Shown here piece after piece: positions 1-64,000 of a stretch of 64,000 bases of DNA. The notes under the pieces were generated by a model. It saw nothing but the letters and a program-made list of their open reading frames with translations, had not been told where the DNA came from and made no database searches. How positions within the stretch are numbered: position 1 is the first letter of the stretch; each line of letters begins with the position of its first letter. Source of the DNA: Cryomorphaceae bacterium (GTDB lineage: Bacteria > Bacteroidota > Bacteroidia > Flavobacteriales_D > SKUL01). The stretch covers positions 1-64,000 of the forward strand of contig REDV01000140.1 in the NCBI GenBank assembly GCA_007695365.1. The letters are read 5' to 3'. The translations under genes and the position numbers were made by a program.

Positions 1-37
1 TGCCAGGCGAGGCTCCAGTAGTAGCCCCGCCAGGAAT
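1..37. repeat. Direct repeat copy 1 containing the tRNA-Arg 3' end
   Basis: Thirty-seven bases that recur at 112-148 with a single mismatch (t19 versus a130). Positions 23-37 reproduce the last 15 bases of the tRNA-Arg gene as read on the plus strand; the rest is tRNA downstream flank. The copy touches the window edge, so its true left end is unknown. A duplicated tRNA 3' end is the usual footprint of integrase-mediated insertion, but a simple tandem duplication of a 111-bp unit would look the same here. Confidence 0.85.
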
Positions 38-115
38 TCCCGACATCATCCTTCGTCGGGATAGACTTCGATTACACGACTTTTGCAAGTCGTGCGGCAC
101 TCTTTGACGAGTGCC
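38..115. repeat. Three tandem hairpins between the two tRNA-end repeats
   Basis: Three inverted repeats lie head to tail: 38-44 with 55-61 (7-bp stem, 10-nt loop), 75-82 with 87-94 (8-bp stem, loop TTGC), and 96-102 with 109-115 (7-bp stem, 6-nt loop). None is followed by a clear T-run, so they do not look like standard terminators for the minus-strand tRNA, although they lie just downstream of it. A similar triplet of short hairpins occurs at 58627-58716. Confidence 0.7.
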
Positions 116-148
116 AGGCGAGGCTCCAGAAGTAGCCCCGCCAGGAAT
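112..148. repeat. Direct repeat copy 2, overlapping the intact tRNA-Arg 3' end
   Basis: Second copy of the 37-base repeat found at 1-37. Bases 134-148 belong to the intact tRNA gene, the rest is its downstream flank. Identity stops sharply at 149, where the tRNA continues and the other copy diverges. Confidence 0.85.
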
Positions 149-203
149 CGAACCTGGATCTAGAGTTTAGGAAACTCCTATTCTATCCATTGAACTACGG
201 GGC
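134..203 (-). tRNA. tRNA-Arg (anticodon CCT)
   Basis: On the minus strand the sequence folds as a tRNA. The acceptor stem pairs 197-203 with 135-141 (one G-T pair), the T-arm has the usual TTCGATT loop, and the seven-base anticodon loop TTCCTAA gives anticodon CCT, which reads AGG (Arg). CCA is not encoded, as is common in Bacteroidota. A TATTTTTG promoter box lies 15 bp upstream. The exact ends could shift by one or two bases. Confidence 0.9.
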
Positions 204-218
204 CAAAAAATGGAGCTG

Positions 219-226
219 CAAAAATA
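219..226 (-). promoter_or_regulatory. Bacteroidota -7 box (TATTTTTG) for tRNA-Arg
   Basis: TATTTTTG on the minus strand matches TAnnTTTG and lies 15 bp upstream of the mature tRNA 5' end, a fitting distance for a short pre-tRNA leader. Confidence 0.6.
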
Positions 227-302
227 AACCTTCCGAATCGAATCACTCCAACCAACAACCAACTCAGGAATTTTCGCTATATTGTGGGAAATTCTCATAC
301 AC

Positions 303-755
303 ATGAAACACCTCGCATTCCTGATTTTGTTTCCAACCCTCATCGCGGTTACCAGTGCGTGCAAATCACTCGTAACACTTGATGACGTTAAAAAACAAGA
401 AACCAAGGCTAAAAAAGCTACAGAAGAAGCCCGCAAGGAATCTACAGCCCTGGCCGATCTCAAAACCCAGTACTCCATTGACGAGGTGAAAAGGCAGATC
501 GACGCCCTGGAAAAGGAGCAAAAAGCAGCGAAAAAGGACATTAAAAAACTGAAAGGAATAGCCACCGAAACGGCAGTGGGTACCACCGCAGGCACGCTCA
601 AAACCCTCGAAGAACGCAGTTCGGCCATCGACGGACAAATTAAAGATCTCAAGGCCAAACAGCCCGAAAACTGGGATGAAGCCGTACGCACCATCAGTCA
701 GGATATACGCTCCATCAACGCAGAGCTCGACAAAATCATGTCGAACCTTCGCTAG
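303..755 (+). CDS. Small coiled-coil lipoprotein, function unknown
   Basis: 150 aa. The reading frame opens at 282, but the methionine at 303 is preferred because it directly begins a lipoprotein signal peptide: a short basic start, a hydrophobic stretch and the lipobox VTSAC near residue 19. The rest is strongly charged, rich in Lys, Glu, Asp and Ala with heptad-like spacing, so it should form long coiled coils with no enzymatic motif. The expected location is the periplasm, anchored in a membrane. It converges with metG and their 3' ends overlap by 4 bp. I do not recognise the family; a structural or envelope-spacer role is only a guess. Confidence 0.75.
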   Translation: MKHLAFLILFPTLIAVTSACKSLVTLDDVKKQETKAKKATEEARKESTALADLKTQYSIDEVKRQIDALEKEQKAAKKDIKKLKGIATETAVGTTAGTLKTLEERSSAIDGQIKDLKAKQPENWDEAVRTISQDIRSINAELDKIMSNLR

Positions 756-2839
756 CGCACCACGCTGCCGGCTGGCCAGTTCGCAGGTGGAGCCACAAAG
801 GTCAATACACCTTCGCTGTTCTCGGCCATCAGCACCATTCCTTGTGATTCAATGCCCCGAATTTTGCGCGGAGCAAGGTTCATCACCACGCACACTTCGC
901 GGCCAATGACATCCTGGGCCGTGAAGCAATGCGCAATACCCGAAACAATCGTGCGCTTGTCAAGTCCGGTGTCCACCAGCAGTTGCATCAGCTTATCGGT
1001 TTTGGGAACCGGTGCAGCCTCCAATACTTTGCCTACACGTAGATCGAGCTTGGTGAAATCGTCAAATGAAATGTCAGCCAACTGAGGGGTATGAACGGGC
1101 TGGGTGCTGCTTTCCTGATGCAAAACGGAGTCTTCGGTTTTTAGTTTAGCCACCTGGGCATCAATCACGTCATTTTCTATTCGGCCGAAGAGCAACTCGG
1201 CAGCTCCAATGGTGTGGCCTGTTGTAAGGAGATGCATGGATCCTGCTGCACTCCAGCGGCCTGTTTTTTCTGGTTCCAAATTCAACATCTTGCAAATGCG
1301 CTCTGCGGTGTCGGGCAAAAAGGGCTGCAACAACACCCCGAGATTGGCGGTAATCTGCAGGCAGTTGTTCAGGATGGCCTGTACTTTCCGGGGGTCTGTT
1401 TTCTGGAGCTTCCAGGGCTCGGTTTCGGTGAGGTATTTATTGCCCAAACGCGCGAGGTTCATCACGCGCTGCTGGGCTTCGCGAAATTTGTAGCCCTCAA
1501 TCAACCGCGCCACCTCCACAGGGCATTGCCTGATGTTTTCCTCAATGCCGTAGTCGCTCTCATCCGAACCCGCTTCGGGAACAACTCCTCCGTAGTATTT
1601 GTGACTCAGCACCACTACGCGGTTTATAAAGTTGCCAAGAATGGCCAGCAATTCATTGTTCACCCTTTCAGCAAAATCTTTCCAGGTAAACTCACTGTCT
1701 TTGTTTTCAGGGGCAATGGAGTTGAGCACGTATCGAAGCTCATCGCGCTTGCCAGCAAAATCCTCGAGGTATTCATGCAGCCACACAGCCCAGTTGCGGG
1801 AGGTTGAGATTTTCTTTCCCTCCAGGTTGAGAAACTCGTTGGCCGGCACATTGTGCGGCAGGATGTACGCTCCGTGGCTTTTGAGGATAATCGGGAATAT
1901 GATACAGTGAAAAACAATGTTGTCTTTGGCCAGAAAATGTACCAGTCGCGTGTCTTCATCTTGCCACCAGGGTTTCCAGTCGAGTTGATGGTCGGCAGCC
2001 CATTGGCGCGTGGCACTGATGTATCCGATGGGTGCATCGAGCCATACATACAATACTTTACCCTTTGCATTTTGCAGCGGCACCTTTACGCCCCAGTCCA
2101 GATCGCGGGTCATGGCACGCTCCTGCAAGCCTCCATCCAACCACGACCGACATTGCCCCAATACATGGTTCTTCCACTCTTTGGGGTCGTGATGGGGCTT
2201 GTCGTTGAGTTGCCCGTCGTTGAGCCACGTACGCAGCCATTCTTCGTGCAATTGCATGGGAAGGTACCAGTGGGAGGTTTTTTTCAACTCCGGTCGGGTA
2301 CCGCTGATGGCACTTCTGGGGTTGATCAACTCTGTAGGGCTGAGGGTTGAACCGCATTTTTCGCATTGGTCGCCGTAGGCTTCAGGGTGTCCGCATTTTG
2401 GGCATTCACCCAGGATGTAGCGGTCGGCGAGAAATTGCCCTGCCTCAGGGTCGTAGTATTGTTCGCTCTCCTTCTCTGTGAAAACGCCTTGGTTGTGCAG
2501 GTGGGTGAAGAATTCCTGAGCGCACTCGTGATGGAGCTCCGAAGAGGTTCGGTGATAGATATCGAAAGAGATTCCAAATTGCTCAAAGGCATTGCGGTTG
2601 ATTTCATGGTATCGATCCACAATTTCGCGGGGGCTAACACCTTCTTTTCGGGCACGCATGGTGATGGCCGCGCCGTGTTCATCGCTTCCACACACAAAAA
2701 GTACCTGGCGCCCCTGCATGCGGAGGTAACGGGCGTAGATGTCTGCGGGAATGTACACACCGGCTATATGCCCGATGTGAAGAGGGCCGTTGGCATAAGG
2801 AAGCGCAGCGGTAATGGTATAGCGTTTCGGAGCTTTCAA
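752..2839 (-). CDS. metG: Methionyl-tRNA synthetase
   Basis: Charges tRNA-Met in the cytosol. 695 aa from a TTG codon at 2839. HIGH is at residues 21-24, a zinc-knuckle pair (CPKC and CEKC) follows, then the KMSKS-equivalent KISTS, and a C-terminal tRNA-binding domain with the DLRVGKV motif that also mediates dimerisation. The frame is open to an ATG at 2914, but that codon lies upstream of the TATCTTTG promoter box at 2865-2872, so transcripts should not include it. TTG, about 20 nt after the predicted transcription start, places the catalytic domain start correctly. Length and architecture match the long Bacteroidota MetG form. Confidence 0.95.
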   Translation of the reverse strand: MKAPKRYTITAALPYANGPLHIGHIAGVYIPADIYARYLRMQGRQVLFVCGSDEHGAAITMRARKEGVSPREIVDRYHEINRNAFEQFGISFDIYHRTSSELHHECAQEFFTHLHNQGVFTEKESEQYYDPEAGQFLADRYILGECPKCGHPEAYGDQCEKCGSTLSPTELINPRSAISGTRPELKKTSHWYLPMQLHEEWLRTWLNDGQLNDKPHHDPKEWKNHVLGQCRSWLDGGLQERAMTRDLDWGVKVPLQNAKGKVLYVWLDAPIGYISATRQWAADHQLDWKPWWQDEDTRLVHFLAKDNIVFHCIIFPIILKSHGAYILPHNVPANEFLNLEGKKISTSRNWAVWLHEYLEDFAGKRDELRYVLNSIAPENKDSEFTWKDFAERVNNELLAILGNFINRVVVLSHKYYGGVVPEAGSDESDYGIEENIRQCPVEVARLIEGYKFREAQQRVMNLARLGNKYLTETEPWKLQKTDPRKVQAILNNCLQITANLGVLLQPFLPDTAERICKMLNLEPEKTGRWSAAGSMHLLTTGHTIGAAELLFGRIENDVIDAQVAKLKTEDSVLHQESSTQPVHTPQLADISFDDFTKLDLRVGKVLEAAPVPKTDKLMQLLVDTGLDKRTIVSGIAHCFTAQDVIGREVCVVMNLAPRKIRGIESQGMVLMAENSEGVLTFVAPPANWPAGSVVR

Positions 2840-2864
2840 AGTGTGTGGGTTCTCTATATTTGGG

Positions 2865-2872
2865 CAAAGATA
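2865..2872 (-). promoter_or_regulatory. -7 box (TATCTTTG) for metG
   Basis: TATCTTTG on the minus strand fits TAnnTTTG. It ends 25 bp upstream of the TTG codon at 2839 and helps reject the upstream ATG at 2914. The same octamer precedes yicC. Confidence 0.6.
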
Positions 2873-2901
2873 ACAAGCCGTTTTAACCGAAAAGCCCAAC
2901 C

Positions 2902-3804
2902 ATGCGCAAACCACCTCCGCTCACTGCGGGCGATGAAATACGAGTCCTCTCTACCGCCAGGAAAATAACCCCGCAGGAGGTAGAGCCTGCCGTTCAAATA
3001 CTGGAATCATGGGGCTTTAGGGTGAGCCTGGGCAAACATCTCTATGCCGAAGAAAGGCAGTTTGCAGGTACCGATATACAACGGCGCGCTGATTTGCAGC
3101 AGGCACTCAACGACCCGCAGGTTAAAGCCATACTTTGCGCGAGAGGGGGGTACGGAACTGCGCGGTTACTGGATGAACTCGACTTTACACACTTTCATAA
3201 TACTCCGTGCTGGTTAGCCGGATACAGCGATGTAACCGCATTGCACAACCATCTGCACCGACACCTGGGTATTTGCTCCCTGCACAGCACCATGCCCGTG
3301 AACTTCCCAACCAATACCCCTGAAGCCCTTGAAAGCCTCAGGCTGGCACTCACAGGTCAAAACCTTGAGTACAGTACCGAACCGCACCCCCTGCAGCGGG
3401 TCGGAGAATGCAGCGGGCAGCTTACGGGCGGTAACCTTTCCATGCTTTACAGCCTGATGGGCAGCCCCTCGCAGGTAGATGCCGCCGGCAAAATTCTTTT
3501 TCTGGAGGATTTGGATGAGTACCTCTACCACGTTGACAGGATGATGCTCAATTTGCTTCGTTCTGGGGTGCTGGGTAATCTCGCCGGATTGGTGGTGGGT
3601 GGTATGACTGATATGAACGACAACGCCGTGCCTTTTGGTCGCACTGCCGAGGAAATCGTTCGCGAGGCGATTGAACCCTTCGATTACCCTGTGTGCTTTG
3701 GTTTTCCGGCTGGTCATATAAAAGACAACCGCACTTTGGTACTCGGTCAAAAAACAAAGCTCACCGTCGGAGAGTCCGGGGTGAGCCTTGTACAAATATT
3801 GTAA
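2902..3804 (+). CDS. LD-carboxypeptidase (peptidase family S66)
   Basis: 300 aa, typical for S66. These serine peptidases cleave L,D-bonds in murein peptides, usually trimming tetrapeptides to tripeptides during cell-wall recycling. The catalytic triad is visible: Ser109 in GYSD, Glu202 in FLED, and His272 in AGH. No signal peptide is apparent, which agrees with a cytosolic recycling enzyme of the LdcA type. It is divergent from metG and the two 5' regions overlap slightly. It converges with the DUF4412-like gene 14 bp away. Confidence 0.9.
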   Translation: MRKPPPLTAGDEIRVLSTARKITPQEVEPAVQILESWGFRVSLGKHLYAEERQFAGTDIQRRADLQQALNDPQVKAILCARGGYGTARLLDELDFTHFHNTPCWLAGYSDVTALHNHLHRHLGICSLHSTMPVNFPTNTPEALESLRLALTGQNLEYSTEPHPLQRVGECSGQLTGGNLSMLYSLMGSPSQVDAAGKILFLEDLDEYLYHVDRMMLNLLRSGVLGNLAGLVVGGMTDMNDNAVPFGRTAEEIVREAIEPFDYPVCFGFPAGHIKDNRTLVLGQKTKLTVGESGVSLVQIL

Positions 3805-3818
3805 AGATTTTTAACCGT

Positions 3819-4457
3819 CTAGTCGCGCTCAAAACGCGCAAACGTCTCCGGAATAGCGAATAAGTCGTCCGGAAGTCTCTCTCGCACTACGCTTTCCACT
3901 GTGAGTCTGGAAATTTCCGTTCCGTTTATTTTGCGCTCCACACCTTCCAGCGGAAACACGCCGCCCGCATCGGGAATGAGGTTGAAATATACCGCCAGCT
4001 TATCCTTTCGGTTCATGGTGTTGAGCATCGGAATAAAGAAATCAAAATCATCTCCGGCTGCCCAGTAGGTGGCTTCACGGCCATCGTGCACACACTTTAC
4101 GTGCCACTCGGTGCATTCCATCCCAAGCAGGGTCTTGGTATTGCCTGTTTTATTGGTTTCTACCTTCACTTCCTTTGGTTTGCGGTGATTCGGGACGTCA
4201 ATAAACATCTTCCGCTCCGGACTCAAGGCAGTAACGGTATTCATGCGGGTGTCCACAATCATGATGCCTTGAACATCACCTTCTTCACCGAGTTCTTCCA
4301 CTCGAACACGGTCTTCTTTCACGTAGTAGATGTACTGCGCGGATACCGGACCGATGGTTTTGGTAAACTCAATTTTTCCTTCGAATGCCTGGGCGTTTGC
4401 GGCTGTACCTCCCAGAAAAAGGGCAATCCCAAGGCCGATCTGTACAAAATGCTTCAT
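3819..4457 (-). CDS. Secreted DUF4412-like protein
   Basis: 212 aa from the ATG at 4457. The frame is open further upstream, but this start gives a clean Sec signal peptide (about 20 residues, ending near ANAQA). The mature part begins with FEGKIEF and runs as alternating beta-strands with a conserved 'parameter-table' look, resembling Bacteroidota DUF4412 proteins, which are predicted periplasmic or outer-membrane-associated beta proteins distantly like LolA/LolB folds. No catalytic residues stand out. It is divergent from yraN, with 36 bp between start codons. Family assignment is by eye and moderate. Confidence 0.65.
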   Translation of the reverse strand: MKHFVQIGLGIALFLGGTAANAQAFEGKIEFTKTIGPVSAQYIYYVKEDRVRVEELGEEGDVQGIMIVDTRMNTVTALSPERKMFIDVPNHRKPKEVKVETNKTGNTKTLLGMECTEWHVKCVHDGREATYWAAGDDFDFFIPMLNTMNRKDKLAVYFNLIPDAGGVFPLEGVERKINGTEISRLTVESVVRERLPDDLFAIPETFARFERD

Positions 4458-4493
4458 GGTTGTGTAAATTTGTTCTGTTAAAATGCTCCTGCC

Positions 4494-4865
4494 ATGGCCG
4501 GTCACAACCAGTTGGGTCATCTCGGCGAGGCCCTTGCTTGTACGCACCTCGAAGAATTAGGTTACCGCATCCTGGAAAGAAATTGGCGGTACGACCGCGC
4601 TGAAATTGATATTATCGCTGAAAAAGAGGAACTTTTGGTTGTTGTTGAGGTGAAAACACGCAACACAGAATTTTTTGGAAGGCCTTCAGAATTTGTTTCG
4701 CAGCGCAAGCAAGAACTACTTATGAAGGCCGCTGAGGCCTACCTCGAATCTGAGAATCTTCAAAGTGAAGTGCGATTTGATATTGTAGGAGTGGTAATTG
4801 ACCCTGCATGGCCCGACAAGCCCGGCATCCGACACATCCCCGGAGCCTTTTCGGCCTTTGGGTGA
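4494..4865 (+). CDS. yraN: YraN/UPF0102 family protein
   Basis: 123 aa, the usual size. Shows the family pattern GE at residues 11-12, then GYRIL...N, EID at 37-39 and EVKTR at 52-56. The D/E and ExK residues form a PD-(D/E)xK nuclease-like site reminiscent of Holliday-junction resolvases, but a physiological activity is not firmly established for the family. Standalone gene followed closely by a pseudouridine synthase gene that has its own promoter box. Confidence 0.9.
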   Translation: MAGHNQLGHLGEALACTHLEELGYRILERNWRYDRAEIDIIAEKEELLVVVEVKTRNTEFFGRPSEFVSQRKQELLMKAAEAYLESENLQSEVRFDIVGVVIDPAWPDKPGIRHIPGAFSAFG

Positions 4866-4875
4866 AAAATGCTCG

Positions 4876-4883
4876 TACCTTTG
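4876..4883 (+). promoter_or_regulatory. -7 box (TACCTTTG) for the pseudouridine synthase
   Basis: TACCTTTG lies 17 bp upstream of the ATG at 4901. A TTTG at 4857-4860 could serve as the -33 element, though the spacing of 15 bp is shorter than the usual range. Confidence 0.55.
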
Positions 4884-4900
4884 TAGCCAATTAAAAAGCT

Positions 4901-5977
4901 ATGGGCGACGCCTCAGGAAAAAATAAAAAACACAAAAGCCCTGCACGGGGTACGCGTGGCGGAAGCCGAAACAAGCCTCTGTCTAACCGGGATGGGAAAC
5001 GTCCGGATAGACAGGCATCGCGCACTTCATCGCGCCCTGATGGCAGCCGTAGCTCGGGGGGCAACCGCTTTGATGAATCCAGCCGTGGTAAATCTCGGGT
5101 GGGCGACAAAGACAAAGGATCTACCCGACGCAATAGTATTCCCATTCGCGACCAGGATTCCGGCTTTAAGGTGAGCCGTATCAAGGGTAAGAAAAAAGAG
5201 CTGGTGTGGGAACCGCGTAAGAGCGACGAGAAAGACACCGGAAAGCGCAAGCCACAACCTACAGGTTTTGAGCGCGCTATTCGCCTTAACAGATTTATTG
5301 CGAACGCAGGTATTTGCTCACGACGTGAGGCGGACGTGCTGATTGAAGCCGGTGCCATTCGCGTAAACGGGGAGGTTGTAACCGAACTGGGAACCAAAGT
5401 GGGCCCCGACGACATTGTTCATTACGGAGAGCAAAAGCTCAGCCGGGAGAAAAATGTGTACGTGCTTCTCAATAAACCCAAAGACTTCGTAACCACCACT
5501 CGCGATCCGGAAGGCCGCAAAACGGTGATGCAACTGGTGCGAGCGGCTTGTCGCGAAAAAATTCTACCCGTAGGGCGCCTCGACCGGCAAACTACAGGTT
5601 TACTGCTGTTTACCAACGATGGGGATATCGCCAAAAAACTCACTCATCCCAAGTACAAGATAGGGAAGTTGTACCACATTCACACTGATAAGAAGGTATC
5701 ACCTGCCCACCTCGAAAAATTAACTTCGGGGCTGCAATTGGAGGATGGTCCTGTGAAGGCCGATAAGGTGTCTTTCGTGGGCGAAAGCCAGCGCGAACTG
5801 GGCATGGAAATTCACGTCGGAAAAAACCGCATTGTGCGTCGCATGATGGAGCATTTGGGTTACAAGGTGATCAAGCTCGACCGTGTGATGCTGGCGGGTC
5901 TTACCAAGAAAAACCTGCCCCGGGGTCACTGGCGTTTTCTCACTCCCGAAGAAGTGAACCGCCTTAAAATGCTCTGA
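4901..5977 (+). CDS. rRNA pseudouridine synthase, RsuA/RluB family, with basic N-terminal tail
   Basis: 358 aa. Isomerises uridine to pseudouridine in rRNA. Residues 1-125 are a low-complexity tail rich in Arg, Lys, Ser, Gly and Asp, probably disordered and RNA-binding. An S4 domain follows at about 129-175 and then the catalytic domain, with Asp228 in GRLDRQTTG as the nucleophile. Bacteroidota often carry such charged extensions on this enzyme. RluB (23S) is more likely than RsuA (16S) from overall layout, but the target cannot be decided by eye, so no symbol is given. Confidence 0.9.
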   Translation: MGDASGKNKKHKSPARGTRGGSRNKPLSNRDGKRPDRQASRTSSRPDGSRSSGGNRFDESSRGKSRVGDKDKGSTRRNSIPIRDQDSGFKVSRIKGKKKELVWEPRKSDEKDTGKRKPQPTGFERAIRLNRFIANAGICSRREADVLIEAGAIRVNGEVVTELGTKVGPDDIVHYGEQKLSREKNVYVLLNKPKDFVTTTRDPEGRKTVMQLVRAACREKILPVGRLDRQTTGLLLFTNDGDIAKKLTHPKYKIGKLYHIHTDKKVSPAHLEKLTSGLQLEDGPVKADKVSFVGESQRELGMEIHVGKNRIVRRMMEHLGYKVIKLDRVMLAGLTKKNLPRGHWRFLTPEEVNRLKML

Positions 5978-6060
5978 TTCGGTCTGCTGCCAACTGTGGA
6001 AAACATAATTTCCGCAAGGCTTGCAAACTTCGTTTCTTTACCCTCAAAATTTCTGTGCAG

Positions 6061-7356
6061 ATGAATGTACTGGTATTGGGCTCCGGAGGTCGTGAGCACG
6101 CGTTGGGTTGGAAGGTTGGGCAGAGCTCGTTGCTTCGCTCCCTGTATTTTGCGCCCGGAAATCCGGGTACAGCCGCTATTGGCACCAACCTCGATGTCAA
6201 TATCCTCGATTTTGAAGCGGTAAAGCAGGCGTGTATTGAACACGATATCGCTGTGTTGTTGGTTGGTCCGGAACAACCCCTGGTAGAGGGAATAGCTGAT
6301 TTTTTTGCTGCCGACGATGCTTTGAAAAAGGTGCTGGTGATAGGCCCTTCCAAAGAAGGAGCTCAGCTGGAAGGTAGCAAAGCATTTGCGAAAGCATTCA
6401 TGCAAAGGCACAATATTCCTACAGCTGCTTATCAAAGCTTCGAAAAGAAAGAAGAAAAAGCTGCGTGGGCATTTCTCGAAACGCTTCAACCGCCATACGT
6501 ACTGAAAGCTGATGGGCTTGCGGCAGGAAAAGGGGTGGTAATTGTTGATTCGCTTCCAGCCGCCCGCAAGCAACTCAAAAGTATGTTTGCCGGTGAGTTT
6601 GGCGAAGCAGGCCACAAAGTGGTGATTGAGGAGTTTCTGAAAGGAGTTGAAATGTCGGTTTTTGTGCTGACGGATGGAAACGCATACAAAGTACTGCCCG
6701 CTGCCAAAGATTACAAACGTGTAGGTGAGGGCGATACCGGGCCAAATACCGGAGGTATGGGCGCTGTTTCGCCGGTGCCTTTTGCGCGTCCCGATCTGAT
6801 GGGCAAAATCCACGACCGTATCATTGTGCCCACCATCAATGGCTTGCGCAGCGAGAAGATCACCTACAATGGTTTTATTTTTGTCGGGTTGATGATTGTG
6901 AAAAATGAACCCTACGTCATTGAGTACAACGTGCGCATGGGCGACCCCGAAACCGAGGTTGTGATGCCGCGCCTGAAGTCAGATTTGCTGGATATGTTTG
7001 AAGGTATTGCCACCGGCACACTCTCTGAGCGTCACGTAGAAGTTGATGAGCGTACGGCTGCTACAGTGATGCTCGTTTCAGGAGGCTACCCGGGGAGCTA
7101 TGCAAAAGGAAAAACCATAACTGGCTTGGATGCTGCCCCCGAACATGTGTTGGTGTTTCAGGCGGGAACGGCTTTTGGCGATGACGGCTCTGTGCAAACA
7201 TCCGGCGGACGGGTTGTTGCCGTTACAGCTTTGGGCAAAGACCTCGAAAGAGCACTTGGCAAAGCATACGAAGCCGCCAACAATGTGCAGTTCGAAGGCA
7301 AAAGCCTCCGCTCAGACATTGGTCAGGACTTGCTTGAAATGAAAGTGGGTCGGTAA
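6061..7356 (+). CDS. purD: Phosphoribosylamine-glycine ligase (GAR synthetase)
   Basis: 431 aa. ATP-grasp enzyme joining glycine to phosphoribosylamine in step 2 of purine synthesis. It begins MNVLVLGSGGREHALGW, the family's N-terminal signature, and carries the GPNTGGMGAVSP loop and the C-terminal blade. A GTG two codons upstream (6055) is also open; the ATG is preferred because it matches the family start. It converges with a small membrane-protein gene 4 bp away. purQ lies 1.4 kb downstream, so purine genes are loosely clustered but not an operon. Confidence 0.95.
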   Translation: MNVLVLGSGGREHALGWKVGQSSLLRSLYFAPGNPGTAAIGTNLDVNILDFEAVKQACIEHDIAVLLVGPEQPLVEGIADFFAADDALKKVLVIGPSKEGAQLEGSKAFAKAFMQRHNIPTAAYQSFEKKEEKAAWAFLETLQPPYVLKADGLAAGKGVVIVDSLPAARKQLKSMFAGEFGEAGHKVVIEEFLKGVEMSVFVLTDGNAYKVLPAAKDYKRVGEGDTGPNTGGMGAVSPVPFARPDLMGKIHDRIIVPTINGLRSEKITYNGFIFVGLMIVKNEPYVIEYNVRMGDPETEVVMPRLKSDLLDMFEGIATGTLSERHVEVDERTAATVMLVSGGYPGSYAKGKTITGLDAAPEHVLVFQAGTAFGDDGSVQTSGGRVVAVTALGKDLERALGKAYEAANNVQFEGKSLRSDIGQDLLEMKVGR

Positions 7357-7360
7357 GCGA

Positions 7361-7555
7361 TTATTTCAGGGTTCCGCTTTCCTCAGCCTGCTTGTTGTAC
7401 TTTGACTGGGCTCGCAACCAGTAAAAAAGTCCGAAGAATCCCAATACGATGAAGAGATTGTTGGGGTTCATGGCTCCAAGGTCCCCAATCGGGACCAACA
7501 GATTGTCGAACGTCCACACAATCAGATTTCCAAGAGGGTTTACGATGTAGTCCAT
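7361..7555 (-). CDS. Small membrane protein, resembles DUF6341
   Basis: 64 aa with one clear membrane helix around residues 33-47 (LFIVLGFFGLFYWL), followed by a charged tail. From recollection, flavobacterial genomes often place a DUF6341 small protein and a DUF6427 membrane protein together next to purD and upp. This gene and the divergent gene at 7624 fit that arrangement, but sequence identity to DUF6341 was not tested. It has its own promoter box at 7582-7589. Function unknown. Confidence 0.7.
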   Translation of the reverse strand: MDYIVNPLGNLIVWTFDNLLVPIGDLGAMNPNNLFIVLGFFGLFYWLRAQSKYNKQAEESGTLK

Positions 7556-7581
7556 TTTACAGGTAATTAATGAGTGGGCTC

Positions 7582-7589
7582 CAAAAGTA
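7582..7589 (-). promoter_or_regulatory. -7 box (TACTTTTG) for the small membrane protein
   Basis: TACTTTTG on the minus strand, 26 bp upstream of the ATG at 7555, fits TAnnTTTG. Confidence 0.55.
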
Positions 7590-7623
7590 GTACATCTCGT
7601 GGAAAGAGCATTATTTTTAGCGC

Positions 7624-8607
7624 ATGATCCTGCGCATTTTCCGCTCCAACCAGCCTGTGTTGTTCGCTATGCTCATTCCTATTGGGCTGGTTTTGTGGCT
7701 TCCAGGGTGGTGGTATTCTACGGGTTCCATTCCAGACCTCAGTGTATTACCAACCCTTTACGGCCTGATTCCAATCCGTGCGCTGCTCGTGTTGGGATTT
7801 GTCTTTTTACTGTTGGGCGCCCTTGTGTTTAATCAGCTGTTTCAGCAATTCGACCTTATTGAACGCCGTAATCAGTTACCCGGACTGTGCTTTGTGCTTG
7901 CTTTTTCATGGTCTCCTGCATTGCTGGTGTACAGTTATTTTCTGCCCGGGTTGGTGTTTGTGCTTCTTGCTTTGCGCCGCACCATGCAGGTTTACAGGCA
8001 GACCTGGGTGATTCGCGAAATGTACGACGTAGGCGTACTGCTGGGCTTGGCTGCACTTTGCTACCTACCCATGACGGGACTATTATTGGCAGGCTGGATG
8101 AGCCTTTTGGTGCTCAGACCCTTCTTCTGGCGTGAGTGGATGGCGCTGCTCAGCGGTTTTTTGACCATTGTGATTCTCTCGGTGGGTTTGTACTACGTTT
8201 TTGCCGGAGCGACTTGGCCCGACACCGCTATGCTTTTCGCTGAGGCTCCCCGTACTAAAGTTCCGGCTACATTTAAATATGCGGTTGCAGTGTTGTTTGT
8301 GCTACTTGCGCTGGCTGCAACACCCACCTTTATGCAGTCACTGGGCCGCAGTACCATGCGAAACCGCAATCTTCGGCTATTGCTGGTGGTATTTGGCATG
8401 GTAACACTTTTGATTTTTCCAGTACTTTATTTTGTTTTTCCACGGCAAAGTAACCTGCAGCTTGTGGGGTTTCCGTTGGCCCTCATGCTCGTATATGCGG
8501 TTGCCGATAAACGCGTAAACTGGATCATTACTACTCTTTTTTATGTTCTCATTGCCATGGCCCTGGTCATGAATATTGGGTATATATTCTGGAATCAGCT
8601 CTTGTAA
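7624..8607 (+). CDS. Polytopic membrane protein, resembles DUF6427
   Basis: 327 aa and almost entirely hydrophobic, with about ten predicted membrane segments separated by short loops. No nucleotide-binding or catalytic motif is visible. Size, topology and position (divergent from a DUF6341-like gene beside purD) agree with the DUF6427 family of Bacteroidota, whose function is unknown. A near-consensus box TATTTTTA at 7612-7619 ends only 4 bp before the ATG, so the message may have almost no 5' leader. Confidence 0.75.
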   Translation: MILRIFRSNQPVLFAMLIPIGLVLWLPGWWYSTGSIPDLSVLPTLYGLIPIRALLVLGFVFLLLGALVFNQLFQQFDLIERRNQLPGLCFVLAFSWSPALLVYSYFLPGLVFVLLALRRTMQVYRQTWVIREMYDVGVLLGLAALCYLPMTGLLLAGWMSLLVLRPFFWREWMALLSGFLTIVILSVGLYYVFAGATWPDTAMLFAEAPRTKVPATFKYAVAVLFVLLALAATPTFMQSLGRSTMRNRNLRLLLVVFGMVTLLIFPVLYFVFPRQSNLQLVGFPLALMLVYAVADKRVNWIITTLFYVLIAMALVMNIGYIFWNQLL

Positions 8608-8656
8608 TACGCATCAGAAATAGGGGGCTTTCAATCAACGCACCGCACAGAATGAT

Positions 8657-8664
8657 TACCTTCG
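8657..8664 (+). promoter_or_regulatory. -7 box (TACCTTCG) for purQ
   Basis: TACCTTCG matches the flavobacterial TAnnTTCG variant. The leader to the purQ ATG at 8714 would be about 45 nt, longer than most in this window. Confidence 0.5.
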
Positions 8665-8713
8665 CAGCAGCAAAAGCTGAATGCCGCACGGCACAATCTA
8701 AATCACACACTCT

Positions 8714-9415
8714 ATGAAATTTGGCGTTGTAATTTTCCCGGGCTCCAACTGTGATGAAGACATGATTTACGTGCTCGAATCCATCATGGGTCAGCAGGTA
8801 GAACGTCTTTGGCACAAAGATACCGACCTCAAAGGCTGCGATATGATAGTGTTGCCGGGTGGTTTTTCTTACGGTGATTACCTTCGATCGGGTGCTATTG
8901 CCCGCTTTTCGCCCATTATGGAACAGGTGATACGCTTCAGCGAAAAAGGCGGTTACGTTCTCGGAATCTGCAATGGTTTTCAGGTGTTGTGCGAGGCAGG
9001 GATGCTTCCCGGGGCTCTGTTGCACAACAACAGCCGCCAGTTCATTTGTAAAAATGTGTACCTCACTCCTGATAACCACGACAACATCGTGACGCGCAGC
9101 ATACCACCGGGCGATGTGCTCAAAATACCCATTGCGCACGGCGAAGGAAAATATTACCTGCCCAATGATGAGCTGGAGAGAATTACCGAAAATGGTCAGG
9201 TGCTCTTCCGATACTGCGATGAACAAGGCAAAGTGAGCGAATTTGCAAACCCCAACGGATCAGTGGCGAATATTGCAGGTGTTTGTAACGCGGGCAAAAA
9301 TGTGTTTGGAATGATGCCTCACCCCGAACGCGCTGCAGACATTGAGCTCGGCAACGTTGACGGTCGCTTGATTTTTGAATCCATCCTCGACACCATCTCC
9401 GCACCCGGCGCCTGA
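8714..9415 (+). CDS. purQ: Phosphoribosylformylglycinamidine synthase, glutaminase subunit
   Basis: 233 aa. Class I glutamine amidotransferase that supplies ammonia for FGAM synthesis (purine step 4). The nucleophile is Cys86 in GICNGFQ, and the His-Glu pair lies in the HPERA motif near the C-terminus. A free-standing PurQ implies a split FGAM synthase, so the genome should also encode a short PurL and PurS; neither is in this window. The N-terminal start KFGVVIFPGSNCDED is canonical. Confidence 0.95.
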   Translation: MKFGVVIFPGSNCDEDMIYVLESIMGQQVERLWHKDTDLKGCDMIVLPGGFSYGDYLRSGAIARFSPIMEQVIRFSEKGGYVLGICNGFQVLCEAGMLPGALLHNNSRQFICKNVYLTPDNHDNIVTRSIPPGDVLKIPIAHGEGKYYLPNDELERITENGQVLFRYCDEQGKVSEFANPNGSVANIAGVCNAGKNVFGMMPHPERAADIELGNVDGRLIFESILDTISAPGA

Positions 9416-9463
9416 TTCGGGCTTTTTGCAACCAAAGTGAATGGGTTGCCGTATTTTTGAAAG

Positions 9464-9829
9464 ATGAAATGGGTCATTCTTGTATTTTGTTGTTCACTGG
9501 CATACAACGTCAATGCGCAGTTACCCTGCGACCATCCCGACCGAATTCCACTTATAGTAAAAGTCCCTAACGTATTTACGCCCAACGGCGATGGGGTGAA
9601 TGACCTTTTCAGGCCGGAATACAATATCCTTTCATTCGACAGCTATCAGCTACAGGTATTTAATCGTTCGGGGGTATTGATTTTCTTTACCGATCGCCCT
9701 GGCATGGGCTGGGATGGGAGAACACCATCCGGAACCGTCGCTCCCGGAGGATCGTATTTCTACGTGCTTGAGTATGCCGGTCCATGCGAAGGAAACCGTT
9801 TGGCGGGAATCGTCAACCTGATGCGCTGA
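9464..9829 (+). CDS. Secreted stand-alone CHU_C (gliding-motility C-terminal) domain protein
   Basis: 121 aa. A signal peptide of about 19 residues is followed directly by one CHU_C domain: FTPNGDGVND, then a FNRSG strand, GWDG and PGGSYFYVLEY. This domain normally sits at the C-terminus of very large adhesins and is the type B signal for T9SS export and surface attachment. Here the protein consists of little else, so it may be a minimal surface protein, a remnant of a larger gene, or a decoy or assembly part. It lies between purQ and udk on the same strand with short gaps. Confidence 0.85.
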   Translation: MKWVILVFCCSLAYNVNAQLPCDHPDRIPLIVKVPNVFTPNGDGVNDLFRPEYNILSFDSYQLQVFNRSGVLIFFTDRPGMGWDGRTPSGTVAPGGSYFYVLEYAGPCEGNRLAGIVNLMR

Positions 9830-9865
9830 GGGCCTCTCAGCCGCAAACCGTATCTTTACCCACGC

Positions 9866-10537
9866 ATGTCGGAACCTAAACCATATATCGTGGGCATTGC
9901 AGGGGGAAGCGCCTCAGGAAAGACTTCTTTCCTCAATGAATTGAGAGCCGGTATGCCCGACGGCAGCATCTGTGTTATCTCGCAGGATAATTACTACCTG
10001 CCCCGCGAAATGCAGGCCACCGATGTGCATGGCCAGATTAACTTCGACCTGCCGACCTCCATCCATCGTGAAGATTTTGTGAACGACCTGAAGAAACTGG
10101 TAGCCGGTGAGCAGGTATGCCGCCGCGAATATGACTTCAACAACCCCAGGTCGGAGCCTAAGCTGGTTTGTGCCGACCCGGCTCCCATCATCGTGATGGA
10201 AGGGCTCTTTGTGTTTCACTTTTCTGAAATTTGGGAAATGCTCGATCTCAAAGTGTACATTGATGCGCGGCACGACATCAAATTACAGCGCCGAATTGCC
10301 CGCGATGCCTTGGAAAGGGGCTACGACGAGTCGGTTGTGCGGTACCAGTGGCTACACCATGTAATGCCGGCGTACTTTAAGTTTTTGCGCCCCTACCGCG
10401 ACCTTGTGGATGTGATTGTTACCAATAACACTCACTACCGGAATGGCCTCAAAGTGCTGAACAATCACCTGCTGGCTGTGTTAAAGGAGCGTACTGTGGT
10501 TCTACCCGCAGTTTCCGACTCTAAAGGCTATGCATAA
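9866..10537 (+). CDS. udk: Uridine kinase
   Basis: 223 aa. Phosphorylates uridine and cytidine in pyrimidine salvage. Walker A loop GGSASGKT at residues 13-20, the SQDNYYLP substrate segment around 40, and the DARHDIKLQRRIARD lid region are all present. A near-consensus box TATCTTTA (9851-9858) lies 7 bp before the ATG. The stop codon overlaps the start of the next gene by 8 bp, suggesting coupled translation with the T9SS protein. Confidence 0.93.
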   Translation: MSEPKPYIVGIAGGSASGKTSFLNELRAGMPDGSICVISQDNYYLPREMQATDVHGQINFDLPTSIHREDFVNDLKKLVAGEQVCRREYDFNNPRSEPKLVCADPAPIIVMEGLFVFHFSEIWEMLDLKVYIDARHDIKLQRRIARDALERGYDESVVRYQWLHHVMPAYFKFLRPYRDLVDVIVTNNTHYRNGLKVLNNHLLAVLKERTVVLPAVSDSKGYA

Positions 10538-11429
10538 ACTTACTTTTCTTTTACTTGTTGCCCTCATCCCTTTGTACTTGTGTGCTCAGGATGACCTACC
10601 CAACGGTGGATTTGAAGAATGGGTAACGGGGGGTGGTTTTTTCAATAGCTACCGTGATCCTGTAGGGTGGGGCACCCTTAACTCAGAAACTGCATTGTTC
10701 GGCATCACAACCGCCCGGCGTGCTTCCAGTCCCAACGAAGTGTATAGCGGGCAATATGCGCTCAAGCTTCAGAGTCAGTTCTTTTTACTGGCAAATGAGG
10801 TTATACCCGGACTGTGTCTTACAGGAAGTTTCAATATCCAAACCCGGCAAATTGAAGGTGGACTTCCTTTCAACCTGCGCCCCGAAAGCATCAGTGGCTG
10901 GTATCAATACAGCCCGGCCAATGTGGATACGGGGCAGGTTGGAGTGGTACTCACGAGATGGAACGCTCTCGAAAATAAACGCGACACCATCGGAATGGGT
11001 GGGCACTTTGCTACCGAAGCCGCAATTTCATTCACATTTTTCGACGGTCCGATTGAATACATGAGTGATGATACACCCGATACCATGATGGTGGTGCTGG
11101 TGTCGAGTTCCACCCACAGTCCGCAAAATGGTTCGGTGTTTATTCTCGATGATCTGGCGCTCAACTTCACGGCCACTTCAGTTCCATTGCAGGACATCAT
11201 TGAGGCGAAAACCTATCCAAATCCAACCAGAGATTTTCTCAACTACGATGTGCGGGGCTCTGCTCAGGTACTGATTTACGCCACGTCCGGTTCTCTGGCT
11301 AAAAAACTACCACTTGTTGCCGACAAAGGGATGATTGACCTGTCCGATCTTCAAAAGGGTAGCTACCTGCTGCATTTTCTCAACGAACGCGGTAAACTGA
11401 ACGCGGTGGCACGCATCGTACTGGCTTAA
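10530..11429 (+). CDS. Secreted protein with T9SS type A sorting domain
   Basis: 299 aa. A signal peptide of about 18 residues (ending LCAQ) precedes a beta-rich region opening NGGFEEW, a pattern common in Bacteroidota surface proteins related to carbohydrate-binding (PCMD-like) modules. The last 80 residues are a type A sorting domain starting YPNPTRDFL and ending in a short basic-hydrophobic tail, so export by the Por/type IX system to the cell surface is expected. The start overlaps udk by 8 bp. Its ligand is unknown. Confidence 0.85.
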   Translation: MHKLTFLLLVALIPLYLCAQDDLPNGGFEEWVTGGGFFNSYRDPVGWGTLNSETALFGITTARRASSPNEVYSGQYALKLQSQFFLLANEVIPGLCLTGSFNIQTRQIEGGLPFNLRPESISGWYQYSPANVDTGQVGVVLTRWNALENKRDTIGMGGHFATEAAISFTFFDGPIEYMSDDTPDTMMVVLVSSSTHSPQNGSVFILDDLALNFTATSVPLQDIIEAKTYPNPTRDFLNYDVRGSAQVLIYATSGSLAKKLPLVADKGMIDLSDLQKGSYLLHFLNERGKLNAVARIVLA

Positions 11430-11514
11430 TGGCAATCTAACTGACTTTGTTCTTCCCGGAGTCTTGCCATCACCTTCATTCGTTTGCATTATTTTAGGGC
11501 GTTCGTTTCGACCT

Positions 11515-11871
11515 ATGAATACAGTTTCAAAATCAATACGCGCCGTCAACTACCTGATTGATTCTTTATTCATTGCGATTGCAACGGCCATCTGTAATGA
11601 AGTGGTGCCCGACACCAGCAAATACATTCTTTTTGCTTCAATTTCAGTGTTTTATTACACCTGCTTTGAAACTTTCACAGGCCAGACACCCGGTAAGCGC
11701 ATTACCAATACCGTGGTCGCGTGCAGGGATGGCTCGAAACCCGGTGCTTTTCGCATTCTTATTCGTTCAGTTTTGCGGCTCAACCCACTCGATGTCTTCT
11801 CGTATTTGTTCGGTAATGAAATGGGTACACACGATGTGTTATCGGGTACGCGTTTGCAGGTGAAAGAATGA
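11515..11871 (+). CDS. RDD family membrane protein
   Basis: 118 aa from the ATG at 11515; the frame is open from 11464 but the extra residues are not hydrophobic or conserved-looking. Shows the RDD layout: an Arg near the N-terminus (IRAVNYLIDSL), two or three membrane helices, then TPGKR and the DVLSGTRL tail. The first Asp is in LIDSLF. Function of the family is unclear; some members act in Na+ or alkali tolerance. Single gene, no operon partner evident. Confidence 0.85.
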   Translation: MNTVSKSIRAVNYLIDSLFIAIATAICNEVVPDTSKYILFASISVFYYTCFETFTGQTPGKRITNTVVACRDGSKPGAFRILIRSVLRLNPLDVFSYLFGNEMGTHDVLSGTRLQVKE

Positions 11872-11973
11872 TTCTTTTTGTTTCCGTGCCTCGCCAGAAA
11901 AACAGGTGCATTTTCAGAAAAATCGCATTAATCTGCATAGCTGTGAGAATAGTGGCGCCCTGATTACAAACGC

Positions 11974-12357
11974 TTAGTCGTCGCTTTTAAACCGATCTAT
12001 TTTTCTTCTGTCGCGCTTGGTTGGCCTTCCGCGGTCGTGCTGAAAAAGTATCTGATCGCGCTGGACGAGTCTGTATTCCTCAAGCCTTTTAAGCTCTTCG
12101 GGCGGTGTGTTTTCCAGAAGGTATTCCGGCACAAGCGCACCCTTTACCCGGTTGGCAGGGTGATCCAAAATTTGGAACGTGCGCCAGATGGGTGTTGTTT
12201 TCACCGCAATGGTATCGCCTTTTCTGGCAGGCTGGGCTGCTTTGGCAGCTTTTCCGTTGATGGTTACGTGTCCTTTTTTACAGGCCGCTGCTGCCTGGCT
12301 GCGCGTTTTGAAAAGACGCACCGTCCAGAGGTATTTATCGAAACGCGGATCACTCAT
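11974..12357 (-). CDS. hslR: S4-domain RNA-binding protein, Hsp15-like
   Basis: 127 aa. An S4 RNA-binding fold occupies residues 5-60 (DKYLWTVRLFKTRSQA..., then GHVTINGK) followed by the basic C-terminal tail typical of Hsp15. Hsp15 rescues stalled 50S subunits carrying nascent peptidyl-tRNA after heat shock in E. coli; the same role is inferred. Its start overlaps the stop codon of the upstream TPR gene in an ATGA arrangement, so the two are probably co-translated. Confidence 0.88.
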   Translation of the reverse strand: MSDPRFDKYLWTVRLFKTRSQAAAACKKGHVTINGKAAKAAQPARKGDTIAVKTTPIWRTFQILDHPANRVKGALVPEYLLENTPPEELKRLEEYRLVQRDQILFQHDRGRPTKRDRRKIDRFKSDD

Positions 12358-14279
12358 CGGCAGTAGCGTTTCATTACAGCAAAAGATGGCTGGTATCCGT
12401 TTTCACCGGCACTGCTCAGGTGTTTGCACGCATCGTCGCGATTGTTGAGGTAGAGCAGGGTAAGGGCCAGGTTGAAGTGAATTGCACCCAGATTGGGCAC
12501 AAGTTCAATAATATCGCGGTAAGTCTTTACAGCAGAGCGATGGTCGCCCATGGAGGCGTACAAGTTGGCAAGGTTGAAGCGCGCAGGGATAAACTCTGGT
12601 TTCAGTACAATGATGCGCTCAAGGTTTCCGGCCAGTTGGTGGTAGTCGCCCGCAATGACGCTGCCTGCTTCGTCGGGCTTGTGCTTTTCGCTGAATGAAG
12701 CTTCCAGCGCATCGGTCAGAAACAGCATCCTGTGCAGCACGTACGAACGGTTTAACAGCGCAATGGTATGATCGGGTTCTTCGCTCAGCACTGCGTCGTA
12801 CACCTCAAGAGCCAGTTCGTAGTTTTCGAGCAGTTGAAACAATATCCCCTGCTGAATTAGTGCCATGCGGTTGTCGGGGTTTTCGGCGAGGTCACGGTTC
12901 AGACGCTCCTGGCGCTCTTCGGCTCTGTCAAGCATCCAGCCGGGATGGCTCATTGCAACCATGGGTCGGGTGGAAGATGTCATGCGAGTAAGTATCCCCA
13001 AATAGAGGGCTTCTGATTTAAGTGAGTCAGGAACCCACGGCTCTGGCACGATGAAAAAGTCGGGAGCAGGTCGGATTTCTGTACGCTTGTTTTGAATTCG
13101 CCCAAAGCGTGTATCAGACCCCTGAAAATCCTCACGAATGGTAGCGAGTTCTCGAATCTTGCTCAGCTCTTCGGCTTGTTCAATTCCGCTGAGTGCATAC
13201 ATTTCCGACTTTATTTCACGCGCCCTATCCATGTCTTTTTGCGCCTTGTGATTCAATCCCATTCGCGAGTAAGCCATGGCGCGGTTGAAATATGCCTCGG
13301 CCATACCCGGATAGATTTCGATGGCTTTGCTGAGGTCTTCTACCGCCGCAGAGTATTTGCCTTTGTCGAAATACATGCTTCCGCGGTTGAAGTAGGTGAT
13401 CATGTGTCCTCCGGTAAGCACAATCACCATGGTAAAATCTTCAATGGCCCCGTCTTTATCGCCGGTTTCAGCCAGCAAATTACCGCGCTCAAAGTAGGCC
13501 ATGGCAGAGGCCGGGTCAATATTAATCATGCGAGAATACTGATTCATAGCACGATCAGGCTGATCCATTTCGCGATAAATATGAGCCAGTTGAAACATGG
13601 CGTGCAGATTCAATGAATCCAGCTCAAGCGCCTTGTCGAGGTCCTTCAGCGCGTCGTCATATTTAAGCTGAAAGGCATAGGTCATCCCCCGTTTGGTGTA
13701 GGTGTCGCTATTGAACTGGTTGATTTTTAGCGCCCGCGTGTAATCACGTATAGCTTCTTCAAGGTCATAGGTTTGGTATCTGTTCCACGCCCGGCAAAGA
13801 AATGCCCGTTCGTTCTTTTTGTTGATGCGAATGGCTTGGTTGCATAGCTCAATGGCCTGCTGGTGTTCTTCCAGATGCGTTTTGGTAAATGCCTTGCTTA
13901 CGAGTATGTTGTCATTGAAAGGCTCCAGGCGGAGCGCGCGGTCAAAATCGTTGATGGCGTCGTGAAAATTCATCAGGCGCTCCCTGCTCACGCCTCGGTA
14001 TAACAATGCGTCGGGAAAGTTGGGTTTGATGTTGAGTGCCGAAGTAAGATCCTGTTCGGCACCTTTGTAATCCCCCAGGTTGTACCGCGCTACAGCCCTC
14101 AAAAAGAAGGGCTCATACAAGTCGGGGCGAATTGGAATGACACCATTGAGCAAATGAATGGCCTCTGTGAAGTCGTTTCGCCCCAAAGCCTGCTTGCTTT
14201 TAAAAATCTGGTTGTTCACGTTTACCTGAGCCGTGGCCGAAACAGATAAAAAGAACAATACCAGCGCAAAATACCTCAA
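12354..14279 (-). CDS. Secreted tetratricopeptide-repeat protein
   Basis: 641 aa from a TTG codon at 14279, chosen because it begins a signal peptide immediately (MRYFALVLFFLSVSATAQ). The mature protein is a long run of TPR units (about 34 residues each, with the A/G-Y-A-P pattern such as AYFNRAMAYSRMG) in two blocks separated by a linker near residues 375-450. Such proteins scaffold complexes in the periplasm. A TATCTTCG box lies 16 bp upstream. hslR follows with a 4-bp overlap. No partner is suggested by context. Confidence 0.85.
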   Translation of the reverse strand: MRYFALVLFFLSVSATAQVNVNNQIFKSKQALGRNDFTEAIHLLNGVIPIRPDLYEPFFLRAVARYNLGDYKGAEQDLTSALNIKPNFPDALLYRGVSRERLMNFHDAINDFDRALRLEPFNDNILVSKAFTKTHLEEHQQAIELCNQAIRINKKNERAFLCRAWNRYQTYDLEEAIRDYTRALKINQFNSDTYTKRGMTYAFQLKYDDALKDLDKALELDSLNLHAMFQLAHIYREMDQPDRAMNQYSRMINIDPASAMAYFERGNLLAETGDKDGAIEDFTMVIVLTGGHMITYFNRGSMYFDKGKYSAAVEDLSKAIEIYPGMAEAYFNRAMAYSRMGLNHKAQKDMDRAREIKSEMYALSGIEQAEELSKIRELATIREDFQGSDTRFGRIQNKRTEIRPAPDFFIVPEPWVPDSLKSEALYLGILTRMTSSTRPMVAMSHPGWMLDRAEERQERLNRDLAENPDNRMALIQQGILFQLLENYELALEVYDAVLSEEPDHTIALLNRSYVLHRMLFLTDALEASFSEKHKPDEAGSVIAGDYHQLAGNLERIIVLKPEFIPARFNLANLYASMGDHRSAVKTYRDIIELVPNLGAIHFNLALTLLYLNNRDDACKHLSSAGENGYQPSFAVMKRYCR

Positions 14280-14294
14280 TCCTTGAATTTTTTA

Positions 14295-14302
14295 CGAAGA
14301 TA
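14295..14302 (-). promoter_or_regulatory. -7 box (TATCTTCG) for the TPR-hslR operon
   Basis: TATCTTCG on the minus strand, 15 bp from the TTG start at 14279, supports that start codon. Confidence 0.5.
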
Positions 14303-14441
14303 CGGAGAGTGGTGGTTTTTCGGTGGTATCAAAGTCTGCGATGATGAGTTAACATCGCTTAATTGAATTTTTTTTTTTGGCACCTGAAACCTCGCGCCAC
14401 GAACCTCGTACACTGCTCTGATCCGAAATGAGCTTCTCGAA

Positions 14442-15431
14442 ATGAATTATTTGCATAACTACACAATCGCTATAATTGTTGTCATTCTCACGATTTATTC
14501 ATGGGGCTTGCAGGCCAGCACATGTATAACGGTGGGCAGCGGTGATTGGGCAACACCGGGGATCTGGAACTGTGAGCCCGGTGGCGGATCCGTAGATTGT
14601 GGACGCACCCAGATTATCATTCAGCCGGGTCACACTATTACCGTGGCCAATCAGTATAATTTTTTGAACTGCAGCCAGCCCATGCATTTGGTGGTTCATG
14701 GTAACCTGGATTTTACCAATGGTAACAAACTGGATTTACCTTGTGGTTCTGTCGTTGAAATTATGCCGGGAGGAAAGATTTTTAAATCTACACCGGGAGG
14801 AGGTAGCTCCACCCTTGTTGCCATTTGCAATGACAACTGGTGGATTGCAGGTAATGGGGATCAACAAGGTTACCAGGTTTGGGGTGCGAGCCCATTACCC
14901 GTTGAGCTTATCAGTTTTGAAATCAACACGAAAGGTAAGGATGTGCATGCCTCCTGGACAACCGCAACCGAGGTAAACAGTGACTATTTTGAATTGTCCC
15001 GAAGCCGTGATTTAGAGGAATGGCAAGTGGTTGGAAGGGTGTCGGCAGCGGGTATGGCCTCCACTGTAAGACACTACCGGTTTGTAGATAGGAACGCGCC
15101 TCAAGGAACGAATTATTACCGCCTGAAGCAAGTCGACTACAACGGTTTAGGTGGGGTGATTGCGATACAGTCAGTGGTTGTCGATGATGCAGCGTGGGAA
15201 GTTTGGCCCAACCCTTCCATCGGACAGTTTAATATCCGGCATCAGAACAAATTGTCAGAGTACAACTACCGCTTGCTGGATATTTCAGGTCGTCCGGTGA
15301 ATATTGCGTCATCCTTCGGCAACGGAGAGATTCAGATTTCAACCTTCGGTCTTGCTCCGGGAAATTACCTGTTGGTGGTTGAAGATCGCAGTGGCCAAAT
15401 CGTTACCCGAAAAAAAGTAATTATTCATTAG
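14442..15431 (+). CDS. Secreted protein with T9SS type A sorting domain
   Basis: 329 aa. The N-terminal hydrophobic segment (residues 10-25) is a signal peptide, followed by a beta-rich section with ITVGSGDW and PGHTITV, the pattern of the G8-like or right-handed-helix modules found in many Bacteroidota surface proteins. The middle segment beginning PLPVELISFE and containing ASWTTATEVNSDYFEL and YYRLKQVDYNG is the conserved pre-sorting module. The C-terminus from WPNPSIGQFN is the type A sorting domain. A strong terminator follows 20 bp downstream. Ligand or enzymatic role is not evident. Confidence 0.88.
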   Translation: MNYLHNYTIAIIVVILTIYSWGLQASTCITVGSGDWATPGIWNCEPGGGSVDCGRTQIIIQPGHTITVANQYNFLNCSQPMHLVVHGNLDFTNGNKLDLPCGSVVEIMPGGKIFKSTPGGGSSTLVAICNDNWWIAGNGDQQGYQVWGASPLPVELISFEINTKGKDVHASWTTATEVNSDYFELSRSRDLEEWQVVGRVSAAGMASTVRHYRFVDRNAPQGTNYYRLKQVDYNGLGGVIAIQSVVVDDAAWEVWPNPSIGQFNIRHQNKLSEYNYRLLDISGRPVNIASSFGNGEIQISTFGLAPGNYLLVVEDRSGQIVTRKKVIIH

Positions 15432-15450
15432 TACCGCATATTCAACAATA

Positions 15451-15478
15451 AAAAACCCCGACATACATCGGGGTTTTT
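15451..15478. terminator. Intrinsic terminator, bidirectional
   Basis: Stem 15451-15461 pairs with 15468-15478 (AAAAACCCCGA / TCGGGGTTTTT) around a 6-nt loop, flanked by A- and T-runs. It can stop the plus-strand T9SS gene and anything reading in from the minus-strand side. Confidence 0.88.
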
Positions 15479-15505
15479 ACTTAAGATTTATGATTGTTTG
15501 TTTTC

Positions 15506-15655
15506 TCATCGTCCTGATTGCGCGTAATTCATCATTTGCAATCGGAGTTCCTGGAGCATAGCAAGTTGTGCAATGTACGCGCTGAGGTTGCCTTGCTTCA
15601 TCAGTTCAACGGCCTTTTTGCGGGCCTCACGGTAGGTTTTTTTCAGATCAATCAT
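15506..15655 (-). CDS. Small charged helical protein (49 aa), unknown
   Basis: ATG at 15655 and TGA at 15506. The peptide starts MIDLKKTYREARKKAVELMK and continues QGNLSAYIAQLAMLQELRLQ, giving two amphipathic helices joined by a GNLSAYI turn. It lies between the terminator at 15451-15478 and nadD, on the same strand as nadD, gmk and yicC and 88 bp downstream of nadD. Codon use looks like that of its neighbours, with a mix of G/C-ending codons. I recall similar very small proteins in Bacteroidota but no named family. Real expression is unproven. Confidence 0.6.
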   Translation of the reverse strand: MIDLKKTYREARKKAVELMKQGNLSAYIAQLAMLQELRLQMMNYAQSGR

Positions 15656-15743
15656 GGCTTTTGTTTTTAATGGTTTCCTGCCCTAAAAACAAGCCGTGTG
15701 CCAAAGTTGTTCGAGGCACTTCACACAATTGATATAATGGGTG

Positions 15744-16352
15744 TTAAGATCGGTAAAAGTGCATCTCCTCCACGTATCTGAAAACCGGCTCGGTAAGCAG
15801 GTATCGCACGTCCTTGCCGTCGCGGATAGCGTGGCGAATAAAACTGGCGCTTACTTTCATCACCGGTGCGTCGCAGAGTTTTACATTGGGATGCTTTAAG
15901 AGCGCAGGGGCCGGCTCCAGCTTCATTTGGTCTTCGCGCTCAGATTCGGTAAGCGCGCGGGGGTACACATAGAGTTCGTGGTGCGCAATAATCTCTTCGT
16001 GGTTTCTCCACTTGTGAAAAGTGCGCAAATTGTCTTCACCCATAATCAGGGCAAAGCTGTGTTCCGGGTATTTCTCACGCAAATAGGCCAGCGTTTGCAC
16101 CGTGTAAGACGGCTTTGGTAGCTCAAACTCAATATTCGACGCCCGTAGTTTGTTGTTGTCTTCAATGGCGAGGCGCACCATGGCGAGCCGGTGATAATCG
16201 GCCAGCAGGGTTGATTTTGCTTTTAGCGGATTTTGAGGAGTTACCACCAGCCAAACCTGATCGAGTTCTGTGTGATCGGCCATGTAGTTGGCAATAATCA
16301 GATGGCCTACATGCACCGGGTTAAATGTACCGAAATACAAACCTATTTTCAT
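15744..16352 (-). CDS. nadD: Nicotinate-nucleotide adenylyltransferase
   Basis: 202 aa. Adenylates nicotinate mononucleotide to deamido-NAD in NAD synthesis. The nucleotidyltransferase motif GTFNPVHVGH sits at residues 8-17 and the second ATP-contact motif (VSASFIRHAI) near the C-terminus. Its start overlaps the stop of gmk by 4 bp, so yicC, gmk and nadD form one tightly packed transcript, a usual Bacteroidota arrangement. Confidence 0.95.
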   Translation of the reverse strand: MKIGLYFGTFNPVHVGHLIIANYMADHTELDQVWLVVTPQNPLKAKSTLLADYHRLAMVRLAIEDNNKLRASNIEFELPKPSYTVQTLAYLREKYPEHSFALIMGEDNLRTFHKWRNHEEIIAHHELYVYPRALTESEREDQMKLEPAPALLKHPNVKLCDAPVMKVSASFIRHAIRDGKDVRYLLTEPVFRYVEEMHFYRS

Positions 16353-16915
16353 GACTTTATAAAGGATTGTACGGTTTCGGTAGCTTGCTTAAGCGCGATT
16401 TGGAGGTCGTCGTTGAGGAGTACCACGTCAAAATGAATGGCGTCTTCCAGCTCTTTTCGGGCCTTGCCGACTCTGCGCTTCAGCGTTTCTTCGGATTCAG
16501 TTCCGCGGTTGCGCAGCCGGGCCTCCAGTACTTCGATGGAAGGCGGTTGCACAAAAATGCTCAAGGCTCTGTCTCCTAGGGCTTTCTTGAGGTTGATGCC
16601 TCCTTTTACATCCACGTCAAAAACAACGTGTTCTCCACGCGCCCAAATGCGCTCTACTTCGCTGCGCAGCGTACCGTAATACATATCGGGATACACTTCT
16701 TCCCATTCCACAAACGCGTCTTCCGCTATGCGCTTCCGAAAATCTTCAACACTCAGAAAGTGATAGTCCACACCATTCTTTTCATGGCTGCGCATGGGCC
16801 TGCTGCACGCCGATACGGAAAATGCCAGGTTCAAAGGCTGATCGAGCAGGTGGTGAACGATGGTAGTTTTTCCGGCCCCTGAGGGTGCCGACAGAATAAT
16901 GGCCTTGCCTCGCAT
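16349..16915 (-). CDS. gmk: Guanylate kinase
   Basis: 188 aa. Converts GMP to GDP. P-loop APSGAGKT at residues 10-17, followed by the GMP-binding SACSRPMRSHEKNGVDYHF segment and VFDVDVKGG. Start overlaps the yicC stop by one base and its own stop overlaps nadD by 4 bp, so the three genes are translationally coupled. Confidence 0.95.
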   Translation of the reverse strand: MRGKAIILSAPSGAGKTTIVHHLLDQPLNLAFSVSACSRPMRSHEKNGVDYHFLSVEDFRKRIAEDAFVEWEEVYPDMYYGTLRSEVERIWARGEHVVFDVDVKGGINLKKALGDRALSIFVQPPSIEVLEARLRNRGTESEETLKRRVGKARKELEDAIHFDVVLLNDDLQIALKQATETVQSFIKS

Positions 16916-17787
16916 TACATGATGTTGAGCACCTGCTCCTTAATCTTTTCCAGTTCGTCTTTCATTTGCACCACCAGTCGTTGGATGCCTGCATGATTCG
17001 CCTTGCTTCCCAATGTGTTAATCTCGCGCCCCATTTCCTGGCCAATAAACCCGAGCTTCTTGCCTTGCCCGGGCGGCTCATCCAAAGTTTCCAGAAAATA
17101 GTTGCAATGGTTGTGAAGCCGCACCAGTTCTTCGGTTATATCGAGCTTTTCCATGTAATAAATCAGCTCCTGTTCGTAGCGGTTTTCATCCATTTTATCT
17201 GGGCTTGAAAGATCCGCCAATGCTTGACCGAAGCGGTTTTTGATGTTCTCAAGACGTTCACCGGCCAGGCCTTCCACCTCTTTTTGTAGTTTGGTGATAT
17301 TGTCCACCCGTTGGCGAAGATCTACCTCCAGATGTCCGCCCTCACGGGTGCGAGAGGTGTTGAGAGCATCAAGGGCTTGGTGCAGTACTTTTCCAGCAGT
17401 CTGCCACTCGGCGTCTTCCAACTCGGGTTTCTCTGAGCTGAGCACATCTGGCATGCGCACCACAGTGCTCAAGTAATCCACGTCCTTTTGCCCGAAAGAC
17501 TCCGCGAGCTTGCGCAATTGCTCAAAGTATTTCAAGGCCAGCGCTTCATCCAGACGGCTGGGGGTGCTCTCTGCATCCGACTCGGCATAAATCACCAGAT
17601 CTACCTTTCCGCGAATTACTTTCTCGGTGAGTAATCCCCGTATTTCCAGCTCTTTTTCGCGGTAGAGCGACGAAGACTTCACGGAAGCGTCCAGCCCTTT
17701 GCTGTTGAGGGACTTGACTTCTACGACAATCTTTTTGTTGCTCCACTCGGCAGTGGCTTTGCCGTAACCTGTCATGGATTTGATCAT
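16915..17787 (-). CDS. yicC: YicC family endoribonuclease-like protein
   Basis: 290 aa. Starts MIKSMTGYGKA, the hallmark of the family, and ends with the conserved IGQEMGREINTLGSKA and IQRLVVQMKDELEKIKEQ region. E. coli YicC has been described as an endoribonuclease that promotes turnover of small RNAs; the same is inferred. First gene of the yicC-gmk-nadD operon with a -7 box 18 bp upstream. Confidence 0.92.
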   Translation of the reverse strand: MIKSMTGYGKATAEWSNKKIVVEVKSLNSKGLDASVKSSSLYREKELEIRGLLTEKVIRGKVDLVIYAESDAESTPSRLDEALALKYFEQLRKLAESFGQKDVDYLSTVVRMPDVLSSEKPELEDAEWQTAGKVLHQALDALNTSRTREGGHLEVDLRQRVDNITKLQKEVEGLAGERLENIKNRFGQALADLSSPDKMDENRYEQELIYYMEKLDITEELVRLHNHCNYFLETLDEPPGQGKKLGFIGQEMGREINTLGSKANHAGIQRLVVQMKDELEKIKEQVLNIM

Positions 17788-17804
17788 GCGCGTGTGCGTT
17801 TGGG

Positions 17805-17812
17805 CAAAGATA
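17805..17812 (-). promoter_or_regulatory. -7 box (TATCTTTG) for yicC-gmk-nadD
   Basis: TATCTTTG on the minus strand ends 17 bp before the yicC ATG. Identical to the metG box, including the flanking GGGCAAAGATA on the plus strand. Confidence 0.6.
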
Positions 17813-17838
17813 GGAAAAAGGGTAGGGGCAGTGAAGCT

Positions 17839-18774
17839 TCAGTTTTGCGACTTCTTTCTGGCGCGGTCAATACCGGGCTTACTGACCAGGTAAACACCTA
17901 TAAAAATGAGGACGGCACTGAGCACCTTGCCCGCAGTCAGCCCACCGGTGTAATCAACAACGCTCCAGCCCAGCCACGCAAAAAGGGCGGCAAATGCCGT
18001 GGCAGTGAGAGGCTGAAGATAAATGTAGCTGCTTACCACGTTGGGGCTTACCACGCGGATGGCGAAGATGTTGAGCAAATACGCAAAGAAGGTGGTGCCA
18101 ATCACCACGAAGGCCGCAGCACCGACGTCGGCAGTAGAAAAGGTGCCCCATTCGATGGCGCTAAACTGGCTCCAACCCACCGGCATCACCACCACAGCCC
18201 CGAGCAGAAATACCCAGCTAATCACGGTAATTGGGCTGTATTTCTGCATAAGTGGCTTTACCATTACGAGGTACAACGCGTAGGAAGCTGCGTTCAAGAG
18301 AATCATCAAATCGCCCTTCCAGTTGCCGCCTAGTGCGCTGCCATCGGCGCTGGTAAGAATGAGCCATACTGCTCCGGCACCTCCTGCAATAATACCTGCT
18401 ACCCGCACACCGGCAATACGCTCGCCCAGCAGCACGCTGGCCATCACGAGCACCAGAATGGGGTTGGCCGTCATGATGATGGCCGCGTTGATGGGTGAAG
18501 TAAGGTTCAGTCCGTTAAAGAAAAGCAGTTGGTTGCCGGCTACACCAAAAAGCCCGCACAGCGCCAAACGCCAAAAATCACGGGGAGCAACAGGCTGGTG
18601 CTGTACCGTGAGCCTGAGTATCCAAAACAAGGTAGTAGCTCCCAAAACACGCAACATGATAAACCCCGATGGTTGTATGAGGTTGGGCATAAGGCCTTTT
18701 GCAATAAGGTAGTTGGCCCCATAAATAAGGTTCACGGCGAGCAAGGCAAGATGCGCCCTAAACAATCCGCTCAT
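17839..18774 (-). CDS. EamA/DMT family transporter
   Basis: 311 aa with ten hydrophobic segments in two five-helix halves, the EamA duplication. The first half begins NLIYGANYLIAKGL and the second around LNAASYALYLVMVKPL. Members export small metabolites or amino acids across the inner membrane; the substrate cannot be read from sequence. Located 3 bp after the hflX stop on the same strand, so the pair is probably one transcript. Confidence 0.9.
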   Translation of the reverse strand: MSGLFRAHLALLAVNLIYGANYLIAKGLMPNLIQPSGFIMLRVLGATTLFWILRLTVQHQPVAPRDFWRLALCGLFGVAGNQLLFFNGLNLTSPINAAIIMTANPILVLVMASVLLGERIAGVRVAGIIAGGAGAVWLILTSADGSALGGNWKGDLMILLNAASYALYLVMVKPLMQKYSPITVISWVFLLGAVVVMPVGWSQFSAIEWGTFSTADVGAAAFVVIGTTFFAYLLNIFAIRVVSPNVVSSYIYLQPLTATAFAALFAWLGWSVVDYTGGLTAGKVLSAVLIFIGVYLVSKPGIDRARKKSQN

Positions 18775-18777
18775 ATC

Positions 18778-19992
18778 CTAGTACAGGAAATTGTCGTAAG
18801 GAAAGCGCTCTGCGTGAATTGTTTTTACCATGTCGTAAAGGCGGTTGCGGAGCATGTCAATATTGGTCTTGTTCTGAGCTGAGATAAACAACACACCATC
18901 TTCACCTGTTCGACCCATCCAGGTTTTTTTCAGGTCGTCGAGTGAGTCGTTGGCCGCTGTGCGGGGAGTAAGATCGTCGGGGTCTTTTTCCTCAAAACTA
19001 AAGGCATCAATCTTATTGAACACCATGAGTGTGGGTTTGTTGAGGCAGCCGATGTCATCCAGGGTTTGGTTCACAATCTCTATCTGCTCTTCAAAACCGG
19101 GATGAGAAATATCAATCACATGTACCAGGATATCGGCTTCGCGAACTTCATCCAGGGTAGATTTAAAGCTCTCAACCAATTGGTGGGGTAGCTTGCGGAT
19201 GAATCCAACCGTATCGCTCAGCAGGCACGGTACGTTGTGAAGCACAATTTTGCGCACGGTGGTATCGAGCGTGGCAAAGAGCTTGTCTTCGGCAAACACT
19301 TCAGACTTGCTCAACAGGTTCATGAGGGTGGATTTCCCTACGTTGGTGTATCCCACAAGTGCCACTCGAACCAACTGACCCCGGTTTCCGCGCTGGGTGG
19401 CCATTTGCTTGTCAATTTTCTCGAGACGCTTTTTAAGGAGTGCAATCTTGTCGAGGATGATCCGGCGGTCGGTTTCTATCTGCGACTCACCCGGCCCGCG
19501 CATCCCGATTCCTCCTTTTTGCCGCTCAAGGTGCGTCCACATGCGCGTGAGGCGTGGCAACAGGTACTGGTATTGGGCCAGCTCTACTTGTGTTTTGGCG
19601 TGAGCAGTACGTGCGCGATTGGCAAAAATATCCAGAATTAAACTGCTCCGGTCAAGCACCTTTACCTTGATGTCATCGTTGGAATTGAGGGAACGCTCAA
19701 TGTTTCGTAGCTGCGATGGCGAAAGTTCATCGTCAAAAATCACCATGTCAATCTTGTGCTCCTCAACATAGTCTACAATTTCATCAAGCTTTCCGCTACC
19801 CACAAATGTGCGCGGGTGGGGGGTGTCAATCTTCTGAACAAAACGCTTTACGGTTTGGGCACCGGCAGTTTCTGCCAGAAAGGCCAGTTCGTCAAGATAG
19901 GCTTTGAGGTGTTCGTCGTCCTGGTGTTGGGTAATGAGCCCTACAAGAACGGCGCGTTCAGTGATGTGGGCGGTTTCAATATTTTGGGCCAT
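18778..19992 (-). CDS. hflX: GTPase HflX
   Basis: 404 aa. Ribosome-associated GTPase that splits stalled or hibernating ribosomes. An N-terminal HflX domain and the GGIGMRGPGESQIETDRR linker precede the G domain with G1 GYTNVGKST, G3 DTVGF, G4 NKID and the C-terminal helical part. Start at MAQNIETAHITERAVLVG. Followed at once by the EamA transporter gene. Confidence 0.95.
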   Translation of the reverse strand: MAQNIETAHITERAVLVGLITQHQDDEHLKAYLDELAFLAETAGAQTVKRFVQKIDTPHPRTFVGSGKLDEIVDYVEEHKIDMVIFDDELSPSQLRNIERSLNSNDDIKVKVLDRSSLILDIFANRARTAHAKTQVELAQYQYLLPRLTRMWTHLERQKGGIGMRGPGESQIETDRRIILDKIALLKKRLEKIDKQMATQRGNRGQLVRVALVGYTNVGKSTLMNLLSKSEVFAEDKLFATLDTTVRKIVLHNVPCLLSDTVGFIRKLPHQLVESFKSTLDEVREADILVHVIDISHPGFEEQIEIVNQTLDDIGCLNKPTLMVFNKIDAFSFEEKDPDDLTPRTAANDSLDDLKKTWMGRTGEDGVLFISAQNKTNIDMLRNRLYDMVKTIHAERFPYDNFLY

Positions 19993-20021
19993 AGGCAGAT
20001 CCCCTTCTTCAGCTATTCAGT

Positions 20022-20477
20022 TCAAAACCAGCCCCTGCCAAGACCTGCCTCGCGAAACGGCCATGGAATAGAGAGCAAAATCAACAACAGGGCAATACCG
20101 AAAAGCGTAGCAACGGTTTTGTATCGCGTGGCGTCGTTGGCAGCCCGCTTGGCACGAGCGCTACCAATAGTAATCAGCGCAATGGCAATGAGCATGCCCA
20201 CAAGGTGCTCCACTGCAAAGAAGCGTGTAATAGGCTGCTTCATGGTTTCGCCCATTTGCGTGAGGGCACTGGCCCAGGGCCCCATAAAGTAGAGTACAAA
20301 TCCGATGATAAGCTGCAAGTGCGCTATCAGCACCGTGTAGAATACCAACTTGCCGTGACCTTTGGTGTAAGGCTTGTTTTGTTTCCATCCGATGATGGAG
20401 GTGATCACGGTATAAAGCAGCACCGCGAGCAAAAGCCAACGGAGCATAGAGTGCATGTGCATGAATCCTGTGTACAT
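20022..20477 (-). CDS. Four-helix inner-membrane protein, unknown
   Basis: 151 aa with four strong membrane helices at about 10-28, 44-66, 87-104 and 122-142. Histidines in the first helix region (HMHSMLRW) and in loop HGK resemble small cytochrome-b-like or DUF membrane proteins of Bacteroidota, but no full haem-binding pattern is certain. Ends with WFREAG-like residues (PWPFREAGLGRGWF). Own promoter box at 20494-20501; transcribed toward hflX, 29 bp away. Confidence 0.75.
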   Translation of the reverse strand: MYTGFMHMHSMLRWLLLAVLLYTVITSIIGWKQNKPYTKGHGKLVFYTVLIAHLQLIIGFVLYFMGPWASALTQMGETMKQPITRFFAVEHLVGMLIAIALITIGSARAKRAANDATRYKTVATLFGIALLLILLSIPWPFREAGLGRGWF

Positions 20478-20493
20478 AGGTTTGTGTTTTGCG

Positions 20494-20501
20494 CAAAGGT
20501 A
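20494..20501 (-). promoter_or_regulatory. -7 box (TACCTTTG) for the four-helix protein
   Basis: TACCTTTG on the minus strand, 16 bp upstream of the ATG at 20477. Confidence 0.55.
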
Positions 20502-20681
20502 ACAAGAATCGATATGCGCAGCTTGCTTGCCATTTCAAGGATGAACCAAAGTGTAACAACGACCAACTGCAAACGCTTGACGGCAAACCGATTTTTTTCT
20601 ACCTTGGCTGCCCGCGCGCCAAAACCTGGAACCAAACGGCCGCTTTTTTCGTAACCCAACCTGCAATTGAACGAAGAAACC

Positions 20682-20921
20682 ATGACAACAAATGACATCA
20701 ACCAATTGTCGCCTCGGCAACTCAGGAGACTTAAAAGACACAACCTGCTTTCTTTTCACAGTTTTATGCTCGTTGCCTTAGTTCTGATGTTCAAGGCATG
20801 TAGTGAAATCAACGCGGTTGTCTTGCTGCTTTCTTTTGGGTTGATGCTCGTGTCCCGAATGTTCTACCAAAACGCACGCTTCATAGATTCCCTGAGGGAA
20901 GACCGCGTAAAAGCGAGTTAG
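20682..20921 (+). CDS. Small two-helix membrane protein, unknown
   Basis: 79 aa from the ATG at 20682; a TTG five codons earlier is also open. An N-terminal hydrophilic, basic segment (SPRQLRRLKRHN) leads to two membrane helices (about 30-46 and 50-65) and a short charged tail. The layout suggests a small inner-membrane protein with a cytoplasmic basic start. I recognise no family. Stands alone before gdhA, which has its own promoter. Confidence 0.6.
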   Translation: MTTNDINQLSPRQLRRLKRHNLLSFHSFMLVALVLMFKACSEINAVVLLLSFGLMLVSRMFYQNARFIDSLREDRVKAS

Positions 20922-21010
20922 ACCGACGGTGTAAAAAGCACCTTTAATGAGCTGATTATCTGAAAGACTGCGCCCTGCTCTGCCCGGGGTTGCAGCTTTC
21001 TTTTTTTGGC

Positions 21011-21018
21011 TACTTTTG
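21011..21018 (+). promoter_or_regulatory. -7 box (TACTTTTG) for gdhA
   Basis: TACTTTTG is 24 bp upstream of the ATG at 21043. It also covers the TTG at 21016 that would extend the frame, so the longer start is unlikely. Confidence 0.6.
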
Positions 21019-21042
21019 CCGCAAACCTTTAATGCTATCAAC

Positions 21043-22410
21043 ATGGATACAGCAACAGCGCACAAATCTGCCATTGAGTCATTTATGGACAAGGTCCGCG
21101 CCAAAAACAGCCACGAACCTGAGTTCCTTCAGGCAGTGGAGGAAGTAGCTGAAACGGTCATTCCATTCATGGAAGAAAACCCGCGCTACAAAAAGCACAA
21201 AATTCTTGAAAGAATGGTGGAGCCTGAGCGTACCATCATGTTTCGTGTTCCCTGGCTCGACGACAAAGGCGAGGTTCAGGTAAACCGCGGTTACCGGGTT
21301 GAATTCAACTCAGCCATAGGCCCTTACAAAGGCGGCATCCGCTTTCATCCCTCAGTGAACCTGAGCATTCTCAAGTTTCTCGGTTTTGAGCAGGTATTTA
21401 AAAACAGCCTCACTACACTGCCCATGGGGGGAGGTAAAGGTGGTTCTGATTTTGACCCCAAAGGGAAGTCAGACAATGAAGTAATGAAGTTTTGCCAGAG
21501 CTTTATGAATGAGCTTTACAGACACATTGGCCCGAATACGGATGTGCCCGCCGGAGATATTGGTGTGGGCGGTCGCGAAGTGGGCTATATGTTTGGTCAG
21601 TATAAGAAGCTGGTAAATGAGTTTACGGGTGTTTTCACCGGTAAAGGTTTCAACTGGGGAGGTTCTCGTATGCGCCCCGAGGCAACGGGCTATGGCTGTG
21701 TGTACTTTGCGGAAGAAATGATGAACTACCTCGGTGACACCATCAAAGGTAAAACCGTGGCAGTTTCCGGCTCAGGTAACGTGGCTCAGTTTGCTTTTCA
21801 CAAGGTTATTCAGATGGGTGGTAAAGTGGTTACACTCTCAGATTCATCTGGTTTTGTTTATGCAGCTGATGGTTTTCACTCGGCTGATTTTGATTTCCTG
21901 CAGGATCTCAAAAACGTACGACGCGGGCGTATTGAAGAAATGGCTGACAGCCGCCCGGGGATAAAATTCTTTGAAGGAAAACGCTCGTGGGAAGTGCCTT
22001 GTGAAATTGACGTTGCATTACCCTGTGCCACGCAAAACGAACTTGACGGCGACGATGCTCACCGCCTCGTAAACAAAGGCGTGAAACTGGTGGCTGAAGG
22101 GGCCAATATGCCCTGCACGCCTGAAGCCGTTGAGGTGTTTTCTGAGCACGGTATCAGCTTTGCCCCGGGTAAAGCTTCCAATGCTGGAGGTGTTTCTACT
22201 TCCGGATTGGAAATGAGCCAGAACTCACTGCGCTACAGCTGGAGTGCAGATGAAGTGGACCGCAGGTTGCACCAAATCATGAAAGATATTCACGCATCTT
22301 GTATCAAATACGGAAGAATGGACGATGGCTCCGTGAACTATGTTCGTGGCGCAAACATCGCCGGATTTGTGAAAGTTGCCGATGCTATGATTGATCAGGG
22401 ACTGGTTTAA
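21043..22410 (+). CDS. gdhA: Glutamate dehydrogenase, hexameric GdhA type
   Basis: 455 aa, the size of the E. coli-type enzyme. Reversible amination of 2-oxoglutarate to glutamate. Shows the substrate-site segment NRGYRVEFNSAIGPYKGG, the catalytic lysine in PMGGGKGG, and the cofactor fold with SGSGNVAQFA. NADP preference is expected from subtype, not proven. A promoter box lies 24 bp upstream and a strong terminator follows 20 bp after the stop. Single-gene unit. Confidence 0.95.
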   Translation: MDTATAHKSAIESFMDKVRAKNSHEPEFLQAVEEVAETVIPFMEENPRYKKHKILERMVEPERTIMFRVPWLDDKGEVQVNRGYRVEFNSAIGPYKGGIRFHPSVNLSILKFLGFEQVFKNSLTTLPMGGGKGGSDFDPKGKSDNEVMKFCQSFMNELYRHIGPNTDVPAGDIGVGGREVGYMFGQYKKLVNEFTGVFTGKGFNWGGSRMRPEATGYGCVYFAEEMMNYLGDTIKGKTVAVSGSGNVAQFAFHKVIQMGGKVVTLSDSSGFVYAADGFHSADFDFLQDLKNVRRGRIEEMADSRPGIKFFEGKRSWEVPCEIDVALPCATQNELDGDDAHRLVNKGVKLVAEGANMPCTPEAVEVFSEHGISFAPGKASNAGGVSTSGLEMSQNSLRYSWSADEVDRRLHQIMKDIHASCIKYGRMDDGSVNYVRGANIAGFVKVADAMIDQGLV

Positions 22411-22429
22411 TTCATCCCTCGCTAACATT

Positions 22430-22463
22430 AAAAACCCCAATCGCTTTTCGGTTGGGGTTTTTT
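22430..22463 (+). terminator. Intrinsic terminator of gdhA
   Basis: CCCCAATCG pairs with CGGTTGGGG (one T-G pair) around CTTTT, flanked by A5 and T6. Positioned 20 bp after the gdhA stop. Confidence 0.88.
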
Positions 22464-22524
22464 GGGGGCCGGTTGCGAATTGAACCAGTGCAAAACCCGC
22501 AATGCCATGCAGAGAATACAACAA

Positions 22525-22555
22525 AAAAAGCCCCACCATATAGGTGAGGCTTTTT
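22525..22555 (-). terminator. Intrinsic terminator of the persulfide dioxygenase gene
   Basis: AAAAAGCC..CACC pairs with GGTG..GGCTTTTT around ATATA with one internal mismatch. Sits 17 bp past the minus-strand stop at 22572, back to back with the gdhA terminator. Confidence 0.82.
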
Positions 22556-22571
22556 GCTGTTTTGGTTATGC

Positions 22572-23987
22572 TTACAGGAGTGTAGAAGGGCACACGTAGT
22601 CACTCTTCTCAATACCTGTTTCAGCTATCGTTTTAAATCCGCCGCGCACATCCACCATGTTGTCCCAGCCGCGTTGCTTGAGGATAGAGGCCGCAATCAT
22701 GCTCCGGTATCCACCTGCGCAGTGCAGTGCGAAAGGTTCGTTTTTGGGGAATTTCTCCAGGTGCTGGTTGATTTGATTCAGTGGCACATTCTCGGCTGCG
22801 AGAAGGTGCTCAGAGTCGAACTCACTCTTTTTACGCACGTCGAACACTTTCATTTCGCCTTTTTTCATGCGCTCTTCCAGTTCGGTGGCGTCAATGCGCT
22901 CTACGCTATCCACTTCCTGACCTGACTTCTTCCAGGCTTCAAATCCACCGTGCAGGTAACCCACAACGTTGTCATATCCCACACGTGAAAGGCGGATGAT
23001 TGCTTCTTCCTCGCGCCCTTCAGGAGCAACGAGCAGAATGGGGTGCTTCACGCCGGGAACCATTTCGCCTACCCACATGGCAAAGTTGGCATCCAGACCG
23101 ATGTTTACGCTGTTCGGAATAAAGCCTTTGGAGAAGGTTTCATCGTCGCGCACATCGAGCATCAGCGCCTGGGTTTCATTGGCGGCTGCCTCAAAAGCCT
23201 CGGGCGAAAGTGGTTGCTTGGAACGATCCATTACGTCGTCCAAAGAGTCATAGCCTTTGATGTTCATAAGCACGTTTTCGGGGAAGTATGCCGGAGGTGC
23301 AGTAAGTCCGGTGAGCAACTGCTTGGTGAATTCCTCTTTGGTGAGTTCGGGATTCAGAGCGTAGTTGGTCTTCTTCTGATTTCCGAGGGTATCAGTGGTT
23401 TCCTTGCTCATCATTTTTCCGCATGCGCTACCGGCACCGTGGTTCGGGTACACAATCAGGTGGTCTGCCAACGGCATAATCTTGTTGCGCAGCGAGTCGA
23501 AAAGATGGCCTGCAAGTTTCTCCTCTGTAAGGTCAGATACCACATGCTGGGCAAGGTCAGGACGACCTACATCTCCAATAAAGAGCGTGTCGCCGGTGAT
23601 AATACCGTGCTCCTTGCCGTTTTCGTCAATCAAGAGGTAGGTTGTGCTCTCCATGGTGTGACCGGGCGTGTGGATGGCTTTGATTTTGTAGGCACCCACC
23701 TCAAATACTTGTCCGTCTTCGGCAATGATGGCGTCAAAACCAGGCTTGGCAGTTGGGCCAAACACAATCTCAGCGCCGGTTTTTTTGGCGAGGTCAAGGT
23801 GACCACTCACGAAGTCGGCGTGAAAGTGCGTTTCAAATACGTATTTGATTTTGGCTCCGTCCGCAGTTGCGCGGTCAATATATGGTTGAACTTCACGAAG
23901 GGGGTCGAAAATGGCCGCTTCGCCGTTGCTTTCCAGATAGTATGCAGCGTGTGCGATGCAACCGGTGTAAATCTGATGTACATTCAT
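22572..23987 (-). CDS. MBL-fold persulfide dioxygenase fused to two rhodanese domains
   Basis: 471 aa from the ATG at 23987 (the frame opens 19 codons earlier, in the leader). Residues 1-240 are a metallo-beta-lactamase fold with THFHAD (His54, His56, Asp58), as in ETHE1-type persulfide dioxygenases that oxidise glutathione persulfide to sulfite. Two rhodanese domains follow, about 255-360 and 375-470. The second has the active Cys in HCAGGYRS; the first has VAPEG in the same place and so lacks the catalytic Cys. It lies downstream of a SulP transporter on the same strand, hinting at sulfur handling, but has its own promoter and terminator. Confidence 0.9.
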   Translation of the reverse strand: MNVHQIYTGCIAHAAYYLESNGEAAIFDPLREVQPYIDRATADGAKIKYVFETHFHADFVSGHLDLAKKTGAEIVFGPTAKPGFDAIIAEDGQVFEVGAYKIKAIHTPGHTMESTTYLLIDENGKEHGIITGDTLFIGDVGRPDLAQHVVSDLTEEKLAGHLFDSLRNKIMPLADHLIVYPNHGAGSACGKMMSKETTDTLGNQKKTNYALNPELTKEEFTKQLLTGLTAPPAYFPENVLMNIKGYDSLDDVMDRSKQPLSPEAFEAAANETQALMLDVRDDETFSKGFIPNSVNIGLDANFAMWVGEMVPGVKHPILLVAPEGREEEAIIRLSRVGYDNVVGYLHGGFEAWKKSGQEVDSVERIDATELEERMKKGEMKVFDVRKKSEFDSEHLLAAENVPLNQINQHLEKFPKNEPFALHCAGGYRSMIAASILKQRGWDNMVDVRGGFKTIAETGIEKSDYVCPSTLL

Positions 23988-24041
23988 GGTTTTTGGGGTT
24001 TTGATGTGTATAATCTTGTTTGTTGTTTTCTTTTGACGATA

Positions 24042-24049
24042 CAAAGTTA
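24042..24049 (-). promoter_or_regulatory. -7 box (TAACTTTG) for the persulfide dioxygenase gene
   Basis: TAACTTTG on the minus strand, 54 bp upstream of the ATG at 23987; the leader is among the longest predicted here. Confidence 0.5.
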
Positions 24050-24106
24050 AGGCAGATACGCTGCACGGGGAGTAACTGATGTTACGAAACTCCTCTTCAT
24101 CCTCTG

Positions 24107-25840
24107 TTAATCTGTGTATTGGGTGAAACGATGGCCGTTGTTGGTCTGCAATGCATAGGGGTCTTTGGTGGGGCCTTCCTTAGATCGGATTTCCCGCACG
24201 GCATCTTCCACGCTCAGGTGAAAGCGACTCACTCCAACATGATCCTGCAAGCCGCAGCGCATAAGCACATCGCGAACAGGCCCGCGGGCTTCGGCAATGT
24301 GCATGGAGATTCCTCGTAATTTCAATTCAGCCACCAAATCAAAAAGTGCATGCGCAGCACTGGAGTCAATGCCTGTGATGGCACCTGCGTTCATCACCAC
24401 GTATTTCGCATCCGGTCGCTTTTCAAGCTCGCGCTCCAGAAAATCACGAATGTAATTGGTGTTGGCAAAGTACATCTGGGCGTCAACCCGAAAAATGAAA
24501 ATATCCGAATCAGTTTCGAGGTCTTTAAAACGAAGGATGTTGCGATACTGTGTTGTGCCGGGCACTCTGCCCAAGATGGCGATGTGCGGGTAAGAAATAC
24601 GGTAAATCACCACTCCCAGCGAGAGGACTACACCAATCAGAATGCCTTCTTCAATGCCCAATGCCAGGGTTCCGAGGGCTGTAATGCTAAAGAGAACAAG
24701 GTCTTGCGGGTCTGTTTTCCAGAGGTGAACTGCTTCGCGGACATCAATCAGCCCTGCTACTGCCACCATGATGATGGCTGCCAATACCGCGTTTGGCAGG
24801 TAGTAGAACAGGTCTGTCAGGAAAAGCAGGGTGAGGATGATCAACAGCGCTGATACGATAGTAGCCAGCCCGGTTTTGGCTCCCGACTGATCATTAACCG
24901 CGGTGCGCGAAAAGCCTCCTGTAACGGGAAAAGCCTTGAAGAAGGCTCCCGCAATATTGGCCATTCCGAGCGCCATAAGCTCCTGGTTGGGTACCACTTT
25001 GTAATCTTTGTGCTTGGCCTGTATAGACTTGGCTACGGCTATGGATTCCATAAAGCCAATAAAAGCAATGGTGAGCGCGATGGGCAGCAACACCGATGCC
25101 GCACCGAAATCCAGCGTTGGCAGTGCAAAAATGTTAAAGCCTCCGGGCACGTCGCGCACAATAGATACGCCTTTCTCATGCCAGTCGAAAGTGGTTACAA
25201 CCCCGATACCGAAAATTACCACCAACAGCGGCCCCGGTATTTTCTTGCTCACCCTTTTCAATCCAACGAGCAGCGCAATGGAAATCACACCTATGAGCAA
25301 GGCTATGGGTTGAATGTCGGCGATATGCGTTACAGCATACCAGAGTGTTTCGTGTACTTTTCCTCCGGGTATATCCATTCCCAAAAGGTGCTTGAGTTGA
25401 CTGATGCCAATAATCACCGCGGCAGCAGATGTAAAGCCTGCAATCACGGGGTGTGAAAGAAAATTCACCAGAAATCCCAACCGGAAAACACCCATGGCGA
25501 ACTGTAGTACACCCACCATTAGGGCCAGTAAAATGGCGTAAGCAATATAGGCGTCGGTACCGACTTCGGCGAGCGCGCCTACACCGCTGGCAATAAGCAG
25601 CGAAACCATGGCCACCGGACCAACGGCCAATTGGCGCGAAGTTCCCATCATGGCGTACACGATCAGCGGAATAGTGCTGGCATAGAGTCCGTAAATAGGA
25701 GGTAAACCTGCCAGCATGGCGTATGCCATACCTTGCGGAATCAGCATCACGCCCACCGTGAGGCCGGCGCCCAGATCACCCCCAAGGTGTTCGCGCTTGT
25801 AGTTGGGAAACCACTCTAATATTGGAAAATAGCGTTTCAT
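24107..25840 (-). CDS. SulP family anion transporter with STAS domain
   Basis: 577 aa from the ATG at 25840. A GTG 14 codons earlier is possible but gives no conserved residues. The N-terminal signature LGGDLGAGLTVGVMLIPQGMAYA and roughly a dozen membrane segments define SLC26/SulP; the C-terminal STAS domain (about residues 440-560, with NAGAITGIDSSAAHAL) regulates transport. Substrates in the family include sulfate, bicarbonate and other anions. The nearby persulfide dioxygenase favours a sulfur-related anion, while many bacterial SulPs carry bicarbonate, so the substrate stays open. Confidence 0.92.
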   Translation of the reverse strand: MKRYFPILEWFPNYKREHLGGDLGAGLTVGVMLIPQGMAYAMLAGLPPIYGLYASTIPLIVYAMMGTSRQLAVGPVAMVSLLIASGVGALAEVGTDAYIAYAILLALMVGVLQFAMGVFRLGFLVNFLSHPVIAGFTSAAAVIIGISQLKHLLGMDIPGGKVHETLWYAVTHIADIQPIALLIGVISIALLVGLKRVSKKIPGPLLVVIFGIGVVTTFDWHEKGVSIVRDVPGGFNIFALPTLDFGAASVLLPIALTIAFIGFMESIAVAKSIQAKHKDYKVVPNQELMALGMANIAGAFFKAFPVTGGFSRTAVNDQSGAKTGLATIVSALLIILTLLFLTDLFYYLPNAVLAAIIMVAVAGLIDVREAVHLWKTDPQDLVLFSITALGTLALGIEEGILIGVVLSLGVVIYRISYPHIAILGRVPGTTQYRNILRFKDLETDSDIFIFRVDAQMYFANTNYIRDFLERELEKRPDAKYVVMNAGAITGIDSSAAHALFDLVAELKLRGISMHIAEARGPVRDVLMRCGLQDHVGVSRFHLSVEDAVREIRSKEGPTKDPYALQTNNGHRFTQYTD

Positions 25841-26035
25841 GCCGTATGGGTTGAATGTAAGCTTTTTTGCTGGTTGCAGCACAGGATTTCGAGGAAGCAG
25901 AGTCTCCCCTTTCGCTGCAAAGGTCTGAATAGGGATGTTTGCGGGTGGTAACCTGTGTTACGGTGCCCGCGGCAATAGCAGGGGCAATACCCGCGTAAAC
26001 AAAGCCGTTATTACCCATAAACCAATCCAATAACC

Positions 26036-27226
26036 ATGCGGTTAGTGCTTTTTGCGTTACTTCTGCCCGCCTTCACTGTTGGGCAAACATGGACACAAAT
26101 TCCCGATTTTCCAGACCATGAACGCGACGACGGTGCCGTGTTCGTGATTGGTAATCAGGCCTACTGCGGAACCGGGTTGCTGCCGTGGTGGTCTTCTACG
26201 CGCGATATGCATGTGCTCAATCTCGACAATGACATGTGGTCTGAAGGAAATGACCTGCCCGAAGGCGAAGAACGACAATACGTGGCTGCTTTTGCGAGTG
26301 AAACGGCCGGCTATTTTGTGGGAGGGTATATCGGTAGCAACAACTTTCTGAATGATGTATGGAAGTACAACCCGGCGTCGGGGCAATGGATGGATTTGGG
26401 CACTTGTCCGTTCGACGAGCGGGGCGGGGCGCTGACCTGGGTGCTAAACGGAACGGCCTACGTGATTGGGGGGCGCAATGCCGATAGCAACGCCCTAGAT
26501 GAAGTTTGGGCCTTTGACCTTGCCACCGAAACATGGAGTGAGCGCAACCCCCTTCCCATGGGAGGACGCTGGCGGTCGGCCGGAGCTGTGCTCAACGGAG
26601 TTGGCTACCTGATTCACGGGCGCGACGAAAACGGCCACTTTCAAAAGGGCCTGTACGCATACGATTCTGAAAACGATTCATGGGACTGGCAATCAGATTT
26701 TCCGGGCGACGGACGCAGTCATGCAGCCATGGCGGCCATAGGCGAGAACTTGTTGGTGTTTGGCGGTAGCGACTCGTTGAATCAGTTTCACGGAGACCTC
26801 TGGCAATTTCATCCGCCCAGCGGAATGTGGACTCAGCTTGAAGATATTCCGGCCCCCGGTCGTCGCGGAGGAATACACTTTGCGCATGGGAATGACTTTT
26901 ATTTTATCACCGGACTCGCAGCCGGGAGCGAGCATCTGAAAGAAGCGTGGAAGTACGGCTGGCCTTCAAGTGTGAATACGTTACCCGAAAAAGAACCCTT
27001 GCTGGTTTTCCCCAATCCGGCCAATGATCATCTCCGAATCGCTGAAATAGATGGTAGTCCGGGGCAGGTAACCATTTTCAATGCCGCCGGACAACCGGTA
27101 TGGCACGAACCAACAGGCGAAAGCACCGACCGTATTTCATTACAACATCTTCCGAATGGGTGGTATCGTGTGGTGTTCGAAAATGCGCAGCACCGGCGTG
27201 CGGCGTCGATAGTTATTGCGCGGTAG
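26036..27226 (+). CDS. Secreted Kelch-repeat protein with T9SS type A sorting domain
   Basis: 396 aa. Signal peptide ends near VGQ (residue 17). Six or so Kelch blades follow, each with a GG pair and spaced Tyr and Trp (for example GYFVGGYIG, AYVIGGRN, LLVFGGSD), giving a beta-propeller. The last 75 residues start FPNPANDHLR and form a type A T9SS sorting domain. Galactose-oxidase-like binding of sugars or proteins at the surface is possible, but no copper site or other catalytic residue was identified. Standalone gene. Confidence 0.9.
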   Translation: MRLVLFALLLPAFTVGQTWTQIPDFPDHERDDGAVFVIGNQAYCGTGLLPWWSSTRDMHVLNLDNDMWSEGNDLPEGEERQYVAAFASETAGYFVGGYIGSNNFLNDVWKYNPASGQWMDLGTCPFDERGGALTWVLNGTAYVIGGRNADSNALDEVWAFDLATETWSERNPLPMGGRWRSAGAVLNGVGYLIHGRDENGHFQKGLYAYDSENDSWDWQSDFPGDGRSHAAMAAIGENLLVFGGSDSLNQFHGDLWQFHPPSGMWTQLEDIPAPGRRGGIHFAHGNDFYFITGLAAGSEHLKEAWKYGWPSSVNTLPEKEPLLVFPNPANDHLRIAEIDGSPGQVTIFNAAGQPVWHEPTGESTDRISLQHLPNGWYRVVFENAQHRRAASIVIAR

Positions 27227-27291
27227 AACGTATTCCGCTATTATTACGGCGGATACGCTCAAACGTACCCGGTTGTAAGAATTAGAAAAGT

Positions 27292-27899
27292 TCAAAGCTT
27301 TTGCACCTCATTCGCAATATAGTCTTTGATGGTTCCCCACAAAACAGGTTGAAGCATCTGAGGCATCTCTTCTTTTTCTGCGTCTTCGAAATAGTGCAGG
27401 CTTTTAATCACCATGAAAGTAGATCCATCCGGATATTTTTGCCAATAAAGATCAATGATTTCAGTCAACTTGAATCGCTGTAAAAGGAAATACAAATCGA
27501 TGAAATACTTTCTGCTGCCACGACCGGCAATTGCGTAAAGCTTCATCGCCCCAATATCCTCCAAAGAAGCCATTCTGATTTTGGACGCAGAATGAATAGG
27601 GCGAACAAAGGATAACGATAATTCACTATATCCACTTTAATTGAATCCACGCTGAACACCTGAATACTTTTGCTGCGTTTGAGTGCTGTGACCGGGCCGA
27701 AACCGGCAAGAATTCCAGCTAAATCAAGATCTTCAAGCGGTTGAATTCCAAACAAGTCAGCATCAACCGAAACGCGATGTCCTATTTGCAACGCCAGCGC
27801 AGTGCCTCCAACCAACACAAACCGGTTCAATTCCGGTTGGTTCATCAGAAAGTCTATAAGTTCCAGAAGTCGTGGGCCGACTGCTTTTTTGTGTAGCAT
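27292..27899 (-). pseudogene. AbiEii/AbiGii-type nucleotidyltransferase toxin, frameshifted
   Basis: Two overlapping frames are pieces of one gene. The upstream frame (27899 to about 27579) encodes the nucleotidyltransferase half with VGGTALALQIGHR and SVDADLF, and ends in unrelated residues. The downstream frame (from about 27578 to 27292) begins RMASLEDIGAMKLYAIAGRG, the usual continuation in this family, and ends FEDAEKEEMP. Reading five rather than four A residues (T-run 27579-27582 on the plus strand) restores ..RPKIRMASLEDIG in one frame. The gene overlaps its antitoxin partner by 46 bp. The shift may be a true mutation, phase variation, or a sequencing error. Confidence 0.82.
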
Positions 27900-28159
27900 C
27901 GAAATGCGGTTTTGTCCAGGTTGAGGTATGCTGCGATAAAAGCCAGCGTAACGTCATCCAGGCTGCGCAGGTTGGTGGTTACTTCACGGAGCGTGTCTTT
28001 ATTGTACACAGCTTGTACTATTTTCCAGTCTTCGAGTTGACCGTATTCCAACACTTGTTGAATAATTTGCGCTTTAGACCGATCAAAGTCCAGCGTGCTC
28101 CGGTCGGTGTCCCAAAACAAGTGCTTCGAAAAATCGTGTATGGTGTAATTGGCCGGCAT
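27854..28159 (-). CDS. Putative antitoxin, DUF6922-like
   Basis: 101 aa from the ATG at 28159. Contains HLFWD, then an Asp/Arg-rich stretch, QVLEYGQLEDWK and RSLDDVTLAFIAAYLN followed by FRCYT, the pattern of short Bacteroidota antitoxin-like proteins that precede AbiEii-type nucleotidyltransferases. The 3' end overlaps the toxin gene by 46 bp, typical of coupled toxin-antitoxin pairs. With the toxin frameshifted, the antitoxin is intact and may now be orphaned. The name rests on pattern memory and the partner gene. Confidence 0.72.
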   Translation of the reverse strand: MPANYTIHDFSKHLFWDTDRSTLDFDRSKAQIIQQVLEYGQLEDWKIVQAVYNKDTLREVTTNLRSLDDVTLAFIAAYLNLDKTAFRCYTKKQSAHDFWNL

Positions 28160-28224
28160 GGGGTTTAAAATTAGGGAATAAACGCTTGCTGAATGAGAAT
28201 GCGTCTCCAACACATGCCGCGGAA

Positions 28225-29268
28225 CTATATCGCCGCCTTATTCTTATTCGCCAACTGCCCACAAGCCGCATCGATATCTTTCCCGCGGCTTCGGCGAATA
28301 TTCACAATGATGTTTTTCGATTCGAGATGTGCTGCAAAGGCATCCACCTTTTCGGGGTCCGCCTGGGCAAATTCGCCGTCGTCAATGGGGTTGTATTCAA
28401 TGATATTCACCTTGCAAGGCACATTTTTGCAGAACTCCGCGAGTTCCTGAGCATCGATGAGTTCATCATTGAAGTCCTTGAAGATGATGTACTCAAAAGT
28501 GACCCGTGAGCCGGTTTTGGCGTGAAAGTACTTGAGGGATTCAGCAAGAGCTTCCAGCGAATTTTGCTCGTTGATGGGCATGATATGGTTGCGCTTCTCG
28601 TCGTTGGCAGCATGCAGCGAAAGCGCCAGGTTGAAATTCACTTCATCATCTCCGAGCTTACGGATCATTTTTTCAATTCCGGCTGTACTCACCGTAATGC
28701 GGCGTGGAGAGATGTTGAGACCTTGTTCTCCGGTAATGAGCGCAATAGAATCGAGAGTATTGCGGTAATTCAACAGCGGTTCACCCATGCCCATATACAC
28801 AATGTTGGATAAGGGTTTTCCGGTTCGCTCCATGGCTTCGCGGGCAATAATGGAAACCTGGTCGTAAATTTCGTCGCCACGCAAATTGCGTTCGCGTTTC
28901 AATCGGCCGGTAGCACAAAACTTACACGCCAGGCTGCAGCCTACCTGCGATGAAATACAGGCTGTGGTGCGGTTGGTGGTGGGTATCAACACGCCTTCTA
29001 CCACAAAGCCGTCGTGCAGTTTAAAGCCGTATTTCACGGTGCCGTCTGTACTGACCTGCTTGTCGGCGATGGAGACCGGTAATATCTCGAAATGTTCGTT
29101 GAGCAATACCCGCGTGGCCACCGAAAGGTTGGTCATTTCGTCGATGGTGGTCGTCGATTTCTTCCATAGCCATTCGTGCACCTGTTTGGCACGAAAAGCC
29201 TTTTCGCCATGCGAGGTGAGGAACGCTGTCAGCTCCTCCAGAGAAGTATTTCTCAGGTCTTTTTTCAT
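28225..29268 (-). CDS. rlmN: Dual-specificity 23S rRNA/tRNA adenine-C2 methyltransferase
   Basis: 347 aa. Radical-SAM enzyme methylating A2503 of 23S rRNA and A37 of some tRNAs. The cluster motif CSLACKFC (Cys111, 115, 118) and the later GMGEPLLNY and S-adenosyl-binding segments are present, with the N-terminal RNA-binding domain before them. Length fits. A -7 box lies 15 bp upstream of the ATG, separating it from ispD. Confidence 0.95.
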   Translation of the reverse strand: MKKDLRNTSLEELTAFLTSHGEKAFRAKQVHEWLWKKSTTTIDEMTNLSVATRVLLNEHFEILPVSIADKQVSTDGTVKYGFKLHDGFVVEGVLIPTTNRTTACISSQVGCSLACKFCATGRLKRERNLRGDEIYDQVSIIAREAMERTGKPLSNIVYMGMGEPLLNYRNTLDSIALITGEQGLNISPRRITVSTAGIEKMIRKLGDDEVNFNLALSLHAANDEKRNHIMPINEQNSLEALAESLKYFHAKTGSRVTFEYIIFKDFNDELIDAQELAEFCKNVPCKVNIIEYNPIDDGEFAQADPEKVDAFAAHLESKNIIVNIRRSRGKDIDAACGQLANKNKAAI

Positions 29269-29282
29269 GGGAATATCCGTGG

Positions 29283-29290
29283 CAAAGGTA
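29283..29290 (-). promoter_or_regulatory. -7 box (TACCTTTG) for rlmN
   Basis: TACCTTTG on the minus strand, 14 bp from the rlmN ATG and just upstream of the ispD stop region. Confidence 0.55.
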
Positions 29291-29294
29291 CGGC

Positions 29295-29978
29295 TTATCG
29301 GGCAGCGAGCACGGTTTCGGCCACGTGCAGGTGAAAGGGCACCGTGATTTTGAAGTTTTCAACGTTGCCTTCTACGAGCTCCACGCGTTCGCCCAATTGC
29401 TCTACCACGCTGGCATCGTCGGTAAACGTAGCCGAGTAATCTTGCTCATAAGCCCGTTTGAGTAATGAGGTTTTGAAGCATTGGGGTGTTTGAATACGCA
29501 CAAATCGCGAACGATCTACCCACCGGCTTTCGGAGCCATATACTTCGCGTAATGTATCATCCACCGGAAGCACCGGCACGGCAGCTCCGTACTGCTCAGC
29601 CGCAGTAAAGGCGCGTTCAATGGTTGCGGCATCCACAAATGGCCTTACGCCATCATGCACGGCAACAAGCGCTGCTTCATTCACCAGAGCCAATCCGTTT
29701 TTTACGGAGTGAAAACGCTGCTCTCCGCCGGTTGTTAACGTGTGTGGAATGTCATGCTCACAGTTGGCATACATTGCTTCCCATTCGGAGATATGATTAT
29801 GCGGCAGCACCACGATTAGTTGGATGTTAGGATCATACTCTGCAAATGCGCGCAGGGTGTGGAGCAGCACCGGCTCTCCGGCGAGTGTAAGAAATTGTTT
29901 GGGACGGTCGCAACCCATGCGGGTTCCGGAGCCTCCGGCCACGATGATAACTGCCTTGCCGGGCATCACCACAGCCAT
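29295..29978 (-). CDS. ispD: 2-C-methyl-D-erythritol 4-phosphate cytidylyltransferase
   Basis: 227 aa. Makes CDP-methylerythritol in the MEP isoprenoid route. Glycine-rich CTP site GGSGTRMG followed by PKQF, then VHDGVRPF and the DDASVVE segment. The ATG at 29978 overlaps the queA stop (TAATG), which favours it over the internal ATG four codons on. The coupling with queA is positional rather than functional. Confidence 0.94.
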   Translation of the reverse strand: MAVVMPGKAVIIVAGGSGTRMGCDRPKQFLTLAGEPVLLHTLRAFAEYDPNIQLIVVLPHNHISEWEAMYANCEHDIPHTLTTGGEQRFHSVKNGLALVNEAALVAVHDGVRPFVDAATIERAFTAAEQYGAAVPVLPVDDTLREVYGSESRWVDRSRFVRIQTPQCFKTSLLKRAYEQDYSATFTDDASVVEQLGERVELVEGNVENFKITVPFHLHVAETVLAAR

Positions 29979-31027
29979 TAGATGATCAGCATCGCGTCGC
30001 CGTAGGCCATAAAGCGATACTTTTCCTTGATGGCTACTTTGTAGGCCTCCATCACTTTATCATAACCTCCAAATGCGGCAACGGTCATCAAAAGTGTTGA
30101 CTCCGGCGCGTGCAGGTTTGAAATCATGGCGTTTGGAATGCTGAACTCGTAAGGAGGGAAAATGAACCGGTTGGTCCAGCCTTCAAATGGCTTGAGATGA
30201 CCATCGGTAGATACCGACGACTCAATGGCACGCATGGCAGTGGTGCCCACGGCGCAAACCCGCTTTTTGGCATCAATGGCGCGATTCACAATATCAGCGG
30301 CTTCCTGGGTAATAAAGGCCTGCTCAGAATCGGTTTTGTGCTTGGTGAGGTCTTCTACTTCCACCTGACGGAAGGTTCCGAGGCCTACGTGAAGCGTCAC
30401 TTCGGCAAAATTCACCCCATTTAACTCGAGGCGCTTCATAATACTCTTGCTGAAGTGCAAACCGGCTGTGGGTACTGAAACCGCACCTTCGTTCTTGGCA
30501 AAAACTGTTTGAAAACGCTCCTCATCAAGAGGTTCGGCCGGACGCCCCAGGTATTTGGGGATGGGGGTTTCACCCAATTCACGCATGGTTTTGCGGAATT
30601 CCTCATAAGGCCCTTCAAAAAGGAAACGCAGGGTTCGTCCGCGCGAGGTGGTATTGTCAATTACTTCTGCCACAAGTTCATCATTCTCACCAAAGTAGAG
30701 CTTGTTGCCGATGCGGATTTTTCGGGCAGGATCCACCAGAACATCCCACAGGAGGCTTTCGCGGTTCAGTTCGCGCAGCAGGAACACCTCAATTTTTGCA
30801 TTGGTTTTTTCCTTGTTGCCAAAAAGCCGAGCAGGAAAAACCCGTGTATTATTCATAATCAGCGCGTCGCCGTCCGAAAAGTAATTTACTATATCGCTGA
30901 ATACTTTGTGCTCGATTTCGCCGGTGTCACGGTGCAATACCATTAATCGCGCGTCTTCACGGTTATCGGCCGGGTATTGTGCAATAAGTTCGGAAGGGAG
31001 TTTAAACTTAAACTGGGAGAGCTTCAT
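29978..31027 (-). CDS. queA: S-adenosylmethionine:tRNA ribosyltransferase-isomerase
   Basis: 349 aa. Transfers the ribosyl group of SAM to preQ1 at the tRNA wobble position in queuosine synthesis. Starts [11 protein letters not shown] and shows [28 protein letters not shown] and the [13 protein letters not shown]-terminal block. Has a TATCTTCG box 33 bp upstream, so it can be expressed apart from truB, and runs straight into ispD. Confidence 0.95.
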
Positions 31028-31059
31028 GGAGGCGTTTTTTGTCCTGAATTTTGGGGCTG

Positions 31060-31067
31060 CGAAGATA
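31060..31067 (-). promoter_or_regulatory. -7 box (TATCTTCG) for queA-ispD
   Basis: TATCTTCG on the minus strand in the 57-bp gap between truB and queA, 32 bp from the queA ATG. Confidence 0.45.
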
Positions 31068-31084
31068 CGGTATCAACAGCTATT

Positions 31085-31810
31085 TTACAAAGTAGCTTTT
31101 TTGGTGTTGAGATGGTTGCACAAGTCATCGAGACTAAATGAGTCTGATACCTTGTAAGGGCCTGTTTGGGTGCGTCGTAAAGATATGAGGCAAGCTCCTG
31201 TTCCGAGGTGCTGTCCTACATCTCGGGCAAGCGATCGGACATAGGTACCCTTGGAGCAGCGTACCTCAAAATCCACTTCCGGTAGCCGAAACGCAGCAAG
31301 CGAAAAGGAATAAATTTCGATGGCTGCGGGTGGAATTTCCATGTCCTGACCCTTGCGGGCTGCTATGTATGCCTTTTTTCCGTCTACTTTTTTGGCCGAA
31401 AAAAGCGGAGGCACCTGCATTTGCGGTCCGCTCAGCGCGGCAAAGGCATCCAATACGGCTTCCTCAGTGATATGATGTGTAGGAATGTCTGTTTCAAAAG
31501 GTGTTTCCAAATCGTATGAAGGGGTGGTTCGGCCCAGCAGAAAGGTGCCGGTATAGGTTTTTTCCAGTCCGGTGAGCTCCTGTAGCCTACGTGTATAGGG
31601 GCCGGTGCAGATCAGCAGCAAACCCGTTGCCAGTGGGTCGAGTGTACCGGCGTGCCCCACCTTGATTTTTTTAATCCCATATGCCTTGCGGATGGCGTTG
31701 CGTAATTTGTTCACCACATCAAAGGAAGTCCACTCGAGTGGTTTGTCAACCAACAGAAGCTGGCCCGAGGGTGGATCGAGCTGTTCAGGTGCTTTAACGG
31801 GCTCTATCAA
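31085..31810 (-). CDS. truB: tRNA pseudouridine-55 synthase
   Basis: 241 aa from a TTG at 31810 that overlaps the uppP stop (TTGA). The frame is open to an ATG at 31912, but those codons lie inside uppP and add nothing conserved. Catalytic Asp58 is in GHAGTLDPLATG, after VDKPLEWTSFDV; the KGTYVRSLARD segment is near the C-terminus. Modifies U55 in the tRNA T-loop. Member of the ftsX-DUF3098-uppP-truB run, a familiar Bacteroidota order. Confidence 0.92.
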   Translation of the reverse strand: MIEPVKAPEQLDPPSGQLLLVDKPLEWTSFDVVNKLRNAIRKAYGIKKIKVGHAGTLDPLATGLLLICTGPYTRRLQELTGLEKTYTGTFLLGRTTPSYDLETPFETDIPTHHITEEAVLDAFAALSGPQMQVPPLFSAKKVDGKKAYIAARKGQDMEIPPAAIEIYSFSLAAFRLPEVDFEVRCSKGTYVRSLARDVGQHLGTGACLISLRRTQTGPYKVSDSFSLDDLCNHLNTKKATL

Positions 31811-32601
31811 ACGAAGAGGGTGTAAAGAATAACGGCCAGACTTACCGCAAAGCAGTACACGGAAAAGTACACCAACTTGCTCTTTTTCACCAGCGCAATC
31901 ATCACCCGGCATGCAAATACCCCGGCGATAAAGGCTGTGATAAAACCGGCGGCGAGTTGCGGGGTTTGTGAAGACTCAAGCGATAAGCCGCCGTCCAGGA
32001 TATCTTTGGCCATTTTGCCCAATATCAGCGGCACCACCATCAGGAACGAAAAACGGGCAGCCTTGGCGCGGTCAACACCCAGCATCACCGAGGTAGCAAT
32101 GGTTGCTCCAGAGCGTGATATCCCCGGAAGGATGGCGATAGCCTGTGCAATTCCGATGATTGCTGCGTTGAGCGGACTTACGGGTTTATCGGTATGGCGG
32201 GCTTTGTCTGCAAGAAACAACAGCAACCCTGTAACGGCGAGCATCCCTCCAACCAGGAGCAATTGCCCGTCGAAAAGTGCCTCAATCTCATCGTTAAAGA
32301 ACACCCCGATAAATGCGGCGGGAACCATGGATATCACTACTTTCCAAGCAAACAGGGTTTCTTCATTGATCCGAAACTGAAAAATACCTCGCAGCAATTC
32401 GGCCACGTCCTTGCGGTACACCACAATGGTGCTGAGTGCAGTGGCAGCGTGTACTACCACGGTAAACATCAAGCTCTCGGCGGGAAGGCTTTCATCGCCC
32501 AGTATGGCTTTGCCAATTTCAAGGTGGCCGCTGCTGCTCACCGGTAAAAATTCGGTGAGGCCCTGGATGATTCCCAGGATAATGGCTTCAATAATACTCA
32601 T
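31807..32601 (-). CDS. uppP: Undecaprenyl-diphosphatase (BacA type)
   Basis: 264 aa, polytopic inner-membrane enzyme that dephosphorylates undecaprenyl diphosphate to recycle the wall-lipid carrier; known to give bacitracin resistance. The catalytic signature EFLPVSSSGH is at residues 17-26 and the second motif PGISRSGAT further on. Preceded by a DUF3098 gene 24 bp away and followed by truB with a 4-bp overlap. Confidence 0.95.
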   Translation of the reverse strand: MSIIEAIILGIIQGLTEFLPVSSSGHLEIGKAILGDESLPAESLMFTVVVHAATALSTIVVYRKDVAELLRGIFQFRINEETLFAWKVVISMVPAAFIGVFFNDEIEALFDGQLLLVGGMLAVTGLLLFLADKARHTDKPVSPLNAAIIGIAQAIAILPGISRSGATIATSVMLGVDRAKAARFSFLMVVPLILGKMAKDILDGGLSLESSQTPQLAAGFITAFIAGVFACRVMIALVKKSKLVYFSVYCFAVSLAVILYTLFV

Positions 32602-32625
32602 GGATGTAGGCGTGTTGTGGCCGAC

Positions 32626-32859
32626 CTAGTCGCCCTTTTTCATGATGGCGTAAAACACCACTGCGTAACCTACCAGCGCAACGATAGGTGCAACGGTAAT
32701 CCGTCGCGGACTGAACACTTCGTAGTTAAACACGTTGGGGTCGTCGCTTCCGCCACCAATCATCAGCAAAAATCCGATGATAATCAGCGCGAGCCCTACG
32801 GCCAAAATCAGGTAATTGATTCGGGTAAAGGCAAATTGGTCTTTGGGTTCTTCGGTCAT
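32626..32859 (-). CDS. DUF3098 family small membrane protein
   Basis: 77 aa with two membrane helices (about 17-35 and 55-72) joined by a loop containing GGGSDDPNVFN and EVFSPRR, the family pattern. Conserved between ftsX and uppP in Bacteroidota, so a part in division or cell-wall lipid recycling is suggested by position only. 13 bp after the ftsX stop. Confidence 0.9.
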   Translation of the reverse strand: MTEEPKDQFAFTRINYLILAVGLALIIIGFLLMIGGGSDDPNVFNYEVFSPRRITVAPIVALVGYAVVFYAIMKKGD

Positions 32860-32872
32860 GCGTCAAAAATAA

Positions 32873-33739
32873 TCAATACAAATCATCCAGCTTTAGGCGC
32901 AGGTATCTTCCCACTGCCAAAAAAGTTGAAACGAGTGAAATCAATATCCCCGCAGCCAGCACAATGGCCAGCACGTACAAGAAGGTCTCGAGATCCTGAA
33001 GCTCAAAGAAATCGGGCATTTCCTGCTGCGCGATGTATATCAGCGCGGCCAGCATTCCCGCGGCAATCACCGCTGCATAAAAGCCATTGAGCACTCCCTG
33101 CCAGATAAACGGCCTGCGAATAAACCACGATGTTGCCCCCACCAGTTGCATACTGCGAATGGTAAAACGTCGTGCATACATGGATAGACGAATGGTGTTG
33201 TTAATGAGCGCCACGGCCACCAGTAGCAGCAAACCGCTGAAAACAAGTAAAATCAATGTGATTTTATTCACGTTTTCATACACCTGCTGAATGAGATCGG
33301 GGCTGTAAGCCACCTCGTGTACCAACGTGTTTTTCTGAAGGTCTTCGGCAATCCAGAGAATGGAATCGGGGTGGGCATATTCGGCCCGAAGCCGAATATC
33401 AATGCTCGGAAGCAGTGGGTTGAAGCCGAGAAATTCAATAAAATCCTCGCCCAATTCTTCCTTGAGGGTGTTGGCCGCTTCTTCTTTGCTCACATAACGG
33501 GTCTCGCGCGGGTAGCCTTGTGTGTCTATGGTTTTTTTGAGCTGGATGATGTCCACCTCGCGCGCATCATCGCTCAGAAAAACCTGCACCTGTATGTTCT
33601 CCTTAACATACACCGCCAGTTTGCGGGCGTTGAGTAACAACAGTGCCGCAGCTCCAATCATAAAAAGCACCAGCGAAATACCAATAATGGTGCTGGCTGC
33701 AGAACTACGGGCTCTTTTTTTGGCGTACTTGTCTTTCAT
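32873..33739 (-). CDS. ftsX: Cell division protein FtsX
   Basis: 288 aa from the ATG at 33739 (the 16 upstream codons in frame lie in the promoter region). A permease-like protein with four membrane helices and a periplasmic loop between helices 1 and 2, where murein-hydrolase activators bind. It works with the ATPase FtsE, which is not encoded here. First gene of the run ftsX, DUF3098, uppP, truB. It is divergent from leuS. Confidence 0.92.
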   Translation of the reverse strand: MKDKYAKKRARSSAASTIIGISLVLFMIGAAALLLLNARKLAVYVKENIQVQVFLSDDAREVDIIQLKKTIDTQGYPRETRYVSKEEAANTLKEELGEDFIEFLGFNPLLPSIDIRLRAEYAHPDSILWIAEDLQKNTLVHEVAYSPDLIQQVYENVNKITLILLVFSGLLLLVAVALINNTIRLSMYARRFTIRSMQLVGATSWFIRRPFIWQGVLNGFYAAVIAAGMLAALIYIAQQEMPDFFELQDLETFLYVLAIVLAAGILISLVSTFLAVGRYLRLKLDDLY

Positions 33740-33813
33740 GCTCTGACAAACGGCGCTAAAGTAACAAATGATTGTGCGTGGGCACAAAAAAAGAAGTCAG
33801 GGAGCAAAATTAC

Positions 33814-33821
33814 TAACTTCG
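33814..33821 (+). promoter_or_regulatory. -7 box (TAACTTCG) for leuS
   Basis: TAACTTCG fits TAnnTTCG, 42 bp upstream of the leuS ATG at 33864. Confidence 0.45.
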
Positions 33822-33863
33822 CCACCCCTTAAACCCATGCCCTTCGGGGCGGCATTCAGAACC

Positions 33864-36800
33864 ATGAAAGATTACCGTCATCAGGACATTGAGCGCAAAT
33901 GGCAGAAGCGCTGGAAGCAAAACGAAACCTACCGTGTAACCCAAGATTCAGAGCGCCCTAAGTTCTACGCACTCGATATGTTTCCCTACCCCTCGGGCGC
34001 TGGCCTGCACGTGGGCCATCCGCTCGGCTATATCGCCTCGGATATTCACGCGCGCTACATGCGACACAAAGGCTACAACGTACTTCACCCCATGGGCTTC
34101 GATTCCTTTGGATTGCCCGCAGAGCAATACGCCATTCAAACCGGGCAGCACCCTGCCGTTACTACCGAAAACAACATTGCGCGCTACAAAGAGCAGCTCG
34201 GTAAACTGGGCTTCAACTACGATTGGAGCCGCGAAGTACGCACTTCCGATCCGGACTATTACCGATGGACGCAGTGGATTTTCAAACAGCTCTACAACGC
34301 GTGGTACAACAAGGAGAGCAACAAGGCCGAGCCCATTGCCACCCTTATCGAAAAGTTTGAGCAAAACGGCAGCTACAATGTGCAGGCGCACGTCGAGCCC
34401 AACTGGTGGAAATCACTTTCGCCCGAAGCATTTCCCTTTTTTGGCGAGCATTTTCGCGGTGAGTTTACCGCCACCGACTGGAAGAGCATGAACGAAAAAC
34501 AGCGCGAATTGCTGCTAATGCATTTCCGCCTTACGTACCTTGCCGATACCATGGTAAACTGGTGTCCGGCCCTGGGAACCGTGCTGGCTAACGACGAGGT
34601 GAAAGACGGCCGCTCTGAACGCGGCGGACACCCCGTAGTGCAAAAACGCATGCGGCAGTGGAGCATGCGGATTACAGCCTTTGCACAGCGCCTGCTGGAT
34701 GGATTAGAGACCATCGACTGGAGCGACCACATCAAAGAAATGCAGCGCAACTGGATTGGGCGCTCTGAAGGTGCTTCCATCTGGTTTGAGCTGGACGGGC
34801 ACCCCGAAAAGATTGAGGTGTTTACTACGCGTCCCGATACCATTTTCGGTGCTTCGTTTATGGTGCTTGCGCCCGAACACGAGCTGGTTCAGCAAATCAC
34901 CTCAGCCGAGTACCGCGATAAAGTTGCGGACTACCTTCAACAGGCATCCCTCAAAACCGAGCGCGACCGACAGAGCGACGTGAAAAACGTAACGGGCCAA
35001 TTTACCGGAGCCCACGCTATTCACCCGTTCTCGGGAGAGAAAATTCCGGTTTGGATTGCCGATTACGTGCTGGCCGGATACGGCACCGGGGCTATTATGG
35101 CTGTTCCCGCCGGCGACCAGCGCGACTGGGATTTTGCGCGAAAGTTTGACATTGACATTCCCGAAATATTTGAAGGCGTTGACATCAGCGAGCAGGCCTG
35201 CGACGACAAAACGGTGAAACTCGTCAACTCGGGTTTTCTCACTGGCATGACCCCCGAAAAAGCGATACGTCTGTGCATTGAAGAACTGGAAAAAGCAGGC
35301 ATCGGACAGGGCAAAATCAACTACCGATTGCGCGATGCCGTGTTCAGCAGGCAGCGCTACTGGGGAGAGCCTTTTCCGGTGTATTACAAGGACGACGTGC
35401 CGCACTTGATTCCGGACGACCAGCTTCCGGTAGAACTCCCCGACGTGGACAAATACCTGCCCACCGAAGATGGTGAACCCCCGCTGGCCCGTGGACGAAA
35501 AGAAGACTGGAATGTGTTTGAGGGCGACCGCATGGAGTACAACACCATGCCGGGCTGGGCGGGAAGCAGTTGGTACTTTCTGCGGTACATGGACCCGCAC
35601 AACCAAACCACCTTTGCAGACCGAGCAAAAATCGACTACTGGAAACAGGTGGATTTATACATCGGCGGGGCAGAGCACGCCACCGGCCACCTGCTTTACT
35701 CGCGCTTTTGGACCAAGTTTTTGTACGACCTCGGACATATCGGGTTCGACGAGCCGTTTAAAAAGATGATCAACCAGGGGATGATACTGGGGCGGAGTAG
35801 TTTTGTGTATCGCCTTATGATTCAAACAATCCATCTCGTTAAGGAGGGTGAAACAGTTCGCTTTTATAGCCAGAGGGAATTACCTCAGATTTTAGTGCCC
35901 AAATCTTATTACGACTTCCACAATGAATGGAAGCACTTTGATGATAATCAATCAAAAAGAATCAATGACATTCTTGAGAAGATTAGGCTAAAGCTGGAGG
36001 CAAACCCTGCCAATGCAAACAGAAAATGGCATGCACAAGCTGTAGGAGTTCAAAAGCTTCACATTCCAATTGACTGTGTTGATAATGACATTCTAGACGT
36101 AAGAAAACTAGGGACATCTGTTTCAGAGTTTGATAACGCTATTGTTGTGACGGACGACAACGGGAATTACCACTGCGGCCACGAAGTCGAAAAAATGTCC
36201 AAATCCAAATTCAATGTGCAAACGCCCGATGAACTCGTAGAGCAATTCGGCGCTGACACCTTGCGCATGTACGAAATGTTCCTCGGTCCGCTGGAGCAAA
36301 GCAAACCCTGGGACACGAAGGGGATCAATGGCGTGTACAACTTCCTCAGAAAACTCTGGCGTCTGACCCACGAAAAAGACGGTGCAATGCGCGTAACCGA
36401 CGAAGCCCCCACCCGTGATGAACTGAAAGCAGTGCACAAAGCCATCAAGAAAGTAAGCGAAGACCTGGAGCGACACGCCTACAACACGGTGGTGAGTACG
36501 CTGATGATCTGCGTCAACGAACTCAGCGATCTGCAGTGTTCCAAGCGCGAAATCATCGAACCGTTGGCGATTTTGCTTTCGCCCTACGCGCCGCATTTTG
36601 CAGAAGAGCTGTGGGAAAAGCTGGGGCATTCTAAATCTATAACCGAACAAGGCTGGCCCGAGCACAACGAAGGCTACCTGGTAGAAAACAGTTTTGAGTA
36701 CCCTGTTTCGTTCAACGGCAAAACGCGGTTTAAGCTGGAGCTTCCTTTAGGCCTCGACAAAACCGAAGTAGAGAAAGCTGTGCTTGCCGACGAGCAAAGC

Positions 36801-36875
36801 GCCAAATACCTGGAAGGCAAGGCTCCGAAAAAGGTCATTGTGGTTCCCGGCAGAATTGTAAATGTGGTGGTGTAG
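33864..36875 (+). CDS. leuS: Leucyl-tRNA synthetase with AT-rich insertion near the KMSKS domain
   Basis: 1003 aa from the ATG at 33864, longer than the roughly 920-950 aa I expect in this phylum. HVGH is at residues 49-52, the editing domain carries TTRPDTIFGASF and GTGAIMAVPAGDQRD, and KMSKS is at 777-781. Between GMILGRSSFVYR and the KMSKS block, about residues 648-745 (nt 35805-36100), the sequence is longer than usual by an estimated 50-60 residues, is charged, and its DNA is clearly richer in A+T than the flanks. The frame stays open and all catalytic motifs are intact, so the enzyme is probably functional. Confidence 0.95.
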   Translation: MKDYRHQDIERKWQKRWKQNETYRVTQDSERPKFYALDMFPYPSGAGLHVGHPLGYIASDIHARYMRHKGYNVLHPMGFDSFGLPAEQYAIQTGQHPAVTTENNIARYKEQLGKLGFNYDWSREVRTSDPDYYRWTQWIFKQLYNAWYNKESNKAEPIATLIEKFEQNGSYNVQAHVEPNWWKSLSPEAFPFFGEHFRGEFTATDWKSMNEKQRELLLMHFRLTYLADTMVNWCPALGTVLANDEVKDGRSERGGHPVVQKRMRQWSMRITAFAQRLLDGLETIDWSDHIKEMQRNWIGRSEGASIWFELDGHPEKIEVFTTRPDTIFGASFMVLAPEHELVQQITSAEYRDKVADYLQQASLKTERDRQSDVKNVTGQFTGAHAIHPFSGEKIPVWIADYVLAGYGTGAIMAVPAGDQRDWDFARKFDIDIPEIFEGVDISEQACDDKTVKLVNSGFLTGMTPEKAIRLCIEELEKAGIGQGKINYRLRDAVFSRQRYWGEPFPVYYKDDVPHLIPDDQLPVELPDVDKYLPTEDGEPPLARGRKEDWNVFEGDRMEYNTMPGWAGSSWYFLRYMDPHNQTTFADRAKIDYWKQVDLYIGGAEHATGHLLYSRFWTKFLYDLGHIGFDEPFKKMINQGMILGRSSFVYRLMIQTIHLVKEGETVRFYSQRELPQILVPKSYYDFHNEWKHFDDNQSKRINDILEKIRLKLEANPANANRKWHAQAVGVQKLHIPIDCVDNDILDVRKLGTSVSEFDNAIVVTDDNGNYHCGHEVEKMSKSKFNVQTPDELVEQFGADTLRMYEMFLGPLEQSKPWDTKGINGVYNFLRKLWRLTHEKDGAMRVTDEAPTRDELKAVHKAIKKVSEDLERHAYNTVVSTLMICVNELSDLQCSKREIIEPLAILLSPYAPHFAEELWEKLGHSKSITEQGWPEHNEGYLVENSFEYPVSFNGKTRFKLELPLGLDKTEVEKAVLADEQSAKYLEGKAPKKVIVVPGRIVNVVV

Positions 36876-36886
36876 GGTAGGAACTG

Positions 36887-38434
36887 TTATTTACCGATTC
36901 GCCAAAACCTGTTGTATGTCAACCGCCGAACTAATTTTCTAGTTCCGTTAAAATCATTAAATGAAATTTCGGCCAATTTCGGTTGATTCATTTTTATGAT
37001 TTCTTCTGTGGCATTTGCGATAATGCCCGGATTGTTGTCTTCAAGCGCCTTTTTAGTGAGTCGAATGCAAGCTCTCTCCAAAGGTCTGCTGCTGAAAGCG
37101 ATGACTGTAGCTGCAAATTTTGTAATTCCATACTGGTGTGGTGACGACCAGCAACCGCCGCGAATCTCATTGTACAGCAGAAAGGGTATCATCTCGATAG
37201 GGTAATCTTTCAGACCCTCTCTCCACTCGCTTATAGCGCGTTTTGAACGAGCGTTACCTTCGAGTTCGCACCTTTGCAACAGTTTTGCAGCGTCATAAGA
37301 ATCTTCAACACGCTCAAACTGGTTTGAGCCATAGTGACCGTATATGCTTCTGATGGTATTGCTGAATCCGGTAATAAAAGCGCGTTGAGGGTTAAGCTTT
37401 TTTGCACCATTCATAAAGTCACTGGCTTTTCCAGCCCCTCCTGAAACACCTATACGTCGAAGATAGTCAATTGAGTCTTGTGTGCTCGCTGGTTCGATAT
37501 TAATAACTGTTTGTGGTCGGCCCAGTTTTTTGGCTATGAGTTTAGAAATGTGACAGTCAATACGATCGCCCAATTTGTCGTCGTATTTAAAGGTTACGAA
37601 TTGGGTGCGCTTCAATGCCTTTTTTGATGTGCAGGCGGCAATGAGTCTTGAATCCAGACCACCAGTCAGAGTGAGGTATATGTCGTAATGTTCTGCCAGT
37701 GAGTCAATAATGTGTCGAATTTCATTGCTCGCCCTTTGTAGTTCTTTGTTTGGGTCGTCTGTCTTTTCAAAATCTGTGGGTCTGGGCCAATGTCGTTGTA
37801 CCCTCCAGGTATTGGTGTGTAATGCAAAATTGGGAAGAAGCCGGGCCACGTCGTCAGTTCTTGTGAGACCAGCCGGGTATGATTGACAAGCCAGGGTGCA
37901 AATGGGGTCTTTCAGTGCTGCTCTCAGGTACTCATCCGAAGGGTTTTTAATCAAGCTCCAGGTGGAGGCGATAACAGGGTGGTCCAGTGAATATACTGCT
38001 GCAAGTGCCCCCAAGGGGTCCAAATCAAATCTGGCTACGTTCGGAGAATCTATAAAGGAAACATATCGACCTCGAATGGTGCTGAGCCAGTCTGAAAACC
38101 CCGAATCAGCTTCGGTGGCACTGCGTGGTAGTTTGATTTGAGCACCGTGTTTGAGCAGGCCGTGATCATCAATGGCGGTTCCCAGCAGAAATCCAACATG
38201 TCGTTCCTCTTCGTCCGTTAACCGGATCATCGGCAAATCCGGACACGTGTAGAAATGCCATTTGTTCAATGAATTTTGTGCCCAACCCTCGCCGCCTTGA
38301 TTGCTTGCGCCAGCGCTAATGAAGAACTGAAAATAATGAAAATGATCTGAGTATAACGGTGGGGCTATCAGAGAGTCACTGTTATGCGAGATGGCGGGCC
38401 GGCTTCCTCCTTCGTGGTGCTGATCTGTAGTCAT
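36887..38434 (-). CDS. Asparagine-synthetase-like protein (amidotransferase half inactive)
   Basis: 515 aa. The C-terminal half has the PP-loop LTGGLDSRL (residues 257-264 region) of asparagine synthase/beta-lactam synthetase ATP-pyrophosphatase domains. The N-terminal 200 residues look like a class II glutaminase fold, but there is no Cys2 nucleophile, so glutamine hydrolysis is unlikely. Such stand-alone relatives act on specialised or polysaccharide substrates, for instance amidating or cyclising carboxylates. Convergent with leuS, 11 bp apart. No pathway neighbours, so the substrate is unknown. Confidence 0.75.
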   Translation of the reverse strand: MTTDQHHEGGSRPAISHNSDSLIAPPLYSDHFHYFQFFISAGASNQGGEGWAQNSLNKWHFYTCPDLPMIRLTDEEERHVGFLLGTAIDDHGLLKHGAQIKLPRSATEADSGFSDWLSTIRGRYVSFIDSPNVARFDLDPLGALAAVYSLDHPVIASTWSLIKNPSDEYLRAALKDPICTLACQSYPAGLTRTDDVARLLPNFALHTNTWRVQRHWPRPTDFEKTDDPNKELQRASNEIRHIIDSLAEHYDIYLTLTGGLDSRLIAACTSKKALKRTQFVTFKYDDKLGDRIDCHISKLIAKKLGRPQTVINIEPASTQDSIDYLRRIGVSGGAGKASDFMNGAKKLNPQRAFITGFSNTIRSIYGHYGSNQFERVEDSYDAAKLLQRCELEGNARSKRAISEWREGLKDYPIEMIPFLLYNEIRGGCWSSPHQYGITKFAATVIAFSSRPLERACIRLTKKALEDNNPGIIANATEEIIKMNQPKLAEISFNDFNGTRKLVRRLTYNRFWRIGK

Positions 38435-38855
38435 TAAGGGGTGTTGCTTGGTAAATTTGTCATCGGGTATGGCTCACAGGAATCTATCTGTTGTTGGTTG
38501 TAACGTCAATGTACGATGAACTCAGAATTGAACCACTTCAACCGCATACGCGCAAAGGTAGTAATCCGATTGTTGCCTCTTCCAAAATTCAGATGCATGG
38601 AAATCCCTTTCCTGCAATTGTAAAATGGCTTTGGCGAGGGGCTGCAGGTTACACCCTGTCCTGAAATACCCACCAGAGCTCAGGTTCCAGCACAAATAAC
38701 ACAAGTGCTACCGTTTTGATATGTAGTATTGGTTTCATCATACCTGAAGGTACGGAGATTCGGGGCGATTAGTCAGCGCATTACGAGGCACGGTGCTTAT
38801 GGGTTCATTATCGGACAAATTGTGTTTTTTTGTAACGTCCGTACCCGGTCAGGCA
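38435..38855. other. Intergenic region with a minus-strand promoter
   Basis: About 420 bp between the divergent asparagine-synthetase-like gene and the first LytTR regulator. The minus strand has a TACCTTTG box at 38553-38560 and then a 13-codon open frame (38506-38547) before the ATG at 38434. A 60-codon minus-strand frame at 38522-38704 lies across the promoter and looks spurious. Nothing else recognisable. Confidence 0.55.
38553..38560 (-). promoter_or_regulatory. -7 box (TACCTTTG) upstream of the asparagine-synthetase-like gene
   Basis: TACCTTTG on the minus strand. The implied leader of about 115 nt is unusually long for this window. Confidence 0.45.
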
Positions 38856-39641
38856 ATGGAAGACACACCCGTATATACAGCCATTATTGTTGATGACGAG
38901 CAGCATGCCCGCGCCAATCTGGCCATGATGCTTTCGGATTATTGCCCGGATATACGCGTGGTGGCCGATGCAGGGAGCGTGGAAGAAGCCGTACGGGTTG
39001 TTGATACGCATCGTCCGCAGTTCATTTTTCTGGATATTCGGATGCCTTCGGGAGCAGAGGGCTTTACACTGTTGCGCCAACTACCCGAATACCCATACCT
39101 TGTGGTTTTTGTCACCGCATTCAGAGATTATGCCCTGCAGGCGCTCAATGCCAACGCGGTGCATTACTTGTTGAAGCCTGTTGATCCTGAAGACCTGCAA
39201 GCCGCAGCCGAAAAGCTTCGCAAGTTGGCGGGAACCATCCGCAACAATCCAAACGAGCAACAGGCCTATCAGGAAAAGCTATGGCAGTTTCTGGAGGAGC
39301 TTTACGGCGAACGGCAGCGCATTGCCATTCACCATGCCCGCGGCATTCGCATGGTGAAAGTGGCCGATATTGCTTACGTACAAGCCGAGGGGAACTGTGC
39401 CCTTATTGTACAGAGGGATGGCAGCCGCTACCTCGATACACGCACCCTCAAGGTGTATGAAGAACTGCTGCCTGCTTCAACTTTTCACCGTGTGCACCGA
39501 TCCTACCTGGTAAACATGCAATGTGTTTCTGAGCTGACCCGCAATGACCACCCCGAACTTTTACTGACAGATGGCACCCGTATTCCCGTATCGCGCACCC
39601 GCATTTCGGAGGTGATAGAAGCCCTTTCGGTATCCCGATAA
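38856..39641 (+). CDS. LytTR family response regulator (first of tandem pair)
   Basis: 261 aa from the ATG at 38856; upstream in-frame codons are not regulator-like. Receiver domain at residues 8-125 with acidic pair VDDE and phospho-acceptor Asp60 in FIFLDIRMP, then a LytTR DNA-binding domain at about 155-258 (IAHVQ-type core IAYVQAEGNCALI and HRVHRSYLVN). The next gene is a close relative and the third is a LytS-like kinase, so the three are likely one signalling unit. Confidence 0.9.
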   Translation: MEDTPVYTAIIVDDEQHARANLAMMLSDYCPDIRVVADAGSVEEAVRVVDTHRPQFIFLDIRMPSGAEGFTLLRQLPEYPYLVVFVTAFRDYALQALNANAVHYLLKPVDPEDLQAAAEKLRKLAGTIRNNPNEQQAYQEKLWQFLEELYGERQRIAIHHARGIRMVKVADIAYVQAEGNCALIVQRDGSRYLDTRTLKVYEELLPASTFHRVHRSYLVNMQCVSELTRNDHPELLLTDGTRIPVSRTRISEVIEALSVSR

Positions 39642-39763
39642 ACCGTTTACTCAATCATAGACGTCATTCGCTCAACCAATCCCTGGGTTGGCCATCTGGC
39701 CGTTGTTCAGCCTTGAAGCTATGCCTAACTTCAGACCATTCGAACCCTCAAAAACCCATAATT

Positions 39764-40528
39764 ATGAAACTACGAGCAATGATTGTTGACGACGAGTTCA
39801 ACGCGAGCAGCAACCTTCAGATGATGTTGCAGGATTTTTGTCCGGAGGTAGAAGTAACAGCTATTTGCAACTCAGCCGCCGAGGCGAGGGAGGCATTGGA
39901 AGAGCACGATGTAGATGTGGTATTTCTCGATATTAAAATGCCGGGTGAAGACGGGTTTTCAATGCTTTCGTCACTTCCGTCGCACGATTTCTCAGTGGTT
40001 TTTACCACCGCGCACAACGAATTTGCCCTAAAGGCTTTTCGGGCAGGCGCCATTGATTACCTGGAAAAACCAATCAGTGTAGATGACCTGCAGCAGGCCG
40101 TGGCCAAGGTCATGCGAATGCATCAGGCGGGGACTACCAATACCTCAGATTATCCCAGCCTTGAAGAAATGTTCAAGCATATTTCCGCCCAGCGCAATCC
40201 CGAAAAAATGGCCATCCCCACTCGCGACGGCTATTTGATTGTGGACAACAAAGAGATAGTGCGCCTGGAGGCATGCGACAGCTACACCAACATTTACCTC
40301 AGCAACGGCAAGCGTTATATGAGCAGTAAAAACATCAAGGTGTATGAAGATATGTTGAGTAAACGCGACTTTTTCCGCACCCACAAATCGCATATCATCA
40401 ATGCGCGCCATCACCTCAAGGAATTCAGCCGCGCTGACGGTAATTTTGCTATCTTGTCCGATGCCTCAACAGTTCCGGTGTCACGTCGTAAGTTACCTGA
40501 ATTTTTGGGGCACATCGCCAGTTTCTGA
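39764..40528 (+). CDS. LytTR family response regulator (second of tandem pair)
   Basis: 254 aa from the ATG at 39764. Receiver with VDDE and Asp56 in VVFLDIKMP; LytTR domain at about 148-252 with RLEACDSYTNIYL and FFRTHKSHIIN. Shares the whole layout with the regulator just upstream, differing mainly in the linker, so the two look like an old duplication. The kinase gene starts 22 bp after its stop. Confidence 0.9.
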   Translation: MKLRAMIVDDEFNASSNLQMMLQDFCPEVEVTAICNSAAEAREALEEHDVDVVFLDIKMPGEDGFSMLSSLPSHDFSVVFTTAHNEFALKAFRAGAIDYLEKPISVDDLQQAVAKVMRMHQAGTTNTSDYPSLEEMFKHISAQRNPEKMAIPTRDGYLIVDNKEIVRLEACDSYTNIYLSNGKRYMSSKNIKVYEDMLSKRDFFRTHKSHIINARHHLKEFSRADGNFAILSDASTVPVSRRKLPEFLGHIASF

Positions 40529-40550
40529 GGGGTGTTCACAATGTATTGTT

Positions 40551-43500
40551 ATGGCTCAGCGGCTCTTGATATGCATGGTAAGCTTGTTGGTTGCGTTGGC
40601 AGCCGGGGCACAGCAATTTGGTTTTATCCACCACAGTATTGAAGATGGACTCGCACAAAGCCAGGTGCGTGCAATAGCGCAAGACAGCAGGGGTTTTTTG
40701 TGGTTCGCCACCATGGGTGGGGTGAGCCGTTTCGACGGAAATCAGTTTTTGAACTATGCCGCCTCCGATGGCCTTGTTGACAACCAGGTAAATTGCATCT
40801 ATGAATGCTCAGACGAAGGCTTGTGGTTTGGGTGTTCCGGCGGTATTTCAGTTTTCAATGGCACACGATTTTTTCCTTATCCGCTACCCAAGCCATGGCA
40901 AAACAATATGGTATTGAGCCTCGTGGAAGAATCTCCCGGCAAACTACTGATTGCCACCAACGGAGGAGGGCTGATTCGCTTTAATACCGCTACAGTAAGC
41001 TACGAGCAGGTGGACGAATTCACTTCCGACTCGTTTATCCGCATTCTGTTGCGCACACCCTCTGATGACCTGCTTGTGGGAGGCAGGTCCGGGTTGTATC
41101 GCTCCCCCAACTTTCAACTGGACAAGCTGGAGCCTTTGTTGAGCGGGGTGAGCATCAGCGACGTGGTGCTTGGCGACGACGATCTGGTTTGGGCAGCCAG
41201 TTTCGGCAGTGGCGTGTTCAGGCTTGAAGGCAATACCGTGCAAAATATCACGGAAGGAGAAGGTCTGCAAAACAACTTTGTGCGCGAAATTTCCCGCGAC
41301 CGTGACGGAAACCTGTGGGTGGCGTCGCGCTCCGGATTGAACAAACTCACATCCGATGGTCAGCCCAAATTCACCACCAACATCGGGCTGAACTACGAGA
41401 ACATCAAAACACTTTTTCTGGATCGCGAAGAAAACCTCTGGATTGGCACCGACGGTAAAGGTGTGTTTCGGTTTACCGGCGAACGATTTGTTACATTTTC
41501 GCAGCGCGACAGTCTTGTGAGCGACATTGTGATGGCAATTCAGCGAGACAGAAACAACCATTTATGGCTGGGATCTTACGACAACGGGGCATGCCGTATA
41601 GGTCCGGAAGGTGTGCGCGGCTTCAGTACCGACAACGGGTTGCTGCACAACACTATCTGGAGCCTTCAGGTTGACGTAAAGGGGCATGTGTGGTTCGGAA
41701 CCAACGTTGGAATCAGCCGATACGACGGTCGCAGTTTTACCAATTACACAGGTCCCACTGCCGACACCTATTTTGACCGTGTTACTGCTGTGCGCGAAGA
41801 CTCTAAAGGGCGCATGTGGTTTGGAGTAGTAAACGGTGTTGCGCGCTATGAAAACGGCAGATTTGTGCCCGATTCGCTGATGCCTGATTTTCCCGGCAAG
41901 CGGGTCCGCAACATCTTTGAGGATACCAACGGCACGATGTGGTTTGGTACCGAAAACGGATTGGTAGCCTCCGCAAATGGCAGTTACAAGCTCTACGCAT
42001 TACCCGATGACCCCCGCAACCAGGTGGTGTACAGTTTGGCCGAGGACAATCAACAGCAATTATGGGTTGGGAGCAAACGCGGTCTATTTGCCTTGCAAGG
42101 CGATTCTTTGGTGCAAGTGGTATTTAGCAGTGGATTTGGCTCCAATAACATCAACTTTTTGGCTCACAAGCTGGGGCTGTTGTACATCGGTACCAATAAT
42201 GGCCTGTTTGTGCTGGATACGCGAAGTTACCATGCGAATGGGGAAGTAAAAACACAGCACTTCACCGATCAGGAGGGTTTACCCAGCCTGGAGTGCAACC
42301 AAAACGCAGTATTTCTGGACGACGACGGTCATTTGTGGTTCGGAACTACCGAGGGCGTGATTCGCTACGACGCCACCGAAAACCCTTTTGACGCAGTGCC
42401 TCACGAGCCGCGCGTGCTTATTAACAGCGTGAAACTTGTGCTGGAAGACCGAAACTGGGAGGAGATTGCCGCAACGATCGACCCGCGCACCGGGCTTCCT
42501 ATCGGATTGGAACTGGACCCCACCAACAATCACCTCACTTTTGAGTTTGTGGGTTTGTATTTTAGCAACCCCTCCAAGGTTGAATTTCAATACATGCTCG
42601 AGGGAATCGATGAAGCCTGGTTGCCGGCAACCTCCACCAACTACGCAACCTATGCTTCATTGCCACACGGAACCTACCGTTTTAAAGTGCGTGGCCGGAT
42701 TGCTGGCAACGAGTGGACTGAAACCTACGACTCTTTTGCTTTCACCATTCTCACACCTTTTTATCTCACCTGGTGGTTTATTCTTTTGCTGGTGATAGCC
42801 CTCATTTTATTGGTAGCGGCCATAGTTACTGCGCTTCTTCGTCAGGAAGCACGCAAACGCATTACCCAGCAGCTCGAGTACACATCCCGTATGCTTGCCC
42901 TTGAGCAGCAAGCCCTCAACTCAAGCATGAACAGACACTTTATATTCAACGCGCTCAATTCTATTCAATACTACATCAACCGGCAGGACCGGCTCAGCGC
43001 CAACAAGTACCTTTCGAGCTTCGCCAAACTGATCCGCAAAAATCTCGACAGCTCGCAAAGCAATTTTACCACCCTCGCCGATGAACTTGAACGCATCAAC
43101 CTCTATCTTTCCCTCGAAAACATGCGCTTTCCTGATAAATTTGAATACCACCTGCAGGTGGATCCTTCCATTGATACACATCATGTGAAAATTCCAGCCA
43201 TGCTTTTTCAGCCATACCTGGAAAACAGTATTTGGCACGGAATCCTCCCCAAAAAAGAAAAAGGCAACCTCGAATTGACGGTGCGTAAACAAGGAGAGGA
43301 CGTAGTGATTCGGATTACCGACGATGGAATAGGGATTGAAAAAAGCCGTGAGATGCGGGCATCTACCGAAAATCAACACATACCTCAAGGGATGTTGATC
43401 AATCGAAACCGTATTGACCTTTTCCGAAAGATGACCGACCAAAACTTCGGTATTGACGGGCCTCACGACCGGGTTAGCCCCGACGGTGTAACCCTGGGAA

Positions 43501-43559
43501 CTGTGGTAGAAATCACATTTCCGTTAAAAAGTGTGATGGAAAACGGTGTAGGTACTTGA
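40551..43559 (+). CDS. Two-component-propeller sensor histidine kinase, LytS type
   Basis: 1002 aa from the ATG at 40551, which opens a signal peptide. Residues about 25-640 are two-component-propeller repeats (W[FI]G...GV.R[YF][DN]G... units such as LWFGTTEGVIRYD) forming two beta-propellers in the periplasm, then a Y_Y_Y domain (about 660-733), a membrane helix (about 735-765), and a cytoplasmic kinase of the LytS/His_kinase type with His796 in MNRHFIFNALNSIQYY and an ATPase region with DDGIGIE. Propeller kinases in Bacteroidota often sense polysaccharide pieces; the ligand here is unknown. Confidence 0.92.
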   Translation: MAQRLLICMVSLLVALAAGAQQFGFIHHSIEDGLAQSQVRAIAQDSRGFLWFATMGGVSRFDGNQFLNYAASDGLVDNQVNCIYECSDEGLWFGCSGGISVFNGTRFFPYPLPKPWQNNMVLSLVEESPGKLLIATNGGGLIRFNTATVSYEQVDEFTSDSFIRILLRTPSDDLLVGGRSGLYRSPNFQLDKLEPLLSGVSISDVVLGDDDLVWAASFGSGVFRLEGNTVQNITEGEGLQNNFVREISRDRDGNLWVASRSGLNKLTSDGQPKFTTNIGLNYENIKTLFLDREENLWIGTDGKGVFRFTGERFVTFSQRDSLVSDIVMAIQRDRNNHLWLGSYDNGACRIGPEGVRGFSTDNGLLHNTIWSLQVDVKGHVWFGTNVGISRYDGRSFTNYTGPTADTYFDRVTAVREDSKGRMWFGVVNGVARYENGRFVPDSLMPDFPGKRVRNIFEDTNGTMWFGTENGLVASANGSYKLYALPDDPRNQVVYSLAEDNQQQLWVGSKRGLFALQGDSLVQVVFSSGFGSNNINFLAHKLGLLYIGTNNGLFVLDTRSYHANGEVKTQHFTDQEGLPSLECNQNAVFLDDDGHLWFGTTEGVIRYDATENPFDAVPHEPRVLINSVKLVLEDRNWEEIAATIDPRTGLPIGLELDPTNNHLTFEFVGLYFSNPSKVEFQYMLEGIDEAWLPATSTNYATYASLPHGTYRFKVRGRIAGNEWTETYDSFAFTILTPFYLTWWFILLLVIALILLVAAIVTALLRQEARKRITQQLEYTSRMLALEQQALNSSMNRHFIFNALNSIQYYINRQDRLSANKYLSSFAKLIRKNLDSSQSNFTTLADELERINLYLSLENMRFPDKFEYHLQVDPSIDTHHVKIPAMLFQPYLENSIWHGILPKKEKGNLELTVRKQGEDVVIRITDDGIGIEKSREMRASTENQHIPQGMLINRNRIDLFRKMTDQNFGIDGPHDRVSPDGVTLGTVVEITFPLKSVMENGVGT

Positions 43560-43578
43560 TTTTCTCGCGGAAAATACT

Positions 43579-43586
43579 TAGGTTTG
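43579..43586 (+). promoter_or_regulatory. Possible -7 box (TAGGTTTG) for the acidic lipoprotein
   Basis: TAGGTTTG fits TAnnTTTG, 19 bp before the ATG at 43606 and 20 bp after the kinase stop. Confidence 0.4.
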
Positions 43587-43605
43587 TGAGGTAAGTTTAA
43601 AGGAC

Positions 43606-43974
43606 ATGAAAACATCTCGTATCATACTTTGGGTTTTTGCGCTGGGGTTGATGACTTCCTGCGAGAAATTTGAGCTCAATGAGCACTGCCCGAAAGACGA
43701 CCCGTCTGTGGATGCACAGCAGGCCCGGGCCATGGTGAACGATGATTCCGATCAGGAAGACGGCGTGAATCGTGCACTGGGTAATACCCTTGACGCCACA
43801 GGCGATCCGCTAATCCAGCAAAACTCAACTTCGGGAGGCAATACGGGAGGAGATCAAACCTCCGACGACGATTTTGTAAATGATGACAGCGACAACGAAG
43901 AAGAAGTAACCACCGCGAAGCAGCCCTCGGGTTCTTCAGGAGGTGGGAACGGCCCCAAATCAGGCCGCCCATAA
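43606..43974 (+). CDS. Acidic low-complexity lipoprotein
   Basis: 122 aa. A lipoprotein signal ends at LMTSC (Cys at residue 19). The mature part is intrinsically disordered in look, rich in Asp, Glu, Asn, Ser, Gly and Pro, with two DDSD runs (NDDSDQED and NDDSDNEEE) that could bind calcium. No globular domain. Follows the propeller kinase by 46 bp and ends in a clean terminator, so it may be read through from the kinase or from its own box. Function unknown. Confidence 0.75.
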   Translation: MKTSRIILWVFALGLMTSCEKFELNEHCPKDDPSVDAQQARAMVNDDSDQEDGVNRALGNTLDATGDPLIQQNSTSGGNTGGDQTSDDDFVNDDSDNEEEVTTAKQPSGSSGGGNGPKSGRP

Positions 43975-43997
43975 TTATACAACTCCAAGAGCATTTT

Positions 43998-44032
43998 AAA
44001 GCGTGGAAATTTTAACCTTCCACGCTTTTTTT
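43998..44032 (+). terminator. Intrinsic terminator after the acidic lipoprotein
   Basis: AAAGCGTGGAA (43998-44008) pairs with TTCCACGCTTT (44018-44028) and a T-run follows. Confidence 0.88.
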
Positions 44033-44183
44033 ATGCCATCATTTTCGTATCTTGAAGAAGTGATGACAATGCTCTATACCCTGTATTCATTCGTGTTGGA
44101 TGATCCAATGCGGGATTGTACCAAAGTGGAAACCGGGCCAATTGTTGTTCGAAAAGCCAAACCAAAATTTCGTAATTCTTTAC

Positions 44184-45740
44184 ATGTCTAACAAGGCCTC
44201 AGACCAACTTTTCAACCTTATAAAGTCGCTCACCACCCCCGAGAAGCGATATTTTAAGGTGTACTCAACTCGCCATGCCACGCTTGGCTCCAAAGGTGTT
44301 TATCTCAAGCTTTTTGAAGCCATTAATAAACAAGCCGAGTACGACGAAGAGGCCATCCTGAAAAAGTTCAAAGGGCAGGCCATTATCAACCGGTTTTCCA
44401 TCTCCAAAAACAGACTGTATCACAGCATTTTACGAGCGCTCGACTCTTACTACTACGACAGTTCTGTGGACGCTGATTTGCGCAGGTTGCTTCACTCAGT
44501 TGAAATTCTCTACAAAAAGTCGCTCTACGATCAGGCCTTTAAGCTGATGAAAAGTGCCAAGCGCATCGCCTACGAGCAACAGAAGCACACCATTCTGATT
44601 GAAATCCTGAACTGGGAGAAGATGCTGATTGAAAAAGACAACTACGAAGGGGTATCGCAAGAGTCTATCGATGAAATCCTGAAGGAGGACAAGCGGATTG
44701 CAAGCCTGATTGATGCATACAATGAGTTCTGGAATGTAAAAAGCCACCTGTTTCACCTGCTTTTTCGCAAGGGCAAGGCACGTTCCGAAGAAGAGATTCA
44801 GGAGTTCAAGGCACTCATGGATCATACGCTCCTGCACCGTTCAGACGACGAAATATCGGTACACACCCGTTACCTCTATTATCACATTTACAGTGCGTAT
44901 TATTTCGGTACAGGTGATTACAAACAATGTTACAGTTTTCTCACCAAAAACATCGCTTTTATTGAGGCAAACAATGTGCTGTTTCAGGAGGAGCCCAATA
45001 CCTATGTGTCGGTACTGACCAACGCCATTTATGTGGGGATGCAGCTAAAGCGCTACGAAGAGGCTTTTGCCTACCTCGAAAAGTTGCGACGTGTGCCCGA
45101 GAAGCTGGTGATTCCGCAAAACGAAAATCTTGAAATACGGCTTTTCAGCTCGGCTACAAGTATTGAACTGGCACTCTATGCCCTTACTGGCGAGTTTGAA
45201 AAGGGCCTCGATATTATTCACGAGGTGGAAAACGGACTGGTGCGGTTTTACGACAAGCTGAGCAGTGTGCGCAAGGCAGCCTTTTACTTCAGCATCGCCA
45301 TTATCTATTACGGTGCCGGCGACTTATCGCAGGCGCAATACTGGATCAACGAATTGCTCAATACCATTAACGTGGATGAAAGCGAGGATATTCACTGCTT
45401 TGCCCAGATTATGAACCTGATCATTCAGCTCGACAGGGGCAAAAACAAGCTGGTGCCCTACGCCCTCAAAAGCACGTCGCGTTATCTTCAATCGCGCAAC
45501 CGGGTGTACAAATTTGAATCGGTAGTGCTCGATTTTATCCGCCGATCGCTCAAAGCCCGCTCCATTGAAGACCGCGAGCGCATTTACGAAGACCTTGTTA
45601 TCTCCCTCAAGGAGTTGCGTGCCGATCCATTTGAGAGCACGGCTTTTGAGTACTTTGATTTTGTGAGTTGGGCCGAAAGCAAGCGCTACAACCGACCGTT
45701 TAAAGAGCTGGTAAAAGAAAAAGCGAGCCTGGGAGCTTAG
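44184..45740 (+). CDS. Large helical cytosolic protein, unknown
   Basis: 518 aa from the ATG at 44184 (28 in-frame codons upstream look non-coding). No signal peptide or membrane helix. Mostly alpha-helical and charged, with TPR-like spacing of Tyr and Ala through the middle (for example YEEAFAYLEKL, YALTGEFEKGLDII, YYGAGDLSQAQYWI), which suggests a helical-repeat scaffold. The N-terminal part (SLTTPEKRYFKVYSTRH and LYLKLFEAIN-like) is a pattern I have seen in uncharacterised Bacteroidota proteins. Convergent with thiL, overlapping by 4 bp. Confidence 0.8.
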   Translation: MSNKASDQLFNLIKSLTTPEKRYFKVYSTRHATLGSKGVYLKLFEAINKQAEYDEEAILKKFKGQAIINRFSISKNRLYHSILRALDSYYYDSSVDADLRRLLHSVEILYKKSLYDQAFKLMKSAKRIAYEQQKHTILIEILNWEKMLIEKDNYEGVSQESIDEILKEDKRIASLIDAYNEFWNVKSHLFHLLFRKGKARSEEEIQEFKALMDHTLLHRSDDEISVHTRYLYYHIYSAYYFGTGDYKQCYSFLTKNIAFIEANNVLFQEEPNTYVSVLTNAIYVGMQLKRYEEAFAYLEKLRRVPEKLVIPQNENLEIRLFSSATSIELALYALTGEFEKGLDIIHEVENGLVRFYDKLSSVRKAAFYFSIAIIYYGAGDLSQAQYWINELLNTINVDESEDIHCFAQIMNLIIQLDRGKNKLVPYALKSTSRYLQSRNRVYKFESVVLDFIRRSLKARSIEDRERIYEDLVISLKELRADPFESTAFEYFDFVSWAESKRYNRPFKELVKEKASLGA

Positions 45741-46780
45741 TCGTTTTTGAGGCCATCCCAGCCCTGAGCCGTAAGCGGGTGCTGGGTTTGGTCGCGCGTT
45801 ACGAGCACAGCTCCTGCCGAAGCTGCTGTTATGTGACCAATGGGTGTGAAGTGCGGGTCGTTGCGCAGTTTCTCGTAATCATTTGGGTGAATGGTAAAGA
45901 GCAACTCGTAATCTTCGCCACCGTTTAGTGCGCACATCGTGGGGTCGAGATTAAAATCGCGGGCGCGATCGGCGGTCATGGGATCAATCGGAATTTTCTC
46001 TTCGTAAAGTGCGCAACCCGTGTTGGAGGCCTTGCACAGGTGCAGAACCTCCGAGGCAAGGCCATCGCTGATATCAATCATCGAGGTGGGTTTCACACCG
46101 CGCTCAGCAAGGGTTTTTACCACATCGGTGCGCGGCTCGGGTTTGAGCTGCCGCTCCAGAATGTAGTCATTGCCTTCCAGGTCGGGTTGTACTCCTTGGG
46201 TGCTTTGAAAAACAGCTTTTTCGCGTTCCAGCAACTGCAGGCCCATATAGGCGCCGCCCAAATCGCCGCTCACCATCAGGATGTCGTTTTCCTGAGCGCC
46301 CGAACGAAACGCCACATGTTCCGAAACGGCTCTACCTACTGCGGTAATGCTGATGACCAGCCCGGAGCGCGATGAGGTGGTGTCGCCACCCACAATGTCT
46401 ACCCCGTATCGCTCTGCTGCCGAGCGCATACCTGTGTACAGCTCTTCTACGGCTTCCAGCGTGTACTTGCTAGACAGTGCCAGCGATACCAACACCTGCT
46501 CGGGCAGGGCATTCATGGCGCAGATGTCTGAGAGGTTTACCACAATGGCTTTGTACCCCAGGTGTTTGAGGGGGGTGTAAACCATGTCGAAATGTACGCC
46601 TTCAACCAGCATATCGGTGCTCAGCAGGAGCACTTCATTGCCCGCCGAAATCACCGCAGCGTCATCACCTACGCCCAACAGGGTAGATGAATGGTGATTT
46701 ATTAATCCGTTGGTAAGATGGTCAATCAGGCCAAATTCGCCCAGCGCCGAAATAGGGGTTTTGTCTTTGTTTTCAAGCAT
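45737..46780 (-). CDS. thiL: Thiamine-monophosphate kinase
   Basis: 347 aa. Last step to thiamine diphosphate. The ATP/Mg site GVGDDAAVI is at residues 36-44, followed by STDMLVEGVHFD, GGDTTSS and the LNGGEDYELLF segment, all ThiL signatures. A -7 box lies 16 bp before the ATG. Single-gene unit. Confidence 0.95.
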   Translation of the reverse strand: MLENKDKTPISALGEFGLIDHLTNGLINHHSSTLLGVGDDAAVISAGNEVLLLSTDMLVEGVHFDMVYTPLKHLGYKAIVVNLSDICAMNALPEQVLVSLALSSKYTLEAVEELYTGMRSAAERYGVDIVGGDTTSSRSGLVISITAVGRAVSEHVAFRSGAQENDILMVSGDLGGAYMGLQLLEREKAVFQSTQGVQPDLEGNDYILERQLKPEPRTDVVKTLAERGVKPTSMIDISDGLASEVLHLCKASNTGCALYEEKIPIDPMTADRARDFNLDPTMCALNGGEDYELLFTIHPNDYEKLRNDPHFTPIGHITAASAGAVLVTRDQTQHPLTAQGWDGLKND

Positions 46781-46795
46781 GGGAGCAAAGGTAGG

Positions 46796-46803
46796 AGGTT
46801 TTG
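46796..46803 (-). promoter_or_regulatory. -7 box (TACCTTTG) for thiL
   Basis: TACCTTTG on the minus strand, 15 bp from the ATG, leaving a leader of about 10 nt. Confidence 0.6.
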
Positions 46804-47064
46804 GGGAGTGTCAATCAATGGATATGGTGCAGCAGATGATGGGAGACTCGCACCGATTAAATTAAGAACAGCGGCTACTATGCCCTTCAAAATGGACCAC
46901 GCAAATGCCGGGTTTGCGAACCGGTGGGCAGTGATTCTTCATCCTTAAGACAAACGCCGCACTCCTTACAAAGTACGCCCGATGCGGAATAACCTCTTTT
47001 TTTCGGTTAACTTTCGCCACCTTGCGCATACGAGCAATCCAAAACGGGCGTTTAGCATAACTCC

Positions 47065-48561
47065 ATGAGTCTTTACTCACAAAAACAACGTTGGAAACTG
47101 CTGCTGCTATCACTGGCTGCAGTTATTATTGGGGTATCCATGTGGTACTCCAACCTGATGGTTACCAATGTTCGGACGGATGAACGCCGCAAGGTAGAGC
47201 TTTGGTCGCAAGCTATTGAACAACGCGCAACACTTGTAAACTATACCAACAAGCTGTTTGATACCCTCCGAAATGAGGAGCGCAAAAAAATGGATACCTG
47301 GGCCAAGGCAACAGCTCGAATCAATGTGGCAAGCAACGAAGAGCTTACCTTTTTGATTGATATCATCACCAAAAACACCACCATTCCGGTAATCATTGCT
47401 GACGCTGCAGGGAACATAGTCACAGACCACAACCTTCCCGATCATTATTCTCATGAACAGAAGACAGAGGCGCTGCAGAAAATGAAGAACCAATACCCGC
47501 CCATTGAGATTGACATTTACGCGGGTATGAAGCAGTATTTGTACTACCGTGACTCGCGTATTATCACAGAGCTTGAGGATGTGCTGGGCGACATTATCAA
47601 TTCATTTATCAACGAAACGGTGATCAACGCGGCTTCTGTGCCGGTCATTCTCACCGACTCTACCATGACAAGAGTCATCAGTCATGGAAACATTGATCCT
47701 GTTGTGATGGCCGATTCGCTGCAGCTTCAGGAGAGAATTCGCACCATGGCATTGGCAAACCCGCCTATACAAGTAATGCTGGGCGATCAACAGCATTTAA
47801 TTTTTCACGAAGACTCTGTGATTCTCACCCAGCTGCGTTATTACCCCATCGTACAATTTGTGATTATCGGACTCTTTTTGCTCATTGCTTATTTGCTGTT
47901 TAGTACCTTCCGAAAAGCTGAGCAAAACCAGGTTTGGGTGGGTATGGCCAAAGAAACCGCGCACCAGTTGGGTACTCCGCTCAGCTCGCTGATGGCATGG
48001 GTGGAACTGCTCGACGCAAAAGGCGTGGATGAAGAAACCCTCAAAGAGCTGCAGAAAGACATTGACAGATTAAACACCGTAACCGAGCGCTTTTCGAAAA
48101 TCGGTTCCAAAACCGAACTTGAACGCCTCAATGTGCGCGAAGTAGTTCACGCCACACTGCGCTATTTGGCACCGCGGGTCAGCAGTAAAGTGCAATTCAG
48201 CATTGCGCCCGACGAAGAAACCGAAATCATGGGACAGGTAAATGCGCCTCTTTTTAGCTGGGTGATAGAAAACCTCTGCAAAAATGCCATTGATGCCATG
48301 AACGGCGAAGGCTTCATTCATGTTGAAATTTTTGAAGAAGGAGCCTGGGTGATTATGGACATAACTGACACGGGAAAAGGTATTTCGAGAGCAAATCTCA
48401 AGGCCGTTTTTAAGCCCGGCTATACCACCAAGAAAAGAGGGTGGGGACTGGGTTTATCGCTCTCCAAGCGCATTATTGAGAACTATCACCACGGCAAAAT
48501 TTTCGTGAGGCGCTCAGAGTTGAACAAGGGAACCACTTTCCGCATTCAACTGCGCAGGTGA
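47065..48561 (+). CDS. Sensor histidine kinase with duplicated periplasmic module
   Basis: 498 aa. Membrane helices at about 12-30 and 263-281 enclose a periplasmic region holding two similar modules, about residues 94-170 and 174-258: each has a [IV]PVI..[DA]... core, then PPI, then a [QH]-L-[IY]...DS-I-T-L ending. The kinase part has His300 in ETAHQLGTPLSSL and an ATPase domain with WVIENLCKNAIDAM, GKGI and GLGLSLSKRIIE. No response regulator is adjacent. hemW follows with a 1-bp overlap, so they are co-transcribed. A possible -7 box TAACTTTC lies at 47008-47015. Confidence 0.9.
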   Translation: MSLYSQKQRWKLLLLSLAAVIIGVSMWYSNLMVTNVRTDERRKVELWSQAIEQRATLVNYTNKLFDTLRNEERKKMDTWAKATARINVASNEELTFLIDIITKNTTIPVIIADAAGNIVTDHNLPDHYSHEQKTEALQKMKNQYPPIEIDIYAGMKQYLYYRDSRIITELEDVLGDIINSFINETVINAASVPVILTDSTMTRVISHGNIDPVVMADSLQLQERIRTMALANPPIQVMLGDQQHLIFHEDSVILTQLRYYPIVQFVIIGLFLLIAYLLFSTFRKAEQNQVWVGMAKETAHQLGTPLSSLMAWVELLDAKGVDEETLKELQKDIDRLNTVTERFSKIGSKTELERLNVREVVHATLRYLAPRVSSKVQFSIAPDEETEIMGQVNAPLFSWVIENLCKNAIDAMNGEGFIHVEIFEEGAWVIMDITDTGKGISRANLKAVFKPGYTTKKRGWGLGLSLSKRIIENYHHGKIFVRRSELNKGTTFRIQLRR

Positions 48562-49691
48562 TGGCCGGAGTGTACTTTCATATTCCTTATTGCAAAAAGG
48601 CCTGTCACTATTGCGACTTTCATTTTTCTACCAACACACGTACCCGCTCCGCCATGGTAGATGCCATGGTGCGTGAGCTGCAATTGCGCCATCACAGCCT
48701 GAAGGAACGGAGCATAGAAACCATCTACTTTGGCGGTGGTACGCCCAGCTTGCTAAGCCAAGCGGAAATCCAAAACCTGATTCAGGCCGTAGCGCAACAC
48801 TTTGTCATATCAGACGATGCTGAAATTACCCTTGAAGCCAATCCCGACGATCTTCAACCCGAAACCCTGAGCGCTTTGCGCAGCGCAGGCATCAACCGGC
48901 TGAGCATCGGAATCCAATCGTTTTTCAATGAGCACCTGCGCTGGATGAACCGCGCGCACAGTGCGGAACAAGCCAAACGATGTATTCCGCTGGCACACGA
49001 GGCAGGTTTTCAAAATATTACTGCTGATTTGATTTATGGTTTCCCGGGGCTTTCCGACGAGCAATGGGATGAAAACATTTCTACACTCATCGCACTTGGT
49101 GCACCGCACATTTCATGCTACAGCCTTACCGTTGAGCCCGGCACCGCGCTGCATCATTTTGTTGAAAGCGGCAAGCAACCTGCGCCCGATGATGACGCAC
49201 AGGTACGGCATTTTCTGCACCTGGTTCAACGCCTTACCGGGGCCGGTTATGAACATTACGAGGTGTCGAATTTTGCGATTCCCGGTTATCGCTCAAGGCA
49301 CAACAGCGCCTATTGGAGCGCTGCGCCTTTCCTCGGAATCGGGCCGTCGGCACATAGTTTTACAGGAACCGAGCGCTGCTGGAACATCGCCAACAATCAC
49401 CAGTATCTGAAAAGCATAGAGCAGGGGCAATTACCTCTCACGTGCGAGCCGGTAACCCAACAAACAGCCTGTAATGAGTATTTGCTAACGGGTTTGCGAA
49501 CGGCCGCAGGTATAGACCTCAACCACGTGAAGACTCATTGGAGCTACCCCGTTGAAGAACGTTTTGCAAGCTACATTCAAGGTCTGGTAAACAACGGCAG
49601 AGCGACCTGCAGTCAAGGTAAACTCAAGCTCACCACCGAGGGCATGCTCTGGGCAGATGCCATTGCTGCTGAGTTTTTTCAAAACGATTAG
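48561..49691 (+). CDS. hemW: Radical-SAM HemW-like protein
   Basis: 376 aa. ATG at 48561 shares one base with the kinase stop (TGATG); a GTG one codon earlier is less likely. Cluster motif CKKACHYC gives Cys11, 15 and 18, followed by FGGGTPS and EANPDD. HemW is a haem chaperone of the coproporphyrinogen-III-oxidase-like family and usually not a true HemN oxidase. Three-Cys motif plus an extra Cys further on (CHYC) fits. Confidence 0.92.
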   Translation: MAGVYFHIPYCKKACHYCDFHFSTNTRTRSAMVDAMVRELQLRHHSLKERSIETIYFGGGTPSLLSQAEIQNLIQAVAQHFVISDDAEITLEANPDDLQPETLSALRSAGINRLSIGIQSFFNEHLRWMNRAHSAEQAKRCIPLAHEAGFQNITADLIYGFPGLSDEQWDENISTLIALGAPHISCYSLTVEPGTALHHFVESGKQPAPDDDAQVRHFLHLVQRLTGAGYEHYEVSNFAIPGYRSRHNSAYWSAAPFLGIGPSAHSFTGTERCWNIANNHQYLKSIEQGQLPLTCEPVTQQTACNEYLLTGLRTAAGIDLNHVKTHWSYPVEERFASYIQGLVNNGRATCSQGKLKLTTEGMLWADAIAAEFFQND

Positions 49692-49693
49692 TT

Positions 49694-50302
49694 TTACTCG
49701 TAGCTGCCCACAGGTCGTATAACCTGATAAACCCCACTTAGGTCGTAAGTGCGGTAACGACCAGGGGCATTGCGGTGTTCGCCGCCATAGCTGAGGGTGG
49801 TGCCAATCATTCGCTCTTCGTCTTCCCAGTACACAAAAATGCCGCTGTGCACGGTTCCGTAACTATAGTTAACGTGATAGAGCCAGTCGCCCGGGGCAAT
49901 GTCGAACAGGGTTGCATAAGGCCCTGTCTCTTTTGACTGAAAAACAGTTTCGCGCTGGGCCGAATACCCTGCCCGCCTGAAAACTTCGTTGATATAATCC
50001 CAACATGATCCGCGCACAATTAATCGCTCTTCCAACGCCATTTTTCTTCCTTCACTCAATACGGAACGGGCTGCGCTGTCCGCATCCCACTCTGCGCGCA
50101 GCAATGGGTCGCTGGGTGGCGACGGAATCTCTGCTGATTCTGCGGACTTCGGAAAATCAATGTGAACCCCATCAACGCCAATGGGCGGCGAGCTTGCCGG
50201 TGGAGGAGTCATGGCAATGTTCTTTTTGCTTCCGCATGAAGTCAGCACAGCGAAAGCAGCAAATAGCACGCAAGTATGGAAATAGAGCAATCGCTTAATC
50301 AT
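49694..50302 (-). CDS. Lipoprotein with NlpC/P60- or CHAP-like cysteine peptidase look
   Basis: 202 aa from the ATG at 50302, which starts a lipoprotein signal ending LTSC (Cys at residue 23). A Pro/Ser-rich linker (about 30-65) leads to a globular domain with Cys in GSCWDYINEVF, then GDWLYHVNY and His in VHSGIFVYW, the order Cys...His seen in papain-like murein peptidases. Assignment to NlpC/P60 or CHAP is inferred from this order only. The start overlaps the end of the upstream CPBP gene by 8 bp. Confidence 0.7.
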   Translation of the reverse strand: MIKRLLYFHTCVLFAAFAVLTSCGSKKNIAMTPPPASSPPIGVDGVHIDFPKSAESAEIPSPPSDPLLRAEWDADSAARSVLSEGRKMALEERLIVRGSCWDYINEVFRRAGYSAQRETVFQSKETGPYATLFDIAPGDWLYHVNYSYGTVHSGIFVYWEDEERMIGTTLSYGGEHRNAPGRYRTYDLSGVYQVIRPVGSYE

Positions 50303-51254
50303 CCTCTGCTTGCATAGGATTGTTTGGATCCGCAATGGCCTTACCGCTGCGAGACTTTCTCCACCACCAAATGACGCCAATCATGAGTGCCCCTGAGAGC
50401 ATGGCAAAGTACTGGTCGGGATGACCGGTTCCCCACTCTTCAACAGCCGGGCTCATTGCTCCGCGAGCAATGGCAAAGTGTAGGCAAACCGCGGTGGCGT
50501 TGTTGATAAAATGGGCCAATACGGGCACCCAGATGGAGCCGCTCCAAACCAGCATATAGCCGAATAATGCGCCCAACATCATGCGGGGCAGAAATCCGTA
50601 GAACTGAAAATGAAGGGCGCTGAAAAGAAATGCGCTGATCCAGATGGCCGCGTGGTAGCTGCCGGTCCAACGCCTCAGGATGTTCTGAATACCCGCTCTG
50701 AACATCAGCTCTTCGCCAATGGCGGGAACCAACGCGATGAGAAACAGATTTATAAACAGGCTGCTCCACTGCGTGTCTGCGAGAATAGCCTGGGTGAGTT
50801 CGGCCGCCTGTTCTTCCGCCGCCTGAAAAACATGCTCAAGCCATCGCAGCGCTTCAGGAAACTGCACCGACTCGTTCCAGTGCACCATCAGGTTGATGGG
50901 CAGCATGGCCAGTACCATCAGCAAAACAGTGTAACCAAAACTGCGAGCATCGGTGGGCTTCTGCATCCACAGGTAGCGTTTCCAGTCAACCGAAACGAGC
51001 TGCGCAAACACCAAAGGGGGCAGCACAAACAAACCCAGGTGTTGCAAAAACAACAGCAGTTTGTTGGCCGAAACTACATTGGGGTCGTTGTATTGCCGCA
51101 ACACGTTGAGGTCTTCCATTACATTCAAGCCCCAAATGGATTGAATGACCAGGTTTCCCAAACCAATAAACAGCGAAACCGAAACAAAGCCCAGCAACAT
51201 AAGAACGATGAGTTGTACAAAGGGGTCGTAACGTTGAAAGATGGGAGTTTTCAC
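50295..51254 (-). CDS. CPBP family intramembrane glutamic endopeptidase
   Basis: 319 aa from a GTG at 51254; the in-frame ATG at 51353 lies inside dusB and its promoter. Eight or so membrane helices. Active-site motifs of the Abi/CPBP family are present: EELMFR (Glu181, Glu182, Arg186), FSALHF (His215) and HFINN (His248, Asn251). Eukaryotic relatives process prenylated proteins; bacterial ones are implicated in bacteriocin immunity or protein maturation. Followed by the lipoprotein gene with an 8-bp overlap. Confidence 0.88.
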   Translation of the reverse strand: MKTPIFQRYDPFVQLIVLMLLGFVSVSLFIGLGNLVIQSIWGLNVMEDLNVLRQYNDPNVVSANKLLLFLQHLGLFVLPPLVFAQLVSVDWKRYLWMQKPTDARSFGYTVLLMVLAMLPINLMVHWNESVQFPEALRWLEHVFQAAEEQAAELTQAILADTQWSSLFINLFLIALVPAIGEELMFRAGIQNILRRWTGSYHAAIWISAFLFSALHFQFYGFLPRMMLGALFGYMLVWSGSIWVPVLAHFINNATAVCLHFAIARGAMSPAVEEWGTGHPDQYFAMLSGALMIGVIWWWRKSRSGKAIADPNNPMQAEDD

Positions 51255-51269
51255 AAGGCTGTGATTTTG

Positions 51270-51277
51270 TACCTTTG
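51270..51277 (+). promoter_or_regulatory. -7 box (TACCTTTG) for dusB
   Basis: TACCTTTG, 24 bp before the GTG at 51302. It contains the TTG (51275) that would otherwise be read as an earlier start. Confidence 0.6.
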
Positions 51278-51301
51278 CCACTGGCTTTAATACCTGAAAG
51301 C

Positions 51302-52300
51302 GTGGCGAAGATAGGAAATATTGAACTCGGAGAATTCCCGTTGCTGCTCGCACCTATGGAGGATGTGAGTGACCCACCTTTTCGCGCTTTGTGCAAAAAG
51401 TACGGCGCTGATTTGATGTTTACAGAGTTCATCTCTTCCGAAGGGCTCATCCGAAATGCGGCAAAAAGCACACAAAAGCTCGATATTTACGAGTATGAGC
51501 GCCCGGTGGGGATTCAGGTTTTCGGTGCCGAACTGGAGCCCATGATTGAGTCAACACGCATCATTACAGAAACCAACCCCGACCTTGTGGACATCAACTT
51601 CGGATGCCCGGTGAAAAAAGTAGTGTGCAAAGGTGCCGGAGCCGCCATCCTTCAGGATATTCCTAAAATGGTGCGCCTCACCGAAGCCGTGGTCAAAGCC
51701 ACCCATCTTCCGGTAACCGTAAAAACCAGGCTTGGCTGGGATGAATCCACCAAATACATCGTAGAAGTGGCCGAGCGCCTTCAGGATGTAGGAATTCAGG
51801 GCTTGTCCATTCACGGTCGTACGCGCTCGCAGATGTACAAAGGCGAGGCCGACTGGTCCCTGATTGCCGAAGTAAAAAACAATGCCCGTATGCATATTCC
51901 GGTGTTTGGAAATGGGGATATTGACTCGCCACAAAAAGCCGTGGAATACAAAAATCGCTACGGTGTGGACGGGGTGATGATTGGCAGGGCCAGTATCGGC
52001 TACCCTTGGGTTTTTCGGGAAATTAAACACTACCATCGCACCGGCGAAATGTTGCCTCCGCCCACTGTGGATGAGCGCGTTGACGCTGCTGCACAACACC
52101 TTGAAATGTCGGTGAAATGGAAGGGCGAACGATTGGGCGTACTCGAAATGCGCCGTCACTACGCCAACTACTTCAAGGGCCTCAAAAACTTTAAGCAGGT
52201 TCGAACAGCGCTGGTTGAAATGGATAGCTCAGCAGAAATACTTGCCTGTTTGGATGAGGTTCGGCTCAACTATTCGGATGCTGACTTTGCGGCTATTTAG
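51302..52300 (+). CDS. dusB: tRNA-dihydrouridine synthase
   Basis: 332 aa from GTG at 51302, which starts (M)AKIGNIELGEFPLLLAPM, the usual N-terminus. FMN-dependent reduction of uridine in tRNA. The active-site Cys102 is in NFGCPVKK, followed by KTRLGWDE and the HGRTR and GNGDI flavin-binding segments. DusB is chosen from overall likeness to the Bacteroidota Dus; the target positions are not decided. The TACCTTTG box overlaps the longer start. Confidence 0.92.
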   Translation: MAKIGNIELGEFPLLLAPMEDVSDPPFRALCKKYGADLMFTEFISSEGLIRNAAKSTQKLDIYEYERPVGIQVFGAELEPMIESTRIITETNPDLVDINFGCPVKKVVCKGAGAAILQDIPKMVRLTEAVVKATHLPVTVKTRLGWDESTKYIVEVAERLQDVGIQGLSIHGRTRSQMYKGEADWSLIAEVKNNARMHIPVFGNGDIDSPQKAVEYKNRYGVDGVMIGRASIGYPWVFREIKHYHRTGEMLPPPTVDERVDAAAQHLEMSVKWKGERLGVLEMRRHYANYFKGLKNFKQVRTALVEMDSSAEILACLDEVRLNYSDADFAAI

Positions 52301-52335
52301 CTACCTTTAAGCCGGTAAAGCCAACCTGAACCAAC

Positions 52336-54267
52336 TTGAAAAAGCCATTACTCGTCCTTTTCTGGATGTTGACGTGCGTTGTTTGCGCGGCAGGCAATGA
52401 ACTCGACAGCCTGCGCAGAATAGCGCCTCAACTGCCCGATTCTCAAAAGGTATATGTGTACAGCGATTTGTGCTTTGGCTACCGCTTTGTGAACAGCGAT
52501 AGCGCGTTGTATTTTGGCGAGCATGCACTGAAACTGGCACTACAGCTCAAAGACCAGCGCGGGCAGGCCCAGGCTCTGAACGACCTCGGGATCATTTACG
52601 CCGATCGCAATGAATACGATACATCGCTGGAGCTGTACGGTCAATCGCTCGAAATCCGCACAAAGCTTGCCGATACCCTGGGCATCGGAGCGCTGCACAA
52701 CAAAATGGGCATCATCCACCAGAAGAGGGGCGCGTACCATACGGCCATCGAGCATCAACTGCAGGCGCTTCGCAAGTTTGAGTATTTGGGTATTGATCCC
52801 TATGTGGCAACGTGCCAAAACAATGTGGCCATTCTCCACTTTAACCTGAAGCAGTACAAAAGAGCACTTGCCATGCACCAGGAGGCTCTTGAAACACGCA
52901 AACGCCTCAACAATCCCGAAGCCATTGCCATGTCGCACACCAATATTGGCAATGTGTATCTGGAGCTGGGCGATACATCACTTGCCGACGCTCAATACAG
53001 CATGGCAGCGGAATTATACAACCAGCTCAACCTGCCCGAGGGAGAATCTACCAACCTCCACAATCATGCGGGTTGTTTTCTTCATTCAAACCCCGCACGG
53101 GCGTTATCCATGCTGAAGCGGGCGCTTGAAATTCGCACGAGGCTCGACGATGATAAAATGCTTGCCTCCACCCATGCGCTCATTGGCAATGCCTTGTCGA
53201 ACCTCGGACGGCATCAGGAGGCTTTGGGCCACTTCAGAACTGCCTTGAAACGCTCGGAGGCAGCCGGTGTAAGCGCAGAGCAGATCAACGCCAATGAGCA
53301 GATGGCGAGGCTTTTTCGGAAGTTGGGTAACGCAGATAGTACCTACTTCTACCTGGCGCGCTCGGCCGCGCTGAAGGATTCTGTGTTCAATGAATCCCTT
53401 CGGCAGGATTTTGCAGAGCTTCAGACCCGCTACGAGACCGAACGAAAAGAGGCCAGCATTGCCTTGCTTACCGAACAGAACAAGGTGGCAGACCTTAAAG
53501 TGCAACGCCAACGAAACCAAATGATATTGCTCGTTACGGGCTTTTTTCTTCTGCTGCTAACGGGCTCTCTGGCCTATCTGCGGGTGCAGGCCCGACGTCG
53601 CGCGGAAATTGCCGAAGCCACCCTTCGTGAGCGAGAGGCCGGATTGCAGGCCGTAATCACCGCCACCGAAGCTGAGCGCAGCCGCATTGCCCGCGACCTT
53701 CACGATGGCGTGGGTCAGCAATTGAGTGGCTTAAAAATGGCGTGGCAAAAGCTTACCGACGATTTACAAACTTCAGAAGCAGCTGGGAAGTTTCACATTC
53801 AGGGGCTTACAGAAGTGCTCGACTCGGCATGTGCCGATGTGCGCGAGATTTCGCATCGCATGATGCCGCGCTCATTGGAGCGTTACGGACTACTGCCTGC
53901 GCTCGAAGACATGGTTACCAAAACCTTTTCGCCGACTTCCATCACATGTTCGTTTGAGAAGTTTGGCGTACAAGAACTTAGGCTGACAACCGAAACAGAA
54001 TTGGCTGTGTACCGTGTGGTTCAGGAGTTGGTTTCCAATATCCTGAAACACGCAAACGCCACCGAAGTGCAGGTGCAGGTGCTGAAAAATGCCAACCAGT
54101 TTATCGTGATGGTTTCCGACAACGGAAAGGGCTTTGATCTCCATGCGTCGGGTAAGGGCATGGGCTTGCGCAACATGGAAAGCCGGTTGCGCGCAGTAGG
54201 GGGCGACATTCATTTCGACACACAACACGGCACACATGCCACCATTCGCATAATTATACAACCATGA
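52336..54267 (+). CDS. TPR sensor histidine kinase, NarX/DesK-like (HisKA_3)
   Basis: 643 aa from TTG at 52336, which begins a signal peptide (KKPLLVLFWMLTCVVCA). Seven or more TPR units (residues about 35-330), a coiled stretch, a membrane helix (about 395-415), then HisKA_3 with His456 in RIARDLHDGVGQQLSGL and a HATPase domain (SDNGKGFD, GMGLRNMESR). A near-consensus box TACCTTTA is at 52302-52309. The stop overlaps the regulator start by 4 bp, so kinase and regulator form one system. Signal unknown; TPRs suggest a protein partner. Confidence 0.92.
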   Translation: MKKPLLVLFWMLTCVVCAAGNELDSLRRIAPQLPDSQKVYVYSDLCFGYRFVNSDSALYFGEHALKLALQLKDQRGQAQALNDLGIIYADRNEYDTSLELYGQSLEIRTKLADTLGIGALHNKMGIIHQKRGAYHTAIEHQLQALRKFEYLGIDPYVATCQNNVAILHFNLKQYKRALAMHQEALETRKRLNNPEAIAMSHTNIGNVYLELGDTSLADAQYSMAAELYNQLNLPEGESTNLHNHAGCFLHSNPARALSMLKRALEIRTRLDDDKMLASTHALIGNALSNLGRHQEALGHFRTALKRSEAAGVSAEQINANEQMARLFRKLGNADSTYFYLARSAALKDSVFNESLRQDFAELQTRYETERKEASIALLTEQNKVADLKVQRQRNQMILLVTGFFLLLLTGSLAYLRVQARRRAEIAEATLREREAGLQAVITATEAERSRIARDLHDGVGQQLSGLKMAWQKLTDDLQTSEAAGKFHIQGLTEVLDSACADVREISHRMMPRSLERYGLLPALEDMVTKTFSPTSITCSFEKFGVQELRLTTETELAVYRVVQELVSNILKHANATEVQVQVLKNANQFIVMVSDNGKGFDLHASGKGMGLRNMESRLRAVGGDIHFDTQHGTHATIRIIIQP

Positions 54268-54902
54268 ACAAGATTCGCCTTGCCATTGCAGATGACCACC
54301 CTTTGGTGCTGGACGGTTTACGCTCGCTGATTGACGGTGCCTCCGATATACAACTCGTGGTGACCGCCGAAAATGGCGCGACCCTGCTCCACAAGCTCAT
54401 GCATCAAGACGCCGATGTGGTGCTGATGGATATCGATATGCCGGTGAAAAATGGTATTGAAACCACAAGGGATATACGTCAGCGTTATCCTCAATTAAAA
54501 GTACTTGTGCTCACCATGCATGATGAGCCGGCCATGATACGTGAGCTGGTGAATGACGGCGCCCAAGGCTACCTGCTCAAGAATTGCGGAAGGGACGAGC
54601 TTTTGCTGGCCATACGCACGGTTCGCGAAGGCAAGCCCTACTTTTCGGGAGAAGCGGCTGTAAAGCTGTTGCAGTGGAATGAGGGCCCGGCAATTCCTGA
54701 GGAGCTGAAGGAACTTACCGAGCGTGAGCTTGAAGTGCTAAAGGCGATTGCTGAGGGAAAATCCAACAAGGAAATCGGGGATATGCTCTTTATATCACAC
54801 CGCACGGTAGATACCCACCGCACCAACCTGATGAAGAAGCTGGATGTTCACAACATCGCGGGGCTTGTGCGAATCGCCATGCGGAATGGATTGATCGAAT
54901 AA
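54264..54902 (+). CDS. NarL/FixJ family response regulator
   Basis: 212 aa. Receiver with DDH (residues 10-12) and phospho-acceptor Asp56 in VVLMDIDMP, then a LuxR helix-turn-helix at about 148-205 (LTERELEVLKAIAEGKSNKEIG, HRTVDTHRTNLMKKL). Partner of the TPR kinase just upstream (4-bp overlap). The 85 bp after its stop lead into the left repeat of the accessory island. Confidence 0.94.
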   Translation: MNKIRLAIADDHPLVLDGLRSLIDGASDIQLVVTAENGATLLHKLMHQDADVVLMDIDMPVKNGIETTRDIRQRYPQLKVLVLTMHDEPAMIRELVNDGAQGYLLKNCGRDELLLAIRTVREGKPYFSGEAAVKLLQWNEGPAIPEELKELTERELEVLKAIAEGKSNKEIGDMLFISHRTVDTHRTNLMKKLDVHNIAGLVRIAMRNGLIE

Positions 54903-54986
54903 CACGTTGTTTTTTGAATCCGCATGGTACATTTTATTGTGCATGAAACGCAATTTGGTCAAGTCAGTCTCTTCGGGCACCACTCC

Positions 54987-55032
54987 TCTGATTTCCTGAC
55001 CTACCCCGGTATCGGCAACTCGCTGACCATTT
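54987..55032. repeat. Left direct repeat of the island (displaced copy of the pgm 3' end)
   Basis: Forty-six bases identical to 58777-58822. On the minus strand they read as the last ten sense codons of the phosphohexomutase gene (ending ..LPIPG), its TAG, and 14 bp of downstream flank, but here there is no gene attached. Identity ends abruptly on both sides. Confidence 0.9.
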
Positions 55033-55180
55033 TAAGAATAGCTGAAGACATTGTTAAAAACTCTTTTTCATCCCCTTCCCCAAATTTCTTCATATTTGTA
55101 CGAACGGGTTAGAATGAATGGGTTATCACTATTCTCTGTGTGGAAGTTGTAAGGAAAGTCAGGAATAATTAAAGTTGAGC

Positions 55181-55258
55181 ATGGAAATAAGCAGACTGAA
55201 ACCGAGAAAGGCGCTGAATAAAGCCTTTTTGAAACAACTACAAAAACTGACATGCTAG
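55181..55258 (+). pseudogene. Remnant resembling the N-terminus of a restriction-modification methylase
   Basis: A 25-codon open frame (ATG at 55181, TAG at 55256) with ISRLKPRKALNKAFLKQ. From memory, LKPxKALNKAFLK opens large Eco57I-like type IIG or ISP restriction-modification methylases of Bacteroidota. After this the frame ends and the TIGR02391 gene starts inside it (55252), so nearly all of such a gene would be missing. It may instead be a short leader peptide; the match is by recollection only. Confidence 0.45.
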
Positions 55259-55887
55259 ATTTTACTCATCTCCATCCTATTCTTGTGACAGACATTCAAA
55301 GCCATTTTGAAAATGGACTCTATACTGATGCTGTGCGTTCAGCAGTAATTACGTTTAATGATGAAGTCAAGAGGTACATCAAGAGCATTTACGAGTTGGA
55401 ATTGGATGGTGCTGATCTGATGCGTAAAACTTTTTCTAGGCAGAAGGGATTGCTAAAGTTTTCAGAGGATGATACTGAAACTACCCGAAATGTTCAAGAG
55501 GGGTACTGTACAATCATGGCCGGTGTTATGCAAGGAATCAGAAATCCAGTCACTCATGGAAACGAGTATTTCTCGGAGATTGAATGTGCAGAGATACTGG
55601 TGATGATTAGTCATTTATTGCGTATGTTCGACGGAGCTAAGGTTAATAATAGAATCCATTTGGATGGTCTTATATCCAAAATACGTTCTCTTGGGCCCGA
55701 ATCATTCATAAGAAGCGACAGAGGAGATAAAAGGCGATGGGTGGTCATCGAAGGCACCATTCACCACATTCATGACGGGCAAACTCACGGGCGTATTGGC
55801 AAGCTTAACGGGTACCTAAACAGTCCTCGTAAAGTAGATGGGAAAAACATAAGCAGTTACAAAAAAGGCAAAGAAATCGTTTCATAG
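55252..55887 (+). CDS. TIGR02391 (Hypoth_Ymh) domain protein with C-terminal extension
   Basis: 211 aa. Residues about 5-130 follow the TIGR02391 pattern: LHPILV, an Ala-Val-rich helix (DAVRSAVITFNDEVK), DGADLMRKTFS, a Glu-rich turn, EGYCTIMAGVMQGIRNPVTHG, then ILVMISHLLRMFD. The RNPxxHG segment resembles HEPN-fold active regions. The family is common in plasmids, prophages and defence islands, function unknown. The last 60 residues (RRWVVIEGTIHHIHDGQTHG... and a basic tail) do not belong to the domain. Starts inside the methylase-like remnant; followed 49 bp later by a methyltransferase-like gene. Confidence 0.8.
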   Translation: MLDFTHLHPILVTDIQSHFENGLYTDAVRSAVITFNDEVKRYIKSIYELELDGADLMRKTFSRQKGLLKFSEDDTETTRNVQEGYCTIMAGVMQGIRNPVTHGNEYFSEIECAEILVMISHLLRMFDGAKVNNRIHLDGLISKIRSLGPESFIRSDRGDKRRWVVIEGTIHHIHDGQTHGRIGKLNGYLNSPRKVDGKNISSYKKGKEIVS

Positions 55888-55936
55888 GTCATTCGGATCC
55901 TTGACTTGAATATTTTATATCATTAACTCAAAGAAC

Positions 55937-56620
55937 ATGAATCAATCAAAGCTATACGGCGCAGGAGACAAAATAATGAAGCTTGTTAAGGATGAAGTTA
56001 TTAGTATTCCTACGCACCAATTAAATATTCTGGATGTGGGTTTCGGAGATCCTGGTTCATTTTTTCTATTCTTCCACCTTTGTCCTTTCAATCAATATTG
56101 GGGAGTAGACCTGCTTGAAGAACAGAAATTTAAACTATCATACCCTGTAGCACTAATTAAAGAATCTGGTGAAGAATGTATTACCAATGGTTACGATTCT
56201 GTATATGTGAGATACTGTACTTTTTACAATTGCATTATTAAACAATTTAATAATAAAGTAAGTCCACTTCTTTCGGAGCAAGATTTCAAGAAAATTTTCA
56301 ACTTCCACTTTGAAATGCCTGTCCAGCAGTATTTGACTGATGGTGTCAAGAAGGATTATCGTCCGAATCTACTTGTGTTGTCTAATTTTCTTCATTGCTT
56401 GAATGACAAGAATGAAGCGGTTAATGTCTTTAGTAGCCTTATTGATTTTGTGAGTGATGATTGCTTTATTTTTATACAGGTATATACAGAGCCGCCGTTA
56501 GGGCAAACAAAGCTAGTATTCACAGAAGATGATTTAAAATTATTTGATTCACGTCTAAATGTTAAATGTAAGTATCCTGATGGGCAGTTTACCATAATTG
56601 CTGGAAGAAAGAGAGCGTAA
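55937..56620 (+). CDS. SAM-dependent methyltransferase-like protein
   Basis: 227 aa. LNILDVGFGDPGSFFLFF followed by YWGVDLLEE reads as motifs I and II of a class I methyltransferase, with an acidic residue ending the second strand. Later VLSNFLHCLND and CFIFIQVYTEP fit strands 4 and 5. No DPPY or NPPY motif, so a DNA amino-methylase is unlikely. A small-molecule, protein or RNA target is open. AT-rich, unlike host genes. Probably co-transcribed with the TIGR02391 gene and convergent with the three-gene operon. Confidence 0.65.
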   Translation: MNQSKLYGAGDKIMKLVKDEVISIPTHQLNILDVGFGDPGSFFLFFHLCPFNQYWGVDLLEEQKFKLSYPVALIKESGEECITNGYDSVYVRYCTFYNCIIKQFNNKVSPLLSEQDFKKIFNFHFEMPVQQYLTDGVKKDYRPNLLVLSNFLHCLNDKNEAVNVFSSLIDFVSDDCFIFIQVYTEPPLGQTKLVFTEDDLKLFDSRLNVKCKYPDGQFTIIAGRKRA

Positions 56621-56692
56621 AATGCACCCCATCTCGCGCAAGCATTAGCGCAGCGGTGCTTGTGTGAATGAGTTTTTCCACTGTTTTCGCAT

Positions 56693-57193
56693 CTATCCAT
56701 TTAATCGCTTTCTAAACGCCTTCATTTCAGCCTTTGTGCCGGGCGGAGAAATTGGCCACCGGGCTTTGCGTGCCATGATGGTTCTCAACTTTTCTGATTT
56801 TGTTCCGATGATGATCGTATGAGCTTTGTTATTCGGCTCTCCAAGATTTTCGGGATCTGAAAAAATGGGGTCGTACTCAACTTCTTGTTTTGGACAGTCT
56901 AATTGGTGGATATTTCGCCATTCCTCCACTTTGTGACTATAAACGAAGTAGTGCTTTGGGTCTTTAAAATTTGTTGTTCCCGTTTTGTACTGCTTCCCCA
57001 AGCGACTTAATGTTTCTTTGGGCGTTGAATACGCCGACCAGTCACAGGATTTATTGGGCCCCTTTTCAGGTGTGTTACCAAGCGCAGCCTCCTTGGGTTG
57101 AGGCTTTTGATCTTGGGTTTTGTGCGTTACATTCTGGTGATGAATAAAGAAATAAAGATCATCTGCATCAGGTATTTCTTCCTTTTCAAACAT
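56693..57193 (-). CDS. Island operon gene 3, unknown (DDLYxxIH / DWSAYSTP type)
   Basis: 166 aa. Begins near DADDLYFFIH, then a Lys/Gln/Pro linker, CDWSAYSTPKETL, a Lys-rich middle, and a C-terminal stretch with AHTIIIGTKSEKLR and MARKARW. I recall uncharacterised bacterial proteins that share this order (a DLYxRIH start, an S-V-D-W-x-x-Y-x-x-P box, an NxAHxxIxG box) but no name or function. No membrane or signal segment. Starts 7 bp after the stop of the gene before it. Confidence 0.65.
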   Translation of the reverse strand: MFEKEEIPDADDLYFFIHHQNVTHKTQDQKPQPKEAALGNTPEKGPNKSCDWSAYSTPKETLSRLGKQYKTGTTNFKDPKHYFVYSHKVEEWRNIHQLDCPKQEVEYDPIFSDPENLGEPNNKAHTIIIGTKSEKLRTIMARKARWPISPPGTKAEMKAFRKRLNG

Positions 57194-57200
57194 ACTGTCA

Positions 57201-57764
57201 TTAGCGGGAAAGGGCAGTCAGGTAACCTACTACATCATCAGGAAGCGGCTTATCCAATTCAATTCCTCCTTGCCGCCCCAATTCTTCTCTGTACTTATCG
57301 AAGTAGAAATATGCGATTTTGGATGCGGGATTTCGGAAATTTATCAGCATAAACGCTTCTGACAAACGCCAAACCACGTCAATCGATCCGTCGGGACACG
57401 CGTTGATTTCTGGAAAAGACAAAATCAGGTTCTGCTGGTCAGAGAGACTTTTAAATGCTTTTTTCAAAAAGGCTAAAGCATTCTCTATATTTTCTGATTC
57501 TGGTTTAAGCGCGTCATTCTCATCCCAATTGGCAACTAAGGATTCGAGCTCTGTTCTTTCTTCTTTCAGCTGTTGATTGAAATGATCATAGTCCTTGTTG
57601 GACGAACGTTCGAAACCCACTACAACTTTCATCTCGCTTCTTGGAGCATACGCCCATTCAGAGTCAAGAAACTCTTTGCTGTACCCTTGGTCGAGCGGCA
57701 ACTTGGGGCGATCGAAGGAGTGAATCTTGTCGGTTATAAAACGGTTATTGAATGTGGAGTTCAT
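57201..57764 (-). CDS. Island operon gene 2, unknown (nWDe / P-S-P-D type)
   Basis: 187 aa. Contains LESLVANWDENDA, then ENIENALAFLKKAF, then INACPDGSIDVVW and a strand-rich end. Similar small proteins (an nWdg core, a helix, and a PdGgi..eW strand) are widespread and often sit beside DLYxRIH-type proteins, as here; this is recollection rather than a search. No catalytic or membrane motif. Lies between operon genes 1 and 3 with gaps of 15 and 7 bp. Confidence 0.65.
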   Translation of the reverse strand: MNSTFNNRFITDKIHSFDRPKLPLDQGYSKEFLDSEWAYAPRSEMKVVVGFERSSNKDYDHFNQQLKEERTELESLVANWDENDALKPESENIENALAFLKKAFKSLSDQQNLILSFPEINACPDGSIDVVWRLSEAFMLINFRNPASKIAYFYFDKYREELGRQGGIELDKPLPDDVVGYLTALSR

Positions 57765-57779
57765 CTTTCAATTCAATTT

Positions 57780-58454
57780 TTATTGCTCAATGAATGTAAA
57801 AGCACCTGATTTGCGCATCTGATCTTCTTTTTTTAGTGCCCGATCAATATGCTGCTTTATTTCCTGCAACTGCGAGCGCGTTAAACTTACATAGAGCTCT
57901 TTCTGACCGTCAGCATCACGCCGTGCAAGTTTTAGTCGATGAATAATAATGGCATGTTCACATTCCAAAGATGGATCCTCGTCATCAAACAAGAGGCGAA
58001 TATCAGAAATCACTCTGCAAGAATCATAAACATGCTCTGATTCATACAACAAGCTGGTTGCCTTCAGTGCACGACGAATAACAATTGCTTCGTCGTATAA
58101 AAGCTGCACCCTTTCTGCGATTTTTTCCGCATTACCAAAATCCTTTTCTTGAAGCTGGTCACTCAATGAAGAGTAGAAGTCTTTAAAAAACACTTCTGAC
58201 GTATCATTTTGACGGTATCGGAATGAAATCATTCCTAAGATTGCCTCTATCGCATGCCTATGTTTTGTTTCTTTAATCTCGGCAATCCAATTAACAATAT
58301 CCTGAATTTTAGGCGTAGTATCTTTGCTTAATCCACCTTTAAAAAGATCACTTAGTTTATCAAACTCCTTCAGTTCCAAATCACCAATGGTAATAAATCC
58401 GGATAGATGATTTTCTGGAATGTTTATTCTGGCCACAGCAGGCAAGTTAACCAA
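57780..58454 (-). CDS. Island operon gene 1, unknown (ISDIRxxFD type)
   Basis: 224 aa. First half is a helical region (IQDIVNWIAEIKETKHRHAIE). Second half has ATSLLYESEHVYDSCRVI, SDIRLLFDDEDP, HAIIIHRLKLARRD and LYVSLTRSQLQEIKQHIDRA, a pattern of uncharacterised proteins with a 'xDxRPxFD' strand pair and a final helix. It heads the minus-strand operon of three genes. No signal peptide or membrane helix, so cytosolic. Confidence 0.65.
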   Translation of the reverse strand: MVNLPAVARINIPENHLSGFITIGDLELKEFDKLSDLFKGGLSKDTTPKIQDIVNWIAEIKETKHRHAIEAILGMISFRYRQNDTSEVFFKDFYSSLSDQLQEKDFGNAEKIAERVQLLYDEAIVIRRALKATSLLYESEHVYDSCRVISDIRLLFDDEDPSLECEHAIIIHRLKLARRDADGQKELYVSLTRSQLQEIKQHIDRALKKEDQMRKSGAFTFIEQ

Positions 58455-58626
58455 TTTGCGTACAACAATACGAATTATCGGAAAAATGTCCTAAATAGTT
58501 AACATTATTTGGTCGGGGAATTTCTGCGTTTATTCCTTTCATGAACATTTACTTTACCTTCTGGTTCCTTTCCAACGGCATTTCTGGTGACCATGCTCCG
58601 CGCTGCTTTTTTCCCCAACTCCACTC

Positions 58627-58716
58627 GCGCGCGATTGCATCGCGTGCGCTTATGTACCCCCCGTACCCGCGAAGCCCTGCTTCGTGGGGAGTTACTGTGG
58701 CAAGTTTTACTTGCCA
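58627..58716. repeat. Three tandem hairpins at the right end of the island
   Basis: GCGAT(58631-58635)/ATCGC(58639-58643); a 10-bp stem 58666-58675/58679-58688 with one G-T pair and loop CCT; and an 8-bp stem 58698-58705/58709-58716 with loop TTT. They lie in the GC-rich non-coding stretch between the operon-gene-1 promoter side and the right repeat. Remainder of 58455-58776: no gene seen. Compare the hairpins at 38-115, also beside a duplicated gene 3' end. Confidence 0.65.
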
Positions 58717-58776
58717 ATACCCCCGCTGCTGCGCGAAAAACAATTCGACGCAGTCCATTCCTTAACGAACCACACG

Positions 58777-58822
58777 TCTGATTTCCTGACCTACCCCGGT
58801 ATCGGCAACTCGCTGACCATTT
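58777..58822. repeat. Right direct repeat of the island (native pgm 3' end)
   Basis: Second copy of the 46-bp repeat at 54987-55032. Here bases 58791-58822 are the genuine end of the phosphohexomutase gene and the other 14 bp are its downstream flank. Confidence 0.9.
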
Positions 58823-60527
58823 GTTCGGTGCGACGGCCGAGATCTGTCCAAACGTTGTGGAAGTTGGCGGTGGAGGAAAGCGGCGCTTTCAGGCTGAAGT
58901 AGAATTTGATTTTGGGCTCGGTGCCGGAGGGGCGGGCTGTAATCTTGCTGCCATCCTGCAGCACAAATTGCAACACATTGCTTTTGGGCAATCCGATGGG
59001 TTCGCGCTGGCCATTTTCAAGGTTCAGCACCTCCTGCGACTGAAAGTCTTTGCGAAGCATCACAGGCACACCGCCTAATTGTTGCGGCGGCTGGGTGCGC
59101 AGCGTTTCCATCAACATTTTGATTTCCTCCGCGCCATCTCGACCTTTGCGGGTAACGGAAACCAGCGATTCACGGTAACAGCCGTAGCGTGCGTAAATAT
59201 CCAGCAGCAATGCATAAAAACTGCTGCCCCGGCTTTTGGCCCACGCGGCAGCTTCGCACAGCATGACCGACGAAATCACGGCGTCCTTGTCGCGGACCAA
59301 ATCGCCCACGAGGTAGCCGTAGCTCTCTTCGCCCCCGCCAATAAAAACCTCCGAGCCTTCTTTGCGCGCAATCACGTCGGCAATGTACTTGAAGCCGGTG
59401 AGCGTTTCGTAGGTGTTTACGCCGTAATCGCGGGCTATTTCCCCGAGTAAATCAGAAGTTACCACCGTTTTGCAAACAAACTCGTTGCCCTGCAGTTTGC
59501 CCAACTCCTTCCACTTTTCGAGCAGGTAGTAAATCAGCACCGAAGCAGCCTGGTTGCCGTTGAGAAGTTCCAGCTCACCCTTCAGATTGCGCACGGCGAT
59601 ACCCACGCGGTCGGCGTCGGGATCGGTACCGAGAATAATATCCGCACCGGATTGTTCACCCTGCGCAAGCGCCATGGCAAGGGCTTCGCGCTCCTCGGGG
59701 TTGGGCGATTTTACAGTAGAGAAAGCCGGGTCGGGATGGCTTTGTTCCTTTACAAGGGCAGTGTGCGTAAAACCGGCTTCGCGAAGCGCATCGGGAACCA
59801 GCATCACAGAAGTACCATGCAATGGGGTGAAAACCACCTTCAATTCGGAGGCTGCCTGAGCGTCGTTCAGGAGGTACAAGTTGCGGATGGCCTGCAAATA
59901 CATGCGGTCCATTTCCTTTCCAAGCACCTGTATAAGCGACTCGTCAACATCGGTTCGCACCTGTTCGATGCCTTCCATTTTTCGCACTTCGGCGATGATG
60001 TTGGTGTCGTGCGGAGCCACAATCTGCCCGCCATCGTTCCAGTACACCTTGTAGCCGTTGTACTCGGGGGGGTTGTGCGATGCCGTAACTACAATGCCCG
60101 TGGTGCAGCCCAATTGGCGCACGGCAAACGACAACTCTGGCGTGGGTCGCAGGCTCTCAAACAGGTAGGCCTGCACACCGTTGGCTGCAAACACCTCGGC
60201 GGCGGTACGCGCAAACTCCGCGCTGTTGTACCTGCAATCAAAAGCAATGGCTGCTTTTGGATTTTCAATGCCGCATTGCCGGATGTAATTGCAAAGCCCT
60301 TGTGTAGCCATGGCAATGGTGTATCGGTTTACGCGGTTGGTGCCGGGGCCCATGATTCCGCGCAAACCACCGGTGCCAAATTCAAGGTCGCGGTAAAAAG
60401 CCTCGGTGAGCTCGTCCGATTGGTCGGCCATCATCTGCTGCACCTGTTGGCGTGTTTGTTCGTCGTAAGGAGCTTGTGTCCAGCTTTGCGCTCTTTGCAG
60501 AACGCGCTCTTCGGTTGGTTGACCCAT
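58791..60527 (-). CDS. Phosphoglucomutase/phosphomannomutase family protein
   Basis: 578 aa from the ATG at 60527; upstream codons overlap rfbB. Interconverts hexose 1- and 6-phosphates. The phospho-Ser is Ser150 in TASHNPPEYNGYK, the metal loop is GTDPDADRVG, the sugar loop GGGEESYGYL, and the phosphate-binding RPSGTEPKIKFY is near the end. The beta form of the long PgcA/PMM-2 type is expected. In the dTDP-sugar operon it can supply glucose-1-phosphate. Its 3' end is the island's duplicated target. Confidence 0.93.
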   Translation of the reverse strand: MGQPTEERVLQRAQSWTQAPYDEQTRQQVQQMMADQSDELTEAFYRDLEFGTGGLRGIMGPGTNRVNRYTIAMATQGLCNYIRQCGIENPKAAIAFDCRYNSAEFARTAAEVFAANGVQAYLFESLRPTPELSFAVRQLGCTTGIVVTASHNPPEYNGYKVYWNDGGQIVAPHDTNIIAEVRKMEGIEQVRTDVDESLIQVLGKEMDRMYLQAIRNLYLLNDAQAASELKVVFTPLHGTSVMLVPDALREAGFTHTALVKEQSHPDPAFSTVKSPNPEEREALAMALAQGEQSGADIILGTDPDADRVGIAVRNLKGELELLNGNQAASVLIYYLLEKWKELGKLQGNEFVCKTVVTSDLLGEIARDYGVNTYETLTGFKYIADVIARKEGSEVFIGGGEESYGYLVGDLVRDKDAVISSVMLCEAAAWAKSRGSSFYALLLDIYARYGCYRESLVSVTRKGRDGAEEIKMLMETLRTQPPQQLGGVPVMLRKDFQSQEVLNLENGQREPIGLPKSNVLQFVLQDGSKITARPSGTEPKIKFYFSLKAPLSSTANFHNVWTDLGRRTEQMVSELPIPG

Positions 60528-60528
60528 G

Positions 60529-61548
60529 CTAAGCGGTGAATTTTTTAACGTACCACTGTACGGTTTTTTCAATTCCTGATTCAAAGTTTTCGTCGGCGCG
60601 CCAGCCCAGCTCACCTTCAATTTTGGTGGCGTCAATGGCGTAGCGCTGGTCGTGACCCGGCCGGTCTGTTACAAAGTTGATGAGCCGCTCATAGCTCCCT
60701 TCTGCATCGGGGTGAATGCGGTTGAGCATCTCGCAAATGGTGCGGGCTATGTAGAGGTTGTTGCGCTCGTTTCGTCCGCCAATGTTGTAGGTTTCGCCCT
60801 CGCTGCCTTTTTCAAAGGCGAGTAAAATTCCCTTGCAGTGATCCAGCACATAGAGCCAATCGCGAATGTTGCTGCCGTCGCCATAAATGGGAATAGGCTG
60901 TGCAGACAAGGCCTTGCGGATGATGGTTGGAATGAGTTTCTCATCGTGCTGCTTCGGACCGTAATTGTTGGAGCAGTTGGTGGTAACCACTCCCAGCCCG
61001 AAAGTGTGAAAATAGCTACGCACAAAATGGTCGCTGCTGGCTTTGCTGGCGCTGTACGGACTGTTGGGTGCGTAGGGAGTGGTTTCGGAAAAGAGACCCG
61101 TTTCGCCCAGGCTTCCGTAAACCTCGTCGGTAGATACGTGCAGGAAGCGCGCGTGTTCCATACCCGCTTTGCGCTGATGCGGCGCGTCCATCCAGTACTT
61201 TCGGGCCACTTCCAGCAGGTTAAAGGTGCCCACCACGTTGGTTTGCACAAAAGCCTTGGGGCCTGTAATGCTGTTGTCCACGTGCGATTCGGCCGCGAAG
61301 TGAATCACGCCGTCAATTCGGTGCTCGCTGAAAATGCGCTCAACCCATTCGGTATCGCAAATATCTCCCTGCACAAAGGTGTAGCGGGGGTGGTTTTCAA
61401 CTTCCTTTAGATTTTGAAGATTGCCGGCATAGGTGAGCAAATCGAGGTTCACGACGTGAACATCGGGTCTGGTTTCCAGCAGATGCGGAACGAAATTGGA
61501 GCCAATAAATCCTGCTCCTCCTGTAACGAGTATATGGGTAGGGTTCAT
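60529..61548 (-). CDS. rfbB: dTDP-glucose 4,6-dehydratase
   Basis: 339 aa from the ATG at 61548. Extended SDR enzyme making dTDP-4-keto-6-deoxyglucose. NAD-binding TGGAGFIGSN at residues 9-18, the catalytic STDEVYG strand and YSASKASSD loop present. The frame is open for 108 more codons upstream, but they overlap rfbD. The 4-bp overlap with rfbD and a 1-bp gap to the mutase gene show one operon. rfbA and rfbC are not in the window. Confidence 0.95.
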   Translation of the reverse strand: MNPTHILVTGGAGFIGSNFVPHLLETRPDVHVVNLDLLTYAGNLQNLKEVENHPRYTFVQGDICDTEWVERIFSEHRIDGVIHFAAESHVDNSITGPKAFVQTNVVGTFNLLEVARKYWMDAPHQRKAGMEHARFLHVSTDEVYGSLGETGLFSETTPYAPNSPYSASKASSDHFVRSYFHTFGLGVVTTNCSNNYGPKQHDEKLIPTIIRKALSAQPIPIYGDGSNIRDWLYVLDHCKGILLAFEKGSEGETYNIGGRNERNNLYIARTICEMLNRIHPDAEGSYERLINFVTDRPGHDQRYAIDATKIEGELGWRADENFESGIEKTVQWYVKKFTA

Positions 61549-62438
61549 TTCTGTGTGAGTTTTTGAAGACATTCGCTCAGGGCGTCCTGCCACATGGCGA
61601 TGCAGAGGCCAAAGGTAGCCTGAATTTTTTGCGTGTTCAGCACGCTGAAAGCAGGTCGTTTGGCGGGCGTGGGATAGTCTGCCGTGGTACAGGGCTCCAC
61701 CCTGCAGTTCAGACCCACCTGTTGCATGATTTCGGAGGCAAAGTGGTACCACGTGGTGGCGCCGCTGTTCACAAAATGGTACAGCCCCCCGTATTCGTTG
61801 GGGTTGTTTAACAACATGGGCACCATTTGCAACAAAGCCTCTGCAAGGTGTCCGGCGTAGGTAGGACAACCGTGCTGGTCGTTCACCACGCGCAGCGACT
61901 CCCTTTCAGCGCCCAGCTTCAGCATGGTTTTTACGAAGTTGTGGCCGTATTGGGAATAAAACCACGCGGTGCGAATGGCCAGGTTTTGTGGACAAGTCCG
62001 CAACACCGCTTTCTCGCCCAGGAGTTTGGATTTTCCGTAGGCACCCTGCGGTCCTGTGGCGTCGCTTTCCAGGTAACCGGCAGCATCTGCCGTGCGATCA
62101 CCACTAAATACATAGTCGGTTGAAATGTGCACCATTCTCACTGCAAGGCGTGCACATACTCGGGCCAGCACTTCAGGGATGGTGGCGTTTGCGTGCAAGG
62201 CCTCTTCGGTTTCTGTTTCGGCGCGATCTACGGCGGTATAGGCCGCAGTGTGAATCAGCAGGTGAATGCCGTGCTTTTGTATCCAGTTTTCAACCTGTGC
62301 TTCATCGGCAAGATCGAGGTCATCACGGCGCGTAAACTCAAAGCGAAATTCAGAACCGGCATCACACACATCTCGCAGGCATTGACCCAATTGGCCAGAT
62401 GCTCCCGTTACCCATATGCTTGCGTTTGTTGCTGACAT
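61545..62438 (-). CDS. rfbD: dTDP-4-dehydrorhamnose reductase
   Basis: 297 aa from the ATG at 62438. Last step to dTDP-L-rhamnose. NADPH-binding TGASGQLGQ at residues 11-19, STDYVFSGD and YGKSKLLGE (Tyr-x-x-x-Lys) present, plus the C-terminal substrate part. First gene of the rfbD-rfbB-mutase operon. A perfect -7 box ends only 4 bp before this ATG, so the message may be leaderless. The rhamnose goes to surface polysaccharide. Confidence 0.93.
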   Translation of the reverse strand: MSATNASIWVTGASGQLGQCLRDVCDAGSEFRFEFTRRDDLDLADEAQVENWIQKHGIHLLIHTAAYTAVDRAETETEEALHANATIPEVLARVCARLAVRMVHISTDYVFSGDRTADAAGYLESDATGPQGAYGKSKLLGEKAVLRTCPQNLAIRTAWFYSQYGHNFVKTMLKLGAERESLRVVNDQHGCPTYAGHLAEALLQMVPMLLNNPNEYGGLYHFVNSGATTWYHFASEIMQQVGLNCRVEPCTTADYPTPAKRPAFSVLNTQKIQATFGLCIAMWQDALSECLQKLTQK

Positions 62439-62442
62439 GCCG

Positions 62443-62450
62443 CAAAAATA
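62443..62450 (-). promoter_or_regulatory. -7 box (TATTTTTG) abutting rfbD
   Basis: TATTTTTG on the minus strand with just CGGC between it and the rfbD ATG. Transcription would start at or within a base or two of the start codon. No clear -33 element. Confidence 0.55.
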
Positions 62451-62640
62451 GGGTTTTGGGGTTGTCCGGTGAGGGTTTTGCGTGGCTTGTGCATCAAGGT
62501 TCAATCATCTAGGATGACACATTCTTGCCAACCCTACATTCAACTACGCCATGCGTTCAATGATGCTGGCGGCAATAGATAGGGTGGGGTACCTTGTGGG
62601 CGCTAACCAACCCAAACAATTACCAAAATTCAACAGAGAA

Positions 62641-63897
62641 ATGAATAACCTCACCATCTTTATTACCCTCCTTATCAGTACTTCGGCTTTTTGCGCCGAC
62701 CGCGTTGTTGAGGAATTCGGAATCCCTCCGGCTTACCCATCCATTGGTGCTGCGGTGGCGGCTGCCGATGACGGAGACCGGATTATCATAAAAAACCGCG
62801 CAGGCAATGTGCCGTGGTTAGAGAATGTTACAGTAGATAAGTCACTTGAGTTTCTCAGCTACGAGAATGATGACTTTTTTATTGTTCAGGGAGACTATGC
62901 CATTAACAGGGCCACAGGCAGAAAAGTGGCATTCATCGGAATGCGCAACACAGCAGGTAGCATCGTGCAGGGAGAGGGGCCACTCAGCACTCGTAGTGTG
63001 CACGTTTCGGTGCTTGATTGCCGGTTTCAAAATGGTGGCGTTTTACTTTCGAGCAACACGTATGATGTTCAGGTTATTGGGTGCAAGTTTGACATGGGTC
63101 GCATTCGAATTAGCATTGGAAATATCATTGGGAACGAGGTTTACGGCGAGAACGCAGGGGGCGCTCTGGTGGATGTAAACAATTCCACTTTTGCTTATCT
63201 CGGCGACACGTTGCACGTAATCGGCAATAAAATTCACTACATCAATAGCCAAAGTCTGCAAGCCGCTCTCAGGGTAGGCACCAGGCAGCAAATCGTCCAT
63301 ATCCGAAACAACTATATCCGATTCAGAATGGACGGCTTAAGGATACACCATTCAACCAACGAACCCATCGCCTGTCTCATCTACAACAATACGATAATTG
63401 GCGAAGGACCGGGAACTTCCAACCAGCGCTACGGCATTGCCATGACAGGCCTTCAAGAAAACAGTGTTTGGGAGGTCATGAACAATGTGGTTATTTCGGA
63501 TGGCTTGAATGGCTTTCCGCTTAATGCTATTACGAATAGCTCCTCCAGTACGACAGTAAATGTTTACTACAATCACATCTCTCCCGGATGGAGCACACCG
63601 ATTTCAGGAACATTTGGGTTCAATGACCTGAATCAGTTGAATCAGGATATTCAACTAAACATCGAAGACGGAACTTTTGCCAACATGAATTCCGCAATTA
63701 ACGGAGGAAATCCAGCACCGCTATTCTATGATCTCGATCTGAGTCCCAATGATGCAGGTGCATACGGAGGGTCGTACACCCTAAACAACTTTTTTCCACA
63801 ACACACGGGTTCGGCGAGAATCGGATTCGTAAGCTATTCTTTTAACGTGCGGAACGGCAACACATTACGGGTTAATGCTGTGTCGTTCGACCGATAG
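62641..63897 (+). CDS. Secreted right-handed beta-helix-like protein
   Basis: 418 aa from the ATG at 62641, the start of a signal peptide ending STSAFCA; the 30 codons before it are hydrophilic. The mature part begins DRVVEEFG, then YPSIGAAVAAADDGDRIIIKN, the opening of pectate-lyase-type beta-helix folds, and continues with parallel-helix repeats (CRFQNGGVLLSSN, IGNEVYGEN, NNTIIGEGPG). Neither a T9SS sorting domain nor an obvious catalytic lyase site is visible at the end. The gene cut by the right edge starts similarly. Confidence 0.8.
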   Translation: MNNLTIFITLLISTSAFCADRVVEEFGIPPAYPSIGAAVAAADDGDRIIIKNRAGNVPWLENVTVDKSLEFLSYENDDFFIVQGDYAINRATGRKVAFIGMRNTAGSIVQGEGPLSTRSVHVSVLDCRFQNGGVLLSSNTYDVQVIGCKFDMGRIRISIGNIIGNEVYGENAGGALVDVNNSTFAYLGDTLHVIGNKIHYINSQSLQAALRVGTRQQIVHIRNNYIRFRMDGLRIHHSTNEPIACLIYNNTIIGEGPGTSNQRYGIAMTGLQENSVWEVMNNVVISDGLNGFPLNAITNSSSSTTVNVYYNHISPGWSTPISGTFGFNDLNQLNQDIQLNIEDGTFANMNSAINGGNPAPLFYDLDLSPNDAGAYGGSYTLNNFFPQHTGSARIGFVSYSFNVRNGNTLRVNAVSFDR

Positions 63898-63930
63898 CTA
63901 AATCAAATTTTTTTAACCAAAACACACATC

Positions 63931-64000
63931 ATGAAACAAATTGCACTTTTATTCCTGATTGTATTACACATTCAAAGCTTTGCAGCCGATCGCGTAGTTG
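63931..64000 (+). CDS. Secreted protein, partial (cut by window end)
   Basis: First 23 codons only. Signal peptide MKQIALLFLIVLHIQSFA followed by ADRVV, the same mature N-terminus (ADRVV) as the preceding beta-helix protein, 33 bp after its stop. Very likely a tandem paralogue; what lies beyond cannot be told. Confidence 0.7.
   Translation, partial: MKQIALLFLIVLHIQSFAADRVV

Follow-up and report, generated by a model that had tools for sequence, protein, structure and literature searches.

How does a small set of accessory genes come to lie at the 3' end of a housekeeping gene, between two identical copies of that gene end, when none of them codes for an integrase? The question is raised by an interval of about 3.8 kb (54987-58822) in a stretch of 64,000 nucleotides (the window) of a Cryomorphaceae draft genome, where it separates a response regulator gene from a phosphohexomutase gene. 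Its features are listed in Table 1.

A duplicated gene end bounds the island

The original prediction held that 46 bp are identical at both ends of the island. This sequence, TCTGATTTCCTGACCTACCCCGGTATCGGCAACTCGCTGACCATTT, indeed occurs without a mismatch at 54987-55032 and 58777-58822, and a search allowing up to three mismatches found only these two occurrences in the 3.52-Mb assembly. No other exact direct repeat in the window is as long, the runner-up measuring 18 bp. The right copy comprises the last 32 bp of the mutase coding sequence, stop codon included (58791-58822), and 14 bp of 3' UTR, whereas the left copy is a piece of the mutase 3' end detached from the gene, just as had been proposed. 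The lack of any change over 46 positions would bound the divergence between the copies to less than about 6%. Composition changes at the same limits: GC content drops by about 0.13, from about 0.53 outside to about 0.39 between the copies (0.34-0.43 over 55000-58500 versus 0.51-0.57 immediately outside), and GC3 is 0.30-0.47 in the island genes versus 0.51-0.66 in the neighbouring ones. The break in both measures falls exactly between the two core copies, which bears out the earlier description of an A+T-rich interior with genes unlike their surroundings. An Rfam search gave no match.

Table 1. Features of the island and of its immediate surroundings, with positions in the window
Feature	Position	Strand	Basis
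NarL-type response regulator, left neighbour	54264-54902	+	PF00072, PF00196
47 bp outside the left core	54940-54986		28/47 identical to 58730-58776; weak REP family D profile match
Left 46-bp core (putative attL), displaced mutase 3' end	54987-55032		Repeat searches of window and genome
Type IIG restriction-methylase (DUF7149/Eco57I) remnant of 25 codons, MEISRLKPRKALNKAFLKQLQKLTC*, truncated N-terminus	55181-55258	+	Identity to full-length ORFs
i1, Ymh/TIGR02391 protein, HEPN-like, complete gene	55252-55887	+	PF09509, TIGR02391 and PADLOC profiles
i2, orphan ORF	55937-56620	+	Weak DUF4441; N-terminal ILDVGFGDPGS
REP family A repeat	56627-56668		42/42 to consensus
i3, operon gene 3, family without Pfam match	56693-57193	-	Orthologues elsewhere
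i4, operon gene 2	57201-57764	-	C-terminal beta domain weakly like PADLOC candidate PDC-M32A
i5, COMMD-like protein, operon gene 1	57780-58436	-	Alignment, predicted structure, profile
REP cluster: B (58658-58689), C (58699-58715), D (58721-58767)	58658-58767		Palindromes dispersed elsewhere in the genome
Terminator-like stem-loop directly after the mutase stop	58748-58775	-	Hairpin analysis
Right 46-bp core (putative attR), within the intact mutase gene end	58777-58822		Repeat searches of window and genome
Phosphoglucomutase/phosphomannomutase, target gene, intact	58791-60536	-	PF02878, PF02879, PF02880 above cutoff; PF00408 weak

Past the perfect core, the two copies resemble each other over 47 bp on the NarL side only, an extension equalled by 13 pairs when 200,000 pairs of window positions were drawn at random; no similarity between them was found on the mutase side. 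The match of the left 47 bp to the REP family D profile is the third best in the 64 kb. Such one-sided similarity would fit an attP whose match to the mutase 3' end was originally longer, and of which the core alone was kept identical. Together with the REP repeats that abut the right core, it is also compatible with an older duplication or rearrangement, in which a second copy of the mutase 3' region arose and foreign DNA entered by homologous or illegitimate recombination, for example at the flanking REPs, without site-specific recombination. The extended similarity overlaps the REP D repeat beside the right core, and several REP families lie within the island, as such a history might leave them. 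Yet an unchanged 46-bp block beside flanks of 60% identity is unlike an ordinary old duplication, and direct repeats at the ends of insertions recur in two other genomes that carry part of the same cargo (G466 and G420, see below). We regard this rearrangement as quite unlikely.

The island could also reflect an error of assembly or binning, in which an episome or a second strain was joined at the shared 46-bp sequence. The assembly is a draft of 154 contigs, and at a low k a repeat of this length may suffice to join reads, but the island has housekeeping genes to its left and right on a contig of 71 kb, and the REP families inside it are the host's own. This makes for a very improbable account.

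The REP repeats of the island are repeats of the host

Short palindromic REP repeats cluster at the right-hand end of the island, and a family A copy lies in its middle. The genome contains at least four families of short palindromic repeats, dispersed and often found at contig ends. On contig G000:C103 (L137), a gene for a RAYT (Y1_Tnp; 2418-2966) is bracketed by family A copies at 2377-2413 and 2996-3035, and because of this association we consider the REPs of the island to be dispersed repeats of the host, and not attC sites. An integron or super-integron array was accordingly discarded as a candidate: the palindromes lack attC ends, occur in both orientations and match the REPs around the RAYT gene. 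Elsewhere in the genome, on G000:C118 (L135), an exact direct repeat of 191 bp at 6013 and 8057 extends from a REP B copy into two related ORFs.

Two accessory modules

The left module opens with the restriction gene remnant, of which 18 residues align with the beginning of a 1462-aa ORF in G014 (83% identity) and with its counterparts in G723 and G018 (67%). These full-length relatives (1216-1462 aa) are found in other genomes of the order, adjoining accessory genes, and two of the three match PF23653, PF25120, PF07669 and PF12950. To judge from its sequence, the truncated gene shows a probable decay of the element. The next gene, i1, matches PF09509 (E 8.1e-24), TIGR02391 (E 2e-14, above cutoff) and the PADLOC profiles PD-Lambda-3_B (E 7e-13) and Aga_HEPN (E 3e-8). 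The motif near the start of i2, read by eye, suggests a class I methyltransferase; no relative of this ORF was found among 396 genomes of the phylum. PADLOC matched no complete anti-phage system, its component hits being partial or weak only, and searches of plasmids, phages and viral contigs for the cargo proteins returned nothing except distant Ymh proteins in two phage records.

The second module is an operon of three genes in the order i5-i4-i3 (58436-56693 on the reverse strand). In the Commander complex of endosomal recycling, the ring is built from COMMD proteins. The AlphaFold model of i5 (pLDDT 73) has the architecture of that fold, an N-terminal domain of helices and then three strands, which form a sheet, and a long C-terminal helix (the COMM domain). 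Foldseek placed it closest to 9q6a (E 1.5e-11) and then to human COMMD subunits (8f2r, E 5.4e-6), and a profile built from five i5 proteins matches 9q6a over its full length (E 3.7e-43). Since both searches lead to 9q6a, i5 is, by predicted structure and profile, a bacterial COMMD-like protein. Its start was set by alignment at the GTG at 58436, where the list of ORFs has a TTG at 58454. The entry 9q6a is the COMMD-like protein MBK5214510 of a Flavobacteriaceae bacterium (PDB 9q6a, 9q6c, 9q6d), an octamer according to the title of the entry; i5 shares its fold at about 23-25% identity in the structural alignment. The literature that we searched yielded no paper on bacterial COMMD proteins, which are known here through recent PDB entries only, and none of the texts found treats the operon partners or the mobile carriage of such a protein. 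As for these partners, the model of i4 (pLDDT 62) has helices followed by a five-stranded region and gave no match in a fold search, while i3 matched no known family and is 34-37% identical to its orthologues in G466, G631 and G420.

The operon travels with small elements in other genomes

The operon is rare, because the i5 profile has matches in four of the 396 sampled genomes of the phylum (the present one included) and the i3 profile in six (E <= 0.01, two of them marginal). The order i5-i4-i3 is kept in G112, G466, G631 and G420, with a third gene only weakly alike in G112, and partial forms occur in G243 and G516. At least two other species carry it as cargo of small inserted elements. 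In G420 (L166), an intact element of 4.9 kb encodes an integrase (Arm-DNA-bind_5, Phage_int_SAM_5 and Phage_integrase domains), an HTH_17 protein and an HUH initiator (REP_ORF2-G2P), followed by the three genes. It lies at a tRNA-Gly gene between direct repeats of 20 bp, one of which is the first 20 nt of the tRNA, and has subterminal repeats of 25 bp inside both ends. Nearby, between tRNA-Val and tRNA-Gly (G420:C8, 5250-5560), there are about five tandem units of 59 bp that include the tRNA-Val 5' end. In G466, the operon stands alone in an integrase-less cassette of about 1.9 kb, between two copies of the 3' UTR and terminator of the upstream gene that share a perfect 21-bp core and have diverged flanks; another 353 kb of that genome, searched with up to four mismatches, did not contain the terminator hairpin.

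Around the remaining operons (G631, G112, G243 and G516), strict scoring revealed no flanking repeats beyond those expected by chance. In G631 the operon adjoins AbiH and a serine resolvase, and in G112 a helicase, a methylase-like gene and a PsyrA-like gene. The operon recurs as mobile or defence-associated cargo in Bacteroidota. Its composition varies: at G243:C114 (5411-7273, L133) an i4 relative and a third gene follow a 279-aa protein that replaces the COMMD gene and looks TIGR04255-like by eye, with no Pfam match, suggesting that the first gene is exchangeable, and at G516:C45 (7656-9389, L146) the two small genes behind a COMMD-like gene differ from i4 and i3, which they replace.

A decayed element or a cassette moved in trans

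As originally predicted, the island has no integrase: no recombinase or transposase domain, and no integrase remnant, was found within it. The genome as a whole has no serine recombinase, and its tyrosine recombinases are XerC, XerD and a solitary Xer/IntI-like protein of 386 aa on contig C28 (3479-4639, L138), which scores between the XerA/XerC and the integron integrase models, below the TIGR02249 cutoff, and has relatives in most genomes of the order. Given this repertoire, the cell is at present without an evident dedicated helper.

These results bear on the possibility that the island is a working non-autonomous cassette or satellite that never required an integrase of its own and moves in trans, by means of the integrase of another element (of the G420 type) or of the solitary recombinase. 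The operon is carried twice between repeats and without an integrase, in the island and in the G466 cassette, and once together with an integrase, in G420. Both integrase-less carriers place it immediately downstream of the target gene and co-oriented with it, and the left core of the island is undecayed. A helper with the 46-bp core is nevertheless missing from the data, with no further copy in the genome and no match to a 22-bp stretch of it in viral contigs. The remnant of the restriction gene looks like decay, and the type of the solitary recombinase is common in the order, with no tie to the mutase site. Movement in trans is, in our opinion, an unlikely explanation.

Because the restriction gene is truncated and the assembly contains no dedicated integrase, a decayed element is more plausible than a working cassette. 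Overall, the reading with most support is that a mobile element inserted at the 3' end of the mutase gene, because the core is perfect, composition breaks at its two copies, the gene end is intact and the same cargo is found in the G420 integrase element and in the G466 cassette. We infer this insertion, because no close relative shows an empty site: the contig of the single congener compared (G001) ends within the adjacent kinase gene and so lacks the junction, and the best mutase in other genomes, at only 57% identity, is too distant for the comparison. Neither an excised circle nor a further site occupied by the island was seen. The mutase 3' end was also considered as a recurrent hotspot, and rejected as such, the end not being duplicated in some 90 more distant relatives, many with short flanks. 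The claim of an integrated element that keeps the host gene intact thus stands as the favoured reading, while the suggested cassette or satellite mobilised in trans is less probable than an element that has decayed. With a probability of about 0.7, we propose that this was an integrative element inserted by tyrosine recombination, whose mobility genes were lost; recombination of this type and the subsequent loss, like strand exchange and excision, are steps that we infer.

Discussion

Under the proposed history of integration and decay, a tyrosine recombinase would have joined the attP of the element to the mutase 3' end within the shared 46-bp core. The insertion would have left the mutase with a stop codon and a terminator-like hairpin, and moved the old 3' end about 3.8 kb away, to the NarL side. 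The element would later have lost its integrase, excisionase and replication genes, along with most of the type IIG restriction gene, and may have gained REP repeats of the host after insertion. What remains would be two accessory modules, HEPN/Ymh with the orphan ORF, and the COMMD-like - i4 - i3 operon. Their function would most likely be related to defence, because of the HEPN/Ymh gene, the restriction remnant and the company that the operon keeps elsewhere (guilt by association).

Such a history resembles that of a CIME (cis-mobilizable element), in which integration and transfer genes have been lost and attL and attR kept (PMC5704250). The island has no integration or transfer genes, and it is flanked by att-like core copies, one of which restores the end of a target gene that was left intact. 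No parent ICE or IME was found at the same site, the core being absent from the rest of the genome and from the viral contigs. The island differs in its content of defence-type genes within about 3.8 kb, and its likeness to a CIME is one of sequence anatomy. It resembles the G420 element in its operon, its similar size and its direct repeats at both ends, but the latter has integrase, HTH_17 and HUH genes, a different target (tRNA-Gly) and a core unrelated in sequence. Defence-carrying islands with unclear mobilisation have been described in E. coli (PMC10121019); they are likewise small, with defence genes and no known way of moving, but typically keep an integrase or recombinase, which the present island does not.

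A broader proposal sees the COMMD-like - i4 - i3 operons as the load of a class of tiny cassettes that have no integrase, enter at terminators or at the 3' ends of genes, and depend for movement in trans on int-HUH elements with the same operon. The COMMD ring of bacteria would belong to an uncharacterised system of defence or inter-element conflict. We offer it as a speculation with little likelihood at present. The two integrase-less, repeat-flanked carriers bear on how small defence islands without mobility genes spread. That a COMMD-like gene belongs to a conserved operon of three genes found on small integrative elements, in the company of HEPN, AbiH and restriction genes, gives a hint of where these proteins may work in bacteria, and makes of this operon a testable gene set.

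Follow-up and report, generated by a model that had tools for sequence, protein, structure and literature searches.

The window, that is, the whole stretch of 64,000 nucleotides that was analysed, contains on its forward strand a frame of 25 codons (55181-55258) which translates as MEISRLKPRKALNKAFLKQLQKLTC and is closed by a stop codon lying inside the next open reading frame (ORF; 55252-55887), with an overlap of 7 nt that covers the start codon of the latter; the earlier note on this DNA, which had described a 25-codon frame ending as the next gene begins, gave the coordinates correctly. The frame is located just inside the left end of an island of about 3.7 kb, comprised between 46-bp identical direct repeats, whose GC content is 40.3%, compared to 50.5% for the remainder of the window. 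The features of the locus are the following:

54940..55032, no strand: left copy of the direct repeat, attL-like, with 46 identical bp (54987-55032) and, to their left, a diverged arm
55181..55234, forward: almost certain 5' remnant of a type IIG Eco57I-type restriction-methylase gene, codons 1-18 (blastn and peptide match)
55235..55258, forward: non-homologous tail, QLQKLTC and stop, reaching past the junction into the beginning of the following ORF (translation and 60-nt comparison)
55252..55887, forward: ORF of 211 aa with an N-terminal HEPN-superfamily Ymh domain, PF09509, overlapping the remnant frame by 7 nt (Pfam)
55937..56620, forward: orphan ORF of 227 aa (Pfam DUF4441 at 8e-4, under its cut-off)
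56693..57193, reverse: g166, third gene of a module (gene order kept among the homologues in L209, L210 and L218)
57201..57764, reverse: g187, second gene of the module (PADLOC PDC-M32A, 3.9e-4)
57780..58454, reverse: g224, first gene of the module (homologues in other genomes and in a viral contig)
58730..58822, no strand: right copy of the direct repeat, attR-like, identical over 58777-58822 to the left one
58791..60635, reverse: phosphoglucomutase-like (PGM-like) gene, at the 3' end of which the island appears to have inserted (PGM_PMM I-III exceed the Pfam cut-off)

The island, its repeats and its cargo

The direct repeat extends over 93 nt (80% identical) at both ends of the island, and its diverged left arm is identical at 22 of 39 positions, a value reached in none of 20,000 shuffles; a search of the genome itself with the left end of the island returned the two copies of the repeat only. 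Since the PGM-like gene ends within the right copy (58777-58822), which supplies its last codons and its stop, the repeats look like attL and attR, and site-specific integration at this 3' end would be the likeliest route by which the island entered. Integrative elements with attL and attR at the 3' end of a protein-coding gene form a general class, which the island resembles in its 46-bp identical repeat, one copy being the end of a gene, in its low GC content and in its accessory cargo; it differs from such elements in having no detected integrase family and in measuring just 3.7 kb between the repeats. Indeed, none of the five ORFs of the island matched an integrase family (Pfam, E<=1), the three PF00589 matches of the genome lying on contigs C88, C87 and C28 only; Rfam gave no match over the island, and the core of the repeat was not found in viral contigs. 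The island is very probably an integrated element, and we infer that its integration was driven by an integrase that it no longer carries.

The cargo now present, consisting of the HEPN/Ymh ORF and of a trio of genes with a distant likeness to PDC-M32, appears defence-like as far as its sequence goes. The 227-aa orphan ORF occurs, among 395 genomes of the phylum, in its own genome only; it contains a DVGFGDPG-like motif, which may point to a class I SAM methyltransferase fold. Homologues of g224 are present in three other genomes among the 395 searched and in one viral contig; the order g224-g187-g166 is conserved in two of these genomes (G268, locus L209; G440, locus L210) and in the viral contig (L218), while the third genome (G322, L211) has a g224 homologue with different neighbours. 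In the viral contig the module adjoins putative portal and large-terminase genes. A search of plasmids for g224, g187 and the viral-contig homologue of g224 gave no match.

As to the likeness of this module to PDC-M32, a candidate defence system made up of the components A and B, g187 matches the C-terminal part only of the PDC-M32A profile (3.9e-4), and its three homologues in L209, L210 and L218 match PDC-M32A at 1.1e-6, 5.1e-5 and 4.8e-3, respectively; for g166 of the window PADLOC gave no match at E<=1, and the L209 homologue is the sole g166 homologue to match PDC-M32B (7e-4). A further point of resemblance is the carriage by a viral contig, PDC-M32 being placed in a Sinorhizobium prophage in the one paper found under that name (PMC12429752); on the other hand, the scores are weak, an extra gene, g224, lies ahead of the pair, and g187 has 187 aa where PDC-M32A has 375. 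The module was not filed as PDC-M32, and may at most be considered distantly similar to it. The predicted structure of g187 (2 sequences; pLDDT 36) had too low a confidence for a fold search.

Homology of the first 18 codons and the point at which it ends

When the 25-codon peptide alone was compared with Pfam, NCBIfam and PADLOC, no match was obtained; the peptide being too short for profile searches, its stretch KALNKAFLK was back-translated to a degenerate DNA pattern, which was scanned against 84,980 species genomes, one per species. At least 119 loci were found, and the 9-mer is in frame in 116 of those listed; in 114 of these 116 it belongs to the N-terminus of one methylase family, continuing KALNKAFLKVKPNRTEIE... 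or close to it. Among the 119 listed loci, the three without an in-frame 9-mer and the two chance matches (L013 and L114) were left out of the family; about one chance match is expected, as we calculate from 2^-39 per position over the two strands of 257 Gb, assuming that the bases are equally frequent. The 114 listed family loci comprise 46 complete ORFs of more than 1,100 residues, 17 with an internal stop, and 51 running off the retrieved DNA, which cannot be classed as either complete or broken; the single viral-contig locus holds a family member of 1,225 residues.

The N-termini of all 46 complete proteins from the listed loci match the window peptide. Since these proteins were chosen by nine residues of that very peptide, the independent evidence resides in residues 1-9, which lie outside the search word, and in the position of the word itself: the window peptide opens with MEISRLKPR and the family member L101 with MEINRLKPR, and KALNKAFLK begins at residue 10 in both. 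Overall, 17 of 18 residues are identical between the window peptide and L101, the best value among the 46 complete proteins. At the DNA level, blastn of the left end of the island against the loci retrieved at that stage aligned 55181-55234 with L045 at 49 of 54 nt (E 7e-15; the best among the matches listed, the window's own copies and the direct repeat excluded) and with L039 and L101 at 48 of 54 nt, the alignment ending exactly at 55181 and 55234.

As to the identity of the family, L101 (1,210 aa) contains DUF7149, DUF7814, Eco57I and TaqI_C domains, all over the Pfam cut-off, matches the PADLOC profile REase_MTase_IIG from its first position (3.9e-250) and, when compared with solved structures, finds TaqI, BseCI and a further adenine methylase as matches. 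On these grounds, and given the agreement of the 46 N-termini, the remark in the earlier note that LKPRKALNKAFLK resembles the opening of large Eco57I-type type IIG methylases of Bacteroidota proved right, and its description of the frame as a methylase fragment is borne out by the nucleotide match to L045 and the peptide match to L101; a lack of hits to methylase N-termini, which it had named as speaking against this description, was not what was observed. That the frame arose by chance and the resemblance is a coincidence has a probability close to nil: the frame has only 25 codons, the peptide alone has no profile match in the three collections, and a whole-protein HMMER comparison within its own genome scores it at E=0.04, but the blastn match within the retrieved loci, the affiliation of nearly all listed in-frame 9-mers to one methylase family and the agreement of the nine flanking residues stand against it; the match in the DNA rules this explanation out, and the frame is not a chance frame.

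The likeness to the type IIG Eco57I family (PDLC03612; PF23653, PF25120, PF07669, PF12950) is thus confined to the first 18 codons, the position of the start included, whereas everything that a full enzyme has past codon 18 is missing, so that the window holds no nuclease, methylase or target-recognition part of it. Indeed, when the 46 complete proteins were compared with the window by tblastn, the best 12 matches all consisted of residues 1-18 at 55181-55234, and the window contains no intact ORF of this type, which would span about 1,200 residues and include the Eco57I methylase and TaqI_C domains. A frameshifted and otherwise whole methylase was also considered and rejected, since these best matches show no further methylase sequence in the window. 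The feature is therefore a remnant of the type IIG family and not a member of it, and it is almost certainly a type IIG gene from which it derives.

The remaining part of the frame, QLQKLTC and the stop, is not methylase sequence. In the 60 nt past 55234, compared without gaps, the window is identical at 16-23 positions to its six best relatives and at no more than 23 to any of 113 usable family loci (those with enough flank, obtained by a selection rule slightly unlike that which gave the 114); in 477 family pairs that are comparably similar over the preceding block (46-51 of 54 nt identical), the following 60 nt are identical at 35-60 positions, and none falls as low as the window. Given this difference, the homology truly breaks off at 55234. 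Some similarity past 55234 suggested by MAFFT, which requires a 5-nt gap, was dismissed in view of the same ungapped comparison. The 5' edge is less distinctive: 4-6 of the 20 nt upstream of 55181 are identical for the window, compared to 3-20 in family pairs (5th percentile 6), so that the DNA 20-40 nt upstream, unlike any methylase leader, is weakly odd in relation to such pairs.

By itself the stub is an ordinary gene remnant, and such leftovers are ordinary; it illustrates that 18 codons can reveal a lost restriction system, homology confirming the origin. When its own genome was queried with L101, the stub (E 0.04) and a match on contig C100 (E 0.21) were returned, and nothing more up to E 10. 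The latter (C100:759-836 of genome G000, retrieved as L203 and L213) is a 26-residue match to the C-terminal part of L101; extended to 49 residues, it aligns to the extreme C-termini of methylase family members, and in comparison with L019 it gives 37 residues at 59%, reaching the last residue of that protein. It is located beyond an R-subunit-like ORF, among what look like type I restriction genes, and it may, on this weak match, be a second scar of an Eco57I-type methylase gene.

The HEPN gene at the junction and the origin of the probable scar

The ORF into which the stub runs carries the Ymh domain well over threshold (PF09509, 84.2 bits against a Pfam cut-off of 25; TIGR02391, 53.7 against 39.45) and matches PD-Lambda-3_B (7e-13) and Aga_HEPN (3e-8) in PADLOC. 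The catalytic-type motif of HEPN proteins has the spacing R-x4-6-H; by sequence, RNPVTH at residues 97-102 is a motif of this type, and R-x4-H is present in all 11 aligned Ymh homologues, ten of them with RN and one with RH (RHPLQH). The product thus resembles the Ymh proteins of the HEPN superfamily (PF09509, TIGR02391) in having both the domain and the RNxxxH motif, and differs from its homologues in that the domain stands at the very N-terminus: it begins at residue 6, with about 80 residues after it, whereas 28-428 other residues stand before it in 9 of 10 homologues. This suggests that the event which cut the methylase gene may also have removed the 5' part of the HEPN gene at the junction. 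Its closest homologue is 36% identical over the domain; relatives were found in 12 other genomes among 395, in 9 plasmids and in one viral contig, none of them informative as to a leader, and a structure prediction of the ORF (1 sequence; pLDDT 34.5) was set aside for its low confidence. Literature searches for TIGR02391 and DUF7149 returned no paper.

The most probable account of the junction is that a type IIG gene (Eco57I/DUF7149, about 1,200 residues) was cut after codon 18 by illegitimate recombination or deletion, whereby these codons, together with the start codon, were joined out of frame to the HEPN (Ymh) gene. The 25-codon frame is, in this case, a scar rather than a gene, and most likely functionless itself; that the stub is a non-functional scar and not a working leader can be held with good confidence. 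A different proposal, which we consider very unlikely, is that the captured 18-codon block sets the expression of the HEPN gene by termination-reinitiation at the 7-nt overlap. The ATG is indeed kept, the frame is open up to its stop, which falls within the beginning of the HEPN ORF, and the homology to L045 is both well retained (49 of 54 nt) and sharply delimited at the ATG; however, a recent event would equally give high identity, and a sharp start at the ATG is ordinary in family pairs, the upstream DNA of which diverges fast too. Moreover, a stand-alone 18-codon block was not found among the 119 loci listed or in the single viral-contig locus, nor was a loose match to the motif (7 to 9 residues) found near 13 other loci with Ymh homologues; a leader conserved on its own in relatives, which the earlier note had named as the outcome contrary to its reading, finds no support in these three sets. 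Beyond the 7-nt overlap, a leader has nothing positive in its favour. The joint reading, of a methylase remnant that is now a scar within an integrated island, appears probable.

How the HEPN gene came to its present position is a separate question: it may have been an old operon partner of the methylase gene, have replaced it, or have arrived already joined to the remnant. The first of these histories, in which HEPN/Ymh accompanied the type IIG gene and the body of the methylase was deleted with nothing exchanged, appears unlikely. The remnant and the HEPN ORF are adjacent and on the same strand, and a table in Anantharaman et al. 2013 (PMC3710099) has Ymh among the HEPN families 'In operon with R-M'; nevertheless, an HMM built from 11 sequences found no Ymh ORF (E<=1) in the 119 listed methylase-motif loci, 33 of the 46 complete genes having at least 500 nt of downstream DNA, and the loci extending to 8 kb at most, so that a more distant Ymh gene would be missed.

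With respect to the insertion site, the genome of the same genus (81% complete) lacks in its assembly both the PGM orthologue and the region of the RR gene, its histidine kinase orthologue stops at a contig edge, and a query with the DNA of the locus gave chance-level matches only (best E 0.11). Among 26 other, more distant genomes with a listed strong orthologue locus, 20 PGM 3' neighbourhoods were examined: the repeat of the PGM 3' end was not found in 19 of them, one 16-nt match occurring in L176 (E 9e-4), and neither the methylase nor island genes were found in any of the 20. The same-locus search for a full-length methylase advised in the earlier note has therefore found none in these more distant neighbourhoods. 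Since no close relative shows this locus with an intact methylase gene or devoid of the island, neither insertion nor exchange is demonstrated, and the entry of the island at the PGM-like 3' end is a matter of inference.

The lack of a methylase in all 20 neighbourhoods would also suit an import of the scar, in which remnant and HEPN gene arrived pre-joined and there was never a functional methylase at the pgm site; elsewhere in the phylum methylase remnants do occur outside recognised islands (L053, L081), and no direct evidence was found against such an import, which is a serious possibility, albeit a rather doubtful one. The joined form is untraceable, close homologues of the HEPN ORF being absent elsewhere.

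In one consistent history the island would have lost its type IIG system and kept or gained other defence genes. That one defence was exchanged for another inside the island is conceivable and falls somewhat short of probable; of the two parts of the proposal in the earlier note, the methylase fragment stands, and the swap of the methylase for the present cargo is plausible but not demonstrated, no empty or methylase-bearing allele having been found. The further suggestion that the site is a defence turnover spot is plausible and unproven: the other defence-like genes of the island and its attL/attR-like ends fit with turnover without proving it. A more specific version, with the PGM 3' end as the attachment site of a small integrase-less element in which HEPN replaced the type IIG gene beside a mobile PDC-M32-like trio, is quite unlikely; the 54-nt stub, the DNA of which is highly conserved across the phylum, could in such a swap have served as a homology arm. 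In the literature, replacement of R-M by another defence system is described at the genome level in Acinetobacter baumannii (PMC12421847), and many methyltransferase genes are placed on mobile elements in the Bacteroides fragilis group (PMC10333322); a literature search, made otherwise than by organism, returned no report of this locus. All in all the scar is an ordinary one, and the island around it is of mild interest; flanked by repeats, devoid of an integrase and loaded with HEPN and PDC-M32-like cargo, the island offers a place where defence turnover could be studied when further genomes of the genus become available.

Comparable remnants in other genomes

Remnants of R-M genes, and truncated R-M genes, are a general phenomenon in bacterial genomes. 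In four of the 114 listed family loci the homology likewise ends long before the available DNA does, foreign DNA then following, after 123 nt in L093, 201 nt in L081, 339 nt in L053 and 1,435 nt in L103; in L082 it extends over 294 of 391 nt. The breakpoints differ from one remnant to another, which is what decay, unlike a conserved leader, would produce. What the window shares with L053, L081, L093 and L103 is a short 5' remnant followed by foreign DNA; it differs from R-M remnants in general in that its stub lies inside a direct-repeat-flanked island and that the frame runs into the start of a defence-type gene.

Two side observations concern the surroundings of the family loci. The heptamer CCAACGC, absent from the window, occurs in the 250 nt preceding the methylase in 22 of 109 family loci (scanned on one strand; for example L022, L039, L045, L077 and L101), compared to 81 of 2,380 random pieces, which were scanned on both strands, the excess not being independent because the family loci are related; its surroundings upstream of the methylase genes are hairpin-like and attC-like. 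In L093, the 5' remnant is located just outside a 24-nt direct repeat (L093:1715 and L093:5141) that bounds a segment of 3.4 kb, containing two small genes and a putative P-loop NTPase-like (KAP-like) gene.

Follow-up and report, generated by a model that had tools for sequence, protein, structure and literature searches.

A COMMD-like gene heads a mobile three-gene operon related to the phage defence candidate PDC-M32

The window, i.e. the whole stretch of DNA analysed here, comprises the first 64,000 nucleotides of contig REDV01000140.1 from a Cryomorphaceae bacterium (assembly GCA_007695365.1). Between positions 56693 and 58454, its minus strand carries three tightly packed genes in the order A-B-C (Table 1). 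The ORF coordinates, with intergenic gaps of 15 bp (A-B) and 7 bp (B-C), bear out the three-gene minus-strand operon and the spacing reported in the preliminary description. The sizes given there (224, 187 and 166 aa) hold for B and C but probably not for A. A TTG codon at 58454 would indeed give a protein of 224 aa (57780-58454), but all A homologues begin at the equivalent of 'VARINIPE', which makes the GTG codon at 58436 the likely start. Seven further, distant genomes carry homologues arranged in this order, so these ORFs are real genes and not chance frames. None of the three proteins had a usable match in Pfam, NCBIfam or PHROGs. The earlier statement that no named family is present thus stands for these three collections, but not for PADLOC, where B matches PDC-M32A (E 3.9e-4), nor for the PDB, where A matches entry 9q6a.

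Table 1. Features of the operon, of the island that carries it and of the insertion site
Feature	Positions	Strand	Basis or remark
Gene A, COMMD-like, 218 aa	57780..58436	-	Likely GTG start at 58436; 9q6a and COMMD7 profile matches
Gene B, adaptor-like, 187 aa	57201..57764	-	PDC-M32A match, hhalign, AF2
Gene C, candidate effector, 166 aa	56693..57193	-	AF2; PDC-M32B match via relative P0008
Left 46-bp repeat copy, far island boundary	54987..55032		Perfect repeat match
Right 46-bp repeat copy, att-like	58777..58822		Overlaps the phosphohexomutase gene at its final codons and stop
Phosphohexomutase, host gene at the insertion site	58791..60635	-	ORF; named from the sequence by eye
Hypoth_Ymh (PF09509) HEPN-like protein, island co-cargo	55252..55887	+	PF09509, E 8.1e-24
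Uncharacterised co-cargo, methyltransferase-like N-terminus by eye	55937..56620	+	No family above cutoff

The operon had also been placed inside an island, and two features confirm this: a GC content of about 0.39-0.40, against about 0.50 in the surroundings, and a flanking perfect 46-bp direct repeat, present in two copies and nowhere else in the whole genome. The island, which was acquired laterally, is about 3.8 kb long. Its right repeat overlaps the 3' end of the phosphohexomutase gene, which nevertheless remains intact, and this layout is the anatomy of a site-specific integration into a gene 3' end. The phosphohexomutase has a full-length homologue, 56% identical, in another genome (G003); no close copy was found in the one genome of the same genus (81% complete). 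Since none of the ORFs within the 3.8-kb island is integrase-like, the island would have either decayed or been moved in trans. Adjoining the repeat, a further 47 bp (54940-54986 and 58730-58776) are about 60% identical between the two ends of the island, as would be expected of an element that had brought along its own version of the region downstream of the host gene.

Besides A-B-C, the island carries two cargo genes on the opposite strand. The Hypoth_Ymh protein also matches the PADLOC models PD-Lambda-3_B (E 7.1e-13) and Aga_HEPN (E 3.4e-8). Together with its methyltransferase-like neighbour, it possibly forms a second defence unit. Both genes are treated here as co-cargo and not as members of the A-B-C module.

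The profile of the A family, built from nine proteins, matches PDB entry 9q6a over its full length (E 6.6e-47). This entry was deposited as 'COMMD-like protein MBK5214510' and has the related entries 9q6c and 9q6d; the window protein, used as a single sequence, also finds it (E 5e-16). The same profile matches human COMMD7 with a whole-sequence E of 6.5e-4, the HN region and then the COMM region aligning in order, each domain being weak when taken singly (i-Evalues 0.18 and 60). According to this alignment, A comprises a helical N-terminal HN-like domain followed by a C-terminal COMM-like domain of about 75 residues. The latter has an (I/L)(S/T)DIR core that reads (S/T)D(I/L)R in the family alignment. 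Searched alone, the C-terminal part gives E 4.6e-25 with 9q6a and E 0.96 with COMMD7. These comparisons provide good support for A being a bacterial COMMD-like protein. However, A should not be called a canonical COMMD protein, since its family stays below the curated cutoff of Pfam COMM_domain (PF07258; one of the nine members at E 0.026) and lacks the invariant tryptophan, whose place in the A alignment is taken by the DIR core already pointed out in the preliminary description. This residue is strictly conserved in all eukaryotic COMMDs (PMC10187114). A is homologous to the solved COMMD-like protein over its full length, but it sits in a bacterial operon where no CCDC22 or CCDC93 relative was recognised.

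Gene B and gene C lead to another known family. Nine of the 14 B-family proteins match PDC-M32A models (best E 1.5e-8), those examined in detail falling in the last ~110 of 375 model positions, and comparison of the B family with four full PDC-M32A-type proteins using hhalign gave a probability of 93 (E 3.4e-7). The C protein of the window has no direct match to PDC-M32B models and most C members are below detection, only one of 14 being matched (P0008, E 7.1e-4). At family level, the C and PDC-M32B alignments match with a probability of 74 and an E of 2.7e-5 (hhalign). Hence, B-C is, with good support from profile comparison, a distant relative of the PDC-M32 pair, for C through its family and not through the window protein alone. 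PDC-M32 is a phage defence candidate of PADLOC, a class whose members are unvalidated (PMC12988326). The likeness covers the last ~100 residues of PDC-M32A for B and PDC-M32B for C, with the same order and tight coupling. The difference is that PDC-M32A fuses to its B part an N-terminal domain of ~260 residues, absent from the B protein of the window, where a separate COMMD-like gene leads instead. Since B has only 187 aa, a predicted disordered tail and no fused N-terminal domain, A-B-C is a variant rather than a strict member of PDC-M32. A second copy of the family, a PDC-M32-type pair, lies in the same genome as the window (L048, on G000:C110, 6404-7950); a DUF3037 gene is located downstream of this pair.

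AF2 predicts that residues 1-52 of B are disordered and that residues 55-187 are confidently folded into two helices, five strands and one helix, with a WDE...P.I...DGSID.W core. The stretch preceding the WD motif has a mean length of 111 residues in loci containing A versus 69 in loci without A, a comparison of few and related loci with uncertain starts. C is predicted to be well folded (pLDDT 91, pTM 0.85), and its conserved residues (S49-x-D51-W52..Y55, P109, N122..H125, G130 and R137) look like a candidate active or binding site. Foldseek found no match in the PDB for the predicted fold of B or of C; since neither resembles a solved fold, any chemistry attributed to C is a guess.

We searched 396 genomes of the phylum with a concatenated A-B-C query. 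G208 yielded all three genes in this order, G381 and G262 yielded A, and G157 yielded B; inspection of the loci then revealed complete sets in G381 and G157, and a C profile run over the 396 genomes added G321. A scan of 84,980 species genomes provided nine more loci; L022 is the G208 contig again. Altogether, ORF profiling identified eight A-B-C loci (the window, G208, G381, G157, L024, L025, L028 and L031). Their hosts are widely separated genomes of the Bacteroidota group, including Balneolaceae (G208), Ignavibacteria (L024), Pedobacter (L025) and Chitinophaga (L028). In these eight loci, A and B are 1-21 bp apart and the B-C distance ranges from -22 to +7 bp, with identities of about 13-33% for A, 15-32% for B and 25-51% for C. 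Distances between the A, B and C sequences are not significantly correlated (Mantel p 0.06-0.21) and so do not establish strict co-inheritance, which weakens the case for a single unit. Weak A matches in G048 and G169 were rejected as chance, as was a C match in G082 whose frame overlaps a glycosyltransferase gene.

Credible A and credible C genes each occur in 5 of the 396 genomes, four genomes having both. Leaving out the genome of the window, three of the four A genomes are also three of the four C genomes among the remaining 395, with the genes adjacent (hypergeometric p about 1.6e-6 in a test that ignores relatedness). The co-occurrence of the three families in varied bacteria, stated in the preliminary description, was therefore right. 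By tblastn, no plasmid matched the three window proteins or the A protein of G208; C and A of G208 had no match on plasmids or phages, and neither A nor C turned up in viral contigs.

These loci also show that the trio is not obligatory. Almost all C loci that were inspected have B next to C, at a spacing between -52 bp (overlap) and +17 bp; the gene preceding C in L081 is too divergent for the B profile. B-C is thus a constant core, A being one of several exchangeable first components. The first slot is occupied by the COMMD-like A in eight loci, by a TIGR04255 protein in L020 (E 1.4e-24) and L023 (E 1.5e-43), and by a TIGR04255-related protein in L081 and L082. The TIGR04255-B-C operons have the same core and the same first-gene position as A-B-C, but TIGR04255 is a family without known function in which no similarity to COMMD was detected. 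In two loci from Planctomycetota (L079, 5063-5356; L080, about 3475-3765), the slot contains a protein of ~95 aa. This small protein carries a HANH motif; a DUF3467 identity suspected by eye obtained no Pfam match and was not retained. In PDC-M32A, including the C110 copy, the first component is fused as an N-terminal domain. Finally, the slot is empty in four Chitinophaga/Flavihumibacter loci, whose genomes have no A elsewhere. In viral contigs L069 and L070 (3357-4414), B is apparently fused to an N-terminus that is zinc-ribbon-like by eye and is followed by a PDC-M32B-like gene, which would be yet another form of the first slot.

Conversely, A has homologues in nine other loci and opens a tight row of three genes in all ten A loci, including two where it leads partners other than B-C: a 189-aa protein and a DUF7689 protein beside a Schlafen-AlbA/STAND NTPase gene in G262, and proteins of 237 and 220 aa in G606 (Planctomycetota). 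The 'mobile three-part module' proposed earlier is therefore recurrent and lies on mobile DNA in the window and in at least one other host (G157), but its parts are a B-C core whose first slot swaps and an A protein that also leads other pairs. Where a COMMD-like gene heads an operon of three genes with unrelated partners, in L084 (4633-6704) and L019 (7656-9389), the third gene displays, by eye, NC/TC motifs that recall papain-like cysteine hydrolases.

Our best estimate, held with barely more than even confidence, is that A-B-C acts as a mobile module in biological conflicts, in all likelihood against phages, with a scaffold-adaptor-effector build. A would form an oligomeric COMM scaffold or sensor, by analogy with eukaryotic COMMDs, and would hold B by its flexible N-terminal tail. 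The folded C-terminal domain of B would keep C inactive or present it. The first component would sense a signal linked to infection, upon which C would be released, putatively a small enzyme with S49, D51 and H125 as candidate residues, and freed C would stop phage production or the infected cell. The scaffold-adaptor part of this scheme is suggested by the tail of B, which is predicted to be disordered and is longer in loci containing A. In the eukaryotic Commander/CCC complex, disordered N-terminal segments of CCDC22/93 wind around a COMMD ring (PMC10187114), and the predicted tail of B may resemble them in principle. However, apart from the COMMD-like subunit, the A-B-C locus shows no evident counterpart of this complex, whether CCDC22, CCDC93 or Retriever homologue.

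The conflict-module reading rests on the homology of A, the B-C core, the exchangeable slot, the repeat-flanked island and several neighbours, namely a D12 methyltransferase gene adjoining the L081 locus and Abi_2 and GmrSD-type genes near other PDC-M32 pairs. Phages are designated as the probable target by the kinship with PDC-M32 and by further neighbours. AbiH lies 22 bp from A-B-C in G381. In G157 (L018, 10626-13276), A-B-C is the cargo of a small element with a tyrosine integrase, HTH_17 and REP_ORF2-G2P. The Pedobacter locus has a DUF6119 neighbour, and in viral contigs L066-L068 a PDC-M32-type pair immediately follows an S24-type (CI-type) repressor gene. The region downstream of the prophage repressor is a typical site of prophage-encoded immunity genes. 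Since no clear defence or mobile neighbour is present at about half of the A-B-C loci, the phage target is a probability and not a result. This proportion counts against the conflict reading, as do the unvalidated status of PADLOC candidates and the fact that human COMMDs act in endosomal recycling, not in immunity.

An addiction module resembling TA systems would also fit small, tightly coupled and often overlapping genes on mobile DNA. C (or B) would be the toxin, B and/or the first component the antitoxin, and the module would stabilise mobile elements instead of opposing phages. PDC-M32 pairs are indeed found on plasmids, one copy being next to RelE/ParE and VapBC genes. However, three components with an exchangeable and sometimes missing first protein would be unusual for such a system. 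Moreover, family profile searches of A, B and C detected neither a DNA-binding domain nor a recognisable type II toxin or antitoxin domain, and the fold search of C matched no toxin. We therefore consider this alternative unlikely. The operon could instead encode a regulatory or maintenance complex without any role in conflict, A being a COMMD scaffold that would help to sort proteins, control their quality or bind cargo. Eukaryotic COMMDs, which are the relatives of A known best, have a scaffold role in membrane trafficking (PMC10187114), and the B-C pairs of Chitinophaga are surrounded by ordinary genes of metabolism. The very sporadic distribution of A and C, their location on mobile DNA and the position of PDC-M32 relatives beside prophage repressors make this explanation improbable too. 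Lastly, B-C could function alone, with A as an independent passenger, since each occurs without the other; this is very improbable, as A lies directly upstream of B-C in the same order in eight distant loci and other genes or a fused domain often fill its slot elsewhere.

A broader proposal can be made, which we regard as rather doubtful: bacterial COMMD relatives would be interchangeable scaffold or sensor subunits of anti-phage modules serving at least three adaptor-effector pairs (B-C, the 189-aa and DUF7689 proteins, and the G606 pair). The eukaryotic Commander complex, whose ring consists of COMMD proteins, might then have evolved from an immune scaffold of this kind. The operon had been presented as the strongest candidate in the window for an undescribed system. 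This no longer applies to its parts: B-C is related to a PADLOC candidate and A has a solved homologue, the PDC-M32 candidate and the bacterial COMMD-like structure being already on record, each separately. It still applies to their combination, since the open literature, which leaves most subscription papers and preprints outside, yielded no description of a recurring operon that unites A with B-C, nor of an exchangeable first slot; a publication that we have not seen is possible. The same literature gave no paper about COMMD proteins in bacteria either.

These data suggest a use of the COMMD fold in bacteria too, perhaps for defence against viruses. If this is true, a fold whose non-eukaryotic origin is little known would gain a testable bacterial context. 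Furthermore, a catalogued but uncharacterised defence candidate would become a modular family, made of a constant two-gene core and a swappable first component. A-B-C would also be a compact construct of 1.7 kb for testing both this COMMD context and the defence candidate.
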